From contig JACRBJ010000065.1 in NCBI GenBank assembly GCA_016234555.1, positions 62,001-126,000 on the forward strand: DNA of 64,000 bases, written 5' to 3'. Shown here in pieces: positions 1 through 64,000 of the stretch (within the stretch, counting starts at the first letter, position 1; every line of letters starts with the position of its first letter). Origin of the DNA: Chloroflexota bacterium (GTDB lineage Bacteria; Chloroflexota; Anaerolineae; Anaerolineales; Villigracilaceae). The translations under genes and the position numbers were made by a program. The notes beneath the pieces were generated by a model. The model did not search any database. It was not told the origin of the DNA and saw nothing but the letters and a program-made list of their open reading frames with translations.

Positions 1-1
1 A

Positions 2-154
2 TCCGTGTCTCCGAAGATATTCCTGCTCAAGGATTTTTCAGCCCTGATCGCGGTGGTGGTCGGTTTTTACTTTGGCGGACGGTCTGCCGAGGAGATCATA
101 AAAACCTGGAAGGGCAAGGAGCAGGGAACGGACAATGATGAAGGACTCGGCTGA
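2..154 (+). CDS. C-terminal fragment of a membrane protein, truncated by window edge
   Basis: Open frame 2 from the window start: SVSPKIFLLKDFSALIAVVVGFYFGGRSAEEIIKTWKGKEQGTDNDEGLG*; one hydrophobic segment. Confidence 0.6.
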   Translation, partial: SVSPKIFLLKDFSALIAVVVGFYFGGRSAEEIIKTWKGKEQGTDNDEGLG

Positions 155-194
155 AACAAGCCTGACGACGCAAGCTCAACACAGGCAAAAAGGT

Positions 195-3100
195 TCATTC
201 CGTTTCGAGTAACATCAGAAAGGCATCCACCACCTGCGGATCGAAGTGTTTGCCGGATTCCGCAATGAGATACTCGCGTATTTGTTCGGTCGTCCATCCT
301 TTACGGTATGGACGATCCGAGCGCAGAGCATCCCATACATCCACAACGGCAAAGATGCGCGCCGCTAGTGGAATCTCCTCACCTTTTAATCCGCGCGGAT
401 AACCGCTGCCGTCCCATTTTTCGTGGTGACAGTAGGGAATATCCAGCGCGGGACGCAGGTATGCAATAGGCAACAGCATGTTGAAGGCATAGGTGGGATG
501 CTCACGCATAACCGCCCATTCGAGGCGGTCAAGCCCATCAGTCTTGTATAGGATGTGGTCGGGCACTCCCAGCTTGCCGATGTCATGCAGGAGCGCACCG
601 CGCCGCATATGGGCAATCTCCTGCGGATTGACTCCCATTGCCTTTGCCAGTTTTATCGTCCAATCGGTGACGCGCAAGGTGTGCCCCTCAGTCTCCTTAT
701 CACGCAGGTCCATGGCGCGGGACCAGCCCTCGATGGTGGCATCGTAGGCGACGATCAGTTCGAGGTTCGATCTCTGCATTCCCTCGAAGAGTTGGGCATT
801 GTCAATGGCGATCGCGGCCTGACCTCCAAGAGTTTCCAGGTAGTTCATCCATTCCATATCGGGGTTGAGAGGGGACCGGTTGAAGATTTCCAGCACGCCC
901 TTCAACAGTCCCTTGGCAATCAGTGGAACGCATAGGTATTCGACAAACCCTTCGTCTGCCAGAAGTTTCTGGCGCAGGAATTTACCGCCTGTGAGTTCAA
1001 GGGACGACGCATGGATAGTTTTTCGTTCCAGTCCCGCCTGTCCTGGAAGGTCCTGCCCAAGAAGCATCCGCGATTGGCGAATTACCGTCGAGCGGAATCC
1101 CTTTCCAGTCGAGTATTCAAGGGTTTGTGCTGACGGACTCAAGAGTAGGACGCAAGCCGCATCCACCCCGAGTTGGGAAATCGTTTGAGTCAGCAGGACG
1201 TCGAGCGAAAGGCGCATATCGAGGCTGGAGCTGATGGCGCGGTCAATCTCATTCAGGGCGCGCATCCGCCGTAATTGAATTTGTACCTGTTCCTCGACCT
1301 TCCTGTGTTCGGTAATGTCCCGCACAAGGACAGATATTGCGCGACGCGAGTTCCCCGGAACAAGGATTGGGTTGGCACGAGCCATAAACCAGCGCTGCCC
1401 GCCAATAACCTCCAGCGGATATTCGATGTGTTGGGGGGAATTCTCCGCCAGCGAACGTTTGATGGCTTTCGCAAACTGGCTGCCATGTTCCTCACCCATC
1501 ACGTCCAAAACCCGCCTGCCCATCATTTGGGCTTTTGGCATTACCAGCAGGCTTTCATCGGCTGTCCAAATATCGAGGTAGTTTCCATCCTCATCGAACT
1601 CAAAGACAATATCATCAAGCGAAGTCACCAGTGCCTTCATTTGCTGCTCGCTCCGGCGGATGACCTCCTCCGCCCGCTTGCGTTCCGTAATGTCAAGGGC
1701 TGTAAATGTCACACCCTTCGAGAGGTCTGCAACGTCTATTGGGGTGGAAGCCAGCAGGACGTCGATGATCGAGCCGTCCTTTTTCCGCCAGCGGGTTTCC
1801 ACCTCTCCGCTGCCTCTTTGGGCAATCTGTCGATACTTTTCCCGCCCAACGAAATCAAAATCCTCATGTGTTGGGTACAAAATCCTGGCGCTTTGACCAA
1901 TCAGTTCCTCCTTTGTGTATCCCGTCATTTCGCAAATGCGGGCATTGACTTCCGCCAATACCCTGTCCTTGACCACGCCAATTCCAGTTGGAGCAACGCG
2001 GAATATGCTCCACATCTTCTCCTCGCTCTGGTGCAACGCCTCCTCCGTCTGTTTTCGTCCGCTGGCATCCTGCTGGGTGGCGACACGGTACGACAGATTC
2101 CCATTTTCGTCCCGCACGCTGACCAGGTCCATTTGGACCGGGTAGACGCTCCCATCCTTGCGAATCATTCGCGCTTCATACTGCGCATGACCTGTACAAT
2201 CCGCCTCGGCAATACACTGTTTGACATATTCATGGATGGACGGGTCGTACATTTCCAAAATGGACATGGATGAAACTTCTTCAATGGTACGCCCCTGCAA
2301 TCGGGCAAAGGCTGGATTGCAAGTCAGGATGCGACCTGTGGGCAACCCGATGGCGATGCCATACGCGCAATTCTCGAAGGCGTCTGCCCACTGGAGTTTG
2401 ACCTTTTCGGTTTCCATTTTGTCATGCGCAAAGGAAATAGCCAGTCCCATCTTTTCGAGCAGGTGAATTTCCTCCCCAGCCTGAAAAAAGCCTACTTCCC
2501 TGGATAGCAGATTCAGAACGCCGACGGTCCTTCCCTGCACGCGGAAGGGGATGGATGCCAGGGAATGGAGATCATATTTTTTCAGTTCGCGCAGGTCCCT
2601 TGTCCTCTCGTCAGTTTGCACATCTTCACTGGTAGCAGGTTTGGAGGTGCGAAACGCCTCGACAATAACCCCGTTTTGACTGGGTCTCCCATTTGAATCG
2701 ACGACCAGCGGAGCCCAGTTCTTCACATCGAGGCCATTTGCTGCTACGGGTTTCAACTCTTGAGAGTCTTCATCCAACAGTCCAACCCAGGCGGCGGCAA
2801 TTTCGCCATGCTGCACAACCACATCACAGACGGACTGGTATAACTCCGACGGTTCCTTCACCTGCATAAGAATCTGATTGACCTGACTGAGGGTGACATA
2901 CAGGCGTTTCATTTGAAGGGTTTGCTTTTTCACCTGTGCCCATTCAGTGATGTCCTGCACATAACCGATCATGGAAGTCGGTTGCCCAGCCTCGTCGCGA
3001 ATCAATTTTCCGTGGGCGCGGACTGTGCGCCCCACGCCATTGGGCAATACGATACGATAGGTCAGGGATGCGACGGAACTGATTCCTCCCAATATGCTGC

Positions 3101-4130
3101 GATTGAATTCGAGCACCGACGACACGTCATCAGGGTGGACACGCTCGGCTACGACGCGGTTCATGTCCCCGTCGAAACATTCGCGCTCCACCCCAAAGAG
3201 GCGGAACATCTGCTCAGACCAGGTCGCTTTTTTTGTACGCAGGTCCAGCCGCCAACTGCCCATCTGCGCGACTTCTTCCGCCATGCTCAGGGTGGCTTCA
3301 TTCTCCCGCAGCGCCTGCTCCGCCTGACGGCGCTGGGTAATGTCGCGGTTACTCGCCCGCCTTCCCATCGGGCGGCCATCCGGACCATGGACACGCTGGC
3401 AGGCATGGCTGATCCAGCGAACATCGCCACTGGTGGCGACGATACGAAAATCCAGTGATAACGGTTCGGCTTTCTCGACCTCCTCCTGCATGTGACGTTT
3501 ATACAAGGGACGGTCATTGGGATGGACGATCTTTTCGAGCAGGGAGGGATCCTGTTCAAATTTTCCAACCTCGTAACCGGTGATGCGCTCACACGACGGC
3601 GAGGTGTATAGGATTCGGCGGCGGCTGTCCAGCCAGTATTCCCAGTCATAGGTGAAGTTTGCCACCGTGCGGAAATATTCCATGCTTTCGCGCAGTTTGG
3701 TCTCGACCTGCTTTCGTTCGGTGATGACGTTGAATATCGCCGCGAAACATTCCTTCTCCGGGCTAAAGACGGAGACGGAAAACCAGGTTTGCAGGGCTTC
3801 CACGAACATTTCAAATTTTTCGGGTTGACCGGTCTGGGAGACGCGCGAACAGGTTTCGAGTAATCCCGGAAGGGTTTTGCGGAAGTCGGGCATGACCTCG
3901 GTGGCGTGTTTTCCCTCGACCCCGCTCAAACCGGTCAATTTTTCGAATGAGTTATTTACTGCAAGGAAGACCCAGTCCTGCGCCTGTCCATTTTCGTGAA
4001 CAATCCGGCAGTGGGCATATCCCTCCGCCATGGCATCGAAGAACCCGCGATCCCGTTCCGCATTCTCCTGCCTGCTGCTTTTCACACCCCTCGAAACGCC
4101 GACCTTCTTTTTTTCAGGTTTTTTGATCAT
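195..4130 (-). CDS. Multi-PAS/GAF sensor protein with C-terminal HD-GYP domain (putative c-di-GMP phosphodiesterase)
   Basis: 1311-aa ORF; repeated PAS/PAC-like blocks (DITERK...), GAF-like blocks, C-terminal HDIGK and HHEKWDGSGYP motifs. Confidence 0.93.
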   Translation of the reverse strand: MIKKPEKKKVGVSRGVKSSRQENAERDRGFFDAMAEGYAHCRIVHENGQAQDWVFLAVNNSFEKLTGLSGVEGKHATEVMPDFRKTLPGLLETCSRVSQTGQPEKFEMFVEALQTWFSVSVFSPEKECFAAIFNVITERKQVETKLRESMEYFRTVANFTYDWEYWLDSRRRILYTSPSCERITGYEVGKFEQDPSLLEKIVHPNDRPLYKRHMQEEVEKAEPLSLDFRIVATSGDVRWISHACQRVHGPDGRPMGRRASNRDITQRRQAEQALRENEATLSMAEEVAQMGSWRLDLRTKKATWSEQMFRLFGVERECFDGDMNRVVAERVHPDDVSSVLEFNRSILGGISSVASLTYRIVLPNGVGRTVRAHGKLIRDEAGQPTSMIGYVQDITEWAQVKKQTLQMKRLYVTLSQVNQILMQVKEPSELYQSVCDVVVQHGEIAAAWVGLLDEDSQELKPVAANGLDVKNWAPLVVDSNGRPSQNGVIVEAFRTSKPATSEDVQTDERTRDLRELKKYDLHSLASIPFRVQGRTVGVLNLLSREVGFFQAGEEIHLLEKMGLAISFAHDKMETEKVKLQWADAFENCAYGIAIGLPTGRILTCNPAFARLQGRTIEEVSSMSILEMYDPSIHEYVKQCIAEADCTGHAQYEARMIRKDGSVYPVQMDLVSVRDENGNLSYRVATQQDASGRKQTEEALHQSEEKMWSIFRVAPTGIGVVKDRVLAEVNARICEMTGYTKEELIGQSARILYPTHEDFDFVGREKYRQIAQRGSGEVETRWRKKDGSIIDVLLASTPIDVADLSKGVTFTALDITERKRAEEVIRRSEQQMKALVTSLDDIVFEFDEDGNYLDIWTADESLLVMPKAQMMGRRVLDVMGEEHGSQFAKAIKRSLAENSPQHIEYPLEVIGGQRWFMARANPILVPGNSRRAISVLVRDITEHRKVEEQVQIQLRRMRALNEIDRAISSSLDMRLSLDVLLTQTISQLGVDAACVLLLSPSAQTLEYSTGKGFRSTVIRQSRMLLGQDLPGQAGLERKTIHASSLELTGGKFLRQKLLADEGFVEYLCVPLIAKGLLKGVLEIFNRSPLNPDMEWMNYLETLGGQAAIAIDNAQLFEGMQRSNLELIVAYDATIEGWSRAMDLRDKETEGHTLRVTDWTIKLAKAMGVNPQEIAHMRRGALLHDIGKLGVPDHILYKTDGLDRLEWAVMREHPTYAFNMLLPIAYLRPALDIPYCHHEKWDGSGYPRGLKGEEIPLAARIFAVVDVWDALRSDRPYRKGWTTEQIREYLIAESGKHFDPQVVDAFLMLLETE

Positions 4131-4336
4131 GTTTCACCTTGGAACCCACCTCAATCGTGTTCCCGCTGCCGGAAATCAGATGGGCGCTTGATTGCTTTAT
4201 TGGAAAGGATCAAAACAGCGTACGGACAATCTAGTAATAGCATGAACAGGGGATATTTTCAACCCCAAAGAAGAGGTGAAACGACATCTGTTTCGGGTGT
4301 AGAATCGCCCAAAATCCCCGTTCCCAGGTGTATCCC

Positions 4337-4567
4337 ATGCCCATCTATGAATATGTCTGCAAGTCCTGCAAAAAGGAATTCGAAGCCATCCGCCCCATGA
4401 GCCAGAAGGACGCCCCCATCGCATGCGAGAAATGCGGAAGTAAAAAGGTGAAGCGGAAGCAGTCGGTCTTCAGCGCCCACAACGAGTCGGGCAGCGTGAC
4501 CGGGACTTCTGGCAGCTGCGACTGCGGCTCCTGTTCCGGCGGAAGCTGCACCTCCTGCGGACATTGA
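4337..4567 (+). CDS. FmdB-family zinc-ribbon protein
   Basis: MPIYEYVCKSCKKEFEAI...CEKCGSKKVKR, typical FmdB N-terminus; Cys/Gly-rich tail. Confidence 0.88.
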   Translation: MPIYEYVCKSCKKEFEAIRPMSQKDAPIACEKCGSKKVKRKQSVFSAHNESGSVTGTSGSCDCGSCSGGSCTSCGH

Positions 4568-4603
4568 CGCCCGCCCACAGAGCGAGGGTGGAAGGGATGG
4601 CCG

Positions 4604-5470
4604 TCACGGGATTCCCGAAATATCCCAAAGTTTCAAATTATCCCAGCGGGCTTCAACTGGTTCGCCTGCCGGGTCATTTCCCATATGGCAGGTGACAAGG
4701 CTGAACTCTCCTGTAGTGGACTTCTCAGAATAAGGAGTGTCCAGAATGTGCAGGACAGGCACTCCGTTGGCATAGACCGCCATCTCCGTGCCGCGCGCGA
4801 TCAGGATGATATGATTCGATTCCAGCCCGCCTTCCATTTCCCCGCCTTCCGACCTGCCAACTCCCCAGGTTTCGGGAGATTCCCCCTTCACGCTTTTTTG
4901 AAACTCAAGGTAATCGGTGTTTATTATCAAATTGAGGGTATACAGCTCACTACGGGGACTATCTTGTATGTGAAAGTGAAACTCCCAGTCCCCCTCTGAC
5001 TCTGAGATAAAGCGGACATCGAATTCCGCCACGAAATCCTGATAGACTCCGACCTTGGAATTGTACCCGCCGATGCAGGTTTTGGGCGCGGCGATTGTAA
5101 AATACTCACCGTTGAGGTAGCCCGTCTCACCATTCTGGTATTTGCCCGGGTTGGTGACTTCCCCCTCCGGCGGCAAATTCATCGTTTGTTTTCCGATGAT
5201 CCAATTGCTGTTTGGGTCGCTGAAATCATCCTGAAACTTCGGAGGTTGATTTTCGATGGCATTCAGAATCGGTTCGGCAAAGTCCGTGACCCAGGCTGGA
5301 ATGGGAGTCGCCGTTGGCATTGGTGAAGAGGTTGGGATGGCGGGGATGCTGGCGGTGGGAATGACTGCCGTTTGGGTGGGCATCACCGCCGCAGGGACGG
5401 GTTGCGAAGTGCAGGAACAAAGCACGAAGGCTGTGGATGCAATTGCGAATAGTTTTTTTATTCGTTTCAT
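4604..5470 (-). CDS. Lipoprotein with concanavalin/LamG-like domain, function unknown
   Basis: Signal peptide and lipobox MKRIKKLFAIASTAFVLCSC; downstream FQDDFSDPNSNWIIGK...WDNLKLWDI typical of laminin-G/DUF1080-like folds. Confidence 0.6.
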   Translation of the reverse strand: MKRIKKLFAIASTAFVLCSCTSQPVPAAVMPTQTAVIPTASIPAIPTSSPMPTATPIPAWVTDFAEPILNAIENQPPKFQDDFSDPNSNWIIGKQTMNLPPEGEVTNPGKYQNGETGYLNGEYFTIAAPKTCIGGYNSKVGVYQDFVAEFDVRFISESEGDWEFHFHIQDSPRSELYTLNLIINTDYLEFQKSVKGESPETWGVGRSEGGEMEGGLESNHIILIARGTEMAVYANGVPVLHILDTPYSEKSTTGEFSLVTCHMGNDPAGEPVEARWDNLKLWDISGIP

Positions 5471-5590
5471 GGCTACTTCATTGTCTCCATGCTGGCCGTG
5501 CACACATGGCAAAGTTAATCAACTTTCAGATGAGATAATCGATTATACAACGTCCCCCTCTACGAATCGCTGCCTCACCAAATCTCCGCT

Positions 5591-5646
5591 TGACACATTC
5601 CCTCTTCTCTTATAGACTCGCTATTAAGTTTTTATTTACCAGAAAG
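5591..5646 (+). promoter_or_regulatory. Predicted promoter plus degenerate island operator upstream of the HTH-PBP regulator
   Basis: TTGACA (5591-5596), 17 nt, TAGACT (5614-5619); TCGCTATTAAG-N6-TTTACCAGAAA (5619-5646) matches TTTCTGATAAG-N6-CTTATCAGAAA at 16/22 arm positions with identical spacer length. Confidence 0.5.
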
Positions 5647-5654
5647 GAAATCCC

Positions 5655-6629
5655 ATGCAAAAAGTCGAACCTGTCCACACCTTTGACCAGATCAAGTTGC
5701 TGGCTGATTCGCGCCGCATGGAAATTTTGCGCCTGCTGATGGCTTCCCCCGCCACGCTCACACAACTGGCGCAGACCTTGAAACAGTCCGCAGCCTGGGT
5801 GAGACATCACATCCTGGCACTTGAATCGGGGAACCTGATCGAGGTCAGCGAAGTGCGGCGCACGGGCAAAGTCACCGAGAAGTTCTACCGCGCAAAGGGT
5901 GGCGCTTTTCTTTTGCAGGAGATTGTCCTGCCTAAAGGCAAAAAGCCCGCAGTCATCTTCTCTGGCAGTCACGACCTGGCGTTGGAGGAAATTGCGGAGC
6001 ATCTCAACCAGCACCTGACTCTGCTCAGCCTGCCCGTCGGCTCGCTGGATGGACTGGTCAACCTGCGGCAGGGACTGTGCCAGATCTCCGGCGCGCACAT
6101 TCTGGATAAGACCGGCGAATACAACACACCCACGGTTCGGCATCTCTTCCCAGACCGTAACGTGGAACTGGTGACTCTCGCCTACCGCACGCAGGGGCTC
6201 ATCCTCGTGGCAGGCAACCCCAAGGGCATCAAACAAATTTCGGACATTGCTCGCGGCGACGTGAAATTCGTCAACCGCAACGCTGGCTCTGGCACGCGGC
6301 TTTGGCTCGACATGGAACTCAAAAAACAAAAGATCACTGCGGAGCAGATCAACGGCTACGGGATCGAGGTCAAGACTCACAGCGAAGCCGCCGCACTGGT
6401 TTCAAAGAAGAAGGCGGATGTATCCATCGGTCTACAAGCCGCCGCCCACCAGCACGGACTGGACTTCATCCCGCTCTTCGAGGAACGCTATGACCTGATC
6501 CTGCCGCACGAGAACGAAAAGGCGCTTGCGCCGCTGCTGGATTACCTGCAAACAATCGCTTTCCGCAGCGGATTGAATGCGCTGACCGGGTATAACTCGT
6601 CCCATAGCGGCGAACAGGTCTCAGTGTAG
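5655..6629 (+). CDS. HTH (ArsR-like) transcriptional regulator fused to a PBP-like (oxyanion-sensing) domain
   Basis: N-terminal wHTH (SRRMEILRLLMASPATLTQLAQTLKQSAAWVRHHILALE) and C-terminal PBP-like domain with FVNRNAGSGTRLWLD, as in ModE/MoeA-associated PBP-like domains. Confidence 0.82.
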   Translation: MQKVEPVHTFDQIKLLADSRRMEILRLLMASPATLTQLAQTLKQSAAWVRHHILALESGNLIEVSEVRRTGKVTEKFYRAKGGAFLLQEIVLPKGKKPAVIFSGSHDLALEEIAEHLNQHLTLLSLPVGSLDGLVNLRQGLCQISGAHILDKTGEYNTPTVRHLFPDRNVELVTLAYRTQGLILVAGNPKGIKQISDIARGDVKFVNRNAGSGTRLWLDMELKKQKITAEQINGYGIEVKTHSEAAALVSKKKADVSIGLQAAAHQHGLDFIPLFEERYDLILPHENEKALAPLLDYLQTIAFRSGLNALTGYNSSHSGEQVSV

Positions 6630-6725
6630 GGTGAACGCGACACCTATCCAAAAGTAGGGGCGTCTTCCCAATCTTGCAAAAGAAAAACTGAACTTACAGG
6701 CAGGATGGCAAGGGGAAAAGCATAT

Positions 6726-6767
6726 TATAATGTCCAGGCTTTCTGATAAGTTTCTCCTTATCAGAAA
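6726..6767 (+). promoter_or_regulatory. -10 box plus perfect 11-bp inverted repeat operator/5' hairpin
   Basis: TATAAT 6726-6731, then TTTCTGATAAG(6740-6750)-tttctc-CTTATCAGAAA(6757-6767), directly upstream of the lipoprotein at 6796. Confidence 0.8.
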
Positions 6768-6795
6768 GGAAAACCCAGGCATGCAAGGATAAAAA

Positions 6796-7260
6796 ATGCT
6801 CCACAAGATCAAGTTTGTTTTTCTCATGTATATGATCCTCTCGCTGGTGTTGACCGCCTGCGGAACCCCTGCCACCACGGAAAATCCGTCGGATGAATCT
6901 ACCCATGCGCAGCCGACCGAAGCCCCATCCACCCCTGCCCTTTTCAAAATCGTCAAACCCGACGGCTCCACCTTCAACGTGACCCTCGAAGCTGTCAAAG
7001 CCCTGCCACTCGCCACAGTGCAGGCGGAAGGCAAGATCGAGGAAGGTCCCTATTTGAAGGATGTGCTGGCGCTGGCGGGAATCACCGAATTCAGCGAGGT
7101 CTCGCTTTCGGGCAGTTCCAACTCCGCCACGCTGACGTTTGATCAGGTGGACGAAAACACCATCCTCGATTTCAACAATCACGGCACGATGAAACTCGCC
7201 TCCACCTATATCCCGAAGGCTGACTGGACGAAAGACGTGGCAGAGATTGTGGTGAAGTAA
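6796..7260 (+). CDS. Small lipoprotein with molybdopterin-dependent-oxidoreductase-like domain
   Basis: Lipobox LVLTAC; domain IVKPDGSTFNVTLEAVKALPLATVQAEG...YLKDVLALAGI resembles repeats in the 8712 and 14164 CDSs. Confidence 0.65.
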   Translation: MLHKIKFVFLMYMILSLVLTACGTPATTENPSDESTHAQPTEAPSTPALFKIVKPDGSTFNVTLEAVKALPLATVQAEGKIEEGPYLKDVLALAGITEFSEVSLSGSSNSATLTFDQVDENTILDFNNHGTMKLASTYIPKADWTKDVAEIVVK

Positions 7261-7339
7261 CATCCCTTCACTCTCGGCGGTTTAAGCGTTTAGACGTACG
7301 CTGCTCCCTCCGAGAGACACAATATTGAAAGAGGAATAA

Positions 7340-8062
7340 ATGCATTATCTACTTGGAATTGACGACACCGATAATTTGGAATCTCGCGGCACGGGACACC
7401 GTGTCCGCCAGTTGGCGGGCTGGCTTGCCGAAAACAAACTGGCTGAACCGCTGGGCATCACCCGCCATCAACTGCTGGTCGATCCGCAAATCCCCTACAC
7501 CTCGCACAATAGTTCCGCCTGCCTGTCTGTCGAAAGCGAAAATGTGGACGACCTTTGGGAAGCCTCGCGTGAATTCCTGCTGCGTGAAAGCGCGCCAGGC
7601 TCGGATGCGGGCTTGACCCTTGCGGAATGGGATTCGATCAACGAGAGCGCCGTCTCCTTCGGGAAGCGGGCAAAGATCACAGTGTTGACCATGCCCGAGG
7701 CGGAGCAAACAGCTGCCGGGTCGGGAATCCGCTGCGAGGGGTTGACCGGCACCCACGGCGGAATCATCGGCGCTTTGTCGGCAATTGGCTTGCATCGTGC
7801 TGGTAACGATGGACGTTTTTTGTGGCTGCCCGGCTTGCGCGAATTGCAGGGCAAATATCAGGCTGGCGAACTCCGCAAGCTGGGGCATGTGGACCGCGTC
7901 TGCTCCCTGAACAACTGGGATGTCCATTCGAGATCGATCGTCAACGTCGGCGAATGGGCGCGTCCCATCCTGCGCGACGGAAAATCAACCTTGTACGTGG
8001 AGAAGAAAAACGATGAATGGCATATCGCCCCCAAGGAATACATCAAGAAGTTATCCAACTGA
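7340..8062 (+). CDS. TiaS-like (tRNA-Ile2 agmatinylcytidine synthetase catalytic domain-like) protein
   Basis: N-terminal LLGIDDTDNLESRGTGHRV motif (IDDTD) and later CEGLTGTHGGIIGALSAIGL. Confidence 0.6.
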   Translation: MHYLLGIDDTDNLESRGTGHRVRQLAGWLAENKLAEPLGITRHQLLVDPQIPYTSHNSSACLSVESENVDDLWEASREFLLRESAPGSDAGLTLAEWDSINESAVSFGKRAKITVLTMPEAEQTAAGSGIRCEGLTGTHGGIIGALSAIGLHRAGNDGRFLWLPGLRELQGKYQAGELRKLGHVDRVCSLNNWDVHSRSIVNVGEWARPILRDGKSTLYVEKKNDEWHIAPKEYIKKLSN

Positions 8063-8588
8063 GTGGTCGCTGACGTGGCTCGAAGCCCTGGTGTTGATCG
8101 GCGGCGGCGTGATGGCTGTCGTTTTGCACCGCACCACTGACCTTTCGCTGGGACTGCCCGGTCATCACGGCATCGAGTGGATGGCAATCATGGTTTTGGG
8201 ACGCGCATCCTCCCGTTTTCGCGGCGCTGGCACGTTGACCAGCATCAGCGCGTCGCTCGCTTCGTTGATGCCGGGCTTGAAGGGTGACAATCCCTTCTCC
8301 TGGCTGTTCTACCTCCTGCCCGGTCTGGTCATGGACCTTGCTTTTCACTATCTGCCGCGCTATGCCGACAAACTCTGGCTCCTGACTCTGCTCGGCGGGT
8401 TTGCCCATGTCACCAAACCGATGGGACAGTTGGCCATGAACCTGATCACGGGCTGGCCCTTTGGCTCCTTCCGCTACGGGGTGATATATCCCTTTGCCAG
8501 TCACATCCTCTACGGGACAATTGGCGGCTTGCTGGGCGCGTTGATATTGTACGGTGTCCGACGGGCGTCATCCAAAACCGAAAAGTAG
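8013..8588 (+). CDS. Integral membrane protein (possible ECF S-component-like), start uncertain
   Basis: Several hydrophobic helices (WLEALVLIGGGVMAVVLH..., HILYGTIGGLLGALILYGV); overlaps the end of the previous CDS, consistent with translational coupling. Confidence 0.6.
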   Translation: MNGISPPRNTSRSYPTEWSLTWLEALVLIGGGVMAVVLHRTTDLSLGLPGHHGIEWMAIMVLGRASSRFRGAGTLTSISASLASLMPGLKGDNPFSWLFYLLPGLVMDLAFHYLPRYADKLWLLTLLGGFAHVTKPMGQLAMNLITGWPFGSFRYGVIYPFASHILYGTIGGLLGALILYGVRRASSKTEK

Positions 8589-8591
8589 ATT

Positions 8592-8635
8592 CAGATCCTA
8601 AAGGTTTCGTGGAAATCTTTAGGATCTGATTTTTT
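8592..8635 (+). terminator. Intrinsic terminator
   Basis: CAGATCCTAAAG (8592-8603) pairs with CTTTAGGATCTG (8617-8628), followed by ATTTTTT. Confidence 0.88.
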
Positions 8636-8640
8636 GCACA

Positions 8641-8662
8641 TCTGATAAGTTTTTCCTTATCT
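8641..8662 (+). promoter_or_regulatory. Third copy of the island operator
   Basis: TCTGATAAG-tttttc-CTTATCT just after the terminator and upstream of the 8712 CDS; second arm imperfect. Confidence 0.65.
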
Positions 8663-8711
8663 AAAAATAACGGGCACATTTATGCCCGATAAAAACAAGG
8701 AGAATGATTGT

Positions 8712-10184
8712 ATGAAACTATCTGTACGTTTGATTTTGAGCGGCACGCTGTTGCTTGCGCTGGCATTGACCTTTGCCGCCTGTTCGGGGGGGACCCAGCC
8801 CGAACCATCACCTGTCCCCGAAGCGACCGAAGCCCCTGTCGTCGAGGCGACAGCCGCCCCAACCGAACCGCCTGCGGCTTCGATTTTGGAAATCGTCGGG
8901 GAAACCGAAACCAAGTCGCTGACCATCGATGATTTGAAGGCTCTACCCGTCACCGAAGGTTATGCGGGCATCAAGAGCAGCACGGGCAAGATCACCCCGC
9001 CCGTCATGATGAAGGGCGTGGCATTGAAAGACCTTGCCGAACTCATCGGCGGCATGGACGAGACCAAAGGCTTCAACGTGGTCGCCGAAGATGGGTATAG
9101 CATTACCTATTCGTATGACCAGCTTCAAAACGGTGCGTTCATTTCCTACGACCCCGCTACGGGCGAGGAACTCAAGAACCCCGTCGAACTGACTGCCATC
9201 ATCGCCTACGAAGCCGAAGGCAAACCCTTCGACGCCAGACAGGATGGAACCCTGCGGCTGGCAATCGTCAGCCAGGAATTGAAGCAGGTCACCGACGGTC
9301 ACTGGGCGGTGAAGTGGGTTAACAAACTGGAAGTCAAAAATCTCGGCGCCGATTGGGTCCTGCTGGTGGAAGGCGCCCTGTCCAAGCCGACTGACCGCGC
9401 CAGTGTCGAATCCTGCGGCGCCCCGCAATGTCATGGCACCTCGTGGTTCGACGATAAAAACCAGCAATGGGCTGGCGTGCCTTTGTATTATTTCGTTGGT
9501 TCGGTGGATGACGAAATCTCGCACGAAGGTCCCGCCTTCAACCGCGACCTGGTCAAGGTGGGTTACACCATCGACGTCATCTCCGCCGACGGCTATACCG
9601 TCACCTTCGATGCGGAACGCGTCCAGTACAACAAGAACATCATGGTCGCGTACAAGGTCAACGACAACGCTTTGCCCGAGGAATACTTCCCCCTGCGGCT
9701 GGTCGGTGACGATTTGGAGAAGAAGGAAATGGTCGGCATGATTGAGCAGATCAAGGTGGGACTCGATCCGCTGCCTGCGACGGCTGAACCTATCGCGCCC
9801 GAACTCCCGGCTGATTCTGTTTCAGCAGCCGATGCCACGCTGACGTTGACTGGCTCCGTGAACCAGGAATTGTTCCTGAACGAAGCCGCCTTGCGCGGGA
9901 TGGAACTCATCAAAGTCTCCGCCGAAACCAAGAAAGGCAAGCAGGATTTTGAAGGCGTATCCCTGAACACACTGCTCGATTTGGCTGGCGTCAAAGACGG
10001 CGCGACCAAATTGGTTGCCACTGCATCGGACGGTTACACCTCCGAGGTGGACTTGAAAGACATCCGCGACTGCTCCAATAGCCTGATTGCATTCACTGAC
10101 ACGGCAGAAAACTTCACAATGGTCCTGCCTGACCTCCCAACCAGCGCCTGGGCTAAGAACCTGGTCAAGTTGGAAGTGAAGTAA
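8712..10184 (+). CDS. Lipoprotein with two to three molybdopterin-oxidoreductase-like domains
   Basis: RBS AAGGAG, lipobox LTFAAC; repeated blocks LTIDDLKALPVTEGY...WVNKLEVK and LFLNEAALRGMELIKVSAETKKGKQDFEGVSLNTLLDLAGVKDGATKLVATASDGY...NLVKLEVK. Confidence 0.72.
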   Translation: MKLSVRLILSGTLLLALALTFAACSGGTQPEPSPVPEATEAPVVEATAAPTEPPAASILEIVGETETKSLTIDDLKALPVTEGYAGIKSSTGKITPPVMMKGVALKDLAELIGGMDETKGFNVVAEDGYSITYSYDQLQNGAFISYDPATGEELKNPVELTAIIAYEAEGKPFDARQDGTLRLAIVSQELKQVTDGHWAVKWVNKLEVKNLGADWVLLVEGALSKPTDRASVESCGAPQCHGTSWFDDKNQQWAGVPLYYFVGSVDDEISHEGPAFNRDLVKVGYTIDVISADGYTVTFDAERVQYNKNIMVAYKVNDNALPEEYFPLRLVGDDLEKKEMVGMIEQIKVGLDPLPATAEPIAPELPADSVSAADATLTLTGSVNQELFLNEAALRGMELIKVSAETKKGKQDFEGVSLNTLLDLAGVKDGATKLVATASDGYTSEVDLKDIRDCSNSLIAFTDTAENFTMVLPDLPTSAWAKNLVKLEVK

Positions 10185-10195
10185 ATTTCAATCAC

Positions 10196-10228
10196 TGCTC
10201 TGTCGGGGGCTTAGCCCCCGACAGAGCA
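10196..10228. repeat. Perfect palindromic element (16-bp arms)
   Basis: TGCTCTGTCGGGGGCT-T-AGCCCCCGACAGAGCA; near-identical element at 25062-25092. Confidence 0.9.
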
Positions 10229-10238
10229 GAAACGCCCC

Positions 10239-11300
10239 ATGCGAAAACCCCTTGCAATCATCCTGCTCTTATCCCTCTTCCTCGGCTCGTGCAACGCGCA
10301 GCAGCCAAAAACTCCGCTGGTGGTGTTCGCCGCAGGGAGTCTCATCATCCCGTTCGATCACATCGAAAAAGCCTTCGAGGCGAAGTACCCAAACATTGAC
10401 GTGCTGGCTGAATATCACGGAAGCATTCAGGTAATGCGCCATGCCACAGAGTTGCACGAGCCGATTGACGTGGTGGCGACTGCGGACGCGGCGCTGATTC
10501 CCATGCTGATGTACGCGACCAACGTCCCTGAGACGGCGAAGCCCTACGCCGATTGGTACGTCAATTTTGCTAGCAATCATCTCGCGTTGACATATAAAGC
10601 CGAGAGCAAATACGCCGATGAGATCAACTCCGACAACTGGACGGAGGTCATCAGCCGCCCCGACGTGAAGACAGGCATCGCCGACCCGCGCTTCGACGCT
10701 TCGGGCTATCGCGCTTTGATGGCGTTTGCGCTGGCTGAAATTTCGGAGCAGAATTACGGGCTGTTCGACCCGATGTTCAAAGACCAGTTCACCTTCCCCG
10801 TGACCATCTTCCGCGGCGACGAGATGACCACCGTCACCGTGCCCGAAATTTTGGAGACCAAGCCTGAGGCGCATGTCGTCATCCGCGGCGCAAGCATCGA
10901 GTTGATCGCGCGGCTCGAAGCGGGCGACCTGGATTACGCCTTCGAATACGAAAGCGTTATCAAGCAACACAACTTGAAAATGGTCAGCCTGCCCGCCGAG
11001 GTCAATTTGGGTGAGCAGTCGCAGGAGGAATTCTACAAGCAGGTTCAGGTCAACCTGGACTTTCAGCGCTTCGCCACGGTCAAGCCGCAGTTTCGCGGAG
11101 AGCGTATCGGCTACGGCATCACCATCCCAGCCAGCGCGGAGCATCCCGAAGAAGCCGCGCAGTTCATCGCCTTTTTGCTCAGCGACGAAGGACGTGCTAT
11201 TATGGAAGCCGACAGCCACCCCATGTTTGAGACCTTCCCCGCCGACGGCTATGAAAATCTGCCGCCTGGTTTGAAACCGTTCGCAGTCCCAATGAAATGA
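10239..11300 (+). CDS. wtpA: Tungstate/molybdate ABC transporter substrate-binding lipoprotein (WtpA-like)
   Basis: LVVFAAGSLIIPFDHIEKAFEAKYPNIDVLAEYHGSIQVMRHATELHEPIDVVATAD is typical of WtpA. Confidence 0.88.
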   Translation: MRKPLAIILLLSLFLGSCNAQQPKTPLVVFAAGSLIIPFDHIEKAFEAKYPNIDVLAEYHGSIQVMRHATELHEPIDVVATADAALIPMLMYATNVPETAKPYADWYVNFASNHLALTYKAESKYADEINSDNWTEVISRPDVKTGIADPRFDASGYRALMAFALAEISEQNYGLFDPMFKDQFTFPVTIFRGDEMTTVTVPEILETKPEAHVVIRGASIELIARLEAGDLDYAFEYESVIKQHNLKMVSLPAEVNLGEQSQEEFYKQVQVNLDFQRFATVKPQFRGERIGYGITIPASAEHPEEAAQFIAFLLSDEGRAIMEADSHPMFETFPADGYENLPPGLKPFAVPMK

Positions 11301-11303
11301 AAA

Positions 11304-11336
11304 ACCGTCCCGAAGGTTGTAAACCTTCGGGACGGT
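11304..11336. repeat. Intergenic palindrome between the wtpA-like and wtpB-like genes
   Basis: ACCGTCCCGAAGGTT-gta-AACCTTCGGGACGGT. Confidence 0.85.
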
Positions 11337-11350
11337 AAACAGAGACTACA

Positions 11351-12142
11351 TTGAAAAAGCACAACCTGCTCTTCAACCTTATTTTCTCCGCGTTGGGCGG
11401 GTTGTTGCTGCTTTTCATCGTCCTCCCGCTGGTCAGCATTTTGCTAGGAACCACGCCGCAGAATCTATGGCTCGCGCTGACCGACCCCGAAGTGCTGCGT
11501 TCCATCAGCCTGACCTTTGGCGCGGCGGCGGTTGCCACTTCGCTGGCAACCGTCACGGGCGTGCCACTAGCTTTTTTACTGGCGCGGAGAAAATTTCGCG
11601 GCAAGCGACTGCTCGAAGCGCTGGTCAACCTGCCGATTGTGGTTCCGCACACTGCCGCGGGTGTCGCCCTGCTGCTCGTCTTTGGTCGGCGCGGACTGCT
11701 GGGTCAATGGCTGACGCCAATGGGCATCGCCTTCACCGATAACTTCGCGGGAATTGTCGTTGGCATGTTATTCGTCAGCCTGCCGTTCCTGGTCAACATG
11801 AGCCGCGAAGCCTTTTCCCTGCTGGACAATGAACTCGAACTCGTGGCGCTTATTGACGGCGCATCGCCATGGCAGGCGTTCTGGCATGTGTCGCTCCCGC
11901 AGGCCTGGCGCGGCGTACTGGCAGGCGCGTTGATGATGTGGGCGCGCGGCATCAGCGAGTTTGGCGCGGTGGTCATCCTTGCCTATCACCCGAAGATCGT
12001 CCCCGTGCTGGTCTTTGAACGTTTCAACGGATTTGGTCTCGTTGCCGCTCAACCTGTCGCAGCGTTGCTTGTGTTGGTGGCTTTGGCTTCGTTTGCCTTT
12101 CTCAGGTTGTCGCTGGTGAGGGAGAAGGAAAACGAAAAGTAA
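11351..12142 (+). CDS. wtpB: Tungstate/molybdate ABC transporter permease (WtpB/ModB-like); TTG or alternative start
   Basis: Multiple TM helices; permease motifs NLPIVVPHTAAGVALLLVFGRRGLLG and EAA loop LIDGASPWQAFWHVSLPQAWRGVLAGALMMWARGISEFGAVVILAY. Confidence 0.87.
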   Translation: MKKHNLLFNLIFSALGGLLLLFIVLPLVSILLGTTPQNLWLALTDPEVLRSISLTFGAAAVATSLATVTGVPLAFLLARRKFRGKRLLEALVNLPIVVPHTAAGVALLLVFGRRGLLGQWLTPMGIAFTDNFAGIVVGMLFVSLPFLVNMSREAFSLLDNELELVALIDGASPWQAFWHVSLPQAWRGVLAGALMMWARGISEFGAVVILAYHPKIVPVLVFERFNGFGLVAAQPVAALLVLVALASFAFLRLSLVREKENEK

Positions 12143-12220
12143 ATGGGGAAATACGGACTCCAACGCCCCCCGTCGTTGGACGCCAAAAATCAGAGATCTT
12201 TGACACCATTGCCAATATGG

Positions 12221-12276
12221 TTGACATCCGCCACCAATTTGCTGTACAATAATTATGAACATATACCCATAATTAT
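12221..12276 (+). promoter_or_regulatory. Promoter with adjacent inverted-repeat operator candidate
   Basis: TTGACA 12221-12226, 18 nt, TACAAT 12245-12250; ATAATTATG(12249-12257)-N10-CATAATTAT(12268-12276) perfect 9-bp IR overlapping -10/+1. Confidence 0.7.
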
Positions 12277-12296
12277 CGTTTCAAAAGGAGTTTGCC

Positions 12297-12557
12297 ATGA
12301 CGAAGATATTTGTCCGCGAACGGGGGCAGGTTGGAAAGGGTGAAGGACTTCCGCGCTTCGCCGTTGTCGCAGTGGAAGGAAACGGTCTCAAGTTTTTCCA
12401 ACAGCACCTGCGCAAGTCGGAAATCGATAAGATTGCGAAGAGCGTCAACGCCGAGGTTGTGATTCTGCCGCGCGGCACCGGCAAGGATGCCGGGGAAGGC
12501 TCCGGCGGCGGAAAGCGCAAGAAGCTGGTTGCCCGCCCGAAGCGCGTGACCAAGTAA
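12297..12557 (+). CDS. Small protein of unknown function adjacent to DUF134 regulator
   Basis: 86-aa ORF with RBS AAAGGAG; basic C-terminus; immediately upstream of DUF134 gene. Confidence 0.65.
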   Translation: MTKIFVRERGQVGKGEGLPRFAVVAVEGNGLKFFQQHLRKSEIDKIAKSVNAEVVILPRGTGKDAGEGSGGGKRKKLVARPKRVTK

Positions 12558-12558
12558 C

Positions 12559-13008
12559 ATGTCGCGCCCGCGCAAACGCCGTCGGGTTTGGCGCGAACCG
12601 CTGCCCGTCATCTTCAAACCGGTCGGACTTCCGCTGGAAGGTTTGGAGACAGTCACCCTTCTGTACGAAGAGTTGGAAGCAATGCGCCTGATCGACCTCG
12701 ACGGGCATTACCAGGAGGATGCCGCCGAGCAAATGGGCATCTCCCGCTCGACCATCCAGCGCATCGTGACCGAGGCTCGCCGCAAAGTGACCCAGGCACT
12801 CGTCGTCGGGACCGCCCTGCACATCGAAGGCGGAACCTTCCGAGTGCCCGCCGTCCACTGGCAGTGCAATGATTGCGCCCATCTGTGGGAGGTCCAACAC
12901 GGCAGCGGCGAGGGGACGCCAGCACAATGTCCCTCATGTGGCAGTACCTCCATCCGCTTGCGGCGCAGGCGGGGAAACCACCAGCCTAAAAAAACAGCCG
13001 CCGAATAA
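12559..13008 (+). CDS. DUF134/UPF0251 family predicted DNA-binding protein
   Basis: MSRPRKRRRVWREPLPVIFKPVGLPLEGLETVTLLYEELEAMRLIDLDGHYQEDAAEQMGISRSTIQRIVTEARRKV; C-terminal CxxC...CPSCGS zinc ribbon. Confidence 0.9.
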   Translation: MSRPRKRRRVWREPLPVIFKPVGLPLEGLETVTLLYEELEAMRLIDLDGHYQEDAAEQMGISRSTIQRIVTEARRKVTQALVVGTALHIEGGTFRVPAVHWQCNDCAHLWEVQHGSGEGTPAQCPSCGSTSIRLRRRRGNHQPKKTAAE

Positions 13009-13012
13009 AGAA

Positions 13013-13045
13013 ACAGGTCGCCTCGAAAAAGGGCGACCTGTTCTT
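13013..13045. terminator. Hairpin terminator between convergent genes
   Basis: ACAGGTCGCC-tcgaaaaa-GGGCGACCTGT then TTCTT. Confidence 0.7.
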
Positions 13046-13072
13046 ATCTTCCGTCGTTTGACCATGTTGGAG

Positions 13073-13900
13073 TTACTTGACGTAAATCCGCGTCCCGACA
13101 TTCCTGCCGTTCAGAACCTGTGTGATATTCCCCGGCACCAACCCATTGACAATAAACACCTCGCGCACGCTGCGTGCCGTGCTTAGGCTTTCCAACATGC
13201 TGCGTTCCACCGCCAGGTCGTTCAAATCCATGGCGAGTAATTCACTGAGGTCAATCTCCTCGATGAACTTCGCCGATGGGTCTTTCTTCGGGTCGGCAGT
13301 GTAAAGTCCCTTCTCATCCTTGATGAGGACACAGCGTTCCGCGCCCATCACCTCGGCAAGCAAAAACGCGCCGACGTCGGTGCGGTGCGGCGGGATGCGT
13401 CCCACAAGCGGGGGACTCTCAAACAATCCGTAGGGCGGCATGGCATGTGTCACCGGTAAAATTCCGGGCATGAAATAATTCGGCAGCTTGGACAAATCGT
13501 CATGACCGATCTTAATCCCACCCTTCTGGCTGAGCAGGATGGCAATCATCAGGGCGTTCTGCTCGCTGATGCTCGACCCCAGTTTGGCGAGCACCCCGGT
13601 CGGCATCCCCAAATCGGTGGCGATGGCGTATGCGTGACGGGCGCGGGTCCCGCCGCCGGTGGAGATCAGAATCTTGTGCGACTTCCGCGCTTCGACCAGT
13701 TCATCCAAAATGGGCAGGAGAGCCGTACGTCCGCGGTCGATGATGCTCTGTCCGCCGACCTTGACCACGACGAGGTCGGGCATCAGGCGGTGAATGGGCG
13801 TGGTATCAGTGCTGGCAAGGAGGGCTTTATCCATGAGTGATTCGCCCATCAAGGGTGATTCGATTTGTAAACGTCCGCTGGCATCGCGTTGAATGGTCAT
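13073..13900 (-). CDS. Molybdenum/tungsten storage protein-like amino acid kinase (UMP-kinase-like fold)
   Basis: PDLVVVKVGGQSIIDRGRTALLPILDELVEA...ISTGGGTRARHAYAIATDLGMPTGVLAKLGSSISEQNA...VGRIPPHRTDVGAFLLAEVMGAERCVLIKDEKGLYTADP; resembles MosA/MosB; RBS GGAG upstream of MTIQRD. Confidence 0.78.
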   Translation of the reverse strand: MTIQRDASGRLQIESPLMGESLMDKALLASTDTTPIHRLMPDLVVVKVGGQSIIDRGRTALLPILDELVEARKSHKILISTGGGTRARHAYAIATDLGMPTGVLAKLGSSISEQNALMIAILLSQKGGIKIGHDDLSKLPNYFMPGILPVTHAMPPYGLFESPPLVGRIPPHRTDVGAFLLAEVMGAERCVLIKDEKGLYTADPKKDPSAKFIEEIDLSELLAMDLNDLAVERSMLESLSTARSVREVFIVNGLVPGNITQVLNGRNVGTRIYVK

Positions 13901-14046
13901 ATTTTCTCCATGAGTGATGTGGCTAAAAACTGCCCCGGCAGTATAGCATAATTCCTGACAACACCTGTCCAAAAGGCGGGGTGTCCCCCGTACCTTGCGA
14001 TCAAAAACTGAACTTATAGGCAGGTTGGCGGGGAGAAAAAACATAT

Positions 14047-14088
14047 TATAATGCTCATGCTTTCTGATAAGTTTTTCCTTATCTGAAA
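14047..14088 (+). promoter_or_regulatory. -10 box plus island operator (1 mismatch in palindrome) upstream of tupA fusion
   Basis: TATAAT 14047-14052; TTTCTGATAAG(14061-14071)-tttttc-CTTATCTGAAA(14078-14088); same -10-to-motif distance as at 6726-6767. Confidence 0.8.
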
Positions 14089-14163
14089 ACCTCAAAGACA
14101 CAAAGCATTTCCACATGGAAAAACATCGGAAGCAAAACCTTTTTGTTCCAAGGAGAAGAAAAA

Positions 14164-15483
14164 ATGTCCCGCACGATCAAGTTTGTTTTGCTCATGGGGC
14201 TGGTCCTCTCGCTGGCGCTGTCCGCCTGCGGAACCCCCACCCCCACAGCGGCTCCAGCCGTTGAAGCGCCCACCGCCACCGAAGCCCCCGCAGCGACGGA
14301 AGCGCCTGCCGCCGAAGCCCCATCCACCGAACCGATTCTGACTGTCACCGGCGCTGTGGATACCGAACTGGCGCTCTCCGAAGCCGACCTTCGCGGCATG
14401 GAAGTTGTTCAACTCAAGGCTGAACATCCCAAGAAGGGACCCACCGACTACGAAGGCGTCCGCCTGAGTGAAGTGCTTGCCAAGGCAGGCGTTCAGGATG
14501 GAGCCAGCGCCCTGCTCTTCACCGCCAGCGACGGCTATGAGTCCGAAGTCGCCTACGCCGATGTGGAAGCCTGCGCCGAATGTCTGGTTGCCTTCGACGG
14601 CTCCGACCTCGTCATGGTCATGCCTGGACTGCCCAGCAAAGCCTGGGCGAAGATGGTCGTCAAGATCGAGGTCAAAGCTGAAGCGCCCGCTGCGGCTGAA
14701 CCTCCCGCCAACCCGAACATCATCCTCGCCACCACCACCTCCACCCAGGATTCGGGCTTGCTCGATGTCCTCATCCCCATGTTCGAGGAACAGACCGGCT
14801 ACACCGTGCAGACCATCGCCGTCGGTTCGGGCGAAGCGATGAAGATGGGCGAAGAAGGCAACGCCGACGTGCTGCTCGTCCACGCCCCCGCCTCCGAAGT
14901 GGAATTCATGGACGGCGGATTTGGCAAAGACCGCGCCCTCGTCATGCACAACGACTTCATCATCGTCGGCCCCGCCGAAGACCCCGCCAAGATCAAAGAC
15001 TTCGGCCCCAAGGATGCCTTTGTCGCCATTTACAACGCGGCTGTCCCCTTCGTCTCCCGCGGCGATGACTCCGGCACACATAAGAAGGAAGTCAGCTTCT
15101 GGAAGAAAGCCGAACTTGACCCCTCCACCGAGAAGCCCGAATGGTTCATCGAGACCGGTCAGGGCATGGGCGCTTCGCTCACCGTGGCTTCCGAGAAGGG
15201 CGCGTACATCATTACCGATCGCGCCACCTATCTCGCCAACAAGGACAACCTCCAGTTGGAGATTTTGCTCGAAGGCAACAACGCCCTGTTGAATGTCTAC
15301 CATGTCATCACCGTCAATCCCGATAAATGGCCAAAGGCGAATTACGATGGCGCAGTGGCTTTCTCCAAGTTCATGACCGACCCCGAAACCCAAAAGGTCA
15401 TCGGCGAATTCGGCTTGGAAAAATTTGGTCAGCCGCTCTTCTATCCCGATGCTGACAAGACCGATGCGGATTTGGGACTGTAA
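14164..15483 (+). CDS. tupA: Fusion lipoprotein: molybdopterin-oxidoreductase-like domain plus TupA tungstate-binding protein
   Basis: RBS AAGGAG; N-terminal LTVTGAVDTELALSEADLRGMEVVQLKAEHPKKGPTDYEGVRLSEVLAKAGVQDGASALLFTASDGY...; C-terminal NPNIILATTTSTQDSGLLDVLIPMFEEQTGYTVQTIAVGSGEAMKMGEEGNADVLLVHAP typical TupA. Confidence 0.88.
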   Translation: MSRTIKFVLLMGLVLSLALSACGTPTPTAAPAVEAPTATEAPAATEAPAAEAPSTEPILTVTGAVDTELALSEADLRGMEVVQLKAEHPKKGPTDYEGVRLSEVLAKAGVQDGASALLFTASDGYESEVAYADVEACAECLVAFDGSDLVMVMPGLPSKAWAKMVVKIEVKAEAPAAAEPPANPNIILATTTSTQDSGLLDVLIPMFEEQTGYTVQTIAVGSGEAMKMGEEGNADVLLVHAPASEVEFMDGGFGKDRALVMHNDFIIVGPAEDPAKIKDFGPKDAFVAIYNAAVPFVSRGDDSGTHKKEVSFWKKAELDPSTEKPEWFIETGQGMGASLTVASEKGAYIITDRATYLANKDNLQLEILLEGNNALLNVYHVITVNPDKWPKANYDGAVAFSKFMTDPETQKVIGEFGLEKFGQPLFYPDADKTDADLGL

Positions 15484-15569
15484 GAAAGTAGACAGGTAAA
15501 CAGGTAAAACAGGTACACAGGAATTTTTTCCATGTGTACCTGTTTCCTTGTATACTTGCGTACTTCCCT

Positions 15570-16214
15570 ATGACAGACATCTTTGAAATCACCGCTCTCT
15601 CCCTGCAAGTCTCGACTGTTGCAACCCTCGTCAGCCTGTTGATTGGTCTGCCGTTTGGGACGTGGCTCGCGCTCGGCGACTTTCGCGGGCGTTCGTTCAT
15701 CCTGAGCGTGGTCAACACGGGCATGGCGCTTCCGCCTGTGGTGGTCGGCTTGGTGGTGGCAATGACCCTCTGGCGCAGCGGTCCGCTTGGAGGCTTGAAG
15801 TTGATTTACACGCCCTGGGCAATCATCATTGCGCAGACGGTCATCTCCGCACCCGTGGTGACAGGTCTCACGGCGGCGGCGTTGGCGGCGCTCGATCCGC
15901 GTTTGCAACAACAACTTCTTGGGCTGGGGGCGTCCCGTCCGCAGATGATCTGGATGCTGTGGCGTGAAGCCCGCCTGCCGCTCCTCGCCGCGTTGATGGC
16001 TGGATTCGGTTCCGTCATCTCGGAGGTCGGCGCTTCGATGATGGTCGGCGGCAACATTCGCGGACAAACCCGTGTGCTGACCACCGCCATCGTACTGGAA
16101 ACCTCCAAAGGCGAGTTCGAGCGCGCGCTGGCTCTTTCCGCCCTGTTGCTGATCATCACCTATCTCATCAACCTCGCCCTGACCTGGATTCAGCAAAAGG
16201 GGCACAAGCGATGA
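15570..16214 (+). CDS. tupB: Tungstate ABC transporter permease (TupB)
   Basis: MTDIFEITALSLQVSTVATLVSLLIGLPFGTWLA...NTGMALPPVVVGLVVAMTLWRSGPLG...VISEVGASMMVGGNIRGQTRVLTTAIVLET; downstream of TupA. Confidence 0.9.
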   Translation: MTDIFEITALSLQVSTVATLVSLLIGLPFGTWLALGDFRGRSFILSVVNTGMALPPVVVGLVVAMTLWRSGPLGGLKLIYTPWAIIIAQTVISAPVVTGLTAAALAALDPRLQQQLLGLGASRPQMIWMLWREARLPLLAALMAGFGSVISEVGASMMVGGNIRGQTRVLTTAIVLETSKGEFERALALSALLLIITYLINLALTWIQQKGHKR

Positions 16215-16930
16215 ACAAATTGATTACCATCCGCGACCTGTTGATCAGGCGCAATCATCGCGATGCCCTGCGCGTGGACTCGCTGGACATCCCACGCGGC
16301 GAGACGCTGGCAGTGGTTGGGCCGAATGGCGCGGGGAAGAGCACGCTTTTGTTGTCGTTGGCGCACTTACTCAAGCCTGCAAAGGGCGAAGTCAAATATG
16401 ACGGGAAATATCTGCGCGAGTGGAGCGAACTCGAATATCGCAGAAAGATTGCCTTCGTTTTTCAAGACCCGCTGTTGATGGACATGACGGTCGAGGAAAA
16501 CGTCGCTCTCGGATTGAAATTCCGGGGAGTGGACAAGGCGGAATCACACATCCGCGCCGAAAAGTGGATGACAGCCATGGGCGTGGATTCGCTTGCCAAA
16601 CGGAGGGCTGGTCAGCTTTCAGGAGGCGAAGCCCAACGGGTGAGTCTGGCTCGCGCCTTCGTCCTCGATCCCGAACTGCTTCTGATGGACGAACCCTTCT
16701 CGGCTGTCGACCCGCAAACCCGTGGACAGTTGATGAAGGATTTGTCCGAACTGCTGTCGCACGACCATCGCACGACAATCTTTGTCACGCACAACCTCAA
16801 GGAAGCCGCGCAAATGGGTGACCGCGTGGCGGTGGTCATCGGCGGCGAGTTGAAGCAGGTAGGCGTGCCAAACCATATCAAGGGAAACCCGATTGACGAA
16901 AGCGTGAGGAAGTTTTTGAAAGAGTTGTGA
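16211..16930 (+). CDS. tupC: Tungstate ABC transporter ATP-binding protein (TupC)
   Basis: Walker A GPNGAGKSTLL, LSGGEAQRVSLARA, Walker B LLLMDEPF; overlaps tupB by 4 nt. Confidence 0.93.
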   Translation: MNKLITIRDLLIRRNHRDALRVDSLDIPRGETLAVVGPNGAGKSTLLLSLAHLLKPAKGEVKYDGKYLREWSELEYRRKIAFVFQDPLLMDMTVEENVALGLKFRGVDKAESHIRAEKWMTAMGVDSLAKRRAGQLSGGEAQRVSLARAFVLDPELLLMDEPFSAVDPQTRGQLMKDLSELLSHDHRTTIFVTHNLKEAAQMGDRVAVVIGGELKQVGVPNHIKGNPIDESVRKFLKEL

Positions 16931-16939
16931 AGTGATATT

Positions 16940-17701
16940 GTGGGAACGTTGAATCTTTATTACGCCAAACCGCGCGTTTCCAGTCAGGATGAGGTGGACC
17001 TGGCTGTATCCTTTTGCGACCAGATCGCGCCTGCCATAAAGAACGCCCGCCTCGCGCGCGAGTTACACGATTCAGTCGCCCAAACCATCTTCTCCGCAAG
17101 CCTGATCGCCGATGTCCTGCCCACCATCTGGGAACAAAATCCAGCCGAAGCCAGGGGCGCGCTGAACGATCTGCGAAAACTGACACACGGTGCGCTTGCT
17201 GAAATGCGCACCCTGCTGCTGGAGCTGCGCCCCAGTGAGTTGGGTGATGTAGGGCTGGCGGATTTGCTCAAGCAACTGGCGGAAGGCATTTCAGGGCGCA
17301 TTCGCGCACAGGTGAAAGTCCGTGTCGAAGGCGAGGCAATCTTGCCGACAGAGGTTAAACTGGCTTTTTACCGTATCGCCCAGGAGGCGCTGAACAATGC
17401 AGCAAAACATTCCGGCGCAGACAAGGTGGAAATCGAACTGCGGTCCCTGCCGGCGTCCGCTTCGAGGAGGAAAAGAAAGGGAAAGCGAACGCCATCCAAC
17501 CCGCGGATATTTTCGGAATTCGTTTCCCTGTCCATTCGAGATAACGGACGCGGTTTCGATCCGAAGTCTGTCATGAGCGAAAATTTGGGGTTGGGGATTA
17601 TGCAGGAGCGCGCCGCGAATCTGCAGATCACCCTGTCCATCCATAGCAAACCGCGCAAAGGCGCCGAAGTTCTGCTGCAATGGACCAACCCCGGTAAATA
17701 G
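16940..17701 (+). pseudogene. 5'-truncated NarL-type sensor histidine kinase (GAF end, HisKA_3, HATPase_c)
   Basis: Begins with the last part of a GAF domain (GTLNLYYAKPRVSSQDEVDLAVSFCDQIAPAIKNARLARELHDSVAQTIFSASL); no upstream sensor domain; flanked by direct repeats of the tupC 3' end. Confidence 0.65.
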
Positions 17702-17859
17702 AGAGACGCAGCAAGAAAAAAGTTCAACGCGGCGGGGGTCATCGGCGTGAATTGAAACAGGCGGGAACGCCGGAACATCTCGAGGAAAATTCAATTGACG
17801 AAAGCCCAAGGTGATTTTTGAAAGAGTTATGAATTGTGGAAATATCGAAAGAGCCGTTT

Positions 17860-18225
17860 TTAATCCACGGCAACCACAAAGGCAATCGCATGGCTTTCCG
17901 TGTGACTCAAACTCACAGACCAGTGCGATAGTCCCAACTTCTCCGCAAGTTTTTGCGCCTCGCCATGCAGGTGCAAATGCGGGGTTCGGTTTTCGTCGCT
18001 TCGGATTTCGATCTCCAGCCAGCCGACGACGCCGATGCCGCAGCCCAGCGCCTTGGAGACAGCCTCCTTCGCCGCGAACCTTGCCGCAAGCGACGTAACC
18101 CTGTCGTTGCTGTCGCGCCGCTCAGCCTCGGTAAAAATCCGCGCGAGGAACCTCTCGCCGTGACGCTCGATTGCCTCGCGGACGCGGGAGACTTCCACCA
18201 GGTCAACGCCGGTTCGTAAGTTCAT
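17860..18225 (-). CDS. acpS: Holo-ACP synthase
   Basis: GVDLVEVSRVREAIERHGERFLARIFTEAE...AARFAAKEAVSKALG...WSVSLSHTESHAIAFVV. Confidence 0.92.
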   Translation of the reverse strand: MNLRTGVDLVEVSRVREAIERHGERFLARIFTEAERRDSNDRVTSLAARFAAKEAVSKALGCGIGVVGWLEIEIRSDENRTPHLHLHGEAQKLAEKLGLSHWSVSLSHTESHAIAFVVAVD

Positions 18226-18239
18226 CGCAAATCACCAAC

Positions 18240-19517
18240 TCATGGTCCCGCCGTCGAAATCACCAGCCGTTCGGGGTCAATGTATTTGCGGGCGGTCTCC
18301 AGCACGTCGGCACGGGTCACGCCGCGCACCATTGCCTCGTAGCGTTGATAATAATCCAGCCCGAGGCCAAAGCGTTCGATGTTCAACAACGCACCCGCCA
18401 CCCCGCTGTTCGATTCGAGCGACAGCGGCAACCGTCCGATGTAGTTTTCCTGATTCTCCGCCAGTTCCTCTTTGGTCACGCCGTTTTTGACAAAACGGCG
18501 CAATTCCTTTTCGATCAGGTCAATTGCCCTGTCGAGGTTCGCCGGGTTGACGCCCGCGCTCACCTCCCAACTGCCGGGTCCCATTCCAGAATTCAAACTG
18601 GAAGAGGCGTAATACGCCAGCCCGGATTTCTCGCGCACCACGTCGCCGATGCGTCCCATCATGCCGAATTGCCCCAGGATGGAGTTACCCAGCGACGCGG
18701 GAAAATATTCGGGGTCGTTGCGGCCCGGTCCAATCATGCCGATCATCAGGTCGGATTGCGACTTGCCCGGCACAGGATGGTGCTCCCTGACCGTCTTTTT
18801 CACGGCTTTATGTTTCGGCATGGAAGGCGGCATCACCTGACCCGGAACCTGCCAGCCGCCCAGGACACTTTCCACCACCCCAACCGCTTTGCGCGGTTCG
18901 ATGGCTCCCACGATTGCGACGACCATGCCCTTCGGTCCAAAATAACGGCGGTGAAACTCCCGCATGTCCTTCCGCGTGATGGACTGGACGGTTTCCACGT
19001 AGCCATCGCCGGGGCGGCTGTACGGATGCCCCTCGAACAACATGCGGTCAAAAGCCAGCGCCGCCATGTTCGAAGTGTCCTGTTCGCGCAGGGCAAGCCC
19101 GGTGAGCATGTGCACACGCAGGTTTTCGACCTCCTTTTTGGGGAAGGTCGGCATCCGCAGGGACTCGGAAAGCAAAGTCAGCAAAAGCGGAAAATCCTCG
19201 ACCAGCGAACGCCCGCCGAAGTTGAGGTTGTGGACGTTCGAATCAAATCCCAGGCTTGCGCCGACGGACTCAAGTTCGTTGTAAATGGCGTCGAAGGTCC
19301 GGGTCTGCGTCCCCCGCATCAGGCAGGAGGAGACGAAATCCGCAAGCCCCAGCTTGTCGTCGCTTTCGAAAATCGAACCGGCGGGCAGGTATCCGCCCAT
19401 GCTGATCGAAGGACTGTTGAAGTTGGAACGCGCCAGCACGGTAATGCCGTTGGACAGGGTGGCGCGATAAACGTCTTCGGGACCGGGCAGGGAGGGTATT
19501 CGGTGATGTTTTGCCAT
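18240..19517 (-). CDS. M16 family peptidase-like protein (inactive partner)
   Basis: M16 fold signatures (SNGITVLARSNFNSPSISMGGYLPAGSIFES...) but no HxxEH. Confidence 0.85.
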   Translation of the reverse strand: MAKHHRIPSLPGPEDVYRATLSNGITVLARSNFNSPSISMGGYLPAGSIFESDDKLGLADFVSSCLMRGTQTRTFDAIYNELESVGASLGFDSNVHNLNFGGRSLVEDFPLLLTLLSESLRMPTFPKKEVENLRVHMLTGLALREQDTSNMAALAFDRMLFEGHPYSRPGDGYVETVQSITRKDMREFHRRYFGPKGMVVAIVGAIEPRKAVGVVESVLGGWQVPGQVMPPSMPKHKAVKKTVREHHPVPGKSQSDLMIGMIGPGRNDPEYFPASLGNSILGQFGMMGRIGDVVREKSGLAYYASSSLNSGMGPGSWEVSAGVNPANLDRAIDLIEKELRRFVKNGVTKEELAENQENYIGRLPLSLESNSGVAGALLNIERFGLGLDYYQRYEAMVRGVTRADVLETARKYIDPERLVISTAGP

Positions 19518-19518
19518 G

Positions 19519-20781
19519 CTACACCTCGTTTCCTTGCGGCAGGTAAATGCCGATCACCCGGCTCGACGGCTGGAAGTATTGCCGCGCCACGCGTTGGACA
19601 TCCTGCGGCATGACTTTGGCAAGGTTATCGAGATAGGAGGCGTACCACTTATATGACGCGAACATTTCCGCGTAGCCCATCCAAAACGCCTGGCTGGTGA
19701 TGTTCTCGTTCCCGTAAACGAAGACCGCCCGCGCCTGTTTGATGGCACGTTTGATCTCGTCTTTGGGAATGGGGATGTCCTGTAGTTTTTTGATTTCAGC
19801 GTCCACCGCTGCAACGACCTCCTCGGTGGCGCGTTTCGGGTGTTTGATCAACGTGATGCGATACAGGTGGGGATCGATGGTCGGCTCCGCCCAGCCGGAG
19901 ACCTCAACCGCAAATTCCCTGTCCACGAGCGCGCGATACAGGCGGGAGGTTTTGGTGGAAAGCCCGCTCATCCCGCCGAGGATGGCGTCGAACACCTGGA
20001 GCGGAAAAAAGTCCGGGTGCGTGGCGTTGGGGAAACGATATGCCATCTGGATGAATGTGGTCTCGCCGTTGCCTTCGATGGTAAACCGCGCCTCGCCCTT
20101 CTGTTCCGGTTCGGGGCGGATGAGCCGCGGCGGGACTGCGCCTCCCGGAATCGGTTCGAATAATTCGCGGATGCGCTTCGCCATCGCCCTCGTGTTAAAA
20201 TCTCCAGCCACGCTCAACACCGCGTTGTTCGGGACGTAGTAACTGCGGTAATGTTTGTACAGGTCATCGCGGGTGATTTTGTATAGATCCGCCTTGTCGC
20301 CGATGACCTCGTGATGATAGGGATGCACGCGAAAGGCGGTCTGCTGGACGGCTTCGGTCAACTGGAAGAGTGGTTCGTTTTCGTTTCCTTCGCGCTCCGA
20401 AATGATGACTGTCCGCTCGGATGCGACCTCCTTTTCCCCGAAGGCGCTGTTCTTCATGCGGTCTGCTTCGAGGCGCAGGGCAAGGTCAAACTTGTCGGCG
20501 GGCATGGTTTCGTAGTAATGGGTCGCGTCGCGGGAGGTGGCAGCGTTCCAGCGTCCGCCGTCCCGTGAAATGGCTTTATCCAAAACTTTCGCGGGAAATT
20601 TTTTCGTCCCTTTGAAAAGCATGTGCTCCGTCCAGTGCGAGATGCCGGTCTTTCCCGTTGGCTCGTCCCGCGCGCCCACGCGATACCACAGCCAGGAGGA
20701 AATGATGGGCGCAGTGTGGACTTCCTTGAGCAGCGCCTTCATGCCGTTCTTGAGTTTGACTTGCGTGATCTTTTCTTCCAT
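19519..20781 (-). CDS. M16 family zinc peptidase
   Basis: KTGISHWTEHMLFKGTKKFP (HxxEH) plus downstream E; start at MEEKITQ. Confidence 0.92.
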   Translation of the reverse strand: MEEKITQVKLKNGMKALLKEVHTAPIISSWLWYRVGARDEPTGKTGISHWTEHMLFKGTKKFPAKVLDKAISRDGGRWNAATSRDATHYYETMPADKFDLALRLEADRMKNSAFGEKEVASERTVIISEREGNENEPLFQLTEAVQQTAFRVHPYHHEVIGDKADLYKITRDDLYKHYRSYYVPNNAVLSVAGDFNTRAMAKRIRELFEPIPGGAVPPRLIRPEPEQKGEARFTIEGNGETTFIQMAYRFPNATHPDFFPLQVFDAILGGMSGLSTKTSRLYRALVDREFAVEVSGWAEPTIDPHLYRITLIKHPKRATEEVVAAVDAEIKKLQDIPIPKDEIKRAIKQARAVFVYGNENITSQAFWMGYAEMFASYKWYASYLDNLAKVMPQDVQRVARQYFQPSSRVIGIYLPQGNEV

Positions 20782-20809
20782 TCGCCTCCAAAGTTGTTTT
20801 CTCGTTTTG

Positions 20810-20884
20810 TGCTTTGGAGTCAAAGGTCCAGAGACTTTTGACTCCCGACTATAAATCCAACGACTCCAGTCGTTGGGCTCCAAA
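20810..20884. repeat. Dispersed bipartite hairpin element
   Basis: AGTCaaaggtccagaGACTTTTGACTCC...CCAACGACTCCAGTCGTTGG; relatives at 12158-12205, 49114-49165, 60503-60560. Confidence 0.7.
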
Positions 20885-20885
20885 G

Positions 20886-21620
20886 TTATCGACACACCGG
20901 CTGACCATCCTGATTGAGCGCGCCGGGGTTGAGCATGCAATAAAACGGCTTGACCACATCCTGCAAACCGACGAAAGGCTCGTGCAGTTGGGTATCCTTC
21001 AAGGGGATATCCACCGGGACATTCAAAGTAACCGGCACCATTTTGTCCACCGGGACGGTCAGGTTCAGCACGACGGGCAGACTAGTCCCCTGCGGCAGGA
21101 CGATGGTTGTCGGCGCGTTCGTGATATTCATGCCGCCCGTCCTCACGGTGACAAGGGCGTTGGGGATGGTCACATCCTGGCTCAGGACTACATTCGTCTG
21201 CTGGTTCAGTTGCAGGTCGAATTTGACCGGTATCTCGGTCTGGACGGAAACGTTCGTCGTAATGTGGGCGCGGTCCATTTTCTCAAAATTGGTGTACAAC
21301 CCGCCCAGCAGGTAGTTTCCCATGTTCATGGCGCCGCCAATGCTCTGGATCAGCCTCTGCGTATTCATCCACACCACCAGCAGGATGACGATCAACGCCA
21401 GGTTGATGACGAGGGAGAGGATGCTGGCAATCGTCCAGAACGGAGGACCGAAACGATAGGAATATCCGATCACAAGTTTGGAGGAGGGGGAAGTCTTTTC
21501 CTTCCTGGGCTGGTCGGCGGGGATTTCCGCCCTGGGCTGCGGCGGAGGCAGGGGGGAAGCGGAGGGCGTTTTTCTGGGCAGTTGATCCAGCGGGGACGGT
21601 TTGTTCTTTTGGTTGGCCAT
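20886..21620 (-). CDS. Membrane-anchored protein of unknown function
   Basis: Pro-rich N-terminus, single TM (FWTIASILSLVINLALIVILLVVWM), extracytoplasmic beta-rich segment. Confidence 0.65.
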   Translation of the reverse strand: MANQKNKPSPLDQLPRKTPSASPLPPPQPRAEIPADQPRKEKTSPSSKLVIGYSYRFGPPFWTIASILSLVINLALIVILLVVWMNTQRLIQSIGGAMNMGNYLLGGLYTNFEKMDRAHITTNVSVQTEIPVKFDLQLNQQTNVVLSQDVTIPNALVTVRTGGMNITNAPTTIVLPQGTSLPVVLNLTVPVDKMVPVTLNVPVDIPLKDTQLHEPFVGLQDVVKPFYCMLNPGALNQDGQPVCR

Positions 21621-21677
21621 GATGCAGTTCTCCTCTCGAAGACGGTGTGCTTCAATATTAGCACAAATATGCCCGGA

Positions 21678-22055
21678 TTATTTCGACGGCTGTCCGTATG
21701 ATTGTCTTTGCGCCGCCCATCCTCCCACGACCAGTCCCACGTAACTTGCAAGCAGGTCGAGCAGGTCGAAGGTGCGGGTCGCAAAAAATTGCTGGGACCA
21801 TTCCTCGGCGGCAATCAAAAGGGCGAGGATCAGGCTGATCGAAATAGTCACCCAGCCTTTGGGCCTGGAAGGAAAGGTGGAGAGCAATGCCCGGGCGAGA
21901 AAAAAATTCAAAAGTCCAAAAAGAGCGAAGTGTCCCAGTTTATCCCCGTTGGGAAAATCATAGAGGGCACGGACCCAATGCGGCAGGCTTCCCCGGTCCG
22001 CAAGAATAATGACAGCAATGATAAAGATGGTAAAAAGAATGCTGATGCGTTTCAT
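21678..22055 (-). CDS. VanZ-like membrane protein
   Basis: DKLGHFALFGLLNFFLARAL...EEWSQQFFATRTFDLLDLLASYVGLVVG. Confidence 0.85.
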   Translation of the reverse strand: MKRISILFTIFIIAVIILADRGSLPHWVRALYDFPNGDKLGHFALFGLLNFFLARALLSTFPSRPKGWVTISISLILALLIAAEEWSQQFFATRTFDLLDLLASYVGLVVGGWAAQRQSYGQPSK

Positions 22056-22084
22056 AAAAAAGGTCGGGTTTGAGCAACCCGACC
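22054..22084 (-). terminator. Intrinsic terminator downstream of dedA-like gene
   Basis: Minus strand AGGTCGGGTTGCTCAAACCCGACCTTTTTT. Confidence 0.8.
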
Positions 22085-22110
22085 TGTCCTTTATACAACC
22101 GTCAATCAGA

Positions 22111-22761
22111 TCATGCCTGTTTCTTTTCCAGCTTCGCCTCCCTGCGTGCCTTCCACCATTCAAAGAACATCGGCAGGACCGAGACGAGGATGATGGCAAT
22201 GATGACCAGCTCGAAATTCTTCTGCACAAAGGGGATGTTACCGAAGAAATAGCCCAGCAGGCTGAAGGTTGCCACCCAGGTGATGCCGCCCACCACGTTA
22301 TAGGTGGCAAAATAAGCGTAGGACATTTTGCCGATGCCCGCCACAAACGGTGCGAAGGTACGGACGATGGGAACGAAGCGCGCCAGGAAGATCGCCTTGC
22401 CGCCGTGTTTCTCGAAGAAGGCATGAGTCTTTTCGAGGTGTTCCCTCTTGATCCACTTGATGTTGTAGGCGCGGTCGCCGAGGTAGTGACCGATGGAATA
22501 ATTCACAGCGTCGCCGAGGACAGCCGCCACCATCATCAAGCCAGCCAGAGTCCAGATATTTAGTGCCCCCAATGCGGCAAATGTGCCGGCGGCAAACAAC
22601 AGGGAATCGCCGGGCAGGAAGGGCATGACCACCAGCCCTGTTTCGACGAAGATTACCACGAACAAAATGCCGTAGGTCCACGTCCCATATTGGGAGATGA
22701 TGTCGCCCAGGTATTCATCCAAATGCAGGAAAAGGTCGATCAGGAAAGTTACTAACTCCAT
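22111..22761 (-). CDS. DedA family membrane protein
   Basis: VFVETGLVVMPFLPGDSLLFAAGTFAALG...GDAVNYSIGHYLGDRAY...FVPIVRTFAPFVAGIGKM. Confidence 0.92.
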   Translation of the reverse strand: MELVTFLIDLFLHLDEYLGDIISQYGTWTYGILFVVIFVETGLVVMPFLPGDSLLFAAGTFAALGALNIWTLAGLMMVAAVLGDAVNYSIGHYLGDRAYNIKWIKREHLEKTHAFFEKHGGKAIFLARFVPIVRTFAPFVAGIGKMSYAYFATYNVVGGITWVATFSLLGYFFGNIPFVQKNFELVIIAIILVSVLPMFFEWWKARREAKLEKKQA

Positions 22762-22834
22762 TTTTGTTTACTCTCTCTTTCAAATATTGAAGTGACAGCC
22801 GCCCGCTTGCGGGAACAACTGTCACCTATGGAAA

Positions 22835-23113
22835 TTATACACGGTTTTCATCCCCGCCCTTGACGCGTCCCAGCCATTCACCCAGTGCCATGAAAATCAA
22901 ACTGCCAGCCAGCCCCGCGCCGATGTCAAGCGCGCCAAACGTGAGCAGCCCCCAACCGCGCCACATGCTGAGCGCCTGACCGGCGGAAAAACCAGCCACG
23001 CTCAAAACAAGGTAAAGCAGCAGACGCCATCCGCTCCCGCCGCGCAGGATATGGAACACCGCGCCGCAGAGCAGGGCAATGAGCAATGCGAAGAAAAGAA
23101 GAGGGAGTGTCAT
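22835..23113 (-). CDS. Small membrane protein of unknown function
   Basis: Three hydrophobic segments; overlaps mnmA end. Confidence 0.6.
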   Translation of the reverse strand: MTLPLLFFALLIALLCGAVFHILRGGSGWRLLLYLVLSVAGFSAGQALSMWRGWGLLTFGALDIGAGLAGSLIFMALGEWLGRVKGGDENRV

Positions 23114-24201
23114 GGGGAAAGGATAATTCCGCCGCCGAGCATCAATTCATCCTGATAGAAGACCGCCGCTTGCCCGGCGGTGACATCGCGGACGGGACGA
23201 TCAAACCTAACCGACGCTTGATTCTGCTCCATCGGGCTGACCCATGCCTCAGCCGCCTTCGCCGAGTAGCGGATTTTGACCAGCGAGCGGAACGGCTCTT
23301 TGGGCGCTTCGCCCGAAATCCAGTTGACATCGCGGGCGGTGAGTTCGGTAAAACCAAGTTCGTCCGCAGCGCCGACGATAAGCGAGTTGCGTGACGTGTC
23401 CTTTGTGATGACGTAAAGCGGGTCGGGAAAGAAGACGCCCAATCCCTTGCGCTGACCGATGGTGTAGTTTGCCAGCCCGTTGTGTTTGCCGACCACCTTT
23501 CCCCCGGTGGTGACGATGTCGCCGGGCTGTAAAATTTCGGGCGTGTTCCGTTGGAGGAAGTTGCGATAGTCTTCGCCAGCCAGAAAACACAAATCCTGTG
23601 AATCCGCCCGTGAGGCGGTGGGCAATCCAAACTCGACAGCGAGGCGGCGAATCTCAGGCTTGGGATACTCCCCCACCGGGAAAAGGGCATGTTTCAACTG
23701 CTCCTGCGTGAGAACATGCAAAACATAGGATTGGTCTTTCAAGTGGTCAACGGCGCGAAATAAATTCTGCATTCCGCCTTCTGCCTTTTGCATTCTCACA
23801 TAATGTCCCGTCGCCATGAACTCCGCGCCGAGGGCAAGCGCGTGGTTCAGGAGAAACGTCCAGCGTATCTGGCGGTTGCACAGCAGGCAGGGATTGGGCG
23901 TCTCGCCACGGGCATAGCCATCCAGAAAATATTGCACGACGGTTTGCTTGAAGACGTCCTTTGCATCGACGACATAGAATGGAATCTCCAGTATCCCCGC
24001 CACCCGCCGCGCCTGCGCCATCGAGTCAGGCGTGCAGCAACGGTTGGAATCCTCCTTGCCGGGCTCCGACCACAGGCGCAGCATCATCCCCGTCACGTCA
24101 TAGCCCTGCTGTTTGAGCAAAGCCGCCGCCACAGAGGAATCCACGCCGCCGGACATGGCAACAACCACCTTCTGCTTCGTCATGAGACGATTATAAATCA
24201 A
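23110..24201 (-). CDS. mnmA: tRNA-specific 2-thiouridylase
   Basis: VVVAMSGGVDSSVAAALLKQQGYDVTGMMLRLW...TPNPCLLCNRQIRWTFLL...GQRKGLGV. Confidence 0.95.
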   Translation of the reverse strand: MIYNRLMTKQKVVVAMSGGVDSSVAAALLKQQGYDVTGMMLRLWSEPGKEDSNRCCTPDSMAQARRVAGILEIPFYVVDAKDVFKQTVVQYFLDGYARGETPNPCLLCNRQIRWTFLLNHALALGAEFMATGHYVRMQKAEGGMQNLFRAVDHLKDQSYVLHVLTQEQLKHALFPVGEYPKPEIRRLAVEFGLPTASRADSQDLCFLAGEDYRNFLQRNTPEILQPGDIVTTGGKVVGKHNGLANYTIGQRKGLGVFFPDPLYVITKDTSRNSLIVGAADELGFTELTARDVNWISGEAPKEPFRSLVKIRYSAKAAEAWVSPMEQNQASVRFDRPVRDVTAGQAAVFYQDELMLGGGIILSP

Positions 24202-24264
24202 TCCACATGCGCTATAATCCCCACGTTTTGTCGCACGACAGATTTCATCACAAAAAGGTTACGC

Positions 24265-25053
24265 ATGGACAAATTGGAGAAATTCAAGGCAAGGGCAATC
24301 ATTTTCGACAAGGATGGAACGTTAATCGATTTCGACGCGATGTGGGGCGGATGGGTTGTTTTTTTGGCGGAGCAATTACGACTAGTCAGCGGGGTGGATA
24401 TCCGCGAGGCGTTGTGTGAAGCGATGGGATATGACGAAACCAACAAAAAGGTTTTAGCGCACGGGAAGCTGGCAGCCACGCCCATGTCACAGTTGTACCG
24501 TTTGACGGTTGACGTCATGCAGTCGAGCGGATTGAGCACAGAGCAGGCAGAACTGGCGGTTGAAAAAGGCTGGTGTATTCCCGACCCTGTGATATTGGCA
24601 AAGCAGTTCACAGACACACGTGCCTTGTTTGGCAAGTTGCACAGCCAGGGCATCAAGATCGGCATCGCCACCACCGACGACCGCGCCCCCACCCAGGCGA
24701 TGATCGAAGCGTTTGACATCGAGGAATATATCTCCACAATGGTCTGCGCGGACGATGGGATCAAAGCCAAGCCCGCGCCCGATATGGTGTTGACCATCTG
24801 CGAGAGGATGAAAGTTGACCCCGCCAGCGTGATGGTGGTCGGCGATACAACCGCCGATTTGAAAATGGCTCGCGCCGCAGGGGTGGGACTGGTGGTGGGC
24901 GTGCTTTCGGGTGTTTCCTCCGCCAGAGACCTGGTGACGTTTGCGGATGTCTTGATCGAGTCTGTTGATGATTTACAAAGCTATGCAATGCTCCACGATG
25001 CAAGCACTTCAGAAAATACCCTCAAAGGATTTAATCCCGACGTTGCATTTTGA
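24265..25053 (+). CDS. HAD-family phosphatase
   Basis: IIFDKDGTLIDFD...GIATTDDRAPTQAMIEAFDI...KPAPDMVLTICERMKVDPASVMVVGDTTADLKMARAAG. Confidence 0.9.
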   Translation: MDKLEKFKARAIIFDKDGTLIDFDAMWGGWVVFLAEQLRLVSGVDIREALCEAMGYDETNKKVLAHGKLAATPMSQLYRLTVDVMQSSGLSTEQAELAVEKGWCIPDPVILAKQFTDTRALFGKLHSQGIKIGIATTDDRAPTQAMIEAFDIEEYISTMVCADDGIKAKPAPDMVLTICERMKVDPASVMVVGDTTADLKMARAAGVGLVVGVLSGVSSARDLVTFADVLIESVDDLQSYAMLHDASTSENTLKGFNPDVAF

Positions 25054-25061
25054 GAGTTGAC

Positions 25062-25092
25062 GCTCTGACGGGGGCTAAGCCCCCGTCAGAGC
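25062..25092. repeat. Palindromic element, same family as 10196-10228
   Basis: GCTCTGACGGGGGCT-A-AGCCCCCGTCAGAGC. Confidence 0.9.
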
Positions 25093-25105
25093 AAAGAATA
25101 AATTA

Positions 25106-26728
25106 TTAATCTCTGAGCCTTCGCGCCTGGCGAACCAACTCCACAAATTCATCCATCACTTCGTCGCGGTGGAAATCATCGCTGAGGCGTTGGGCTTCGT
25201 CGTACACATCGTCCATCGAACTTTCCTCCGCCCAATAGCTATCCTTCAAAATTTCGGCGTATTCCGCCACGACCACAGCACGCTGGAAGTAGGGATCGGT
25301 CTCGCGGAAGTCGTAGGCAATATCACTGGTATCGAAGTCCTTTGAAATCTCCGTGACCTGGTGCGTGTCGGGGTCTTCCCAGCGCATGTTGACGGTGGCA
25401 ATTCTGCCGTGGGCTTCGGGGTACAGCTTGATCTCGTACAGCGCCGTGACCGTATGCCCCGCGCCGATCTCGCCCGCATCCACCGTGTTGTCGCGGAAGT
25501 CTTCATCGGCGACGGCGCGGTTTTCGTAGCCGACCAGTCGGTAGCGCATGACCACGTCGGAGTTGAAATCCACCTGCACTTTGGCATCCAGCGCGATAGT
25601 TTGCAAGGTGCTGGTGAGGTCATCGATGAAAAGGCGTTCGGCTTCGTCGATGTCGTCCACGTAGGCGTAGAACCCGTTGCCGTCGTTGGCAAGCTGCTCC
25701 ATGAGCGTGTCGTTGTAATTGTCCATGCCGAATCCGATGGTGGTCATCAACACGCCTTCCTGCACATGGGCGCGGATCTCTTCGAGGATGGAGTCGGCTT
25801 CGGTCTGCCCGACGTTGGCAACCCCGTCCGAGCAGAGGATGACGCGGTTGATTCCGTCAGACTTGAAATCCTGCATCGCCATTTTGTATCCCAGGCGGAT
25901 GCCCGCTTCGGCATTGGTCGAGCCTTCGGGTTCGAGGCTGTAAATCGCGTCGAGGATTCTGCCCTGTTTGGAACCGCGAGTCGGCTCCAAAACTACGCGG
26001 GCTTCCGAGCCATAGACCACGATGCTAACCGTGTCGTCGGAGTGGAGCCGCTCGACGAGCAGTTCCAGCGAGCGTTTGACCAGCCCAAGGCGGTTGTCCA
26101 TGTCCATCGAGCCGGAGACGTCGATCACGAAGACCAGATTCGCATCTTTGCGCTCTTCCTCAGAGACTTCGTAGCCTTGAATGCCAACGCGGAGCATGTC
26201 GTAGCGTTCGCTTTGGGTGAAGGGCGAGGGACCGCCGTCCACGTAGACGCCAAAAGTCTGACGCTCGGATGGGGTCGGGTAGCCCTGCTCGAAGTAGTTG
26301 ACATATTCCTCGACGCGGACGGAATCAGCGGGCGGCAAATTCCCATCGTTCAAATAATTTCGCATGACGGTGTCTGAGCCTGTGTCCTCGTCCAGCGCGA
26401 AGGTCGAGAGGTTGTCATCCTCGGTGTCGATGGATGGGTTGACGCCATAGTCCTCGAAGAACATGTCATAAGGCTCGTTGTTGCTTTTGGGAGCGGATGC
26501 GCCCGCCAGGGGTTGGCTTGCCCCACCCATCGCTTGGGTCGCTGACATAGTCGGCGAATATGCGGGCGCTTCCATTGCAGGCGCTTCGGTGGCGGCGGGC
26601 GCTTCATATTCATAGTCCTGTCGGGCAGGCGCTTCGGTTGCAGATGGGGCAGCCGCTCCCCCACAAGCGGTCAAGAACAGCAGCACGAACAGGACACTCA
26701 AGCCAATGGCTTTGCGTAAGGTCTTCAT
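25106..26728 (-). CDS. VWA-domain lipoprotein (YfbK-like)
   Basis: Lipobox LLFLTACGG; NLVFVIDVSGSMDMDNRLGLVKRSLELLVERL MIDAS (DxSxS); von Willebrand N-terminal YVNYFEQGYPTPSE. Confidence 0.92.
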   Translation of the reverse strand: MKTLRKAIGLSVLFVLLFLTACGGAAAPSATEAPARQDYEYEAPAATEAPAMEAPAYSPTMSATQAMGGASQPLAGASAPKSNNEPYDMFFEDYGVNPSIDTEDDNLSTFALDEDTGSDTVMRNYLNDGNLPPADSVRVEEYVNYFEQGYPTPSERQTFGVYVDGGPSPFTQSERYDMLRVGIQGYEVSEEERKDANLVFVIDVSGSMDMDNRLGLVKRSLELLVERLHSDDTVSIVVYGSEARVVLEPTRGSKQGRILDAIYSLEPEGSTNAEAGIRLGYKMAMQDFKSDGINRVILCSDGVANVGQTEADSILEEIRAHVQEGVLMTTIGFGMDNYNDTLMEQLANDGNGFYAYVDDIDEAERLFIDDLTSTLQTIALDAKVQVDFNSDVVMRYRLVGYENRAVADEDFRDNTVDAGEIGAGHTVTALYEIKLYPEAHGRIATVNMRWEDPDTHQVTEISKDFDTSDIAYDFRETDPYFQRAVVVAEYAEILKDSYWAEESSMDDVYDEAQRLSDDFHRDEVMDEFVELVRQARRLRD

Positions 26729-26935
26729 TTCTTATTCTCCTATTTTATTTTTGGTGGTTCAGCGGGCGGCGTCCCGCTGAATTGGATTGTTGATTGGATG
26801 ACGCGGCATCGAATGAGAATGTTCCCAAACCAACCGACAACCATGTAAAGTCACGGCACCCGAACTTACACGGTGTAAAATTGTGATGGATCAAAACATT
26901 TCACTTCTTAAGCCAAAACGGAAATGGATGAAGCC

Positions 26936-27847
26936 ATGAAAATACTAGTAGCAGAAGACGAACCAGGGTCACGGCGATTGGTCAAGATGGTCCTGTCTGC
27001 CGCGGGGTATGAAGTTGTGGAAGCCGTGGATGGGCAGGAAGCGTGGGAGATATTCCAGCGCGAACCGTTCCAATTGATCGTGACCGATTGGATGATGCCC
27101 CGCCTTGACGGCGCCGGTCTGATCCAAAACATCCGTGCCATTCAAAAGAGTTACACCTACATCATCATGCTGACTGCCATCGACGGGAAGCCCAAAGTGG
27201 TCATGGGGCTGGAAGCCGGCGCCGATGAATACCTTACCAAGCCTTTCAACAGGCAGGAACTCCTGGCGCGGATTGCAAGCGGGAAGCGAATCCTTCGGCT
27301 GGAGGAGCAGTTGACCGAGGCGCGTCAGCAGGTGGAAGTCCTTGCCATGCATGATGGGTTGACGGGCTTGCTGAACCGCCGTGCAATCGAAGAACATGCC
27401 GGGGCTGAATTCAAAATGGTCGCTCGCAAGGAACGCCCGATGAGCGTGATCATGCTCGACGTGGATCATTTCAAAAACGTCAACGACCAGTTTGGGCATG
27501 CTATCGGCGACCAGGTTCTGCGACAGGTTGCAAAGGTGCTGCAGGAAAACTCGCGCGGCTATGACCGCGTGGGGCGTTGGGGCGGCGAGGAATTCCTTCT
27601 TATCCTGCCTGACACTGAACTGAGGGACGCTGCCCTGGTTGCCGAACGTCTTCGAACCCAAACAGCGGGGACAAAAATACCGCTGGAAAGTGGAGAGTCT
27701 ATTTCCGTTCAAATCAGCCTGGGCGTTGCATGTACTGTCAATGGATTCCCGTCACTGGCAAAATTAATAGAGGCTGCTGACCAATCCCTTTATAAGGCAA
27801 AACAAACCGGCAGAAATCGCGTTTGCATCCACGAATCGGAGCCATAA
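26936..27847 (+). CDS. Response regulator with GGDEF domain (diguanylate cyclase)
   Basis: REC domain (ILVAEDEPGSRRLVKMVL...VTDWMMPRLDG...KPF) and GGEEF (GRWGGEEFLLILPDT). Confidence 0.94.
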   Translation: MKILVAEDEPGSRRLVKMVLSAAGYEVVEAVDGQEAWEIFQREPFQLIVTDWMMPRLDGAGLIQNIRAIQKSYTYIIMLTAIDGKPKVVMGLEAGADEYLTKPFNRQELLARIASGKRILRLEEQLTEARQQVEVLAMHDGLTGLLNRRAIEEHAGAEFKMVARKERPMSVIMLDVDHFKNVNDQFGHAIGDQVLRQVAKVLQENSRGYDRVGRWGGEEFLLILPDTELRDAALVAERLRTQTAGTKIPLESGESISVQISLGVACTVNGFPSLAKLIEAADQSLYKAKQTGRNRVCIHESEP

Positions 27848-27850
27848 ACA

Positions 27851-29494
27851 ATGCCGCCGCGTCCCTGGTATCACAAGACAAGCATCTATCAAATCTACCC
27901 ACGTTCGTTTTACGACAGCAACGGCGACGGCATTGGCGACATAAAGGGGATTCTGCAAAAGCTGGATTACATCCAGGGACTTGGCTTCGAGACGATCTGG
28001 TCCTCGCCCTTCTTTTCCTCACCCCAGGCTGATTTCGGCTATGACATCTCGAACTACACTGATATCGCTCCCGAATACGGCACAATGAATGACGCCCTGC
28101 GCCTCATCGAGGAAGTCCACAAGCGTGGGATGCGAATCGTCTTCGATATGGTGATGAACCACACGTCAGACCAGCATCCGTGGTTCAAGGAGTCGCGTTC
28201 TTCGCAGGACAACCCCAAAGCGGATTGGTATATTTGGCGTCCCCCCTCCAACTCCCCCCATTTTTGCAAAAAATGGGGGGAGAGACCGAATAATTGGAAC
28301 AGCATGACGGGCGGGAGCGGCTGGCACTATGCCCCCGAGCGCGGGCAATATTTCTGGTCAAGCTTTCTCCCCTTCCAACCTGACTTGAACTATCGCAATC
28401 CCGAAGTAAAAAAAGCCATGTTCGAGGCTGTCCGCTTTTGGCTGGGCAAAGGCGTGGACGGTTTTCGGCTGGACATCTTCAACGTCATCTACAAGGATGC
28501 AGAATTCCACGACAATCCTTTCTCGTTCAAGTTAGCTCCAACAGAAGACGACCCATCGGGATTTTTTCAAGAGGCAAAATACACGCTGAACCAGCCTGAG
28601 AGTTTTGAATTCGCGCGGGAACTCCGCAGTGTGACGGAAGAATTCGGCGAAAGGATGCTGTTGGGCGAAGTCAGTGGAAATCGGCAGATTATCCGCAAGT
28701 TTCTTGGGGATGAGGTCAACAACGGGCTGGGACTGGTCTTCGACTTTGCGATGCTCGACTTCAAGTTCACGGCGGATTACTTCCGCGCGTTGATCGAGGA
28801 AATGGAACGGCACTACCCCGACCCGTTCATGCCCGTTTACGTTTTCAGCAACCACGACAAGCACAGGAGCATGTTCAGACTGGGAGACGACCTCCGCAAG
28901 GCGAAACTGCTTGCCATGTTCCAACTCACCGCGCGCGGCGTGCCCTGCATGTACTACGGCGAGGAAATCGGCATGACGGATTTGAAGCAACCCTTCGGCT
29001 CCGCGCTCGACCCACTCCCCCACAAATTCAAACTCGTCCCACGCTTTATCTTCGACCTGCTTGGGCTGTTCGCCAACCGCGACGAAGTCCGCACGCCGAT
29101 GCAATGGGACGGGACAAGGAACGCAGGCTTTTCTTCCGCTGAAAAAACCTGGCTGCCCGTGCATGAAAATTACCCGTCGATCAATGTGCAGCATGAAGAC
29201 GGTGATAAAGATTCCCTGTTGAACATCATCCGCGCGCTGGGAAAAATCCGCCAAGAGGAAGGGGCTCTGCGGGATGGTCCGCTGGAACTCATGGATGGTC
29301 TGCCCGATGGCGTACTCGGATACATCAGAAAGTTTGAAGACAACAAGCTCGCTGTCTTGTTGAATTTTGACGGGCAGGCAAGGGAAGTCCCCATTGAATA
29401 CTCGGAATGCGTTTTCAAATTATCCAGCGGGGATGTGGCAAAAGAAAAAGCCATTCAGTTGAATGGCTTTGGTGGGATGATTATAAAATTGTAG
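27851..29494 (+). CDS. GH13 alpha-glucosidase (oligo-1,6-glucosidase-like)
   Basis: WYHKTSIYQIYPRSFYDSNGDGIGDIKGI...DMVMNHTSDQHPWFKESRSS...GVDGFRLDIFN...VFSNHDKHR. Confidence 0.94.
   Translation: MPPRPWYHKTSIYQIYPRSFYDSNGDGIGDIKGILQKLDYIQGLGFETIWSSPFFSSPQADFGYDISNYTDIAPEYGTMNDALRLIEEVHKRGMRIVFDMVMNHTSDQHPWFKESRSSQDNPKADWYIWRPPSNSPHFCKKWGERPNNWNSMTGGSGWHYAPERGQYFWSSFLPFQPDLNYRNPEVKKAMFEAVRFWLGKGVDGFRLDIFNVIYKDAEFHDNPFSFKLAPTEDDPSGFFQEAKYTLNQPESFEFARELRSVTEEFGERMLLGEVSGNRQIIRKFLGDEVNNGLGLVFDFAMLDFKFTADYFRALIEEMERHYPDPFMPVYVFSNHDKHRSMFRLGDDLRKAKLLAMFQLTARGVPCMYYGEEIGMTDLKQPFGSALDPLPHKFKLVPRFIFDLLGLFANRDEVRTPMQWDGTRNAGFSSAEKTWLPVHENYPSINVQHEDGDKDSLLNIIRALGKIRQEEGALRDGPLELMDGLPDGVLGYIRKFEDNKLAVLLNFDGQAREVPIEYSECVFKLSSGDVAKEKAIQLNGFGGMIIKL
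28252..28282. repeat. Palindrome embedded in frame inside GH13 CDS
   Basis: CTCCCCCCATTTTT-gca-AAAAATGGGGGGAG; encodes NSPHFCKKWGE within IWRPPSNSPHFCKKWGERPNNWNSMTGG. Confidence 0.85.
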
Positions 29495-29521
29495 TAGGGG
29501 CGGATCGCGATCCGCCCCTAC
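29494..29521. repeat. Perfect palindrome between convergent GH13 gene and alaS (GTAGGGGCGG family)
   Basis: GTAGGGGCGGATCG|CGATCCGCCCCTAC. Confidence 0.9.
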
Positions 29522-29526
29522 AAAAC

Positions 29527-32250
29527 CTATTTCAATTTTTCTTCAAGAACTTTCGGCAATTTACCGAGCGCCTCTTTGACATCTCCTGATGATGTGCTGC
29601 CCTGCGCCAGGTTGGGACGTCCACCGCCCTTGCCGCCGATGCCGACGATCAGGTCACCAGCCTTGACTCCGCGTTTGACGAGGTCTTCGGTCAGCACCGC
29701 AATAACAGTGGAGCCAGTGACCAGAACCGCCGCACCATTCTTCGGATATTTCTCGCGGAATTTATCTGCCAGTGTGCGGAGGGTATCCACATCGGCATTC
29801 GGGATTTCCACGCCAAGCACGTTCACATCCTTCACAGTTTGAACATTGGCGAGTTGAGCGGTGAACGTTGAAAGTGCAGTCTGCGCGCGCAGGTCAGCAA
29901 GTTGCTTTTTGAGGTCGGAGACTTCATCCTGCAAGGCTTCCACTTTGGCGGGGACTTCATCCACTGAGGACTTCAACGCGCCCGCGGCTTGTTTAAGGGT
30001 CTTGAAGCGCTTCTGGATCAAGTCGTACGCGCCGCGACCTGTGACCGCTTCGATACGGCGGATGCCAGCCGCAGCCGAGCCTTCGCTAACGATGAGGAAG
30101 GCGCCGATGTCGGAGGTGCGGTCGAGATGCGTGCCGCCACACAACTCATAAGAATATTTGTCGTCTTCGTCTTCGAGAATGGAGATCGTTCTCACAACCT
30201 CGCCATACTTCTCGCCGAAGAGCGCCATCGCGCCTTCCTTGCGAGCTTCATCCAGCGATTTGACTTCCTTGTGGACGGGCATGTCTTCGGCAATGGCTTC
30301 GTTGACCATCTTCTCGACGCGCTCGATCTGTTCGGGGGTCATCGCGTCGGGTTGGGTGAAATCGAAGCGCAGGTGAGTCGGAGCAACAAGAGAACCCGCC
30401 TGCCGCGCATGGTCGCCGAGGACTTCGTGCAGCGCCTTGTGGAGCAAATGCGTGGCGGTGTGATTGCGCATGATATTGTGGCGGCGGACCATGTCCACCT
30501 CGGCAACGGCTTTGTCGCCCACTTTGGGCTGACCAGAGATCACCTGCCCGATGTGAGTAATCGTTCCAGCCGCGGCACGGCGGGCGGAACTAATTTCGAT
30601 TTCCCAATCGTTGCCACGAATGTAACCTTCGTCACCTACCTGACCACCAGCTTCGATGTAGAAACCAGTCTTGGGCAGGATGACTTCGACCTGGTCGTCG
30701 AGGGAGGCAGAGGAAACCGATTCACCGTTGACGATGAGCGCGAGGACTTCGCCTTCCACCTTTGTGCTGGTGTATGGGTCGTATTCCACGCCGTTCGGTC
30801 CAAGTAGGGGCGGGGTGACCCCGCCCCTACCCGATTGGAGGTCTTTCAAAATATTGGCAAAGAATTCCGAGTCTTCGCCGCCGAGTTTGCCCATGGCTTT
30901 GCCGCCGCCAGAGGCTTTGCTGTGTTCGTTCTTCGCGGCAGTGAAACCTGCTTCATCGATGTCGAGTCCCTGCTCGCGGGCGATGTCGCGGGAGATTTCG
31001 AATGGCAAGCCGTAGGTGGCGTACAGGTCGAAGGCTTTGTGACCATCGAGGGTGGTTTGGTTGGCAGCGCGAATCTCAGAGAGTAGATTCTCCAAATGGG
31101 CAGTGCCAGCTTCAACGGTCCGAGCGAAGCGGACCTCCTCGCGAGTCAGGTTATCCAAAATCGTCGCCTTGTTCTTTTCCAGTTCGGGATAAAAGTCGCC
31201 ATATTCCGCAATGACCGCTTCCGCAACTTTGGCGAGGAACGGCTGGTGGAGTCCGATCTTCGTCCCGAAGCGGGCGGCGCGGCGAATGATCATGCGGGTG
31301 ACGTAGTTGCGTCCGCCGTTGCCGGGGACAACGCCATCGGCGATAAGGAAGGCGGCGGAGCGGGCGTGGTCACAGATGACGCGGTAGGGCGTGAAGTCGG
31401 CGAGCATTTCCTTTTCGCTGTGACCCGTGAGCGAGCGCAGAACGTCGAGCGAGCCGGTGAAGAGGTCGGTCTTGTAGTTGGAGTCGACGCCCTGCAAAAC
31501 GGAGACGATACGTTCAAAGCCCATGCCCGTATCGACGTGCTTGGCGGGAAGCGGCTCGAGGCGACCATCTTCAGAAAGGTTGTATTGAATGAAAACGTTG
31601 TTCCAGAGTTCGAGGAAGCGCGTGCATTCGCCGTTGACTCCGCAGCGGTGTTCCCTGCCGCGCATGTTGTCGCGTTCTTCGCCGAGGTCGATGTGGATTT
31701 CGGAGCAGGGTCCGCAGGGACCAAACTCCGCCATCTGCCAGAAGTTTTCCTTGCGGCCGAAGAAGAGGACATGCGAAGGGTCGAAACCAGGCTGTTCCTT
31801 CCAGATGTCACCAGCCTCATCGTCACGCGGGACATTGCCTTTGTCATCTTCGAAGCAGGTGGCGTAGAGCTTGTCCTTGGGCAGACCCCAGACTTCGGTG
31901 AGCAGTTGCCACGACCAGGCAATGGCTTCCTTTTTATAGTAGTCGCCGAACGACCAGTTGCCGAGCATCTCGAAGAAGGTGTGATGCGTGTCGTCGCGTC
32001 CCACGTCTTCGAGATCGTTGTGCTTGCCTGCCACGCGCATGCATTTCTGCGAGTCGACAGCGCGGGTGTAGGGTTTCTTGTCGGTGCCGATGAAGACGTC
32101 CTTGAACTGCACCATGCCCGAGTTGGTGAAGAGCAGGGTGGCGTCCCCGCCCGGCACAAGGGACATGGACGGCACGGCGGTATGTCCGTGCTCGACGAAG
32201 AAGTCAATGAAGTCCTGACGAATCTGGTTGCCTGTTAGTTTTTTGCTCAT
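29527..32250 (-). CDS. alaS: Alanyl-tRNA synthetase
   Basis: MSKKLTGNQIRQDFIDFFVEHGHTAVPSMSLVPGGDATLLFTNSGMVQFKDVFIG...NHTATHLLHKALHEVLG...CGGTHLDRTSDIG. Confidence 0.98.
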   Translation of the reverse strand: MSKKLTGNQIRQDFIDFFVEHGHTAVPSMSLVPGGDATLLFTNSGMVQFKDVFIGTDKKPYTRAVDSQKCMRVAGKHNDLEDVGRDDTHHTFFEMLGNWSFGDYYKKEAIAWSWQLLTEVWGLPKDKLYATCFEDDKGNVPRDDEAGDIWKEQPGFDPSHVLFFGRKENFWQMAEFGPCGPCSEIHIDLGEERDNMRGREHRCGVNGECTRFLELWNNVFIQYNLSEDGRLEPLPAKHVDTGMGFERIVSVLQGVDSNYKTDLFTGSLDVLRSLTGHSEKEMLADFTPYRVICDHARSAAFLIADGVVPGNGGRNYVTRMIIRRAARFGTKIGLHQPFLAKVAEAVIAEYGDFYPELEKNKATILDNLTREEVRFARTVEAGTAHLENLLSEIRAANQTTLDGHKAFDLYATYGLPFEISRDIAREQGLDIDEAGFTAAKNEHSKASGGGKAMGKLGGEDSEFFANILKDLQSGRGGVTPPLLGPNGVEYDPYTSTKVEGEVLALIVNGESVSSASLDDQVEVILPKTGFYIEAGGQVGDEGYIRGNDWEIEISSARRAAAGTITHIGQVISGQPKVGDKAVAEVDMVRRHNIMRNHTATHLLHKALHEVLGDHARQAGSLVAPTHLRFDFTQPDAMTPEQIERVEKMVNEAIAEDMPVHKEVKSLDEARKEGAMALFGEKYGEVVRTISILEDEDDKYSYELCGGTHLDRTSDIGAFLIVSEGSAAAGIRRIEAVTGRGAYDLIQKRFKTLKQAAGALKSSVDEVPAKVEALQDEVSDLKKQLADLRAQTALSTFTAQLANVQTVKDVNVLGVEIPNADVDTLRTLADKFREKYPKNGAAVLVTGSTVIAVLTEDLVKRGVKAGDLIVGIGGKGGGRPNLAQGSTSSGDVKEALGKLPKVLEEKLK
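30804..30830. repeat. GTAGGGGCGG-family palindrome embedded in frame inside alaS
   Basis: GTAGGGGCGGGGT-G-ACCCCGCCCCTAC; encodes GRGGVTPPLL in AlaS (LKDLQSGRGGVTPPLLGPNGVEYDPY). Confidence 0.88.
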
Positions 32251-32328
32251 GAAAACGCTCCGAAGATTTGATAATGACTGGCGAATTATAAATGAGGAAT
32301 GCGGAATGAAGAATGAGGAATGGCAGAA

Positions 32329-32362
32329 TAAAAAAGTCCCGAACCTGTTGGTTTCGGGACTT
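32329..32362 (-). terminator. Intrinsic terminator (attenuator) in alaS leader
   Basis: Minus strand AAGTCCCGAAACC-aaca-GGTTCGGGACTTTTTT, between the Ala-rich ORF and alaS. Confidence 0.88.
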
Positions 32363-32380
32363 GGTTTTCTTCATCCAGTC

Positions 32381-32461
32381 TCAAGCCGTGGCAGGTTCAC
32401 AGAACGCGCGCGTAGCAGCGGCGGCTTGAGCGGTTGCAGAGGGCTTGAAGGTTTGTTCCAT
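32381..32461 (-). CDS. Putative Ala-rich leader peptide of alaS
   Basis: MEQTFKPSATAQAAAATRAFCEPATA* (9 Ala in 26 codons, run of four); TATAAT on minus strand at 32469-32474, 7 nt upstream of ATG. Confidence 0.7.
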   Translation of the reverse strand: MEQTFKPSATAQAAAATRAFCEPATA

Positions 32462-32468
32462 GGGCGGG

Positions 32469-32497
32469 ATTATACACGCGGAAAAAGGAGTTGGGAA
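32469..32497 (-). promoter_or_regulatory. Predicted alaS promoter, essentially leaderless relative to the leader ORF
   Basis: Minus strand TTCCCA-N17-TATAAT ending 7 nt before the leader ATG. Confidence 0.6.
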
Positions 32498-32534
32498 GTG
32501 GGAATTGGGAGTTTTTCGCTTTTTCCTGCCGCCA

Positions 32535-32578
32535 ACGAAGGATGATCGAAGGATCAACGAAGGATCAACGAAGGATGA
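32535..32578. repeat. 11-bp tandem repeat, four units
   Basis: CGAAGGATGAT CGAAGGATCAA CGAAGGATCAA CGAAGGATGAT. Confidence 0.85.
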
Positions 32579-32800
32579 TGCTGCCAAATTTGGGGTTTTG
32601 ACAGCGAAATTTACGCTGAGAGCAGGTTCTGTTTCGAGGGGATTTGGGATGGGCTGGCAGTTCACACCAGAGCAAATTATTCCTCGCTAGGTTACGAGGT
32701 TTACTCAAGCAGGCTCTTCAAATGGTTATCCTTGGATATTGCAAAAACAAGAATTCGGGTATATATTTCCTATATTGGTTCAATATATGGGAGTATCGAT

Positions 32801-33337
32801 ATGCCAAAAGCCACAATTAAGCTGATAAACGGAACTATTGTAACAATTGACGGATCGCTTGAAGAAGTCAACTACCTTATCAATCTTTACAAGCTTAAAG
32901 ATATCGCAAACACGAACGATAAAAAGATTGTAAAGAAAGCTAAAAAGAAAAAATCGCCAATACAAACCCAAACATCAAAAAACAAATTTGATGTTCTGAA
33001 GATTATCAACACATTAAGAGATTGCAACGAGGCGGACAACATTGAAAAAAACGTCTTGGATAAGCCAAGTGAGCTAAACAGGGTTTTATTACCACTTTAC
33101 ATCTTGGAAAAGCACCTTCACGACGAAATAGGTTTAACCACATCTGAAATCAGCAAAGTGGCAATAAAACTTGGCGTGAAAGTATCAAGGCAAAATTCTT
33201 TACGAGCCATCAAGTTCACCGGTCCAAAGTATGTCTTTACCGATGCGGAAGGAGCCAGAATTCCGCGCTACCGATTGAACAGGCGAGGAGTCCAATATAT
33301 GGAGGGCGTGATAAATGGGACCAATATTTCTGATTAG
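32801..33337 (+). CDS. Hypothetical protein, wHTH-like C-terminus (AT-rich cassette gene 1)
   Basis: MPKATIKLINGTIVTIDGSLEEVNYLINLYKLKDI, Lys-rich linker, C-terminal LTTSEISKVAIKLGVKVSRQNSLRAIK...YRLNRRGVQYMEGV. Confidence 0.6.
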   Translation: MPKATIKLINGTIVTIDGSLEEVNYLINLYKLKDIANTNDKKIVKKAKKKKSPIQTQTSKNKFDVLKIINTLRDCNEADNIEKNVLDKPSELNRVLLPLYILEKHLHDEIGLTTSEISKVAIKLGVKVSRQNSLRAIKFTGPKYVFTDAEGARIPRYRLNRRGVQYMEGVINGTNISD

Positions 33338-33348
33338 GAATTTATAAA

Positions 33349-34107
33349 TTGAGCTCAATCGAACAAATTTTACTTACAAAATATTCCAAAGAGCTTGTGG
33401 AAACTCTTTTAAATTCTTACAAAGATTTAAAAGATAATTTCTTCTTAGGGAATTACAAACCAAGCGAGCTAGAAGGCGGCTTCTTTGTCGAGGCAACAAG
33501 GCGAATAATTGAATTTGAGTTAACTAACACAATAATTCCTCCATCAACCCAACTCTCAAATTTCAACGATCAGGAAATGAGAAAATACGAACAAGCAACA
33601 GGCGACGACACTTTTCGTTTTCATATTCCAAGAGTTTTGAAGGCAATCTACAACATTAGAAATAAGCGCGGCGTTGGACATGTAGCAGGAGTAATTCCAA
33701 ACGTAATAGACTCTACATTAATTGTTTCATGCTGCGACTGGATATTAGCTGAACTTGTGCGCATTAACTCAACACTACCCTACGACGAATGTGAAAGATT
33801 AATTGATTCAATCGTTGAAAGAAAAATTTCTATTGTATTTGACACTGGAAAGGTTAAAAGAGTTTTAGACACGTCGTTGCCTACCACTAAACAAGTATTA
33901 GTGCTTTTACATCATTCAAATGGCGAAGTAGATGCAGATGTATTGCGAAGTTGGATTGAATATAAAAACGCTTCGCGGTTTAGAACAGAGATATTGCAAG
34001 ATTTACACAAAAAACGTTTTATTGAATTTGACGGCGTGACATGTTTGATGACACCAAAAGGAATCAAAGAAGTAGAAGAAAATATCTTAAAGCAAGGAGC
34101 AAATTAA
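33349..34107 (+). CDS. Hypothetical protein with candidate HEPN-type RN-x5-H motif (cassette gene 2); TTG start
   Basis: Helical N-terminal half with IPRVLKAIYNIRNKRGVGHVAGVIPNVIDSTLIVSCCDWILAELVRI, C-terminal wHTH-like segment. Confidence 0.6.
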   Translation: MSSIEQILLTKYSKELVETLLNSYKDLKDNFFLGNYKPSELEGGFFVEATRRIIEFELTNTIIPPSTQLSNFNDQEMRKYEQATGDDTFRFHIPRVLKAIYNIRNKRGVGHVAGVIPNVIDSTLIVSCCDWILAELVRINSTLPYDECERLIDSIVERKISIVFDTGKVKRVLDTSLPTTKQVLVLLHHSNGEVDADVLRSWIEYKNASRFRTEILQDLHKKRFIEFDGVTCLMTPKGIKEVEENILKQGAN

Positions 34108-34109
34108 GT

Positions 34110-34619
34110 ATGGACACAAAAGTTGAACTACATTTTGGGAATAATTTTATTTCTGTACTGGGCAGTGAAGAGTTTGTTCGCGAGCAAATTGACATTTTTT
34201 ATGATTATTTTGACAAAAATGCAAACTTAATTCCAGAAGAAAATGACACTGTCTTAGAAGATTTAAACATGACTCCTAAAACTGGCTCTCCAAAAACGGC
34301 AAATGTTAGAGAGTTTTACTCACAATACACTCCCAGTTCACAATCTGAATCTGCCCTCGTGTTGGCTGGATGGATTTACAGTCAAAGAGGTATTTCGCCA
34401 TTTGAAATTACAGAATTAAAAGCATTATTTGACGAGGTAGGGGCGTCAAGTCCAGCAAGACTTGACAACACAATTAAGTTAATGCAGAGAGACAGTAAAA
34501 AACTATTTCAATCCCTAAGTGGTGGTCTCCTTAGACCATCAATATACGGAGAAAATTACTTTAAATCAGAAATGAAATTAGTACCTGGGGCACTTCCAGA
34601 CAAACGGGAAAATACGTAA
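34110..34619 (+). CDS. Hypothetical protein with architecture like gene 1 (cassette gene 3)
   Basis: MDTKVELHFGNNFISVLGSEEFVREQIDIFYDYFDK, linker, ISPFEITELKALFDEVGASSPARLDNTIKLMQRDSKKLFQ. Confidence 0.6.
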   Translation: MDTKVELHFGNNFISVLGSEEFVREQIDIFYDYFDKNANLIPEENDTVLEDLNMTPKTGSPKTANVREFYSQYTPSSQSESALVLAGWIYSQRGISPFEITELKALFDEVGASSPARLDNTIKLMQRDSKKLFQSLSGGLLRPSIYGENYFKSEMKLVPGALPDKRENT

Positions 34620-34635
34620 GCTAAAAGGAAGTGCT

Positions 34636-35475
34636 ATGACAAAAAAACTCCAGAACTACATCGTCACTATTTCAGGCGTAATAATTACAATTCTGCTTTC
34701 GCTAGTCTCTGGCTTTTTTCTGAGATTACCACCAGAAATCACGTGGCTTACATTTTCCACTGGCGCTAGTATAACTGTCACCTTAACTCTCCTTGAACAG
34801 CGTTTACTGACAGCAAACTCGGAGGAAATCAACAAAAAGTTAGAATTATATAGACTGCTTGACACAATAAACGATGACGAATTACAAAAACGTGCACACA
34901 TTGCTCTTGAACAGTGCCGCACAGAAATTGACAACTTATCCAAAGGCGTATTTCGAATTGACTCCTCAGAACTTCATCAGTATTTAATTCAAACATCTAA
35001 CATCGCCAAGCGACATATTATCGCAACGCATGTCGGGATTGACGAGTATCACAATCTAGAGGAAGGTTCTCCTTCTGCTGAACAATCAGCTGGTATCCAA
35101 CAATGGTACGCACACAAAATGAAATTATTGCGTAAAGGAATCAACTTTGAGCGAATTTATATCTTATCCAAGAATACATCGGTAGAAAAGAAAACTGGGC
35201 AGTTAAAAGTTCAAATCCAAAAATATCTTGAGAAGCAGCAAAAAGATGGGATTTCGATTAGTATCGTATGGCAAGAAGACCTTGAAAAACCAGATTTAAT
35301 TCAAGATATCAGTATTTTTGATGATAAAGTTGTTCTGCTGTTACATCCCGCTTGGAAAACTGGTTTTAGCGATATTACAGTTTACAAAAGAAAATTTGAC
35401 GTTGAGAAATACACGAATCTATATTATGCAATTCGTTCTAAGGGGCATTTCCTTTCTAAAATTGACAAGTCTTAG
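34636..35475 (+). CDS. Membrane protein with cytosolic alpha/beta domain (cassette gene 4)
   Basis: Two N-terminal TM helices (IVTISGVIITILLSLVSGFFL; WLTFSTGASITVTLTLL), then a PLD/nucleotide-domain-like alternating segment (HIIATHVGIDEY...FERIYILSKN...ISIVWQEDL...VVLLLHPAW). Confidence 0.6.
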   Translation: MTKKLQNYIVTISGVIITILLSLVSGFFLRLPPEITWLTFSTGASITVTLTLLEQRLLTANSEEINKKLELYRLLDTINDDELQKRAHIALEQCRTEIDNLSKGVFRIDSSELHQYLIQTSNIAKRHIIATHVGIDEYHNLEEGSPSAEQSAGIQQWYAHKMKLLRKGINFERIYILSKNTSVEKKTGQLKVQIQKYLEKQQKDGISISIVWQEDLEKPDLIQDISIFDDKVVLLLHPAWKTGFSDITVYKRKFDVEKYTNLYYAIRSKGHFLSKIDKS

Positions 35476-35611
35476 AAGTATTTCATCTCTATCAGAAATG
35501 CATTGAGGTTTCCGCCTTTCTGATAAGGCTGTTTGGGTCATCATCCCCTTTCCGTCTAAATTCAACCTCACACCAGCAAACTAAATTCGGACAAACCTAG
35601 TAAAATTAGGA

Positions 35612-36841
35612 ATGCCAACTCCCACCCACCACATCGACATCAATCATCCCGATTTCATCGCGAGTCCATACGCGCAGTTGAAAGCCCTGCGAGACGAGTC
35701 GCCAGCCTATCACGACCCCGTCTGGGACAAGACCTTCTTCACGCGCCATGCGGACATCACGTCCCTGCTGAGGGATAAACGCCTTGGGCGCACCATGCTG
35801 CATTTGTATTCGCGCGAGGAAATCGGCTGGCCCCCGCCCGATCCGCGCACCAAAGGCTTCCGCGGGTATCAGGACAACGTCTTTATGGATATGGAAGGCA
35901 AGTCCCATGCCAGAATCCGCTCGCTGGTGACGAAGGTCTTCACGCCCAAACGGGTGGAGAGTCTGCGCGGCAGGCTGGAGCAAACCACCCATCGGCTGAT
36001 CGACGCCGTGGAAGCGGACGGCAGGTGCGACTTTGTCCACGCCATTGCAGAGCCGCTGCCCGTGACGATGATCGCCGACCTGCTGGGGATTCCCGAAGCG
36101 CAAAGAGGGAACCTGCGTCCGTGGTCGAATGCCATCGTCAAGATGTATGAGCTTGGTTATACCGACGAACAGGTCGAAGCCGCCAACCGCGCCGCAAGCG
36201 ACTTCATGGAAATGGTCGGCGCACTGGCGGAGGAACGCCGCGCCCATCCGCAGGATGACCTCATCACCGACCTCGTTCAGGTCACGGATCAGGGTGAGAC
36301 GCTCACCGAAAATGAATTGCGAGCCACCAGCATTTTCCTGCTGAACGCGGGGCACGAAGCCACGGTCAACGGCTCATCGCTTGGACTGCGCGCCCTGTTT
36401 CAAAATCCCAGCCAGTTTGAAACGATGAAAGAAGCGGTTTATCAAAATAACACGTCCCTGCTCAAGACCGCCGTCGATGAACTCCTGCGCTACGAAACAC
36501 CGCTGCCCATGTTCCAACGCTACGTGCTGGAGGATATGGAGATCAACGGAGTCCCGCTCGAGCGCGGCTCGGAAGTTGGATTATTCTACATCTCGGGGAA
36601 TCGCGACTCCGCCCGCTTCGAACGACCCGACGAGTTGATCCTGTCCCGACAGGACAATCCCTTGCTGACGTTTGGTCTCGGCACCCATTACTGTCTCGGC
36701 GCACCGCTTGCGCGTCTGGAGTTGCAGGTGCTGTTCAGCGTCTTGTTCCAACGTCTGCCGAACGTCCGCGCGGCGGGAGAAGCGCAATTTGCCAAAGGCT
36801 TTGTCATTCGCGGCTTGGAAAAACTGCCGATTGAGTTTTAG
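35612..36841 (+). CDS. Cytochrome P450
   Basis: Heme motif FGLGTHYCLGAPLARLEL; I-helix NAGHEATVN; ExxR-like region. Confidence 0.97.
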   Translation: MPTPTHHIDINHPDFIASPYAQLKALRDESPAYHDPVWDKTFFTRHADITSLLRDKRLGRTMLHLYSREEIGWPPPDPRTKGFRGYQDNVFMDMEGKSHARIRSLVTKVFTPKRVESLRGRLEQTTHRLIDAVEADGRCDFVHAIAEPLPVTMIADLLGIPEAQRGNLRPWSNAIVKMYELGYTDEQVEAANRAASDFMEMVGALAEERRAHPQDDLITDLVQVTDQGETLTENELRATSIFLLNAGHEATVNGSSLGLRALFQNPSQFETMKEAVYQNNTSLLKTAVDELLRYETPLPMFQRYVLEDMEINGVPLERGSEVGLFYISGNRDSARFERPDELILSRQDNPLLTFGLGTHYCLGAPLARLELQVLFSVLFQRLPNVRAAGEAQFAKGFVIRGLEKLPIEF

Positions 36842-36890
36842 TTGAGACAGCTTGCTGTCCGACTCCAGAGAAAAGTATTAGGAGCATGCA

Positions 36891-37400
36891 ATGGACATCA
36901 TCTCTTTTAACGGCAAGACCTATAACAGCCTCGAAGAAATGCCAGCCGACCAGCGTGCCGCGTACGAGCAGGTGATGGCATTCATGAAGGACGAGAACAA
37001 CAACGGCATCCCCGACATGTTCGAGGGCGACGTGATCCAAAAGATGATCGGGCTGGCGGCGAACACGCGGGTCATGGTCAACGGGCAGGAGGTGCAGGGA
37101 TTGGACGCCCTGCCGCCCGAAGCGCGTGAAAAGTTCGACAAAGCCATGCAGGTATTGGGGCGGATGGGGATGCTTCCGCAAGGGACGCAGGAAATGTTGG
37201 GGACCTCATTCCAATCCGCGCCGCAAATCTCCACGAGGGAACCCGTATTTGCGAAGTCGCCTTCGATTATCCAGTCCGCGCCTTCCGCCATTTCAGAAGA
37301 TACAGGTCCGCGTGTTGGGGGCATCCTGCTCGCCGTTGTAGGAGTCCTGTTTCTATGCGCCCTGATCGCCGTTGCGGGGTTTCTACTCCTTGCCCAGTAA
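36891..37400 (+). CDS. Hypothetical protein with C-terminal TM helix
   Basis: VGGILLAVVGVLFLCALIAVAGFLLLAQ tail. Confidence 0.6.
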   Translation: MDIISFNGKTYNSLEEMPADQRAAYEQVMAFMKDENNNGIPDMFEGDVIQKMIGLAANTRVMVNGQEVQGLDALPPEAREKFDKAMQVLGRMGMLPQGTQEMLGTSFQSAPQISTREPVFAKSPSIIQSAPSAISEDTGPRVGGILLAVVGVLFLCALIAVAGFLLLAQ

Positions 37401-37613
37401 AAGTCAGCATGGAACAGAATCAATGTAACTTTATGGTCCCACCGTTTTTAACGGGAAAACCAAAACCTCAGCCACGGATTTCACAGATTTACGCGGATTG
37501 GAATAAAAAATCAGTGAAAATCCGTGAAACACCGCACTGGCGCGCGGCGCAAGTGTCTGTGGCAAAGAAATGACTCACCGTCTTTTGTCCCGCCAGAAAC
37601 GGGAGACCCAACT

Positions 37614-38171
37614 TCATTTTGCCTTCCTGCGGAACAACGCATCCTGCGGACTCGGCGGGAAGACCCCATGTTCCACCGAACGTAACTCCTCCACCGTGAA
37701 GAAGGCGTTGGGATATTCCCGCTGGATGATGTCTGCCACTTCGGGCAGGTTCTTCCGCATGACGATGGTGTAGATCAGGTTGACCGGTCCCTGTGAGCCG
37801 TGCGCGTCCACGCGGGTGACGCCGTAGCCTTTTTCGCTCAGGGATTTCGTCAACTCGTGGACGTGGTTCGGGACGATGACACGCACCACCAACATACCGA
37901 TGGCAAGTTTGTTCTCGATGAGCATGCCGATGTAGGTGCCGGTGGCAAATCCGCCCGCATAAGCCAGGTAAGCGATGACATTATGCGCGCCCCTGGTAAT
38001 CTCCGAGATCACACTGACCCAGATGAATACCTCCACAAAACCGAGCAGGGGAGCGAGATGCCTTTTGCCCCGCGACGTGAAGATGATCCGCATTGTCCCC
38101 AAGGTCACGTCGGTCACGCGGGCGAAGAAAACAAGCAGGGGCAATCCAATCCATGCGTACCAGTCAAACAT
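37614..38171 (-). CDS. UPF0316/DUF2179-family membrane protein
   Basis: FFARVTDVTLGTMRIIFTSRGKRHLAPLLGFVEVFIWVSVISEI...YAGGFATGTYIGMLIENKLAIG. Confidence 0.88.
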   Translation of the reverse strand: MFDWYAWIGLPLLVFFARVTDVTLGTMRIIFTSRGKRHLAPLLGFVEVFIWVSVISEITRGAHNVIAYLAYAGGFATGTYIGMLIENKLAIGMLVVRVIVPNHVHELTKSLSEKGYGVTRVDAHGSQGPVNLIYTIVMRKNLPEVADIIQREYPNAFFTVEELRSVEHGVFPPSPQDALFRRKAK

Positions 38172-38446
38172 AAACCTCCATCAAGACGGACTCCGCAAGT
38201 TCTACTTGCGGAAACTCCAATCCAGAAGTAGAACTTCCAGACTCCGAAACGCCGCAGGGGATTATATTAGACTTTATCGGTAATTAGCCCAAACTCATTC
38301 TGGACGCTGATGAACGCACGCGAAGCGAAACGCGGATTCCCCCTTTGAATCAGCGTGAATCTGCGTCCCGATTTTATTTCCGATAGAGTCTATTCTCCCG
38401 GCTGAAACTGTTTCATTTTCCCTGTTTTTTTGCAATAATTGAATCA

Positions 38447-38513
38447 GGACTTTTATCAGGACTTTTATCAGTTGTATTTGGAGAAAATATGGCTATAATC
38501 ATATTAATATGAT
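38447..38513 (+). promoter_or_regulatory. Direct repeats plus 16-bp palindrome over the predicted -10/+1 of the kor operon
   Basis: (ATCAGGACTTTT)x2 + ATCAG; TATAAT at 38494-38499; palindrome ATCATATTAATATGAT 38498-38513. Confidence 0.6.
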
Positions 38514-38551
38514 TTATCAGATGAATAAAACTTCAAGCAGAAAGGATTGCC

Positions 38552-38806
38552 ATGACCGAACTTGTCCCTGCTGAAAACCAAGCCACAGAAAAGGCTCACC
38601 GAAAGGGACCGCGTGGCGAGGTGAAGATTTTTGCAACCTGGTGCAAGGGTTGCAATATTTGCGTTGTGTTTTGCCCAACGCATGTGTTGGCGATGCATCC
38701 AAGCGGAAACCACCCGATTGTGGTGGAACCGGACAATTGCACCGCCTGTCATTTCTGCGACACCCACTGCCCGGACCTGGCATTGGTGGTCACAAAGTTA
38801 GAGTAA
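38552..38806 (+). CDS. korD: 2-oxoacid:ferredoxin oxidoreductase delta subunit (2x[4Fe-4S] ferredoxin)
   Basis: CKGCNICVVFCP...CTACHFCDTHCPD. Confidence 0.9.
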   Translation: MTELVPAENQATEKAHRKGPRGEVKIFATWCKGCNICVVFCPTHVLAMHPSGNHPIVVEPDNCTACHFCDTHCPDLALVVTKLE

Positions 38807-38823
38807 TTCTCGAGGAGGCTGTT

Positions 38824-39936
38824 TTGACAATCAAACTCATGCAAGGCAACGAGGCGATTGCGATGGGAGCGCTCGCCGCCGGCTGCCGTTTCTATGCAGG
38901 ATACCCCATCACCCCCTCCACCGAGGTGGCGGAAGTGATGGCGCGCGAACTCCCGAAAGTTGGCGGCAAGTTTATCCAAATGGAGGATGAGATCGCCAGC
39001 ATGGCTGCCATCATCGGCGGCTCGGTGGGCGGACTCAAATCGATGACCGCCACCAGCGGACCGGGTTTCTCGCTGATGCAGGAAAACATCGGCTATGCGG
39101 CGATGGCGGAAATCCCATGCGTCATCGTCAACGTCCAGCGGCTGGGACCGTCCACCGGGCAACCAACCGCCGCGTCGCAGGGCGACGTGATGCAGGCGCG
39201 CTGGGGCACGCACGGCGACCATCCCATCATCGCGCTCAGTCCCACCTCGGTGGCGCAATCCTTCGACCTGACAGTCAAGGCGTTCAATCTTTCTGAAAAA
39301 TACCGCACGCCGGTCATTCTGCTCACCGACGAAATCATCGGTCACATGCGCGAACCGGTTGAACTGCCCGACTTCGACACCGTCGAAAAGGTGGAGCGGG
39401 TCGTGACCGATACCCCCGACGATTACCAAGCCTTCCGCAATGGGCCCGGCGATGTACCGCCGATGGCAAGCTTTGGACTTGGCTATCGTTACCACATCAC
39501 CGGCTTGTTCCACGACGAGGTCGGCTTCCCCACCCAGCGGCTTGACGAGATCGACCACTGGCTTGAGCGCGTCAACCGAAAGATCGAGAACGCCGAAGAT
39601 GTTCTGCTCTACCAGACCGATTACCAGCCCGGAGCGCGTACTGCCATTTTGAGTTACGGCGCGTCGGCTCGCACCGCCCGCCACGCCGTAAAACAAATGC
39701 GAGCCAAAGGTGAAAAGGTCAATCTCTTCACCGTGCAGACGATCTGGCCCTTCCCTGAAAAGGCGGTGGAGGAACTGGCGGACTCTGTGGATAAGATCAT
39801 CGTCCCCGAAATGAATCTCGGACAACTGGCGCTGGAAGTGGAGCGGGTGGCTGGGCGGAAGAAGGTCGTGCGCGTCAACCGCGGCAACGGCGAGATGGTC
39901 ACACCCGATATGGTTTTGGAAGCAGCGGAGGCTTAG
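38824..39936 (+). CDS. korA: 2-oxoglutarate:ferredoxin oxidoreductase alpha subunit, TTG start
   Basis: GNEAIAMGALAAGCRFYAGYPITPSTEVAEVMARELP...SGPGFSLMQENIGYA. Confidence 0.93.
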   Translation: MTIKLMQGNEAIAMGALAAGCRFYAGYPITPSTEVAEVMARELPKVGGKFIQMEDEIASMAAIIGGSVGGLKSMTATSGPGFSLMQENIGYAAMAEIPCVIVNVQRLGPSTGQPTAASQGDVMQARWGTHGDHPIIALSPTSVAQSFDLTVKAFNLSEKYRTPVILLTDEIIGHMREPVELPDFDTVEKVERVVTDTPDDYQAFRNGPGDVPPMASFGLGYRYHITGLFHDEVGFPTQRLDEIDHWLERVNRKIENAEDVLLYQTDYQPGARTAILSYGASARTARHAVKQMRAKGEKVNLFTVQTIWPFPEKAVEELADSVDKIIVPEMNLGQLALEVERVAGRKKVVRVNRGNGEMVTPDMVLEAAEA

Positions 39937-39938
39937 GC

Positions 39939-40865
39939 ATGTCACAACATATTCTTTCCGTTCACGACCTGGACGTCGACGAGGGGCAAATTCCGCGCGA
40001 GGACTGGTTCGAGTCCAGTTCCACCCTGCACAACCTGCGGAAGAACAAGAAGTTCCCCACCATCTGGTGCGCGGGCTGCGGCATCGGCGTAGTGATGGGG
40101 TCGTTGATCCGCGCCATCGAAAGCCTGGGACTCGAAAACGACCAGGTGGCGCTGGTGGCTGGCATCGGCTGTACCGCGCGTATGCCGGTCTACATGGATT
40201 ACAACACCCTGCACACCACGCACGGGCGCGCGCTGGCGTTTGCCACCGGGCTGAAGATTGCCCGCCCCGACATGAAGGTCATCGCCATCATGGGCGACGG
40301 CGATGCGCTGGCGATTGGCGGCAACCACTTCATCCATGCCGCGCGCCGCAATATCGGCATCACCGCGCTGGTGGTGAACAATTCCATCTACGGCATGACG
40401 GGCGGACAATACAGCCCGACCACGCCGCTGGACATGCGAGCCACAACCGCCCCGTACGGAAACGTCGAACCACCCTTCCCCGTCTGTGATTTGGCTGCCG
40501 CGGCGGGAGCGGTTTACGTCGCCCGCAGCACGGTCTATCATCCGCTCGAACTGGACAAGCACCTGTCCGAAGCCATCTCAACCGAAGGGTTCAGCCTGGT
40601 GGAAGCCGTCAGCTACTGCCACACCACCTACGGGCGCATCAACAAACTCGGTTCGGCGGCGGATATGATGCGGATGCTCAAAGACAACAGCATGTCCAAG
40701 TCCGCCTACGACAAGCTCAGCCCCGAGTCGCAGGAGGCGAATACCAAGATCGTGCGCGGAGTTCTGCACAAGAAGAAGCGCCCCGAATATACCAAGATTT
40801 ACGACTCGCTCGTGGAGCGCAAACACCTCGAGGAACTGAAACTACGCAACGCGGGGAGGCACTAA
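39939..40865 (+). CDS. korB: 2-oxoglutarate:ferredoxin oxidoreductase beta subunit (TPP-binding)
   Basis: WCAGCGIGVVMGSL...MGDGDALAIGGNHFIHAARRNIGITALVVNNSIYGMTGGQYSPTTP. Confidence 0.95.
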   Translation: MSQHILSVHDLDVDEGQIPREDWFESSSTLHNLRKNKKFPTIWCAGCGIGVVMGSLIRAIESLGLENDQVALVAGIGCTARMPVYMDYNTLHTTHGRALAFATGLKIARPDMKVIAIMGDGDALAIGGNHFIHAARRNIGITALVVNNSIYGMTGGQYSPTTPLDMRATTAPYGNVEPPFPVCDLAAAAGAVYVARSTVYHPLELDKHLSEAISTEGFSLVEAVSYCHTTYGRINKLGSAADMMRMLKDNSMSKSAYDKLSPESQEANTKIVRGVLHKKKRPEYTKIYDSLVERKHLEELKLRNAGRH

Positions 40866-41416
40866 TGGACAAGCGAACCGAAATCCGTCTGGCTGGCGAG
40901 GGCGGGCAGGGGATGATCCTTGCGGGAATCATCCTTGCCGAGGCTGCCGCAATTTACGACGGCAAGCAAGCCACCCAGACCCAAAGTTACGGACCCGAAG
41001 CCCGGGGTGGAGCCAGCCGCTCGGAGGTGGTCATCTCTGACGGCGAGATCGATCACCCCGAAGTTCTCTCGGCTGATGTGGTCGTGGCGCTCAGTCAGGC
41101 GGCATACAAGAAATTCGCACAGACCGTCCATGCCAGCGGCTTGTTAATCGTGGACGAAGACCGCGTGCAGACATCCGAAGATTTTTCAGGCGTCAAGTTC
41201 CCCGTTGCCCGCATTGCCCAGGAGACCACCGGCAAAGCCATCACCGCCAACACGGTGGCATTGGGTTTGTTGGTCGGGCTGACGGGCGTGGTCTCACGCG
41301 AAGCCATTGAAAAGGCTGTGCTTGCCCGCGCGCCGAAAGGCACCGAAGACATGAACCGCAAAGCATTGCAGGCTGGTTTTGCGGCGGCGGAGGGAATCAA
41401 ATCGCCGGCGCCGTAA
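40865..41416 (+). CDS. korC: 2-oxoglutarate:ferredoxin oxidoreductase gamma subunit
   Basis: RLAGEGGQGMILAGIILAEAAAIYDGKQATQTQSYGPEARGGASRSEVVIS. Confidence 0.93.
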   Translation: MDKRTEIRLAGEGGQGMILAGIILAEAAAIYDGKQATQTQSYGPEARGGASRSEVVISDGEIDHPEVLSADVVVALSQAAYKKFAQTVHASGLLIVDEDRVQTSEDFSGVKFPVARIAQETTGKAITANTVALGLLVGLTGVVSREAIEKAVLARAPKGTEDMNRKALQAGFAAAEGIKSPAP

Positions 41417-41445
41417 AATTTATCGAAACTGTCGGCTGGAAAACA

Positions 41446-41474
41446 TTGACTCCGTCTGTCAATTCCTGTACACT
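41446..41474 (+). promoter_or_regulatory. Promoter of Mn-riboswitch operon
   Basis: TTGACT-N17-TACACT immediately upstream of the aptamer. Confidence 0.7.
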
Positions 41475-41482
41475 CTAATTAC

Positions 41483-41582
41483 TCCGATGGGGAGTAGCCG
41501 CCCGGCTTTTCGGGATCGACAGTCGTCAATACGTGGCGCAAAACGCCACCGGCTGTCTGAGTGAAAGCGCAAGACCATCGCT
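41483..41582 (+). ncRNA. yybP-ykoY manganese riboswitch
   Basis: GGGGAGTAGC, AGTCGTCAATACGTGGCG...CGCCACCGGCTGTCTGAGTGAAAGCGCAAGACC; matches known yybP-ykoY aptamer landmarks. Confidence 0.94.
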
Positions 41583-41610
41583 ATCTTTGGCGATGGTCTT
41601 TTTATTTTTT
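41573..41610 (+). terminator. Riboswitch expression-platform terminator
   Basis: GACCATCGC (41573-41581) pairs with GCGATGGTC (41590-41598) then TTTTTATTTTTT; CCATCG is shared with aptamer P1 (CGATGG 41485-41490). Confidence 0.9.
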
Positions 41611-41621
41611 GTGGTTTCGGC

Positions 41622-41903
41622 ATGATGTCAAACACAATCAAGCAACCCGCAGTTCAAATCCTTATGGCGATCCTGATTCTCTTCCTCTGTTTTGGAAGTC
41701 AGGCGGACTTGCCTGTTGGAGTCGTGTCTGTTGCCGAAACCCTCGAAGCAGACTTCGACCTGCTCGACCTGGAAGAAGACTTGTTGGCGGCAAACATCGC
41801 CACGGCATCGGTGGGCTTGAACCTCCACAAACTGGAGGAAAAGAGTTTGAAGATTCGAACCGTCAGCCTGTCTCCCGTCCCTCCTCCTCCCAAAACCATT
41901 TAA
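41622..41903 (+). CDS. Small exported protein of unknown function
   Basis: Signal-like N-terminus (ILMAILILFLCFGSQA); first ORF after the riboswitch. Confidence 0.5.
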   Translation: MMSNTIKQPAVQILMAILILFLCFGSQADLPVGVVSVAETLEADFDLLDLEEDLLAANIATASVGLNLHKLEEKSLKIRTVSLSPVPPPPKTI

Positions 41904-42023
41904 TCGATCAGACGCTGTGACCTGTTGTCGCAGGGCGCAAGGAACTGACTGGCTTGCCCAGCCGGTCATTGCCTGTTTGCCTGATATGGAAGACTCAAAC
42001 GATTTACAAAATGGAGAAAGACT

Positions 42024-42683
42024 TTGATCGACACTCTCGAAACCATCATATTATCTGCCGCCCAAACCATTTACGATGCCTGGGGCTGGTTTGGCGTGGC
42101 AATGTTGCTTGCTTTTGAAAATGCCACAGGCATCACGCCCAGCGAGATCATTCTGGGGTTGGCGGGCTGGATGCTCATTTCGGAGCATCAACTGCCGCCT
42201 TCAGTGATTCCCGTTGGCGGTCTTTACGCCGCCCTCGGCAGCGTGCTTGGGGCTTCCGTGGCGTATTGGGTTGCCCGCCTCGGTGGACGTCCGCTGGTGG
42301 ACAGGCTGGCGCGCTGGCTGCGGATTGATTCCGCCCACATCGACCGCGCCGAAAACCAATTCCACCGTTGGGGCGCGGGACTGGTACTGGTCGGGCGAGT
42401 CATGCCCGGCGTTCGCACACTCGTCAGTATCCCGGCAGGACTGGCGCGCATGCCCTTTGCCACCTTCTTCGTTGCCACCTTCATCGGCGCATATGTCTGG
42501 TGTACCCTGCTCATCGGCGCGGGTTATGTCCTCGGCCACGAATGGACGCTCATCAGCACCTACGTCAAGCAATCCTTCCCCTACCTGCTGGCGGGCGGCA
42601 GCGTTGTGTTGGCGGCGTATTTTTGGTTCACCCGCCGCGCGATGGTTCCAGCCGTTGTGCCGGTCCGTGTTGACGATGAATAG
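42024..42683 (+). CDS. DedA family membrane protein, TTG start
   Basis: FENATGITPSEIILGLAGWM...GSVLGASVAYWVARLGGRPLVDRL...LVGRVMPGVRTLVSIPAGLARM. Confidence 0.9.
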   Translation: MIDTLETIILSAAQTIYDAWGWFGVAMLLAFENATGITPSEIILGLAGWMLISEHQLPPSVIPVGGLYAALGSVLGASVAYWVARLGGRPLVDRLARWLRIDSAHIDRAENQFHRWGAGLVLVGRVMPGVRTLVSIPAGLARMPFATFFVATFIGAYVWCTLLIGAGYVLGHEWTLISTYVKQSFPYLLAGGSVVLAAYFWFTRRAMVPAVVPVRVDDE

Positions 42684-42721
42684 GGTGACACGTTTTTCGA
42701 TTTTTTAGAAAGGAGATTCCA

Positions 42722-42973
42722 ATGTCCACAACCCCGAGTTCCCGTTTTCCCGTCATTCGACGGTTTTGGAAGCCAGTTGCCGCCACCGGGGCAGGCGGTA
42801 CGGCTGTTGTCCTCTGGTTCGAGGAAATGATGTTGTTCGTCCAGGACATTCTGGCGTTGATCTTCCTGCCCATCCTGGCGGGAATCATCTACCTGTTGAA
42901 TATCTTCGCTTTCAAATCCCGCATGCCCCGCCGCGAAGATTTGACAAATCCAACTCATGGAGGAAAAGAATAA
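42722..42973 (+). CDS. Small membrane protein
   Basis: 83-aa ORF with hydrophobic centre, RBS GAAAGGAG, between dedA-like and P-type ATPase genes. Confidence 0.6.
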   Translation: MSTTPSSRFPVIRRFWKPVAATGAGGTAVVLWFEEMMLFVQDILALIFLPILAGIIYLLNIFAFKSRMPRREDLTNPTHGGKE

Positions 42974-42975
42974 CC

Positions 42976-45654
42976 ATGCAAAACCAACCCTGGCATACCC
43001 TGACCATCGAGTCGTCCTTCGAGCAAAGCCAAAGCCAGCCCGACGGCTTGACCAGTGACGAGGTTCAGAAGCGCCTCGCCCAATTCGGTCCCAATGAATT
43101 GCAGGCAGCCCGCCGCATTTCGCCCTGGGAGATTCTGCTGGAGCAGTTCAAGAACGTGCTGATCCTGATTCTGCTTGGGGCGACGGCGATTTCGCTGTTC
43201 CTCGGTCACGGAGTCGAATCCATCGTCATCGCGGTGATCGTACTCTTTGCGGTGGGACTTGGCTTCGTGCAGGAATATCGCGCCGAACGCGCCATCGAAG
43301 CCCTCAAGCAGATGGCTGCGCCCACCGCCGCCGTTTTGCGTGACGGCGTGGAAGTCAAAATCCCCGCACGGGATTTGGTGCCCGGCGACGTGGTAATCCT
43401 GCACACCGGTGACCGTGTCCCAGCCGATGGGCGCCTGCTGGAGGCGGTCAACCTTCAAGTGGAGGAAGCGGCGCTGACGGGTGAATCGGTTCCGGTCGAG
43501 AAGCATGTCAGGGCGCTGGAAAACGAAGACCTCGCCATCGGTGACCGCAAGAACATGGTCTATGCCGGGACGGCTGTCACCTACGGGCGCGGTAAGGCGC
43601 TGGTTGCGGCAACCGCCATGCAGACGGAATTCGGCAAGATCGCCAAAATGCTTCAGGATGTCGAGTCCGGGCGCACGCCGCTTCAGCAAAACCTGGACAA
43701 GGTCGGCACGGCGCTGGCGCGGGCGGCTTTCGTGGTTGTTGCCATTATCGTGGCCCTCGGCTTGTTTCGCGGACAACCCTTCATCGAGATGCTGATCTTC
43801 GGCATTGCGCTGGCTGTTGCGGTTGTGCCGGAAGCCCTGCCCGCCGTCGTCACCATTTCTCTGGCGATTGGTGTGCAGAAGATGGTCAAACGCAATGCGC
43901 TCATCCGCCGCCTGCCCGCTGTGGAAACGCTTGGCAGCACCTCGGTGATCTGCTCCGATAAAACCGGCACGCTGACGAAGGATGAGATGACCGTCCGCCG
44001 CCTGTATTGTGCGGATGAGATGTTCAGCGTTTCGGGAGCGGGATACGCACCCGAAGGCGGATTCTCCGTCAACGGCGAGACACTGTCCGCGCCGACGGAT
44101 GCCCTGCGCCAAATGCTGGTCGCCGGTACGCTGGCTTCCGATACGAAGATGATTCAACTACCGGGTGGGGGATGGGATATTAAGGGCGACCCAACCGAAG
44201 GGGCGTTGGTCGTGGCGGCGGCGAAGGCTGGAATGCAGAAAGAGGACCTCGACGCGAAATATCCGCGCGTGCATGAAATCCCGTTTTCCTCCGAGACCAA
44301 ACGCATGACCACTGTCCACGAGTCAGATGGCAAACTGGTTGCTCATGCCAAAGGCGCGCCGGAAGTGATTTTGGACGGCTGTGACTTTGTGTGGACCGCC
44401 GAAGGCGTCGCGCCGCTGGATCAGCCTCGACGTGAAAAAATTCTTGAGCAGGCTCAAACGCTTGCCGGCGAAGCCCTGCGCGTGCTGGGGATTGCCTCCA
44501 AGCCGGATGTGACCCTTGAGACAGCCGAACGCGGCATGACCTTTTTGGGGCTTGCGGGAATGATCGACCCGCCGCGTCCAGAAGCCAAAGACGCGATTGC
44601 GTTGTGCGCCGACGCCGGCATCCGCCCGGTGATGATTACCGGCGACCATCCTGTGACCGCTCAAGCGGTGGCGCGGGAGTTGGGTCTGCTTCGCAACGGC
44701 AGCCGGGTCGTGACCGGGGCGGAACTTGAAGAGATGCCCGACGAACAACTGCAAAAGGAAGTCGAGCAGATCAGCGTGTATGCGCGGGTTTCGCCCTCGC
44801 ACAAACTGCGGGTGGTGACCGCCTGGCAGTCGCGGGGTCACATTGCGGCGATGACCGGCGACGGCGTGAACGATGCGCCCGCGTTGAAGAAGGCGGATAT
44901 CGGCATTGCAATGGGAATCACCGGCACTGATGTCACCAAGGAAGCCGCCGCGATGACTCTGACCGACGATAACTTTGCCTCCATCGTTGCGGCTGTGGAG
45001 GAGGGACGCGGCGTTTTTGGGAACATCAAAAAATATCTGATGTACCTGCTTTCCTCGAACATCGGCGAGATTGGGCTGATGGCTGGTTCCGCCCTGCTCG
45101 GTCTGCCATTGCCCCTGACGGCTGTACAGATTCTGTATGTCAACCTGGCGACGGATGGCTTGCCCGCGCTGGCGCTTTCGGTTGATCCACCTGAAAAGGA
45201 TTTGATGAAACGCAAGCCGCGCAACCCACGCACCGGCATTTTTACCCGTCCCGTGGTAACGTTGATGGTGCTGGGCGGCATCTGGTCCACCACCGTCAAT
45301 CTGGGAATATTCACCTGGGCGCTCAATTCCGGGCGGACGTTGGAGGAGGCGATGACGATGACCTTCGTCTCGCTGGTGCTGATTCAATTCTTCAAGGCGT
45401 ACAACTTCCGCTCCGACCGTCATTCCGTGCTGAACAAGCCCTTCGAAAACAAGTGGCTTAACCTGTCAGTGGGCTGGGAATTGCTCCTGCTGGTTTTGAT
45501 TGTCTATCTTCCGTTCCTGCATGAAGCCTTCAGCACCTACTCCCTGCCGCTGGTGGATTGGGTAATCGCCGGCGGGCTGTCTGTGACCATTGTCCCCGTG
45601 TTGGAGTTGGTCAAGTGGATGGTCCGTAAAGGTTGGTTTGGTGCCATGGAGTAA
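42976..45654 (+). CDS. Cation-transporting P2-type ATPase (Ca2+/Mn2+ class)
   Basis: CSDKTGTLTKDEMT phosphorylation motif, GEAxxx TGES, VPEALPAVVTISLAIG, MTGDGVNDAPALKKADIGIAMG. Confidence 0.95.
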   Translation: MQNQPWHTLTIESSFEQSQSQPDGLTSDEVQKRLAQFGPNELQAARRISPWEILLEQFKNVLILILLGATAISLFLGHGVESIVIAVIVLFAVGLGFVQEYRAERAIEALKQMAAPTAAVLRDGVEVKIPARDLVPGDVVILHTGDRVPADGRLLEAVNLQVEEAALTGESVPVEKHVRALENEDLAIGDRKNMVYAGTAVTYGRGKALVAATAMQTEFGKIAKMLQDVESGRTPLQQNLDKVGTALARAAFVVVAIIVALGLFRGQPFIEMLIFGIALAVAVVPEALPAVVTISLAIGVQKMVKRNALIRRLPAVETLGSTSVICSDKTGTLTKDEMTVRRLYCADEMFSVSGAGYAPEGGFSVNGETLSAPTDALRQMLVAGTLASDTKMIQLPGGGWDIKGDPTEGALVVAAAKAGMQKEDLDAKYPRVHEIPFSSETKRMTTVHESDGKLVAHAKGAPEVILDGCDFVWTAEGVAPLDQPRREKILEQAQTLAGEALRVLGIASKPDVTLETAERGMTFLGLAGMIDPPRPEAKDAIALCADAGIRPVMITGDHPVTAQAVARELGLLRNGSRVVTGAELEEMPDEQLQKEVEQISVYARVSPSHKLRVVTAWQSRGHIAAMTGDGVNDAPALKKADIGIAMGITGTDVTKEAAAMTLTDDNFASIVAAVEEGRGVFGNIKKYLMYLLSSNIGEIGLMAGSALLGLPLPLTAVQILYVNLATDGLPALALSVDPPEKDLMKRKPRNPRTGIFTRPVVTLMVLGGIWSTTVNLGIFTWALNSGRTLEEAMTMTFVSLVLIQFFKAYNFRSDRHSVLNKPFENKWLNLSVGWELLLLVLIVYLPFLHEAFSTYSLPLVDWVIAGGLSVTIVPVLELVKWMVRKGWFGAME

Positions 45655-45692
45655 ACGACAACAAGTTCGAGATAAAAATATGGAGACCGCAA

Positions 45693-45929
45693 ATGACAAC
45701 ACAAATGAAAAAACGCAAGCGCGACATCGAGAAGAATTACCCCGTGAAACAGTTCGTCAAAAAACTGCGGCGACTTGCCGACTGCCTCGAGCAGGGACGA
45801 AAGTTTCAGATTCAAGTGGCGGGAGAGCGAATCTCCATACCTGCCACTGCCATCATAAACATCGAACATGAACGCGGCGACTCTGCAGAGGAAGTGGAGT
45901 TTCAACTCAAGTGGCTGCTTGATAAATAG
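45693..45929 (+). CDS. Amphi-Trp domain-like small protein
   Basis: KNYPVKQFVKKLRRLADCLEQGRKFQIQVAGERISIPATAIINIEHERGDSAEEVEFQLKW. Confidence 0.7.
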   Translation: MTTQMKKRKRDIEKNYPVKQFVKKLRRLADCLEQGRKFQIQVAGERISIPATAIINIEHERGDSAEEVEFQLKWLLDK

Positions 45930-45933
45930 ATGA

Positions 45934-45972
45934 AGAGCCCTCTGAGGCGCAAAAACCTGGAGGGCTTTTTAT
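45934..45972 (+). terminator. Intrinsic terminator ending the Mn-riboswitch operon
   Basis: AGCCCTC ... GAGGGCTTTTT. Confidence 0.75.
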
Positions 45973-46625
45973 TCATCGATTACCGTCGAAGGCCTGGCAG
46001 CCAAAATCCCAACCGCCAGCCCCCACATGGACATTTCCTGAAATTGAGAATTCTCGAAACCAACCCTGCCCACCATATCCTGGAGTGGGATTGGACGACA
46101 GTCAATGGCACTTGGATAACGGTGGTGTGCCCAAACGTAGAGTCGCTCCATCCAGTTGGGAATTTCCCTCTGCACAAGAGATGCGACGCCAAGCCGTCCG
46201 CCGTCACGAAGCACGCGTTTACACTCACAAAGAACGGCGGGAATCTCCGCCGCGGGGAGCAGTTCCAGGGTAAAGCTCATGAAGATTGCATCAAATGATC
46301 CATCTGGAAATGGAAGATGAAGCCCGTCACCCTGAAGACAGTTGACATTGGACAAGCGAAGTTTTTGAAGTTTGTCTTTTGCGACCCCAAGCATCCCCGC
46401 CGATAAATCCAACCCGATGACCTTCCCTGTGGAGCCAACGCAAGAGTTCAATACAGGCAGGGACTCGCCCGTGCCGCATCCAACCTCAAGGACAAATTCG
46501 CCAATTTGAACATCGAGCATTTGCAGACCACGCATCCGCGCGGGGCGTTCGCTCGAACCGCTGATGAAGTCATACCAGCGGCTCAAGCGGTCGTAGTTGT
46601 GACGGGTCTCATTGTGGTCGGTCAT
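45969..46625 (-). CDS. Class I SAM-dependent methyltransferase (UbiE/COQ5-like)
   Basis: YDRLSRWYDFISGSSERPARMRGLQMLDVQIGEFVLEVGCGTGESLPVLN...VIGLDLSAGMLGVAKDK. Confidence 0.9.
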   Translation of the reverse strand: MTDHNETRHNYDRLSRWYDFISGSSERPARMRGLQMLDVQIGEFVLEVGCGTGESLPVLNSCVGSTGKVIGLDLSAGMLGVAKDKLQKLRLSNVNCLQGDGLHLPFPDGSFDAIFMSFTLELLPAAEIPAVLCECKRVLRDGGRLGVASLVQREIPNWMERLYVWAHHRYPSAIDCRPIPLQDMVGRVGFENSQFQEMSMWGLAVGILAARPSTVIDE

Positions 46626-47974
46626 GCCACAGGGGAACCTTTTGTGCGTCCCATCCATGAGAGGTCGTCAAATTCACCGAAGCGTTCGCGGAAGATGCGG
46701 TAGTAGAACAATTCCTCTTTTGTGTTCAACTGAACTCCGTTCGGCAGGTTTCTTTCGCGCTTGAAATCGGCGTCGCTGATTTGTCCTTCGGCGTGACGCG
46801 CCAGAAAATCCTCCACGCCCGCGCCCTGCCAGAATTTGGCTTTGGGTCGCCAGAGGACGGAATCGGGCAACACCCCCTTCATTGCTTCGCGCAGAATCCA
46901 TTTTTCCACGCCGTTGCGAAGTTTCAGGCTGGCAGGAATTTGGAAAGCATAGTCCACAACCCCGTCGTCCAAAAAACCGACATGCGCCACCGTGCCAAAG
47001 GCAGACGAGCAACGGTCAACGCGTTGCAGGGCGGTGTTGTGCAGACGATTGGTGATGTCAACCAGTTCGGACGGCAAGTCGGCAAGGGGAAGCGATTTGA
47101 GATAATCATAGCCCGCGAACAATTCATCGCCGCCTTCGCCCGAAAACACAGCAGGGACATAATCGGCGGCGGCTTTTGCCACCAGATAATTCATCACGCT
47201 GGAACGAATCAGCCAGGCGTCGAAAGATTCGAGGGCGTAGATCACGTCACTGAGGGCGGAGAACATCTCTTCAGGTTGGACTACCCGCTCGTGATGTTCC
47301 GTCTTGAGGAAATCGGCGGCGACGCGGGCAAATTCCAGATCGGGAGCGCCGTCCATGCCCGCCGCAAAGGTATGGAGTTTGCTCACATGGGGACGTGCCA
47401 GCGCAACCATCACACTCGAGTCCAGTCCGCCCGAAAGCCACGAGCCGACATCGCCGTTCCCAATCCGCGCCCGCTCCGCGACCGAGGCTTCGAGCCGTTT
47501 ACGCAGTTCGCGGGCAATGGTTTCGGCAGACTCGTTCAATTCAGGCTGGACTGAGATTTCAGCATTCGCCAGCGGCGTCAGCGTTTTGCCGTCAAAGGAA
47601 TGCCCCGGCGGCAGTTCGTGAATATCGCGGGTGACGGCAAGCAGACCCTTCACTTCGGAGGCGAAACAAAACGCGCCATCGCTTGTCCAGCCGTAATACA
47701 GCGGGCGGACTCCCAGCCTGTCGCGCTGAAGTTCAAAGCCGTCAGCGCGTGCCTGCGCCTGGGCGAAGTGTCCCGCGCTGGCCTGATCTTGCGCAAGGCC
47801 TTTTGACAAATCTTTCAGGTCAAGTTCTTGGATTTTCGAGCCAAGCGCACCGATGGTCGTTCCTTCCACTTCATATATTTCACGCCAATCACTTCCGCGA
47901 TGCGATAAACGATCAAGCATTTTGTTAACCAGTTCGGTTTTTCCTGCGTGTGCAATTCCAGCAATTCCAGACAT
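46622..47974 (-). CDS. Asparagine-synthetase-like protein with degenerate glutaminase domain
   Basis: PP-loop GSWLSGGLDSSVMVALA and FSGEGGDELFAGYDY intact; N-terminus MSGI (Cys2 to Ser) and glutaminase domain much shortened. Confidence 0.88.
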   Translation of the reverse strand: MSGIAGIAHAGKTELVNKMLDRLSHRGSDWREIYEVEGTTIGALGSKIQELDLKDLSKGLAQDQASAGHFAQAQARADGFELQRDRLGVRPLYYGWTSDGAFCFASEVKGLLAVTRDIHELPPGHSFDGKTLTPLANAEISVQPELNESAETIARELRKRLEASVAERARIGNGDVGSWLSGGLDSSVMVALARPHVSKLHTFAAGMDGAPDLEFARVAADFLKTEHHERVVQPEEMFSALSDVIYALESFDAWLIRSSVMNYLVAKAAADYVPAVFSGEGGDELFAGYDYLKSLPLADLPSELVDITNRLHNTALQRVDRCSSAFGTVAHVGFLDDGVVDYAFQIPASLKLRNGVEKWILREAMKGVLPDSVLWRPKAKFWQGAGVEDFLARHAEGQISDADFKRERNLPNGVQLNTKEELFYYRIFRERFGEFDDLSWMGRTKGSPVA

Positions 47975-47988
47975 GCGATTCTCCTTCG

Positions 47989-49089
47989 TTATTCAATCAC
48001 GCCTTCCTGAACGAAGCGGGTCAACTCGCTGACGCTCCACTGTTCGAGACCGAGCTTCTCAACCGTCCGCCCGCGCCGCCAGTAATCGGTGCGGTGGATG
48101 ATGCTGCCGATGCGGATGATGCTTTCCATACCGCGCACCGAGACGCCATAGCGCATCCCCAGCGAGGCGATCGGCACGAGGCTCATGGGAATATCCTCGA
48201 ACAGATAACGATGGTTGAGCGTGGGCGGAGCCTTGATCCCGTAGTAACCCGGCTGGTTATGGATGGCTTCATGCAAGTCTTCACCTGTGGTGTCGTAGGC
48301 AAGTTTCAGCCACTCCAGCGCGGTGCGGGCGCGGATGCCCAACGCGGAGGCAACCGTCACGCGCTCGCGGTCGAGGACTTCCAGCATGCGGGCAACGGAC
48401 GGGGTTACGCCATCGATGTAGAACTGATAATCGCCGTGCGTGGCTTCGATCCAGCCTGCGTTGAGCAGGGTCAGCGCGGGATGGAAGATCGCCCCCATGT
48501 TGTTCAAGCTGGTATTCAGCACATTGACGCCGTCGATGAATTGCGGATACGCTTCGTTGATTGCGTCGAGCGCCAGTTGCGTGCGCGTGGCGGGCAAGGC
48601 TGCCAGCGGGATAGCTTCCTTGATGCGGAAGATACGCGCCGCGGCGGGACCGTCGGAACGGGCAGCATATATGAAGGTCTCGGCTTCGGCGATGGTGACG
48701 TCCGCCTTGCAGCCGCCGTCGCGGATGACCTTTGAAAATTCCAGCGCGCCGCAGGTGCGACCAGGGTGCAGGACGACAATCTGCCCGTTCTTGAGGTGCG
48801 GCGCCATGGCGGCGGCAACTTCAGCATGCGCGGATGACGGCAGCACCACCATGATTACGTTCACATTTTTGATCGCCTCGCTGATCGTGGATGTAACCCG
48901 CTCCAGCTTGCCGAACCCGTGCGGCACACCCTCCGCCCCGTCCAACTCGATGCCGCCGCGTTTTTTGATGACCTCCACGTGACTGGCGGTACGGTTGTAA
49001 AGCGAGACCTTGAACCCCATCAACGCGAGATGCGCCGCCATTGCCTTGCCGCCATGTCCGGCCCCGATCACTGCGAACTTCTTTGTCAT
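47989..49089 (-). CDS. NAD/NADP octopine/nopaline (opine) dehydrogenase family protein
   Basis: MTKKFAVIGAGHGGKAMAAHLALMGFKVSLYNR...VVLHPGRTCGALEF...NNMGAIFHPALTLLNAG. Confidence 0.88.
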   Translation of the reverse strand: MTKKFAVIGAGHGGKAMAAHLALMGFKVSLYNRTASHVEVIKKRGGIELDGAEGVPHGFGKLERVTSTISEAIKNVNVIMVVLPSSAHAEVAAAMAPHLKNGQIVVLHPGRTCGALEFSKVIRDGGCKADVTIAEAETFIYAARSDGPAAARIFRIKEAIPLAALPATRTQLALDAINEAYPQFIDGVNVLNTSLNNMGAIFHPALTLLNAGWIEATHGDYQFYIDGVTPSVARMLEVLDRERVTVASALGIRARTALEWLKLAYDTTGEDLHEAIHNQPGYYGIKAPPTLNHRYLFEDIPMSLVPIASLGMRYGVSVRGMESIIRIGSIIHRTDYWRRGRTVEKLGLEQWSVSELTRFVQEGVIE

Positions 49090-49113
49090 GTTGTCTCCTT
49101 TGTTTAATTCGGA

Positions 49114-49165
49114 GTTCAAAATCTCCTGACTTTGAACCGTCAACGACGGGGGTCGTTGACTCCGT
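49114..49165. repeat. Dispersed bipartite hairpin element
   Basis: GGAGTTCAAAATCTCCTGACTTTGAAC / CCGTCAACGACGGGGGTCGTTGACTCC. Confidence 0.6.
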
Positions 49166-49167
49166 AA

Positions 49168-50742
49168 TCAAGATACTTCCACGCACGCGCCATCCACGAT
49201 ACGCGTTTTGACCTTGCCCAGTGCAAACTTATTGTTGCGAAGTTGCGGAGCGTCCATCAAACCCGAAGTGACCGCCCCAGCCAGAGCGGCGGGATCCGTA
49301 AGCGGGTCGTCCGATGAATCCGCCTGGGCACGGATTTGATTCAGCAACTGGGCCGATTCTTCCACCAGTTGTTGGACACGAGCCTGAACCTTCGGGTCGG
49401 CGGTCATGTCGGGCGCGCCCATTGCGTTGTCGATTGCGCGACGGACGATTTGACTCGTCTCGATGACGTCATCCGCAGTGGCGGCGTGATGCGCCTCGGT
49501 ATGCCCGACGATGTGATAGATGTCGGGCTTGAGCGCCATTTGCAAATATGTAGCTGCGGCGAGATGTCCGCGAGCGGCATGGGGATTCAATGGATGTGAA
49601 AGCAGCCCGATACGAGTTTGCTTCCATATCTTGAAGTTTTTGTTTTCTAGCGGCGCAATCATTTTAATGACCGCCAGCATCTTTGCCAAATCCATTGCGT
49701 CGGAAAGTCCGGGCGGACTGTTGAACATCAACTGCGCGATGTAATCCTTCACGCCAAAGGCGCGGGCATTGTACGCCGAAAGATAAGCCGCCACCACGAA
49801 CACCACATCCGAAGCATCGCGCATCCCCCAGTGATGCGGCTCGTTCAACTCGACGGGGATGTCATGCTCGCCGTACCACTTCATCACGCTTTGATGCTCG
49901 CGGATCGAACCTTCCAAATCCCAGGGACCGCGCCCGTCCATCTGGTTGAACCAAAAGAGCGGGATGGCGCACCACGCGATGTTGATCGTCCGCGCGTACA
50001 TCTCGGCGAGTTTTATAAAATCATCAGTTCCCGAATACGTCCGCAGCAGCGGATAATTTCCGCGACGGCTGGCTTCGTACAACGCGCGGTAATCGTCCTC
50101 CGAACGCACAGGCACGCCGCCCGCCCCCTTTCTTCTTGGGTCCTGCCTTTCGGGATGATAGAAATTTTCCTGCGCGTCCTGGTCAGTGCCCAGCGAGATG
50201 ACATCCAGCGCCTGCGCCTCGGCAATCTTTTCGATACCCTTGATGCTCTCCTCCATCGTGGGCAGTCCAAAATGATGACGCAGGATTGGGTACGGGGACT
50301 TCCATTTGATTCGTTCCACTGCAGACTGTGGATACGCTGCTTCTCTCCCCGCCTGGGCCTGATCCCCTTTCAGGTAGCTGATCACCGCCTCGACATTTTC
50401 ACCCCCGTCGAAAGTCCGCTCGAAGAATCCCAACTTCTCCACGCGCTCCACAACGGGCGGAGTCCCGCCAAATGCAAAACGGACTCCACGCTCATACAGT
50501 TCAGAAGCGGCTTCGGCAAATTCCCCAAGCAGACGTTCCCCCGTTTCAGGCGTGAGACGATACGAAACGCCGACCAAATCAGCCTTCTCACGTTTCGCCG
50601 CTTCGATGACTTCCTCCACTGAAACAGCGGGACCAAGGAAAACCGTCTTCCAGCCGGCAGATTCCGCCAGCCTGAGGAAATTCATAACACCTGCCACATG
50701 GACACACTCGCCCAATGCAGCCGCAACAACGGTCTTACTCAC
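49168..50742 (-). CDS. B12-binding domain protein fused to methylaspartate-mutase-epsilon-like region
   Basis: VSKTVVAAALGECVHVAGVMNFLRLAESAGWKTVFLGPAVSVEEVIEAAKREKADLVGVSYRLTPETG (cobalamin-binding-like); downstream barrel-like region; start placed at GTG of VSKTVV. Confidence 0.75.
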   Translation of the reverse strand: MSKTVVAAALGECVHVAGVMNFLRLAESAGWKTVFLGPAVSVEEVIEAAKREKADLVGVSYRLTPETGERLLGEFAEAASELYERGVRFAFGGTPPVVERVEKLGFFERTFDGGENVEAVISYLKGDQAQAGREAAYPQSAVERIKWKSPYPILRHHFGLPTMEESIKGIEKIAEAQALDVISLGTDQDAQENFYHPERQDPRRKGAGGVPVRSEDDYRALYEASRRGNYPLLRTYSGTDDFIKLAEMYARTINIAWCAIPLFWFNQMDGRGPWDLEGSIREHQSVMKWYGEHDIPVELNEPHHWGMRDASDVVFVVAAYLSAYNARAFGVKDYIAQLMFNSPPGLSDAMDLAKMLAVIKMIAPLENKNFKIWKQTRIGLLSHPLNPHAARGHLAAATYLQMALKPDIYHIVGHTEAHHAATADDVIETSQIVRRAIDNAMGAPDMTADPKVQARVQQLVEESAQLLNQIRAQADSSDDPLTDPAALAGAVTSGLMDAPQLRNNKFALGKVKTRIVDGACVEVS

Positions 50743-50897
50743 GGGTATTCTCCTTTCATGCTTAAAAAACACTTCCCCTGTACCGATAAACGACTATGTC
50801 CCTGAAAATTTTATACCATGAGTTTTTGGGGTTAAGATTAAATCTCCTTTAATGCGGTTAATCCCCCGGACTAATAAAAGAGGCTACAATCAACCTC

Positions 50898-51788
50898 ATG
50901 CGATGGCGATATTTTTTTTCACTTGTTTTGATTCTCCTGGCATCCTGCCAGGCGCTGCCTCCCAATTTTGTTCGATCAAAAATTGGGACGACGGAACGCG
51001 ACGTAACCTATTGTGAAATGGACGGCACGCCCCTCAAGATGGACGTCTATTATCCATCCCTCGTCAGGAGTCGGTGGCCCCTGGTGATCTCTGTGCATGG
51101 CGGCTCCTGGTCAGCCGGGGACAAGAGCATGATGACGTTTGTCGATGTTGAAAAAATGCGCAAAGCGGGCATCCTCCTCGCCTCCGTGGATTACCGCCTC
51201 GCGCCCGACCATAAATTCCCCGCCATGATCGAGGACGTGAAATGCGCCGTCCGTTATTTGCGTGCCCATGCCGATGAATACAACCTCGACCCTGAGCGGA
51301 TTGGAGCCATCGGCGGCAGTGCAGGCGGACATCTTGTCGCGTTGCTGGGCATGACCGACCCGTCGGCTGGATTCGAGGTTGGGGAATATCTGGATTATTC
51401 GAGCCGCGTCAAAGCAGTGATCTCGATTAGTGGGTTTTCCGATTTGACTCCGCCGTTCACGGCAAAACTCCCATTCGACCGGATGTCCGTGTTTGGAACC
51501 ACCAAACAAAGCGACCCGATCTTTCGGCAGGCAAGTCCCGTAAAACACGTCACGGCGGATGACCCGCCCTTTTTGCTCATTCACGGGGAAAAGGATGAGA
51601 CCGTGCCGATCAACCAATCCGATATTCTTTACAGGCAATTACTGGAAACAGGCTTACACGTTGAATTCATCAGGGTCGAGAACGCAGACCACTCCTACGA
51701 GGCTGTCGGGGGAAATCCCATCTCGCCCTCCGCCGACGAAATCAAGGACGCCATCATGGAGTTTTGGGAAAAGTATTTGGTGAAATAA
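50898..51788 (+). CDS. Alpha/beta-hydrolase lipoprotein (esterase/lipase)
   Basis: Lipobox LLASC; PLVISVHGGSWSAGDKS, IGAIGGSAGGHLVALLG, PPFLLIHGEKDETVPINQS. Confidence 0.92.
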   Translation: MRWRYFFSLVLILLASCQALPPNFVRSKIGTTERDVTYCEMDGTPLKMDVYYPSLVRSRWPLVISVHGGSWSAGDKSMMTFVDVEKMRKAGILLASVDYRLAPDHKFPAMIEDVKCAVRYLRAHADEYNLDPERIGAIGGSAGGHLVALLGMTDPSAGFEVGEYLDYSSRVKAVISISGFSDLTPPFTAKLPFDRMSVFGTTKQSDPIFRQASPVKHVTADDPPFLLIHGEKDETVPINQSDILYRQLLETGLHVEFIRVENADHSYEAVGGNPISPSADEIKDAIMEFWEKYLVK

Positions 51789-51808
51789 ACTCCCCCGTTT
51801 CATTCGTT

Positions 51809-54193
51809 TTACATCTCCACCGTGCAGGGCGCTTCCTCTTTGACGATGACGCTTTCGCCGTTGGGGAAGGTGACGGTGGTTTGCTCCAGTCCGCGCACGA
51901 TGGTGAGACCCTTGAATTTGATCGTCACCGCCCAGGGGAAGAGGTTCCTGCCTTCGAGCTTGACCTTGCGCTGCGAGAGGACGGTCACGCCCAGAGCCTG
52001 CATGAACAATCCGACGGGCGCGAAGCCCTGCAATGAATTGCGTTCGCCGATGCCCGTTCCTTTTTCTGCATGGTAGCGCTGATAGAAGGAACGGTTTTTT
52101 TTCAGGTTCTGAATGACGGCGTTCATCAGGTGGGCGGTCAGGCGGGTGGCTTCGGCGCGGAAACCGTAAGCCAGCAAGCCTTCGCCGATCAACTGGTTCC
52201 AGGGGAGGAGAACGCTCATCGAAACAGCATCCGCATCGGGGTCGGGCGAAACGGGAAGCGAGGGCAAGCCGAAGGGACGGTCGAATCTATCCGCCGTCAT
52301 CATGTTGCGTCCAATCATCGCGTTCGCCTGTTGCGCCGCCGGGACTTTTGCCCAAAGCGGCAGGGCGAGGGTCAAATCCTCGCCGGTGGTGTCGATCAAC
52401 TTGACGACCACCTTGTCCTTTTCGTCCAGCCCCGTCACGCTGACCCTGCCCACGCGGGTAAACAATTTTTGGGTCGTGGCAACCAGCCCTCCCGTGCGCC
52501 ACTGGAATTGATGACCTTGAATGGTTTCGACCTCGCCCTTGGTCCTGCTGAAGAATTCGCTGATCTCCACTTCGGGTCGCTTTGCGGCTGGATTTTTGGT
52601 TTGGATCTCAACCAGCAGGCGGATCCCGGTCTCGAACTCTGCTTTCGGGCGCATGTTGCCGTCGCCCCTTTTCTTCGCGATGACCTTCCCGGTCGAGACC
52701 TGTTTGGTTTCGCGGTCGCGGTAGGAGTAAAAACTTTGGTTCGGATTCCAGCCCGCGACGAGGGAGGCTTTGAGGATTTCCGCCTGCGCCGCAACCAGCG
52801 CCGTTTCTTCGTCGGGCTTGCCCAGTTTCCCGGCAATCTTCCCGATGGACTTCGCCTCGCGGTAAAGCATGGCTTCGAGCGACGGGCTGTGGACGAGCGA
52901 AATATCCAGTCCCTGCGACCAGGGATGCCAGACATCGAAGATGGGGTTATCGTCGAAACCCGTTTGCAGGAGATTGTCCCATTCGGGCGAGCCGTCGCGG
53001 TTGCGGTCATGCACCGACGAGAACCACGACCAGAAGAATTTGATCAGCCTGGGGAAGGTTTCCGCAAGGAAGGCTTCATCCTCCGCAAATTGATAATATT
53101 TCCATGCGAGGCTGGCGAGCAGGGGCGCGGCGAGCAGTTTCCCGCGTTGACCTGCGATGCCCGGCCTGCCGTCCACTTCGCCGTCCTCGTCCTGCGTGGA
53201 GAGGAAATTGAGGATGAGATTCTTCGTCACCTGCGGGACGCCATGCAGGATGCTGGAAAGATAACAGGCATCCAGCGGCGATTGTCCATTCCAGGCGGGA
53301 GAATAATCTGCGCCGTCGCCTTTCCGCGAGAATCCGTTATCGATGTGGCGGGCGGTCACGAAGGAGGGATGCGGCAGGTGCCCATTTCCGGCGAAGAACA
53401 AGCCAAACGCTGCAGTCTGACTAAATGCCAAAGCGGCATCCCAATCCGGGTCGCCGGTGCGGATGTCCAATATTTGCGAGTTGTTGACGAGTTCGATGCG
53501 GGCGCGTTCCGCTTCCCAGGGACGGGCAGCGCTGCGGCGCGCCAACTCGAAGGAGGTCGCAACGGTATCCAATGCGGCTTCGGCGAAGGCGATCTGCCGT
53601 GTCCCGCCGGGACCAAGCTCAAGTTCGAGGAGGAGGGAGGCGTGAGTCCCGGTCCCGTGTTTGGGGCCGCCCGTCATGAAAATCACGGGGGCGATGCCGC
53701 TGGTTTGTCCCGCGAGGATATTCACCAATTGCTGTTGCGTGGGGATGATGGATTGCCCGTCGAGGGGGGAAAGCGCGGCGCACACTTCCAACTGGATCTG
53801 GCGCACGGTTGTGCTTTTGTTGGTGAGGATCACCCTCCCCGCCACCGCATGGGATTCGGGAACCCAGTATTCGGTTGTGACCTGGAGATTTTCGAAGGGA
53901 ACAAAATCGAGAGTTAGGAAGTTTGGATGGAAGTGGCGCAGCGACGGTTTGACCGCAAAGGTGTTAGGGTCTGTGACGGAGACGTTATTCTCGGTAAACC
54001 GCAGGAAAATCCGCATCGAGCGGGCGCGCAGCCCAAACGTGGTGTAGAGCGAAACAAAAGCGCGTTCGGCGTCTCCCGCGCCCAGGTCCAGCTCCCAGAT
54101 GTGGTCGTTGAGATAGTCGGGCTGGCAAAGGCGGGCATCCGCCGCAATGGAAAGATATAGCGGGTCGCCGAGACTTAAAGACCAATCGCGCAT
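51809..54193 (-). CDS. Glycogen-debranching/(alpha/alpha)6-type glycoside hydrolase
   Basis: LSTQDEDGEVDGRPGIAGQRGKLLAAPLLASLAWKYYQF...WDNLLQTGFDDNPIFDVWHPWSQGLD; start at MRDWSLS. Confidence 0.75.
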   Translation of the reverse strand: MRDWSLSLGDPLYLSIAADARLCQPDYLNDHIWELDLGAGDAERAFVSLYTTFGLRARSMRIFLRFTENNVSVTDPNTFAVKPSLRHFHPNFLTLDFVPFENLQVTTEYWVPESHAVAGRVILTNKSTTVRQIQLEVCAALSPLDGQSIIPTQQQLVNILAGQTSGIAPVIFMTGGPKHGTGTHASLLLELELGPGGTRQIAFAEAALDTVATSFELARRSAARPWEAERARIELVNNSQILDIRTGDPDWDAALAFSQTAAFGLFFAGNGHLPHPSFVTARHIDNGFSRKGDGADYSPAWNGQSPLDACYLSSILHGVPQVTKNLILNFLSTQDEDGEVDGRPGIAGQRGKLLAAPLLASLAWKYYQFAEDEAFLAETFPRLIKFFWSWFSSVHDRNRDGSPEWDNLLQTGFDDNPIFDVWHPWSQGLDISLVHSPSLEAMLYREAKSIGKIAGKLGKPDEETALVAAQAEILKASLVAGWNPNQSFYSYRDRETKQVSTGKVIAKKRGDGNMRPKAEFETGIRLLVEIQTKNPAAKRPEVEISEFFSRTKGEVETIQGHQFQWRTGGLVATTQKLFTRVGRVSVTGLDEKDKVVVKLIDTTGEDLTLALPLWAKVPAAQQANAMIGRNMMTADRFDRPFGLPSLPVSPDPDADAVSMSVLLPWNQLIGEGLLAYGFRAEATRLTAHLMNAVIQNLKKNRSFYQRYHAEKGTGIGERNSLQGFAPVGLFMQALGVTVLSQRKVKLEGRNLFPWAVTIKFKGLTIVRGLEQTTVTFPNGESVIVKEEAPCTVEM

Positions 54194-54327
54194 GGCGCCT
54201 ATTGTACGAGCGAAACGGCGGGAGGTCAAAGGTATAATTTAGTCAGATAGTTATCAACCGCCTGACCATAAGACTATGAGACTATAAGGCTATGAGGCTG
54301 TCGACCAGAACACAAGGAGATTTAACC

Positions 54328-54780
54328 ATGCCAGGACTTTATTTCGAGGAATTTTCGGTGGGACAGAAGGTGACGACAGTTGGGCGGACCATCGGCGAGG
54401 CGGATATTTTCGGTTTCGCCGGATTGACCGGTGACTTCAACCAAATCCACACCGACGCTGCGTTTGCCAGCAAGACCCAGTTTGGGCAGCGCATCGCGCA
54501 CGGACTGCTGGGGCTGTCCATTGCCACGGGCTTGATCATGCGGACAGGTTTGCTGGAAGGGACCGTGCTTGCCTTCCGCGAGATCAACGAATGGAAGTTC
54601 GTCAAACCGTTCTTTATCGGCGACACGATTTCCGCCGAGCTGGAAGTGACCGAAACAAAATCCATGCCGCGCATCGGCGGCGGTTCGATGATCGCCTCGG
54701 TGACGGTGAAGAATCAAAACGGAGAGATTTGCCAGCGCGGTTCGTTAAACCTGCTGGTGTTGAGCAAGCCCAAATCGTAG
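54328..54780 (+). CDS. MaoC-like hydratase/dehydratase
   Basis: FSVGQKVTTVGRTIGEADIFGFAGLTGDFNQIHTDAAFASKTQFGQRIAHGLLGLSIATGL. Confidence 0.92.
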   Translation: MPGLYFEEFSVGQKVTTVGRTIGEADIFGFAGLTGDFNQIHTDAAFASKTQFGQRIAHGLLGLSIATGLIMRTGLLEGTVLAFREINEWKFVKPFFIGDTISAELEVTETKSMPRIGGGSMIASVTVKNQNGEICQRGSLNLLVLSKPKS

Positions 54781-54803
54781 GGACGGGGTGACACCGCCCC
54801 TGC
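54777..54803. repeat. GTAGGGGCGG-family palindrome; supplies the stop codon of the MaoC-like gene
   Basis: GTAGGGACGGGGTGACACCGCCCCTGC, imperfect copy of the alaS-internal element. Confidence 0.75.
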
Positions 54804-54818
54804 ACAAAGGTTATATAA

Positions 54819-57800
54819 ATGAGCAACGAAGACAACGACCGATTACGCCGAATTCTAAAATCGGAGGAGGATACGCAAGGGGTGTATAACCCTGAGCCTG
54901 TCGAGCCTTCTTCGCAAATCACCGACAAGTTTTACCGTCCCGCGCTGGACAAGGACAACATGCCCCTGCCGCGCCGCGTGAACGAGATCGATGTGGAAGG
55001 CACGCGGGTCACGCCCGCCGCCTATACGCCGACGCGCCGTCAACAGGCGCAGCCAACCCAGCCTCCAACACCGCCGGCTTCCATCCCCCGCTCACAGCCC
55101 AACGTCCAACGTTCAACATCAAACGTTAAGCGTTCAACCGCTCATCCTTTCAAGAACTGGGGCTGTTTCCTGCGCGGACTTATCTTCTCCGTATTCGTTG
55201 TCGTCATCATCGGTTTGATCGGCGGGTCTTATTTCGTCTACAAGTATTATCAAATCGCCAGCGACCTGCCCGACGTGAGCGACCTGAAGAACCTCGCCTC
55301 GAAATTCGAGACCACGCGCATTTTGGACCGCAACGGTCAGGTGCTTTACGAAGTCCTCGACCCCAACGCTGGACGCCGCACCTACATCCCGCTTTCGCAA
55401 ATCTCGCCTAACCTTGTCGCGGCGACCATCGCCACCGAAGACAAGGAATTCTACAACCACCCCGGCTTCGACCTTGCCGCCATCATCCGCGCCTTGTGGG
55501 AAAACTATCGCACCGACGGACAGGGCGGCGGCGCGTCCACCATCACGCAACAACTGGCGCGCGCGCTTTTGCTCACTCCGGAAGAACGCTCCCAGCGGAC
55601 CTACACCCGCAAGACGCGCGAGATCATCCTCGCGGCAGAGATCACCCGCCGCTACTCGAAGGACGAAATCCTCGAACTGTACCTGAACGAAATCTACTAC
55701 GGCAACCTCGCCTACGGAGTCGAAGCCGCCGCCGAGACCTACTTTGGCAAGTCTGCCAAAGACCTGACCCTGGGCGAAGCTGCCTTCCTCGCGGGTCTGC
55801 CGCAGTCGCCCGCCGTGTATGACATCTACACCAACCCGCAGGACACGCTCATACGCCAGCAGCAGGTTCTGGTGCTGATGTTCGAGATGAGCACGCAAAA
55901 CAACTGCATCACCGTCAGCAACAGCGAGACTCCTGTCTGCGCCGATCCGCTTGCCGCCACGCAAGCCGCGGACGAGATGAAGGTTTATTCCTTCCGTCCG
56001 CCCTCGTTCGATGCCAAATATCCGCATTGGGTGAATTTCGTCCGCTCCAAACTGGAGGAGCAGTACGACGCGCAGACCATTTATCGCTCCGGCTTTGTGG
56101 TGTACACCACCCTCGACCCGGTCATGCAGGATACCGCCCAGCAACTGGTCACGAACCAGGTGGCGGCGATGGTGGATAACAATACCAAGAATGGGGCTTT
56201 GGTTGCCATCCGCCCCGCGACGGGCGAAATCCTTGCGATGGTCGGCTCGCCCGATTTCAACAACGATGCCATTTCGGGACAGATCAACATGGCAAACAGT
56301 CCCACGCGTCAGCCTGGTTCCTCCATGAAGCCGTTTACCTACATCGCGGCTTTCGAGAAAGGCTGGACACCCGCGACCTGGATCTGGGACGTGCCGACTC
56401 AGTTCCCCGACGGCGCAAATCCGCCCTATGAGCCGCGCAACTACGACGGCAAATTCCACGGCGGACTGACCGTGCGGACCGCGCTTGCCAACTCGTTCAA
56501 CATCCCCGCGGTCAAGGCGCTGGAATTTGTCGGCATCTACGACGACCCGAACACCCCGCAAAAAGACGGCTTTATTGGGATCGCGGAAAGACTCGGCATC
56601 ACCTCACTGACCCGCAACGACTACGGACTCTCGCTCACGCTCGGCGGCGGTGACGTCAGCCTCATCGACATGACCTCCGCCTACGCCGTCATTGCCAACG
56701 AGGGGCGCAAGGTTCCGCCCGTCGCCATTCTCAAGATCACCGATTTTGCAGGCAACGTCATTTACGAGTATCAGCCGCAGGCGGGGGAACAGGTCATCCG
56801 CGCCGAACATGCTTATTTAATTTCATCCATCCTTTCGGACAACGAAGCGCGCGCCTTCACCTTTGGATACAACTCCCGCCTCAACCTGTCCTTCCCGGTT
56901 GCGGCAAAGACAGGAACCACCAACGACATCCGCGACAACTGGACTTTGGGTTACACCCCCGACCTCGTGACAGGTGTCTGGGTCGGCAACGCAGATTACA
57001 CCCCGATGGTCAGTTCGTCGGGATTGAGCGGTGCGGCTCCGATCTGGTCGCAGTTCATGGAGTTTGCCGTGCCGTATCTGACGAATGGCGCGCCGACTCC
57101 GTTCAACCGTCCGCCCGGAGTTGTGGACATGGTCGTCTGCCGCCTTTCGGGCACAATTCCTTCCAATTCATGCAACAGCCAATACACGGAAATTTTCGCC
57201 GCCGACCAACCCCCACTCCCGGCTGACAAGGACCTTGTTCGCAGAACCAAAATCGATCTGTGGACCGGCTATGAAGCTTCCAGCGCCTGCGAAGGTCCCA
57301 GCGAAGAGGTGAAGGTTCTAACCGTCACCGACAAGTGGGCGCGCGCCTGGCTGGGAACCGAGGACGGGCGAGCCTGGCTCGAAGATCGCAGTTTGCCGCG
57401 CAAGCCTTATTTCGCACCGGAACGCGCGTGTCAAGCCGGCGACCCACAGCCTGTCATTGGGCTTGAGCTGACGGACGGGCAGGTGATCACCGAGACCATG
57501 CTGGATATCAAAGGCTCAGCAACTGCGGATCAGGGATTTAGAAAGTGGGTGCTCGAATACGGTCAGGGCGCGGAACCGTCTTCGTGGAAGGTTCTTGCTG
57601 AAAGCGACAAACCTGTCAGGAACGGCCCCTTGTACGTGTGGGACCTGTCGAATGAGCCAAACGGAGTCGCTTCCCTGCGGTTGACGCTGGTTGGCGAAAA
57701 TGCACAAGTGGAAAAACTCGTCAGGCTTAACATTGACCTGTTTGAACTTGTTTTCCCCACGTTCCCGCCGACAGACACGCCCGCTCCCACCGAGACTCCC

Positions 57801-57878
57801 TTCCCGACGGAGGTTATTCCGACCGAGCCCCCCATCCCGACGGAAGTTCCAACCGAAGTCCCCACAGCACCTCCATAA
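54819..57878 (+). CDS. Class A penicillin-binding protein (PBP1A-like)
   Basis: ATEDKEFYNHPGFD...GGASTITQQLARALLL; transpeptidase SPTRQPGSSMKPFTY, SFN, KTGTTNDIRDNWTLGYTPDLVTGVWVG. Confidence 0.96.
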   Translation: MSNEDNDRLRRILKSEEDTQGVYNPEPVEPSSQITDKFYRPALDKDNMPLPRRVNEIDVEGTRVTPAAYTPTRRQQAQPTQPPTPPASIPRSQPNVQRSTSNVKRSTAHPFKNWGCFLRGLIFSVFVVVIIGLIGGSYFVYKYYQIASDLPDVSDLKNLASKFETTRILDRNGQVLYEVLDPNAGRRTYIPLSQISPNLVAATIATEDKEFYNHPGFDLAAIIRALWENYRTDGQGGGASTITQQLARALLLTPEERSQRTYTRKTREIILAAEITRRYSKDEILELYLNEIYYGNLAYGVEAAAETYFGKSAKDLTLGEAAFLAGLPQSPAVYDIYTNPQDTLIRQQQVLVLMFEMSTQNNCITVSNSETPVCADPLAATQAADEMKVYSFRPPSFDAKYPHWVNFVRSKLEEQYDAQTIYRSGFVVYTTLDPVMQDTAQQLVTNQVAAMVDNNTKNGALVAIRPATGEILAMVGSPDFNNDAISGQINMANSPTRQPGSSMKPFTYIAAFEKGWTPATWIWDVPTQFPDGANPPYEPRNYDGKFHGGLTVRTALANSFNIPAVKALEFVGIYDDPNTPQKDGFIGIAERLGITSLTRNDYGLSLTLGGGDVSLIDMTSAYAVIANEGRKVPPVAILKITDFAGNVIYEYQPQAGEQVIRAEHAYLISSILSDNEARAFTFGYNSRLNLSFPVAAKTGTTNDIRDNWTLGYTPDLVTGVWVGNADYTPMVSSSGLSGAAPIWSQFMEFAVPYLTNGAPTPFNRPPGVVDMVVCRLSGTIPSNSCNSQYTEIFAADQPPLPADKDLVRRTKIDLWTGYEASSACEGPSEEVKVLTVTDKWARAWLGTEDGRAWLEDRSLPRKPYFAPERACQAGDPQPVIGLELTDGQVITETMLDIKGSATADQGFRKWVLEYGQGAEPSSWKVLAESDKPVRNGPLYVWDLSNEPNGVASLRLTLVGENAQVEKLVRLNIDLFELVFPTFPPTDTPAPTETPFPTEVIPTEPPIPTEVPTEVPTAPP

Positions 57879-57882
57879 AAAG

Positions 57883-57915
57883 ATACAGCGCAGGAATAAC
57901 CTGCGCTGTATTCAT
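57883..57915 (+). terminator. Hairpin terminator after PBP1A gene
   Basis: ATACAGCGCAGG-aataa-CCTGCGCTGTAT. Confidence 0.75.
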
Positions 57916-57957
57916 AATTTTGCCTGCCCTCTTGAGCTTAATGTCGGCATTGAATTT

Positions 57958-58605
57958 TTAGTACTTAACGAGTGGCGGGATTGAACTCTCGACAGGGGTC
58001 GCCAGGATGAACAACCTGCCCCAGCTTGAGTTGCCGTTGTTTTCGATGCAGGTTTGCAGCGTGAGATGATAGTCACCGCGATAGACCTTGTTGAACAGTT
58101 CCTCGGCGCTCAATGAGGTTTTTGCATCGAGGTCCTTGAAGTAGCTGTAAGGGCTCAGCGGGTCCAGCGCCTGGTATCGCTGTATGCTTTTGACGATAAA
58201 GCTTTCAGTGCGCCCGTCGCCATACACCAGGGTGATTCGATAACCATGTTTGATGTCGGTGAAAAACCTGCCCGCGTGTGTGTTGTGAGCGAGCAGCCCC
58301 ACGTTGCCCACTTCCGCGGCAATGCTGAATTGGGTGGCGACGGAGTCCGCCGAGGAAACATAGGCGGCGTGCCCGGTGGGCTGCTGCACAATGGAAAGCG
58401 CCATCACATTGGACACGTACACGCCGCGCAGGGTTGCGCTGCCGTCCTTCAGGCTTTCGACGAATTTATCCAAAGTGGGGATGGCGCCGGGAGCGTCCTT
58501 TGCGTAAACCTGGGTGGGAAGCGCAAGGACCCAGGCGAGGATCAAAACCAATGCGCCTGCGAATATTCGATTTTTCAGTTGTGTGGATTGAAATCCGGAT
58601 GTCAT
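57958..58605 (-). CDS. Sortase-like protein
   Basis: Signal peptide; NVGLLAHNTHAGRFFTDI (His), YHLTLQTCIENNGNSSWGRLFI (Cys...Arg); RBS AAGGAG 7 nt before ATG at 58605. Confidence 0.78.
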   Translation of the reverse strand: MTSGFQSTQLKNRIFAGALVLILAWVLALPTQVYAKDAPGAIPTLDKFVESLKDGSATLRGVYVSNVMALSIVQQPTGHAAYVSSADSVATQFSIAAEVGNVGLLAHNTHAGRFFTDIKHGYRITLVYGDGRTESFIVKSIQRYQALDPLSPYSYFKDLDAKTSLSAEELFNKVYRGDYHLTLQTCIENNGNSSWGRLFILATPVESSIPPLVKY

Positions 58606-58664
58606 GACAAACTCCTTCTTGAGCATCCAGATCCTTGGGCGCACGTGACGCTTGAAAACCTGAT

Positions 58665-58768
58665 GGCTCGTTTTCGGCAGCCGGGCGATCATTTCCGTGT
58701 AAACGGTTTTAGATCCGCGGCTTTGCGTCCCTGCCTTTCGGCAGGTTTGCTTTTATCGGTACGATTTT
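58665..58768 (-). ncRNA. c-di-GMP-I (GEMM) riboswitch, proximal copy
   Basis: Minus strand GCAAACCTGCCGAAAGGCAGGGACGCAAAGCCGCGGATCTAAAACCG...ATGATCGCCCGGCTGCCG; GGGACGCAAAGCC is diagnostic. Confidence 0.92.
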
Positions 58769-58827
58769 TTAGTAAGGTTCAAGAAAAACGGGTCGGTTGC
58801 CCGTACCCGCGAAAATAAACAATAATT

Positions 58828-58927
58828 GATCTTCGGCGGTCTGGCAGCCCTGGTTGGTTCACAACTTTAGACCCATGACTTTGCGTCCCTGCTTTTCAAC
58901 AGGTTTGCGATTTATCGGATGTTTTCA
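58828..58927 (-). ncRNA. c-di-GMP-I (GEMM) riboswitch, distal copy
   Basis: Minus strand CGCAAACCTGTTGAAAAGCAGGGACGCAAAGTCATGGGTCTAAAG...AGGGCTGCCAGACCGCCG. Confidence 0.9.
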
Positions 58928-59143
58928 TTTTGGAGTCTAGCACAGGTTGGCGATTACACGCTTTTCAATTCAGAAATGGCACCTTTTAGTCCTGTAAGGT
59001 AGGTCGGGCGTTTTTCCCCGCCCCACCCGTGATTAAGCTATTGGATGAAAATCGTGTGTCATATTCGAACCGTGTTTCGCCATTCAGACTTCCAACGATG
59101 ATGATATGATTAAGGCAAGAAGCTGAAAGTTGCAGGATAATTA

Positions 59144-59992
59144 ATGAGCGCGCAACCCCTTTTGCTTGATTCGCTAACCTCCCGCTGGAAAAGATACAAA
59201 ACCGAGTTGAAGAACTGCCGCGACGAGTTTTCAGAGGAGGCGGTTCACGACTTCCGCGTGGCGGCGCGCCGCCTGCTGGCTTCGCTCGACCTGTTGCAAG
59301 CCATCATCCACGGAGCCAAAACCAAAAAGATACGCCGCATCCTGAAAGACCAGTTGGACAATCTCGATGAATTGCGCGATGCCCAGGTGATGCTTGCCGA
59401 TATTGCGGAGAATATCCAGAAAAATCCGTCCCTCAAACCGTTCGAGGAATATTTGCAGCGCAGGGAAAAGAAGTTGATGCGCGCCGCCCGCAGGGGGATC
59501 AAGTCCTTGAAAATCGGGGAACTTGCGAAACGGATGCGGAAGCTGGAGGAAGCCGTCGGTGAATCCCAACCCGATGGTCTGGACCCGCTTCCCGCTGTCG
59601 ATGAATCCTATGCGAGAGTCATCCAACGCTACGGGAAGGTTGATCCCGCCCAGTCAGCCACCATCCACCGCTTGAGAATCGCCTTCAAGAAATTCCGCTA
59701 CATGGTTGAATCCATCCATCCCACGCTCAAGGGTTTCCCCGAAGATACCCTGAAACGAATGCACGATTACCAGACCTCGATGGGTGAAATTCAGGACATG
59801 GAGGCGGCTTTGCAGGAACTCGCCGAATTCGAAAAGACCGCGCCTAAGGGGTACGACCCCGAACCCGTCCGCGCGTATTACAGGGAGCAACATGCCCTTG
59901 CCATCTCGCGTTATCTCGAAGACAGGGGCGAAATCACCGCCTTCTGGCGCGCCGCGCCAGACCAACCGTTTCCGAAGGAGAACCAGCCATGA
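59144..59992 (+). CDS. CHAD domain protein
   Basis: EEAVHDFRVAARRLLASLDLLQ...LRDAQVML...IHRLRIAFKKFRYMVES. Confidence 0.93.
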   Translation: MSAQPLLLDSLTSRWKRYKTELKNCRDEFSEEAVHDFRVAARRLLASLDLLQAIIHGAKTKKIRRILKDQLDNLDELRDAQVMLADIAENIQKNPSLKPFEEYLQRREKKLMRAARRGIKSLKIGELAKRMRKLEEAVGESQPDGLDPLPAVDESYARVIQRYGKVDPAQSATIHRLRIAFKKFRYMVESIHPTLKGFPEDTLKRMHDYQTSMGEIQDMEAALQELAEFEKTAPKGYDPEPVRAYYREQHALAISRYLEDRGEITAFWRAAPDQPFPKENQP

Positions 59993-60483
59993 ACTTATAT
60001 CTTATCCGCCACGCCATTGCCGTCGAGGAATACGAAGACGACAGCCAGCGCCCGCTGACCGACAAGGGCAAAAAGAAAATGCGCCAGATTGCAAAGGGCT
60101 TGCGTGCCCTCGGCGTGGAGTTCGATTTGATCCTATCCAGCCCCTACGTCCGCGCCGTGGAGACTGCCGAAATTTTGGCGGATGTTCTCAAGGTAAAGAA
60201 GGATGTACAATTTAGCGAGAACCTCGTCCCGTCAGGCGGTCCTGAAGCGTTGATTGCGGAACTAAACGAGAAATATAAAGCGGACAGCATTGCCCTTGTG
60301 GGACACGAACCGTTTCTCTCTGCATTGATCGGTCTGCTGGTTGCGGACAATGCCAACGCCGACATTACCCTCAAGAAGGGTGGCGTGTGCAGTCTCTCCG
60401 CCGACGACCTGCATCACACCCGCAAGGCAAGCATGGACTGGTTGCTCACGCCCGGCATTTTGGTTGGGATTAGTGAGAAATAG
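59989..60483 (+). CDS. sixA: SixA-like phosphohistidine phosphatase
   Basis: MNLYLIRHAIAVEEYEDDSQRPLTDKGKKKMRQIAKGL...ILSSPYVRAVETAEIL. Confidence 0.93.
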   Translation: MNLYLIRHAIAVEEYEDDSQRPLTDKGKKKMRQIAKGLRALGVEFDLILSSPYVRAVETAEILADVLKVKKDVQFSENLVPSGGPEALIAELNEKYKADSIALVGHEPFLSALIGLLVADNANADITLKKGGVCSLSADDLHHTRKASMDWLLTPGILVGISEK

Positions 60484-60502
60484 AAACGGAGAAATAGAAA
60501 CG

Positions 60503-60560
60503 GAGTCCAACGACTCCTGTCGTTGATATCAAAAGTCAGGAGACTTTTGAGTCCGATTTC
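60503..60560. repeat. Dispersed bipartite hairpin element
   Basis: GAGTCCAACGACTCCTGTCGTTGA / TCAAAAGTCAGGAGACTTTTGAGTCC. Confidence 0.7.
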
Positions 60561-60577
60561 GAGAAGGAAGAAATTTA

Positions 60578-62683
60578 ATGGCAGAACAGAAAACGCCCCC
60601 AACCGAGAGCATCGACCTCACCTCACCCTCCCTTTACTTCAACCGCGAGCTGAGTCTGCTCGAATTCCAGCGCCGCGTGCTGGAGGAAGCCTGGGACGAA
60701 GCCAATCCCCTGCTGGAGCGGGTCAAATTTCTTTCCATCTTCGGCTCGAACATGGACGAGTTCTTTATGGTGCGCGTTTCGGGCATCCGCAAGATGGCGG
60801 AAGCACGCATCATGGAAATTTCACCGGACGGCATGGTCCCGCCTGATGAACTCGCCGCCATCCGCAAGCTGTCGCAGGAGTTGATGGTCGAAGCGCAGAA
60901 ATGTTACCAGCGCAAACTTTTGCCGCAACTTGAAAAAGCGGACATCCACATCATCGACTATCACAAGTTGAACAAATCCCAAAAGGAACGGGTGGACACC
61001 TATTTCAGAGACGTCATCTATCCCGTGCTGACGCCGCTCGCGCTCGATCCTGGTCATCCCTTCCCGCACATCTCCAACCTGAGTTTGAACCTCGCCATCG
61101 TCATCCACGATAAAAAGGGAAACGAAAAATTTGCGCGCCTGAAAGTGCCAGATACTTTGCCGCGCCTTTTGCCGATCAAGCGCTCGTCGGGCGGAGTCCG
61201 CAAGGATGGCTCGATTCCGCGCCAGCATTATTTTGTCTGGCTGGAGCAGGTGATCGCCGCCAACCTCGAAGGACTGTTCCCCGGCATGCAGGTGACCTCG
61301 GCGCATCCCTTCCGCATCGTCCGCGACGCCGACATCGAGATTCAGGAACTCGAAGCCGATGACCTGCTGGAGACCATGCAGCAAAACATCCGCAAGCGCA
61401 GGTTTGGCTCGGTGGTGCAGGTGGCGGTGTACGAATCCATGCCACAGAACATCCGTGAACTGCTCGTGGACAATCTCGAAGTCTCCTCCAACGATGTGTA
61501 CGTCCTGGATAGCCCGTTGGGGCTGAGCAGTCTCTGGCAGTTGTACAGCAGTGTGGAGCGTCACGACTTGAAGGATGTCCCCTACAAGCCGCGCCTTCCG
61601 AAACAGTTGAAACATGCAACCACGGCGGCGGATATTTTCGATACCATCCGCGGCGGAAATATTTTGATTCACCATCCCTACGATTCCTTCAACCCCGTCG
61701 TGGACTTCCTCAACGCCGCGGCGCGTGATCCGCAGGTGCTTGCCATCAAACAGACTTTGTATCGCGTCGGCTCGAATGCGCCCGTGGTCGAAGCCCTGCT
61801 CGAAGCGGCGGAGCGCGGCAAGCAGGTGGCGGTGCTGGTGGAGTTGAAAGCCCGCTTCGATGAAGAGTCGAATATCGGCTGGGCGCGCGCGCTGGAAGAA
61901 GTGGGTGTGCATGTGGTGTATGGATTGGTCGGCTTGAAGACCCATTGCAAGGTGACGATGGTCGTCCGCCAAGAAGGTGAAGGCATCCGCCGCTACCTGC
62001 ATATGGCAACAGGGAATTACAACGCGCTGACTTCCCGCATCTACGAAGACATCGGTCTCTTCACCTGTGACGAAAACATGGGCGCGGATGCCACCGACCT
62101 TTTCAACTATCTGACGGGGTATTCCACCAAGCAGGAATTCCGCAAGTTACTGGTTGCCCCCGTCAGCCTGCGCAGAAAACTGGAAAAGATGATCCAGCGC
62201 GAGATCGAACACGCCGGGCAAGGGCGCAAAGCCCGCCTGATCTTCAAGGTCAATTCGCTGGTCGATCCCGAAATGATTCGGCTGCTCTATCAGGCGTCAC
62301 AGGCTGGGGTACAAGTGGATTTGCTTGTGCGCGGCATGTGCTGTCTGCGTCCCGGCATCAAGGGCGTGAGCGAAAACATCCGCGTCATCAGCATCGTCGG
62401 ACGGTACCTCGAACATAGCCGCGTCTTCTACTTCCAGAACGACGGCAGGGAGGAAATCTACCTCGGCAGCGCCGACCTCATGCAGCGCAACCTCAACCGC
62501 CGCGTCGAGGTGGTCTTCCCCGTCGAGAGCAAGACCCACATCCGCCACTTGCGTGACCGCGTTTTGGAGACCTACCTGAAGGATAATGCCAGCGCACGCA
62601 TCTTGCAGGCAGACGGAACCTACACCCGCTTGAAGCCCGAAGGCAAGGATGTGGTGGACGTTCAGGAAAAGTTCATGGGGTGA
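60578..62683 (+). CDS. ppk1: Polyphosphate kinase 1
   Basis: [19 protein letters not shown]...[15 protein letters not shown]...[42 protein letters not shown] (seen as [11 protein letters not shown]...). Confidence 0.97.
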   Translation: [701 protein letters not shown]

Positions 62684-62703
62684 ATGGGGAATCGGCGAAT
62701 GAG

Positions 62704-62757
62704 CTAATCATCGGACAATATAAAAGGCTTTGGATATTTTCTCCAAAGCCTTTGAGT
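62704..62757. repeat. Terminator-like hairpin repeat, copy 1
   Basis: AAAAGGCTTTGGatattttCTCCAAAGCCTTT; about 50-bp similarity to 63633-63690. Confidence 0.8.
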
Positions 62758-62811
62758 TTCCAGGTATTCTTACTGCCGCGCATCGATGGCTGCGCGTTGT
62801 AATGTACGGTA

Positions 62812-63606
62812 TTATGGCGGGAAATTACCATCAAGGATTTCCCCGAAAGCGTCGAAGGGAAAATATACCCAAACCGCCTTACCTGTAATATTTTCGCGGG
62901 GCACAAATCCCCAATTATGTGAATCAGAAGAATCGGGACGGTTGTCACCTAAAACAAAATACTGCCCTGTGGGGATTTCCCATTCCCCAGAGTAAGGCGC
63001 TTTTTTAGAAATATAGGGTTCGTTAATGGGCGTCCCATTGATTGAAACCTGACCTTGATCAATTGAAACCACCTCGCCAGGAAGACCGATAACACGTTTC
63101 AGCATGCCTTGTTTTGGGTCTATTGGGAACTTGAATAAAACAATGTCGCCGCGTTGCGGGGTATTCTGCTGATATGCCAGTTTATCAACCAAAATATAAC
63201 TTTCGCCGGGCAGGGTTTCTGCCATTGAATAGCCGTCATTCCGAACCCTGGCGGTTGAAGTATTTATAAGAAAGCTGAGCGGTAAGGGAAGGACCAGCCA
63301 AACCACAGCCACTAATGCCAGTGAAATCAGCCAGTGTTGTCGTCTGAGGCGAAAGGTAAGGAAGAAATAGATCAAACAAGTCAAGCCAATAATAAACAAA
63401 ATGGCAATATTTGTCGGGGAAAGCATTTGTGCGGAAGAAAAAACGTAAGCGATTATGGAACCAGAAATAAGGTTATAAATACCAAGAAACGCAAAAATAC
63501 GACGAGCACAGTGACTACACAACCTGAAAACCAGGATGGTTTTGGCGGATTTTGAACAACTGGGGGTGAATTGGATACTGTCATTTTGGTAGAAGCCTTT
63601 TGACAT
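62812..63606 (-). CDS. lepB: Signal peptidase I
   Basis: DGYSMAETLPGESYILVDKLAYQQNTPQRGDIVLFK...MLKRVIGLPGEVV...YFVLGDNRPDSSDSHNWG. Confidence 0.93.
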   Translation of the reverse strand: MSKGFYQNDSIQFTPSCSKSAKTILVFRLCSHCARRIFAFLGIYNLISGSIIAYVFSSAQMLSPTNIAILFIIGLTCLIYFFLTFRLRRQHWLISLALVAVVWLVLPLPLSFLINTSTARVRNDGYSMAETLPGESYILVDKLAYQQNTPQRGDIVLFKFPIDPKQGMLKRVIGLPGEVVSIDQGQVSINGTPINEPYISKKAPYSGEWEIPTGQYFVLGDNRPDSSDSHNWGFVPRENITGKAVWVYFPFDAFGEILDGNFPP

Positions 63607-63632
63607 TGAGGATGTCCGCATTATATCCGCTA

Positions 63633-63690
63633 ATGAACCGATCACTGCACAATTTAAAAGGCTTTGGACAATTTCTCCAAAGCCTTTTAA
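63633..63690. repeat. Terminator-like hairpin repeat, copy 2
   Basis: AAAAGGCTTTGGacaattTCTCCAAAGCCTTTT. Confidence 0.8.
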
Positions 63691-63712
63691 ATTGCTGAAG
63701 ACAAAAATGAGG

Positions 63713-64000
63713 TTATGGAAATGGCGTCAAAGTCAATGCTTCTGAATCAATTGGAGTTAATTTGTTAGTTTCTATGTCAAAAATATAATTATCTGTAGAC
63801 CTATATGTGGTAAGCAGTATTTCTTTCTCTGAAAGCCATTTTGAAGCGACATACCAATAAAGAGGATCATAGAGCATTTTTCTTATGGTATTTCTCTTGA
63901 TGTCGATTAAGTACACAGTAAAGCTCGTGTTCGTTTCAAACCAATTTTCATCAGTTGCAGAAAAAACAATTTTGCTGCCATCTGGCGACCACTGAAAAAT
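63713..64000 (-). CDS. WD40-like (PD40/TolB-type) beta-propeller protein, C-terminal part, truncated by window edge
   Basis: Minus strand reads ...FQWSPDGSKIVFSATDENWFETNTSFTVYLIDIKRNTIRKML...; open through window end. Confidence 0.7.
   Translation of the reverse strand: MFQWSPDGSKIVFSATDENWFETNTSFTVYLIDIKRNTIRKMLYDPLYWYVASKWLSEKEILLTTYRSTDNYIFDIETNKLTPIDSEALTLTPFP

Follow-up and report, generated by a model that had tools for sequence, protein, structure and literature searches.

The leader of a sortase gene of an uncultured Anaerolineales bacterium (Chloroflexota) contains two GEMM-I aptamers, each followed by an expression platform of a different kind. Its sequence indicates that it is probably a bi-mechanism tandem riboswitch acting on a single gene, at transcription and then at translation, such that ligand would lower sortase expression twice, at two successive steps (OFF-OFF). 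It is the terminator after aptamer 1, together with the start-site hairpin after aptamer 2, that gives the leader this appearance. The window analysed is a stretch of 64,000 nucleotides, and the features discussed below are located in it as follows.

58832-58919, minus strand: GEMM-I aptamer 1 (RF01051, 72.1 bits, E 3.5e-12), with canonical A47 and C92
58838-58845, minus strand: GCCAGACC, 3' strand of aptamer 1 and presumed 5' strand of an antiterminator; in relatives it pairs with the 5' arm of the terminator
58781-58810, minus strand: intrinsic terminator between the aptamers, GCGGGTaCGGgcaaCCGACCCGT-TTTTCTT (hairpin 58810-58788, T tract 58787-58781)
58672-58760, minus strand: GEMM-I aptamer 2 (RF03167, 67.2 bits, E 1e-13), with canonical A47 and C92
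58662-58669, minus strand: proposed 5' strand of an anti-sequester pairing, GAGCCAUC, the GA of which overlaps P1 of aptamer 2 (ACGA, 58671-58668)
58593-58632, minus strand: ribosome-site hairpin of 9 bp, AUCUGGAUG (58632-58624) with CAUCCGGAU (58601-58593)
57958-58605, minus strand: sortase of 215 amino acids (NF053836, sortase_YLP) with an N-terminal hydrophobic segment and His107-Cys186-Arg197
57883-57911, minus strand: terminator-like hairpin 3' of the sortase gene
26924-27847: ORF encoding a GGDEF protein
195-4130: ORF encoding an HD-GYP protein, read as such from its motif only

Two GEMM-I aptamers

The first-pass annotation of this DNA had recognized two complete GEMM-I aptamers on the minus strand, and the covariance-model search with RF01051 that it proposed as a check found both to be significant: Rfam 15 yields two RNA matches above the gathering score in the window and no others, both of them GEMM-I, and against RF01051, with its gathering cut-off of 35 bits, aptamer 2 scores 77.2 bits, alongside the 72.1 bits of aptamer 1. 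The pocket bases A47 and C92 are present in both (GACGC-A, CCGA). The spacing of 60 nt given earlier becomes 71 nt with the Rfam boundaries. At base 20 (Vc2 numbering, read from the Rfam alignment), where G is canonical, aptamer 1 has C and aptamer 2 has A; because G20 is absent, both are filed here by their GEMM-I fold, with a putative ligand. The leader is a real, conserved regulatory element.

Assignment of aptamer 2 to the c-di-GMP-I-GGC variant (RF03167), a family of the same Rfam clan as RF01051, was considered and rejected: the variant needs G47 (consensus GACGCGAAGC), aptamer 2 has A at that base, and the "GGC" label is thus a cross-hit. Many Anaerolineae aptamers with A47 are reported as RF03167 ahead of RF01051, and G47 occurs in just one of 157 aptamers from the genus and order (the second aptamer of locus L095). 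Since RF03167 is preferred on A47 aptamers, automatic annotation will mislabel them.

Scanning the minus strand upstream for sigma-70 promoters yielded nothing usable. A block of the form TTGAAAAG...TGTGCTAnACT precedes aptamer 1 in many relatives and lies at about 58930-58975 in the window; its spacing is unsuited to a plain sigma-70 promoter.

The regulated gene and its setting

The sortase-like ORF with a ribosome-binding site described by the first-pass annotation is indeed a sortase gene: it starts at an ATG (58605-58603) with AAGGAG in front, and its product matches NCBIfam NF053836 at 217 bits (cut-off 125; E 1.8e-64) and has the residues His107, Cys186 and Arg197, which are invariant across 44 aligned relatives. 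The AlphaFold model (pLDDT 89.5) has the expected fold, all of the 50 PDB neighbours listed by the fold search being sortases; relatives came from the fold search alone, as a sequence search of the PDB returned none, and the Pfam Sortase match is sub-threshold (20.3 versus 26.6 bits). A scan of the window and the fetched loci detected no C-terminal sorting signals, and the profile library has no entry for the partner family NF053837. The terminator-like hairpin after the gene indicates that it is probably monocistronic. GGDEF and HD-GYP proteins are encoded in the window, as had been noted.

Conservation of the layout

The association of GEMM-I aptamers with this sortase extends well beyond the window. 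Among 80 homologous sortase loci in GTDB genomes, some of which end at contig borders, Rfam places at least two aptamers upstream in 51, one in 15 and none in 14, the last class including a locus (L233) with two aptamers downstream only. The genomes bear mostly the names of Anaerolineales or Chloroflexi metagenome-assembled genomes, and among them is Leptolinea tardivitalis, a cultured relative (L243) in which a second terminator-like hairpin takes the place of the start-site hairpin. Within the same genus and order, the sortase is present in 32 of 61 genomes, 23 of which belong to the same genus (the window's own included), where there is one weak match in addition. The GTDB and genus/order sets share many genomes and so are not independent of each other. 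Conserved riboswitch control of the sortase in Anaerolineae is well supported by these comparisons of sequence. The layout has occasional departures: one tandem has an extra GEMM-I aptamer far upstream (L193, 118-209), and the downstream pair of L233 (1828-2084) follows a sortase gene that has no upstream aptamers.

A terminator between the aptamers

The first-pass annotation remarked that no terminator was obvious after the second aptamer. None is found there, but an intrinsic terminator lies between the two aptamers (58810-58781), with a hairpin of -14.4 kcal/mol. A terminator hairpin occupies the same place in 18 of 18 same-genus tandems (-12.5 to -23.8 kcal/mol) and is present in the spacer of all 43 GTDB tandems examined; a strong hairpin with a T tract follows aptamer 2 in only four GTDB tandems, three of which form a Leptolinea group. 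The 3' strand of aptamer 1 and the 5' arm of the terminator covary (GCCAAGCC/GGCUUGGC, GCCAGGCC/GGCCUGGC, GCCAGACC/GGUCUGGC), and the duplex they are predicted to form averages -16.6 kcal/mol over the 43 GTDB tandems, compared with -9.4 kcal/mol when arms are shuffled; a tandem's own arm beats the shuffled mean in every one of the 43, and in 23 of them eight of eight bases are paired. From this geometry we infer that aptamer 1 controls an antiterminator that ligand binding can remove, making it an OFF switch: without ligand, the 3' strand would pair with the terminator 5' arm and RNA polymerase would continue; with ligand, the 3' strand would be held in the aptamer, the hairpin would form and transcription would stop.

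The opposite sign has precedents. Tandem c-di-GMP-I systems with a terminator that uses aptamer bases are known (PMC4759541), and a single aptamer elsewhere in this genome (contig C95, before an M6 peptidase gene) has an ON-type layout, so that the leader might be an ON switch with pseudo-cooperative activation like Bc3-5 of Bacillus thuringiensis. Such a reading is quite unlikely here: aptamer 1 ends before the terminator begins, and the pairing with which the terminator competes draws on an aptamer strand, which is the OFF layout; aptamer 2 has no terminator after it.

The window is a weak example of its own platform. Its antiterminator duplex is calculated at -8.8 kcal/mol versus about -18 to -21 kcal/mol in same-genus relatives, its terminator 5' arm having changed with the pairing of the terminator hairpin retained, and in models of the leader without ligand the terminated fold is favoured. 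There is accordingly a minor but appreciable chance that only the translational half works in this genome and that aptamer 1, with its C20 and weak antiterminator, is decaying or attenuates constitutively, just as one relative (L053) has lost aptamer 1 and retains aptamer 2 with the anti-sequester motifs. However, aptamer 1 still scores 72 bits and has canonical A47 and C92, C20 is also found in relatives with strong antiterminators (L189, L190), and the changed terminator has kept its own pairing; these points argue against such a loss. Leaders with aptamer 2 alone do occur naturally (L053, L061, L063), and thus two stages are not obligatory.

A hairpin over the ribosome site

Downstream of aptamer 2 the leader has the order ACGAGC, GGAUGCUC, Shine-Dalgarno, AUG and CAUCC, and the ribosome-site hairpin of the window encloses both GGAG (58615-58612) and AUG (58605-58603). 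The start-site hairpin CUGGAUG...CAUCCAG recurs, 5-9 pairs long, at 30 distinct loci; it shows compensatory changes (GGAUG/CAUCC to GGGUG/CACCC; UUUGGUG/CACCGAA) even though its 3' arm is coding, consisting of codons 2-5. It was found only in close relatives of the window, the more distant homologues having other leaders. Twenty-eight distinct leaders retain GAGC (rarely GAGU) and GCUC, at separations that range from about 67 down to 5 nt. GAGC shares bases with the ACGA strand of P1, so that three structures would compete: P1, the anti-sequester pairing and the start-site hairpin. In the proposed mechanism, aptamer 2 without ligand would allow the downstream GAGC-n-UCC to pair with GGAnGCUC, so that the ribosome site stays accessible; once ligand is bound, P1, the closing helix, would take part of the GAGC-n-UCC segment, and the CUGGAUG/CAUCCAG hairpin would then close over the ribosome site and start codon.

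When P1 is forced in folding models, the anti-sequester pairing is lost in 23 of 23 leaders, several of which (L046, L060, L063, L051) flip to the closed hairpin. Even without forced P1, the closed ribosome-site hairpin dominates most leaders at equilibrium, so that switching would have to be kinetic and the OFF sign rests on geometry rather than energies; the proposed switch did not emerge when the whole leader was folded at equilibrium and nothing else was imposed.

Two earlier suggestions can be revised in this light. Translational control, as the first-pass annotation supposed, fits the start-site hairpin after aptamer 2, but control would not be translational only, aptamer 1 having a terminator of its own. 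The idea that the tandem sharpens a dose response falls short for a leader in which the two expression platforms differ, and which is therefore not simply two copies serving one response.

Other GEMM-I loci in the genome and in relatives

In the same genome, up to three abutting GEMM-I aptamers with a spacing of about 80-88 nt are found at locus L008 (about 6680-6943; G000:C49:60680-60943, minus strand). Arrays of this type have no terminator between aptamers and mostly have A/A/G or A/A/C at base 20. They precede ruvB in 16 relatives (L094, L097, L100, L101, L109, L123, L124, L128, L132, L135, L138 and L142-L146), and for two of the proteins NCBIfam confirms that they are RuvB; in the genome of the window, MBOAT and AlgX-like genes intervene between the array and ruvB. 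This would be c-di-GMP control of ruvB, perhaps with several aptamers on one platform, an arrangement that seems to be unreported.

Single G20 aptamers are found at two loci. One, with an OFF-type terminator, precedes genes for a small secreted protein, TasA-like in appearance with no family match, and signal peptidase I (L009, 3791-5890; G000:C58, minus strand); 18 related loci also have G20. The other precedes the gene of an immune-inhibitor-A-like M6 metallopeptidase, and its own 3' strand is the terminator 5' arm, hence an ON-type layout (L010, 2337-5486; G000:C95, minus strand).

Pocket base 20 and the ligand

The first-pass annotation proposed direct control of cell-surface protein anchoring or processing by c-di-GMP. 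Riboswitch control of the sortase has good support from its conservation in Anaerolineae, but with C and A instead of G at base 20 it would be unsafe to treat the two pockets as ordinary ones for c-di-GMP. Base 20 contacts the ligand, and the G20A change lets Vc2 bind cGAMP (PMC6274999, PMC7288161); mutations of G20 and C92 in Vc2 weaken c-di-GMP binding (PMC9049102), and a natural variant with the same pocket change gained affinity for cGAMP, perhaps with a slight loss for c-di-GMP (PMC9481103). A20, the base of GEMM-Ib, is present in aptamer 2 and absent from aptamer 1. A search of open-licence papers found no description of a C20 pocket.

Base 20 varies in a manner that depends on the locus. 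Of 157 aptamers from genus and order, 100 have G there, 41 have A and 16 have C; the base is G in 18 of 18 TasA-like/signal-peptidase loci, mostly A/A/G or A/A/C in the ruvB arrays, and commonly C in the 12-row sortase clade to which the window belongs. Together with the cGAMP binding of G20A Vc2 and of the natural variant, this locus specificity speaks for two pockets with different ligands, in which A20 aptamer 2 would sense cGAMP (as in Geobacter GEMM-Ib), C20 aptamer 1 another cyclic dinucleotide, and the leader would be a two-signal gate. We regard this as unlikely on two counts. No recognizable cGAMP synthase was found: the selectivity residue is Asp, as in c-di-GMP synthases, in all 16 distinct readable GGDEF domains (a reading that left out one full and several weak or partial hits), none of these has the Ser of the Hypr type (signature from PMC6456294), and the SMODS cyclase profile (PF18144, DncV-like cGAMP synthase) has no match in the genome. 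Moreover, the sortase tree implies at least 12 changes of base 20 in aptamer 1 and at least eight in the last aptamer, with the gene and the layout constant. The lack of a recognizable cGAMP synthase favours weakened or tuned c-di-GMP sensing, and repeated changes at constant gene and layout fit tuning better than a new signal. It is likewise unlikely that one cyclic dinucleotide stops transcription and another blocks translation of this sortase, in which case the C20 pocket would represent an undescribed GEMM-I ligand class in Anaerolineae. Our best guess from the sequences is that c-di-GMP is the most likely ligand, bound with an affinity that the non-canonical base 20 would alter.

Comparison with known systems

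Tandem c-di-GMP-I arrays are common (347 doublets and 12 triplets; PMC9481103) and are taken to be pseudo-cooperative (PMC9481103, PMC12452182). With the arrays of RF01051, such as Bc3-5 (PMC4759541), the leader has in common the aptamer sequence and fold, A47, C92 and a tandem position before a surface-related gene; it differs in its two unlike platforms, the C and A at base 20, the sortase target and its occurrence in Anaerolineae. Bi-mechanism tandems have been described for SAM classes in a review that does not list c-di-GMP-I among them and whose survey of tandems was not comprehensive (PMC9481103). Like SAM-II/SAM-V and some SAM-II doublets, the leader has one unit before a terminator and a second at the ribosome site; unlike them, it belongs to a second-messenger family and uses one aptamer class twice. 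In the open-licence papers searched, we found neither a c-di-GMP-I tandem with mixed platforms nor a sortase gene regulated by a c-di-GMP tandem, which in each case is weak evidence of absence.

The sortase itself matches NF053836 well above the cut-off, with its catalytic residues present. Sortase-dependent surface display is subject to c-di-GMP riboswitches in C. difficile as well, but there the substrates and the ZmpI protease are controlled (PMC6200980), whereas here it is the sortase gene. For the Bc1 riboswitch of B. thuringiensis, also of class c-di-GMP-I, effects on transcription as well as translation have been proposed, but it has one aptamer, two terminators and incoherent effects (PMC11218506). 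GEMM-Ib, the 3',3'-cGAMP riboswitch, shares A20 with aptamer 2; aptamer 1 differs from it in having C20, and the genome in having no recognized cGAMP synthase. The natural pocket series of G, A and C at base 20, with gene and layout constant, offers a test of affinity versus ligand identity. If the proposed mechanism is correct, a second messenger would directly control a sortase gene in a phylum in which there has been little work on surface anchoring or c-di-GMP signalling, and a bi-mechanism tandem design known until now from SAM riboswitches would extend to c-di-GMP signalling.
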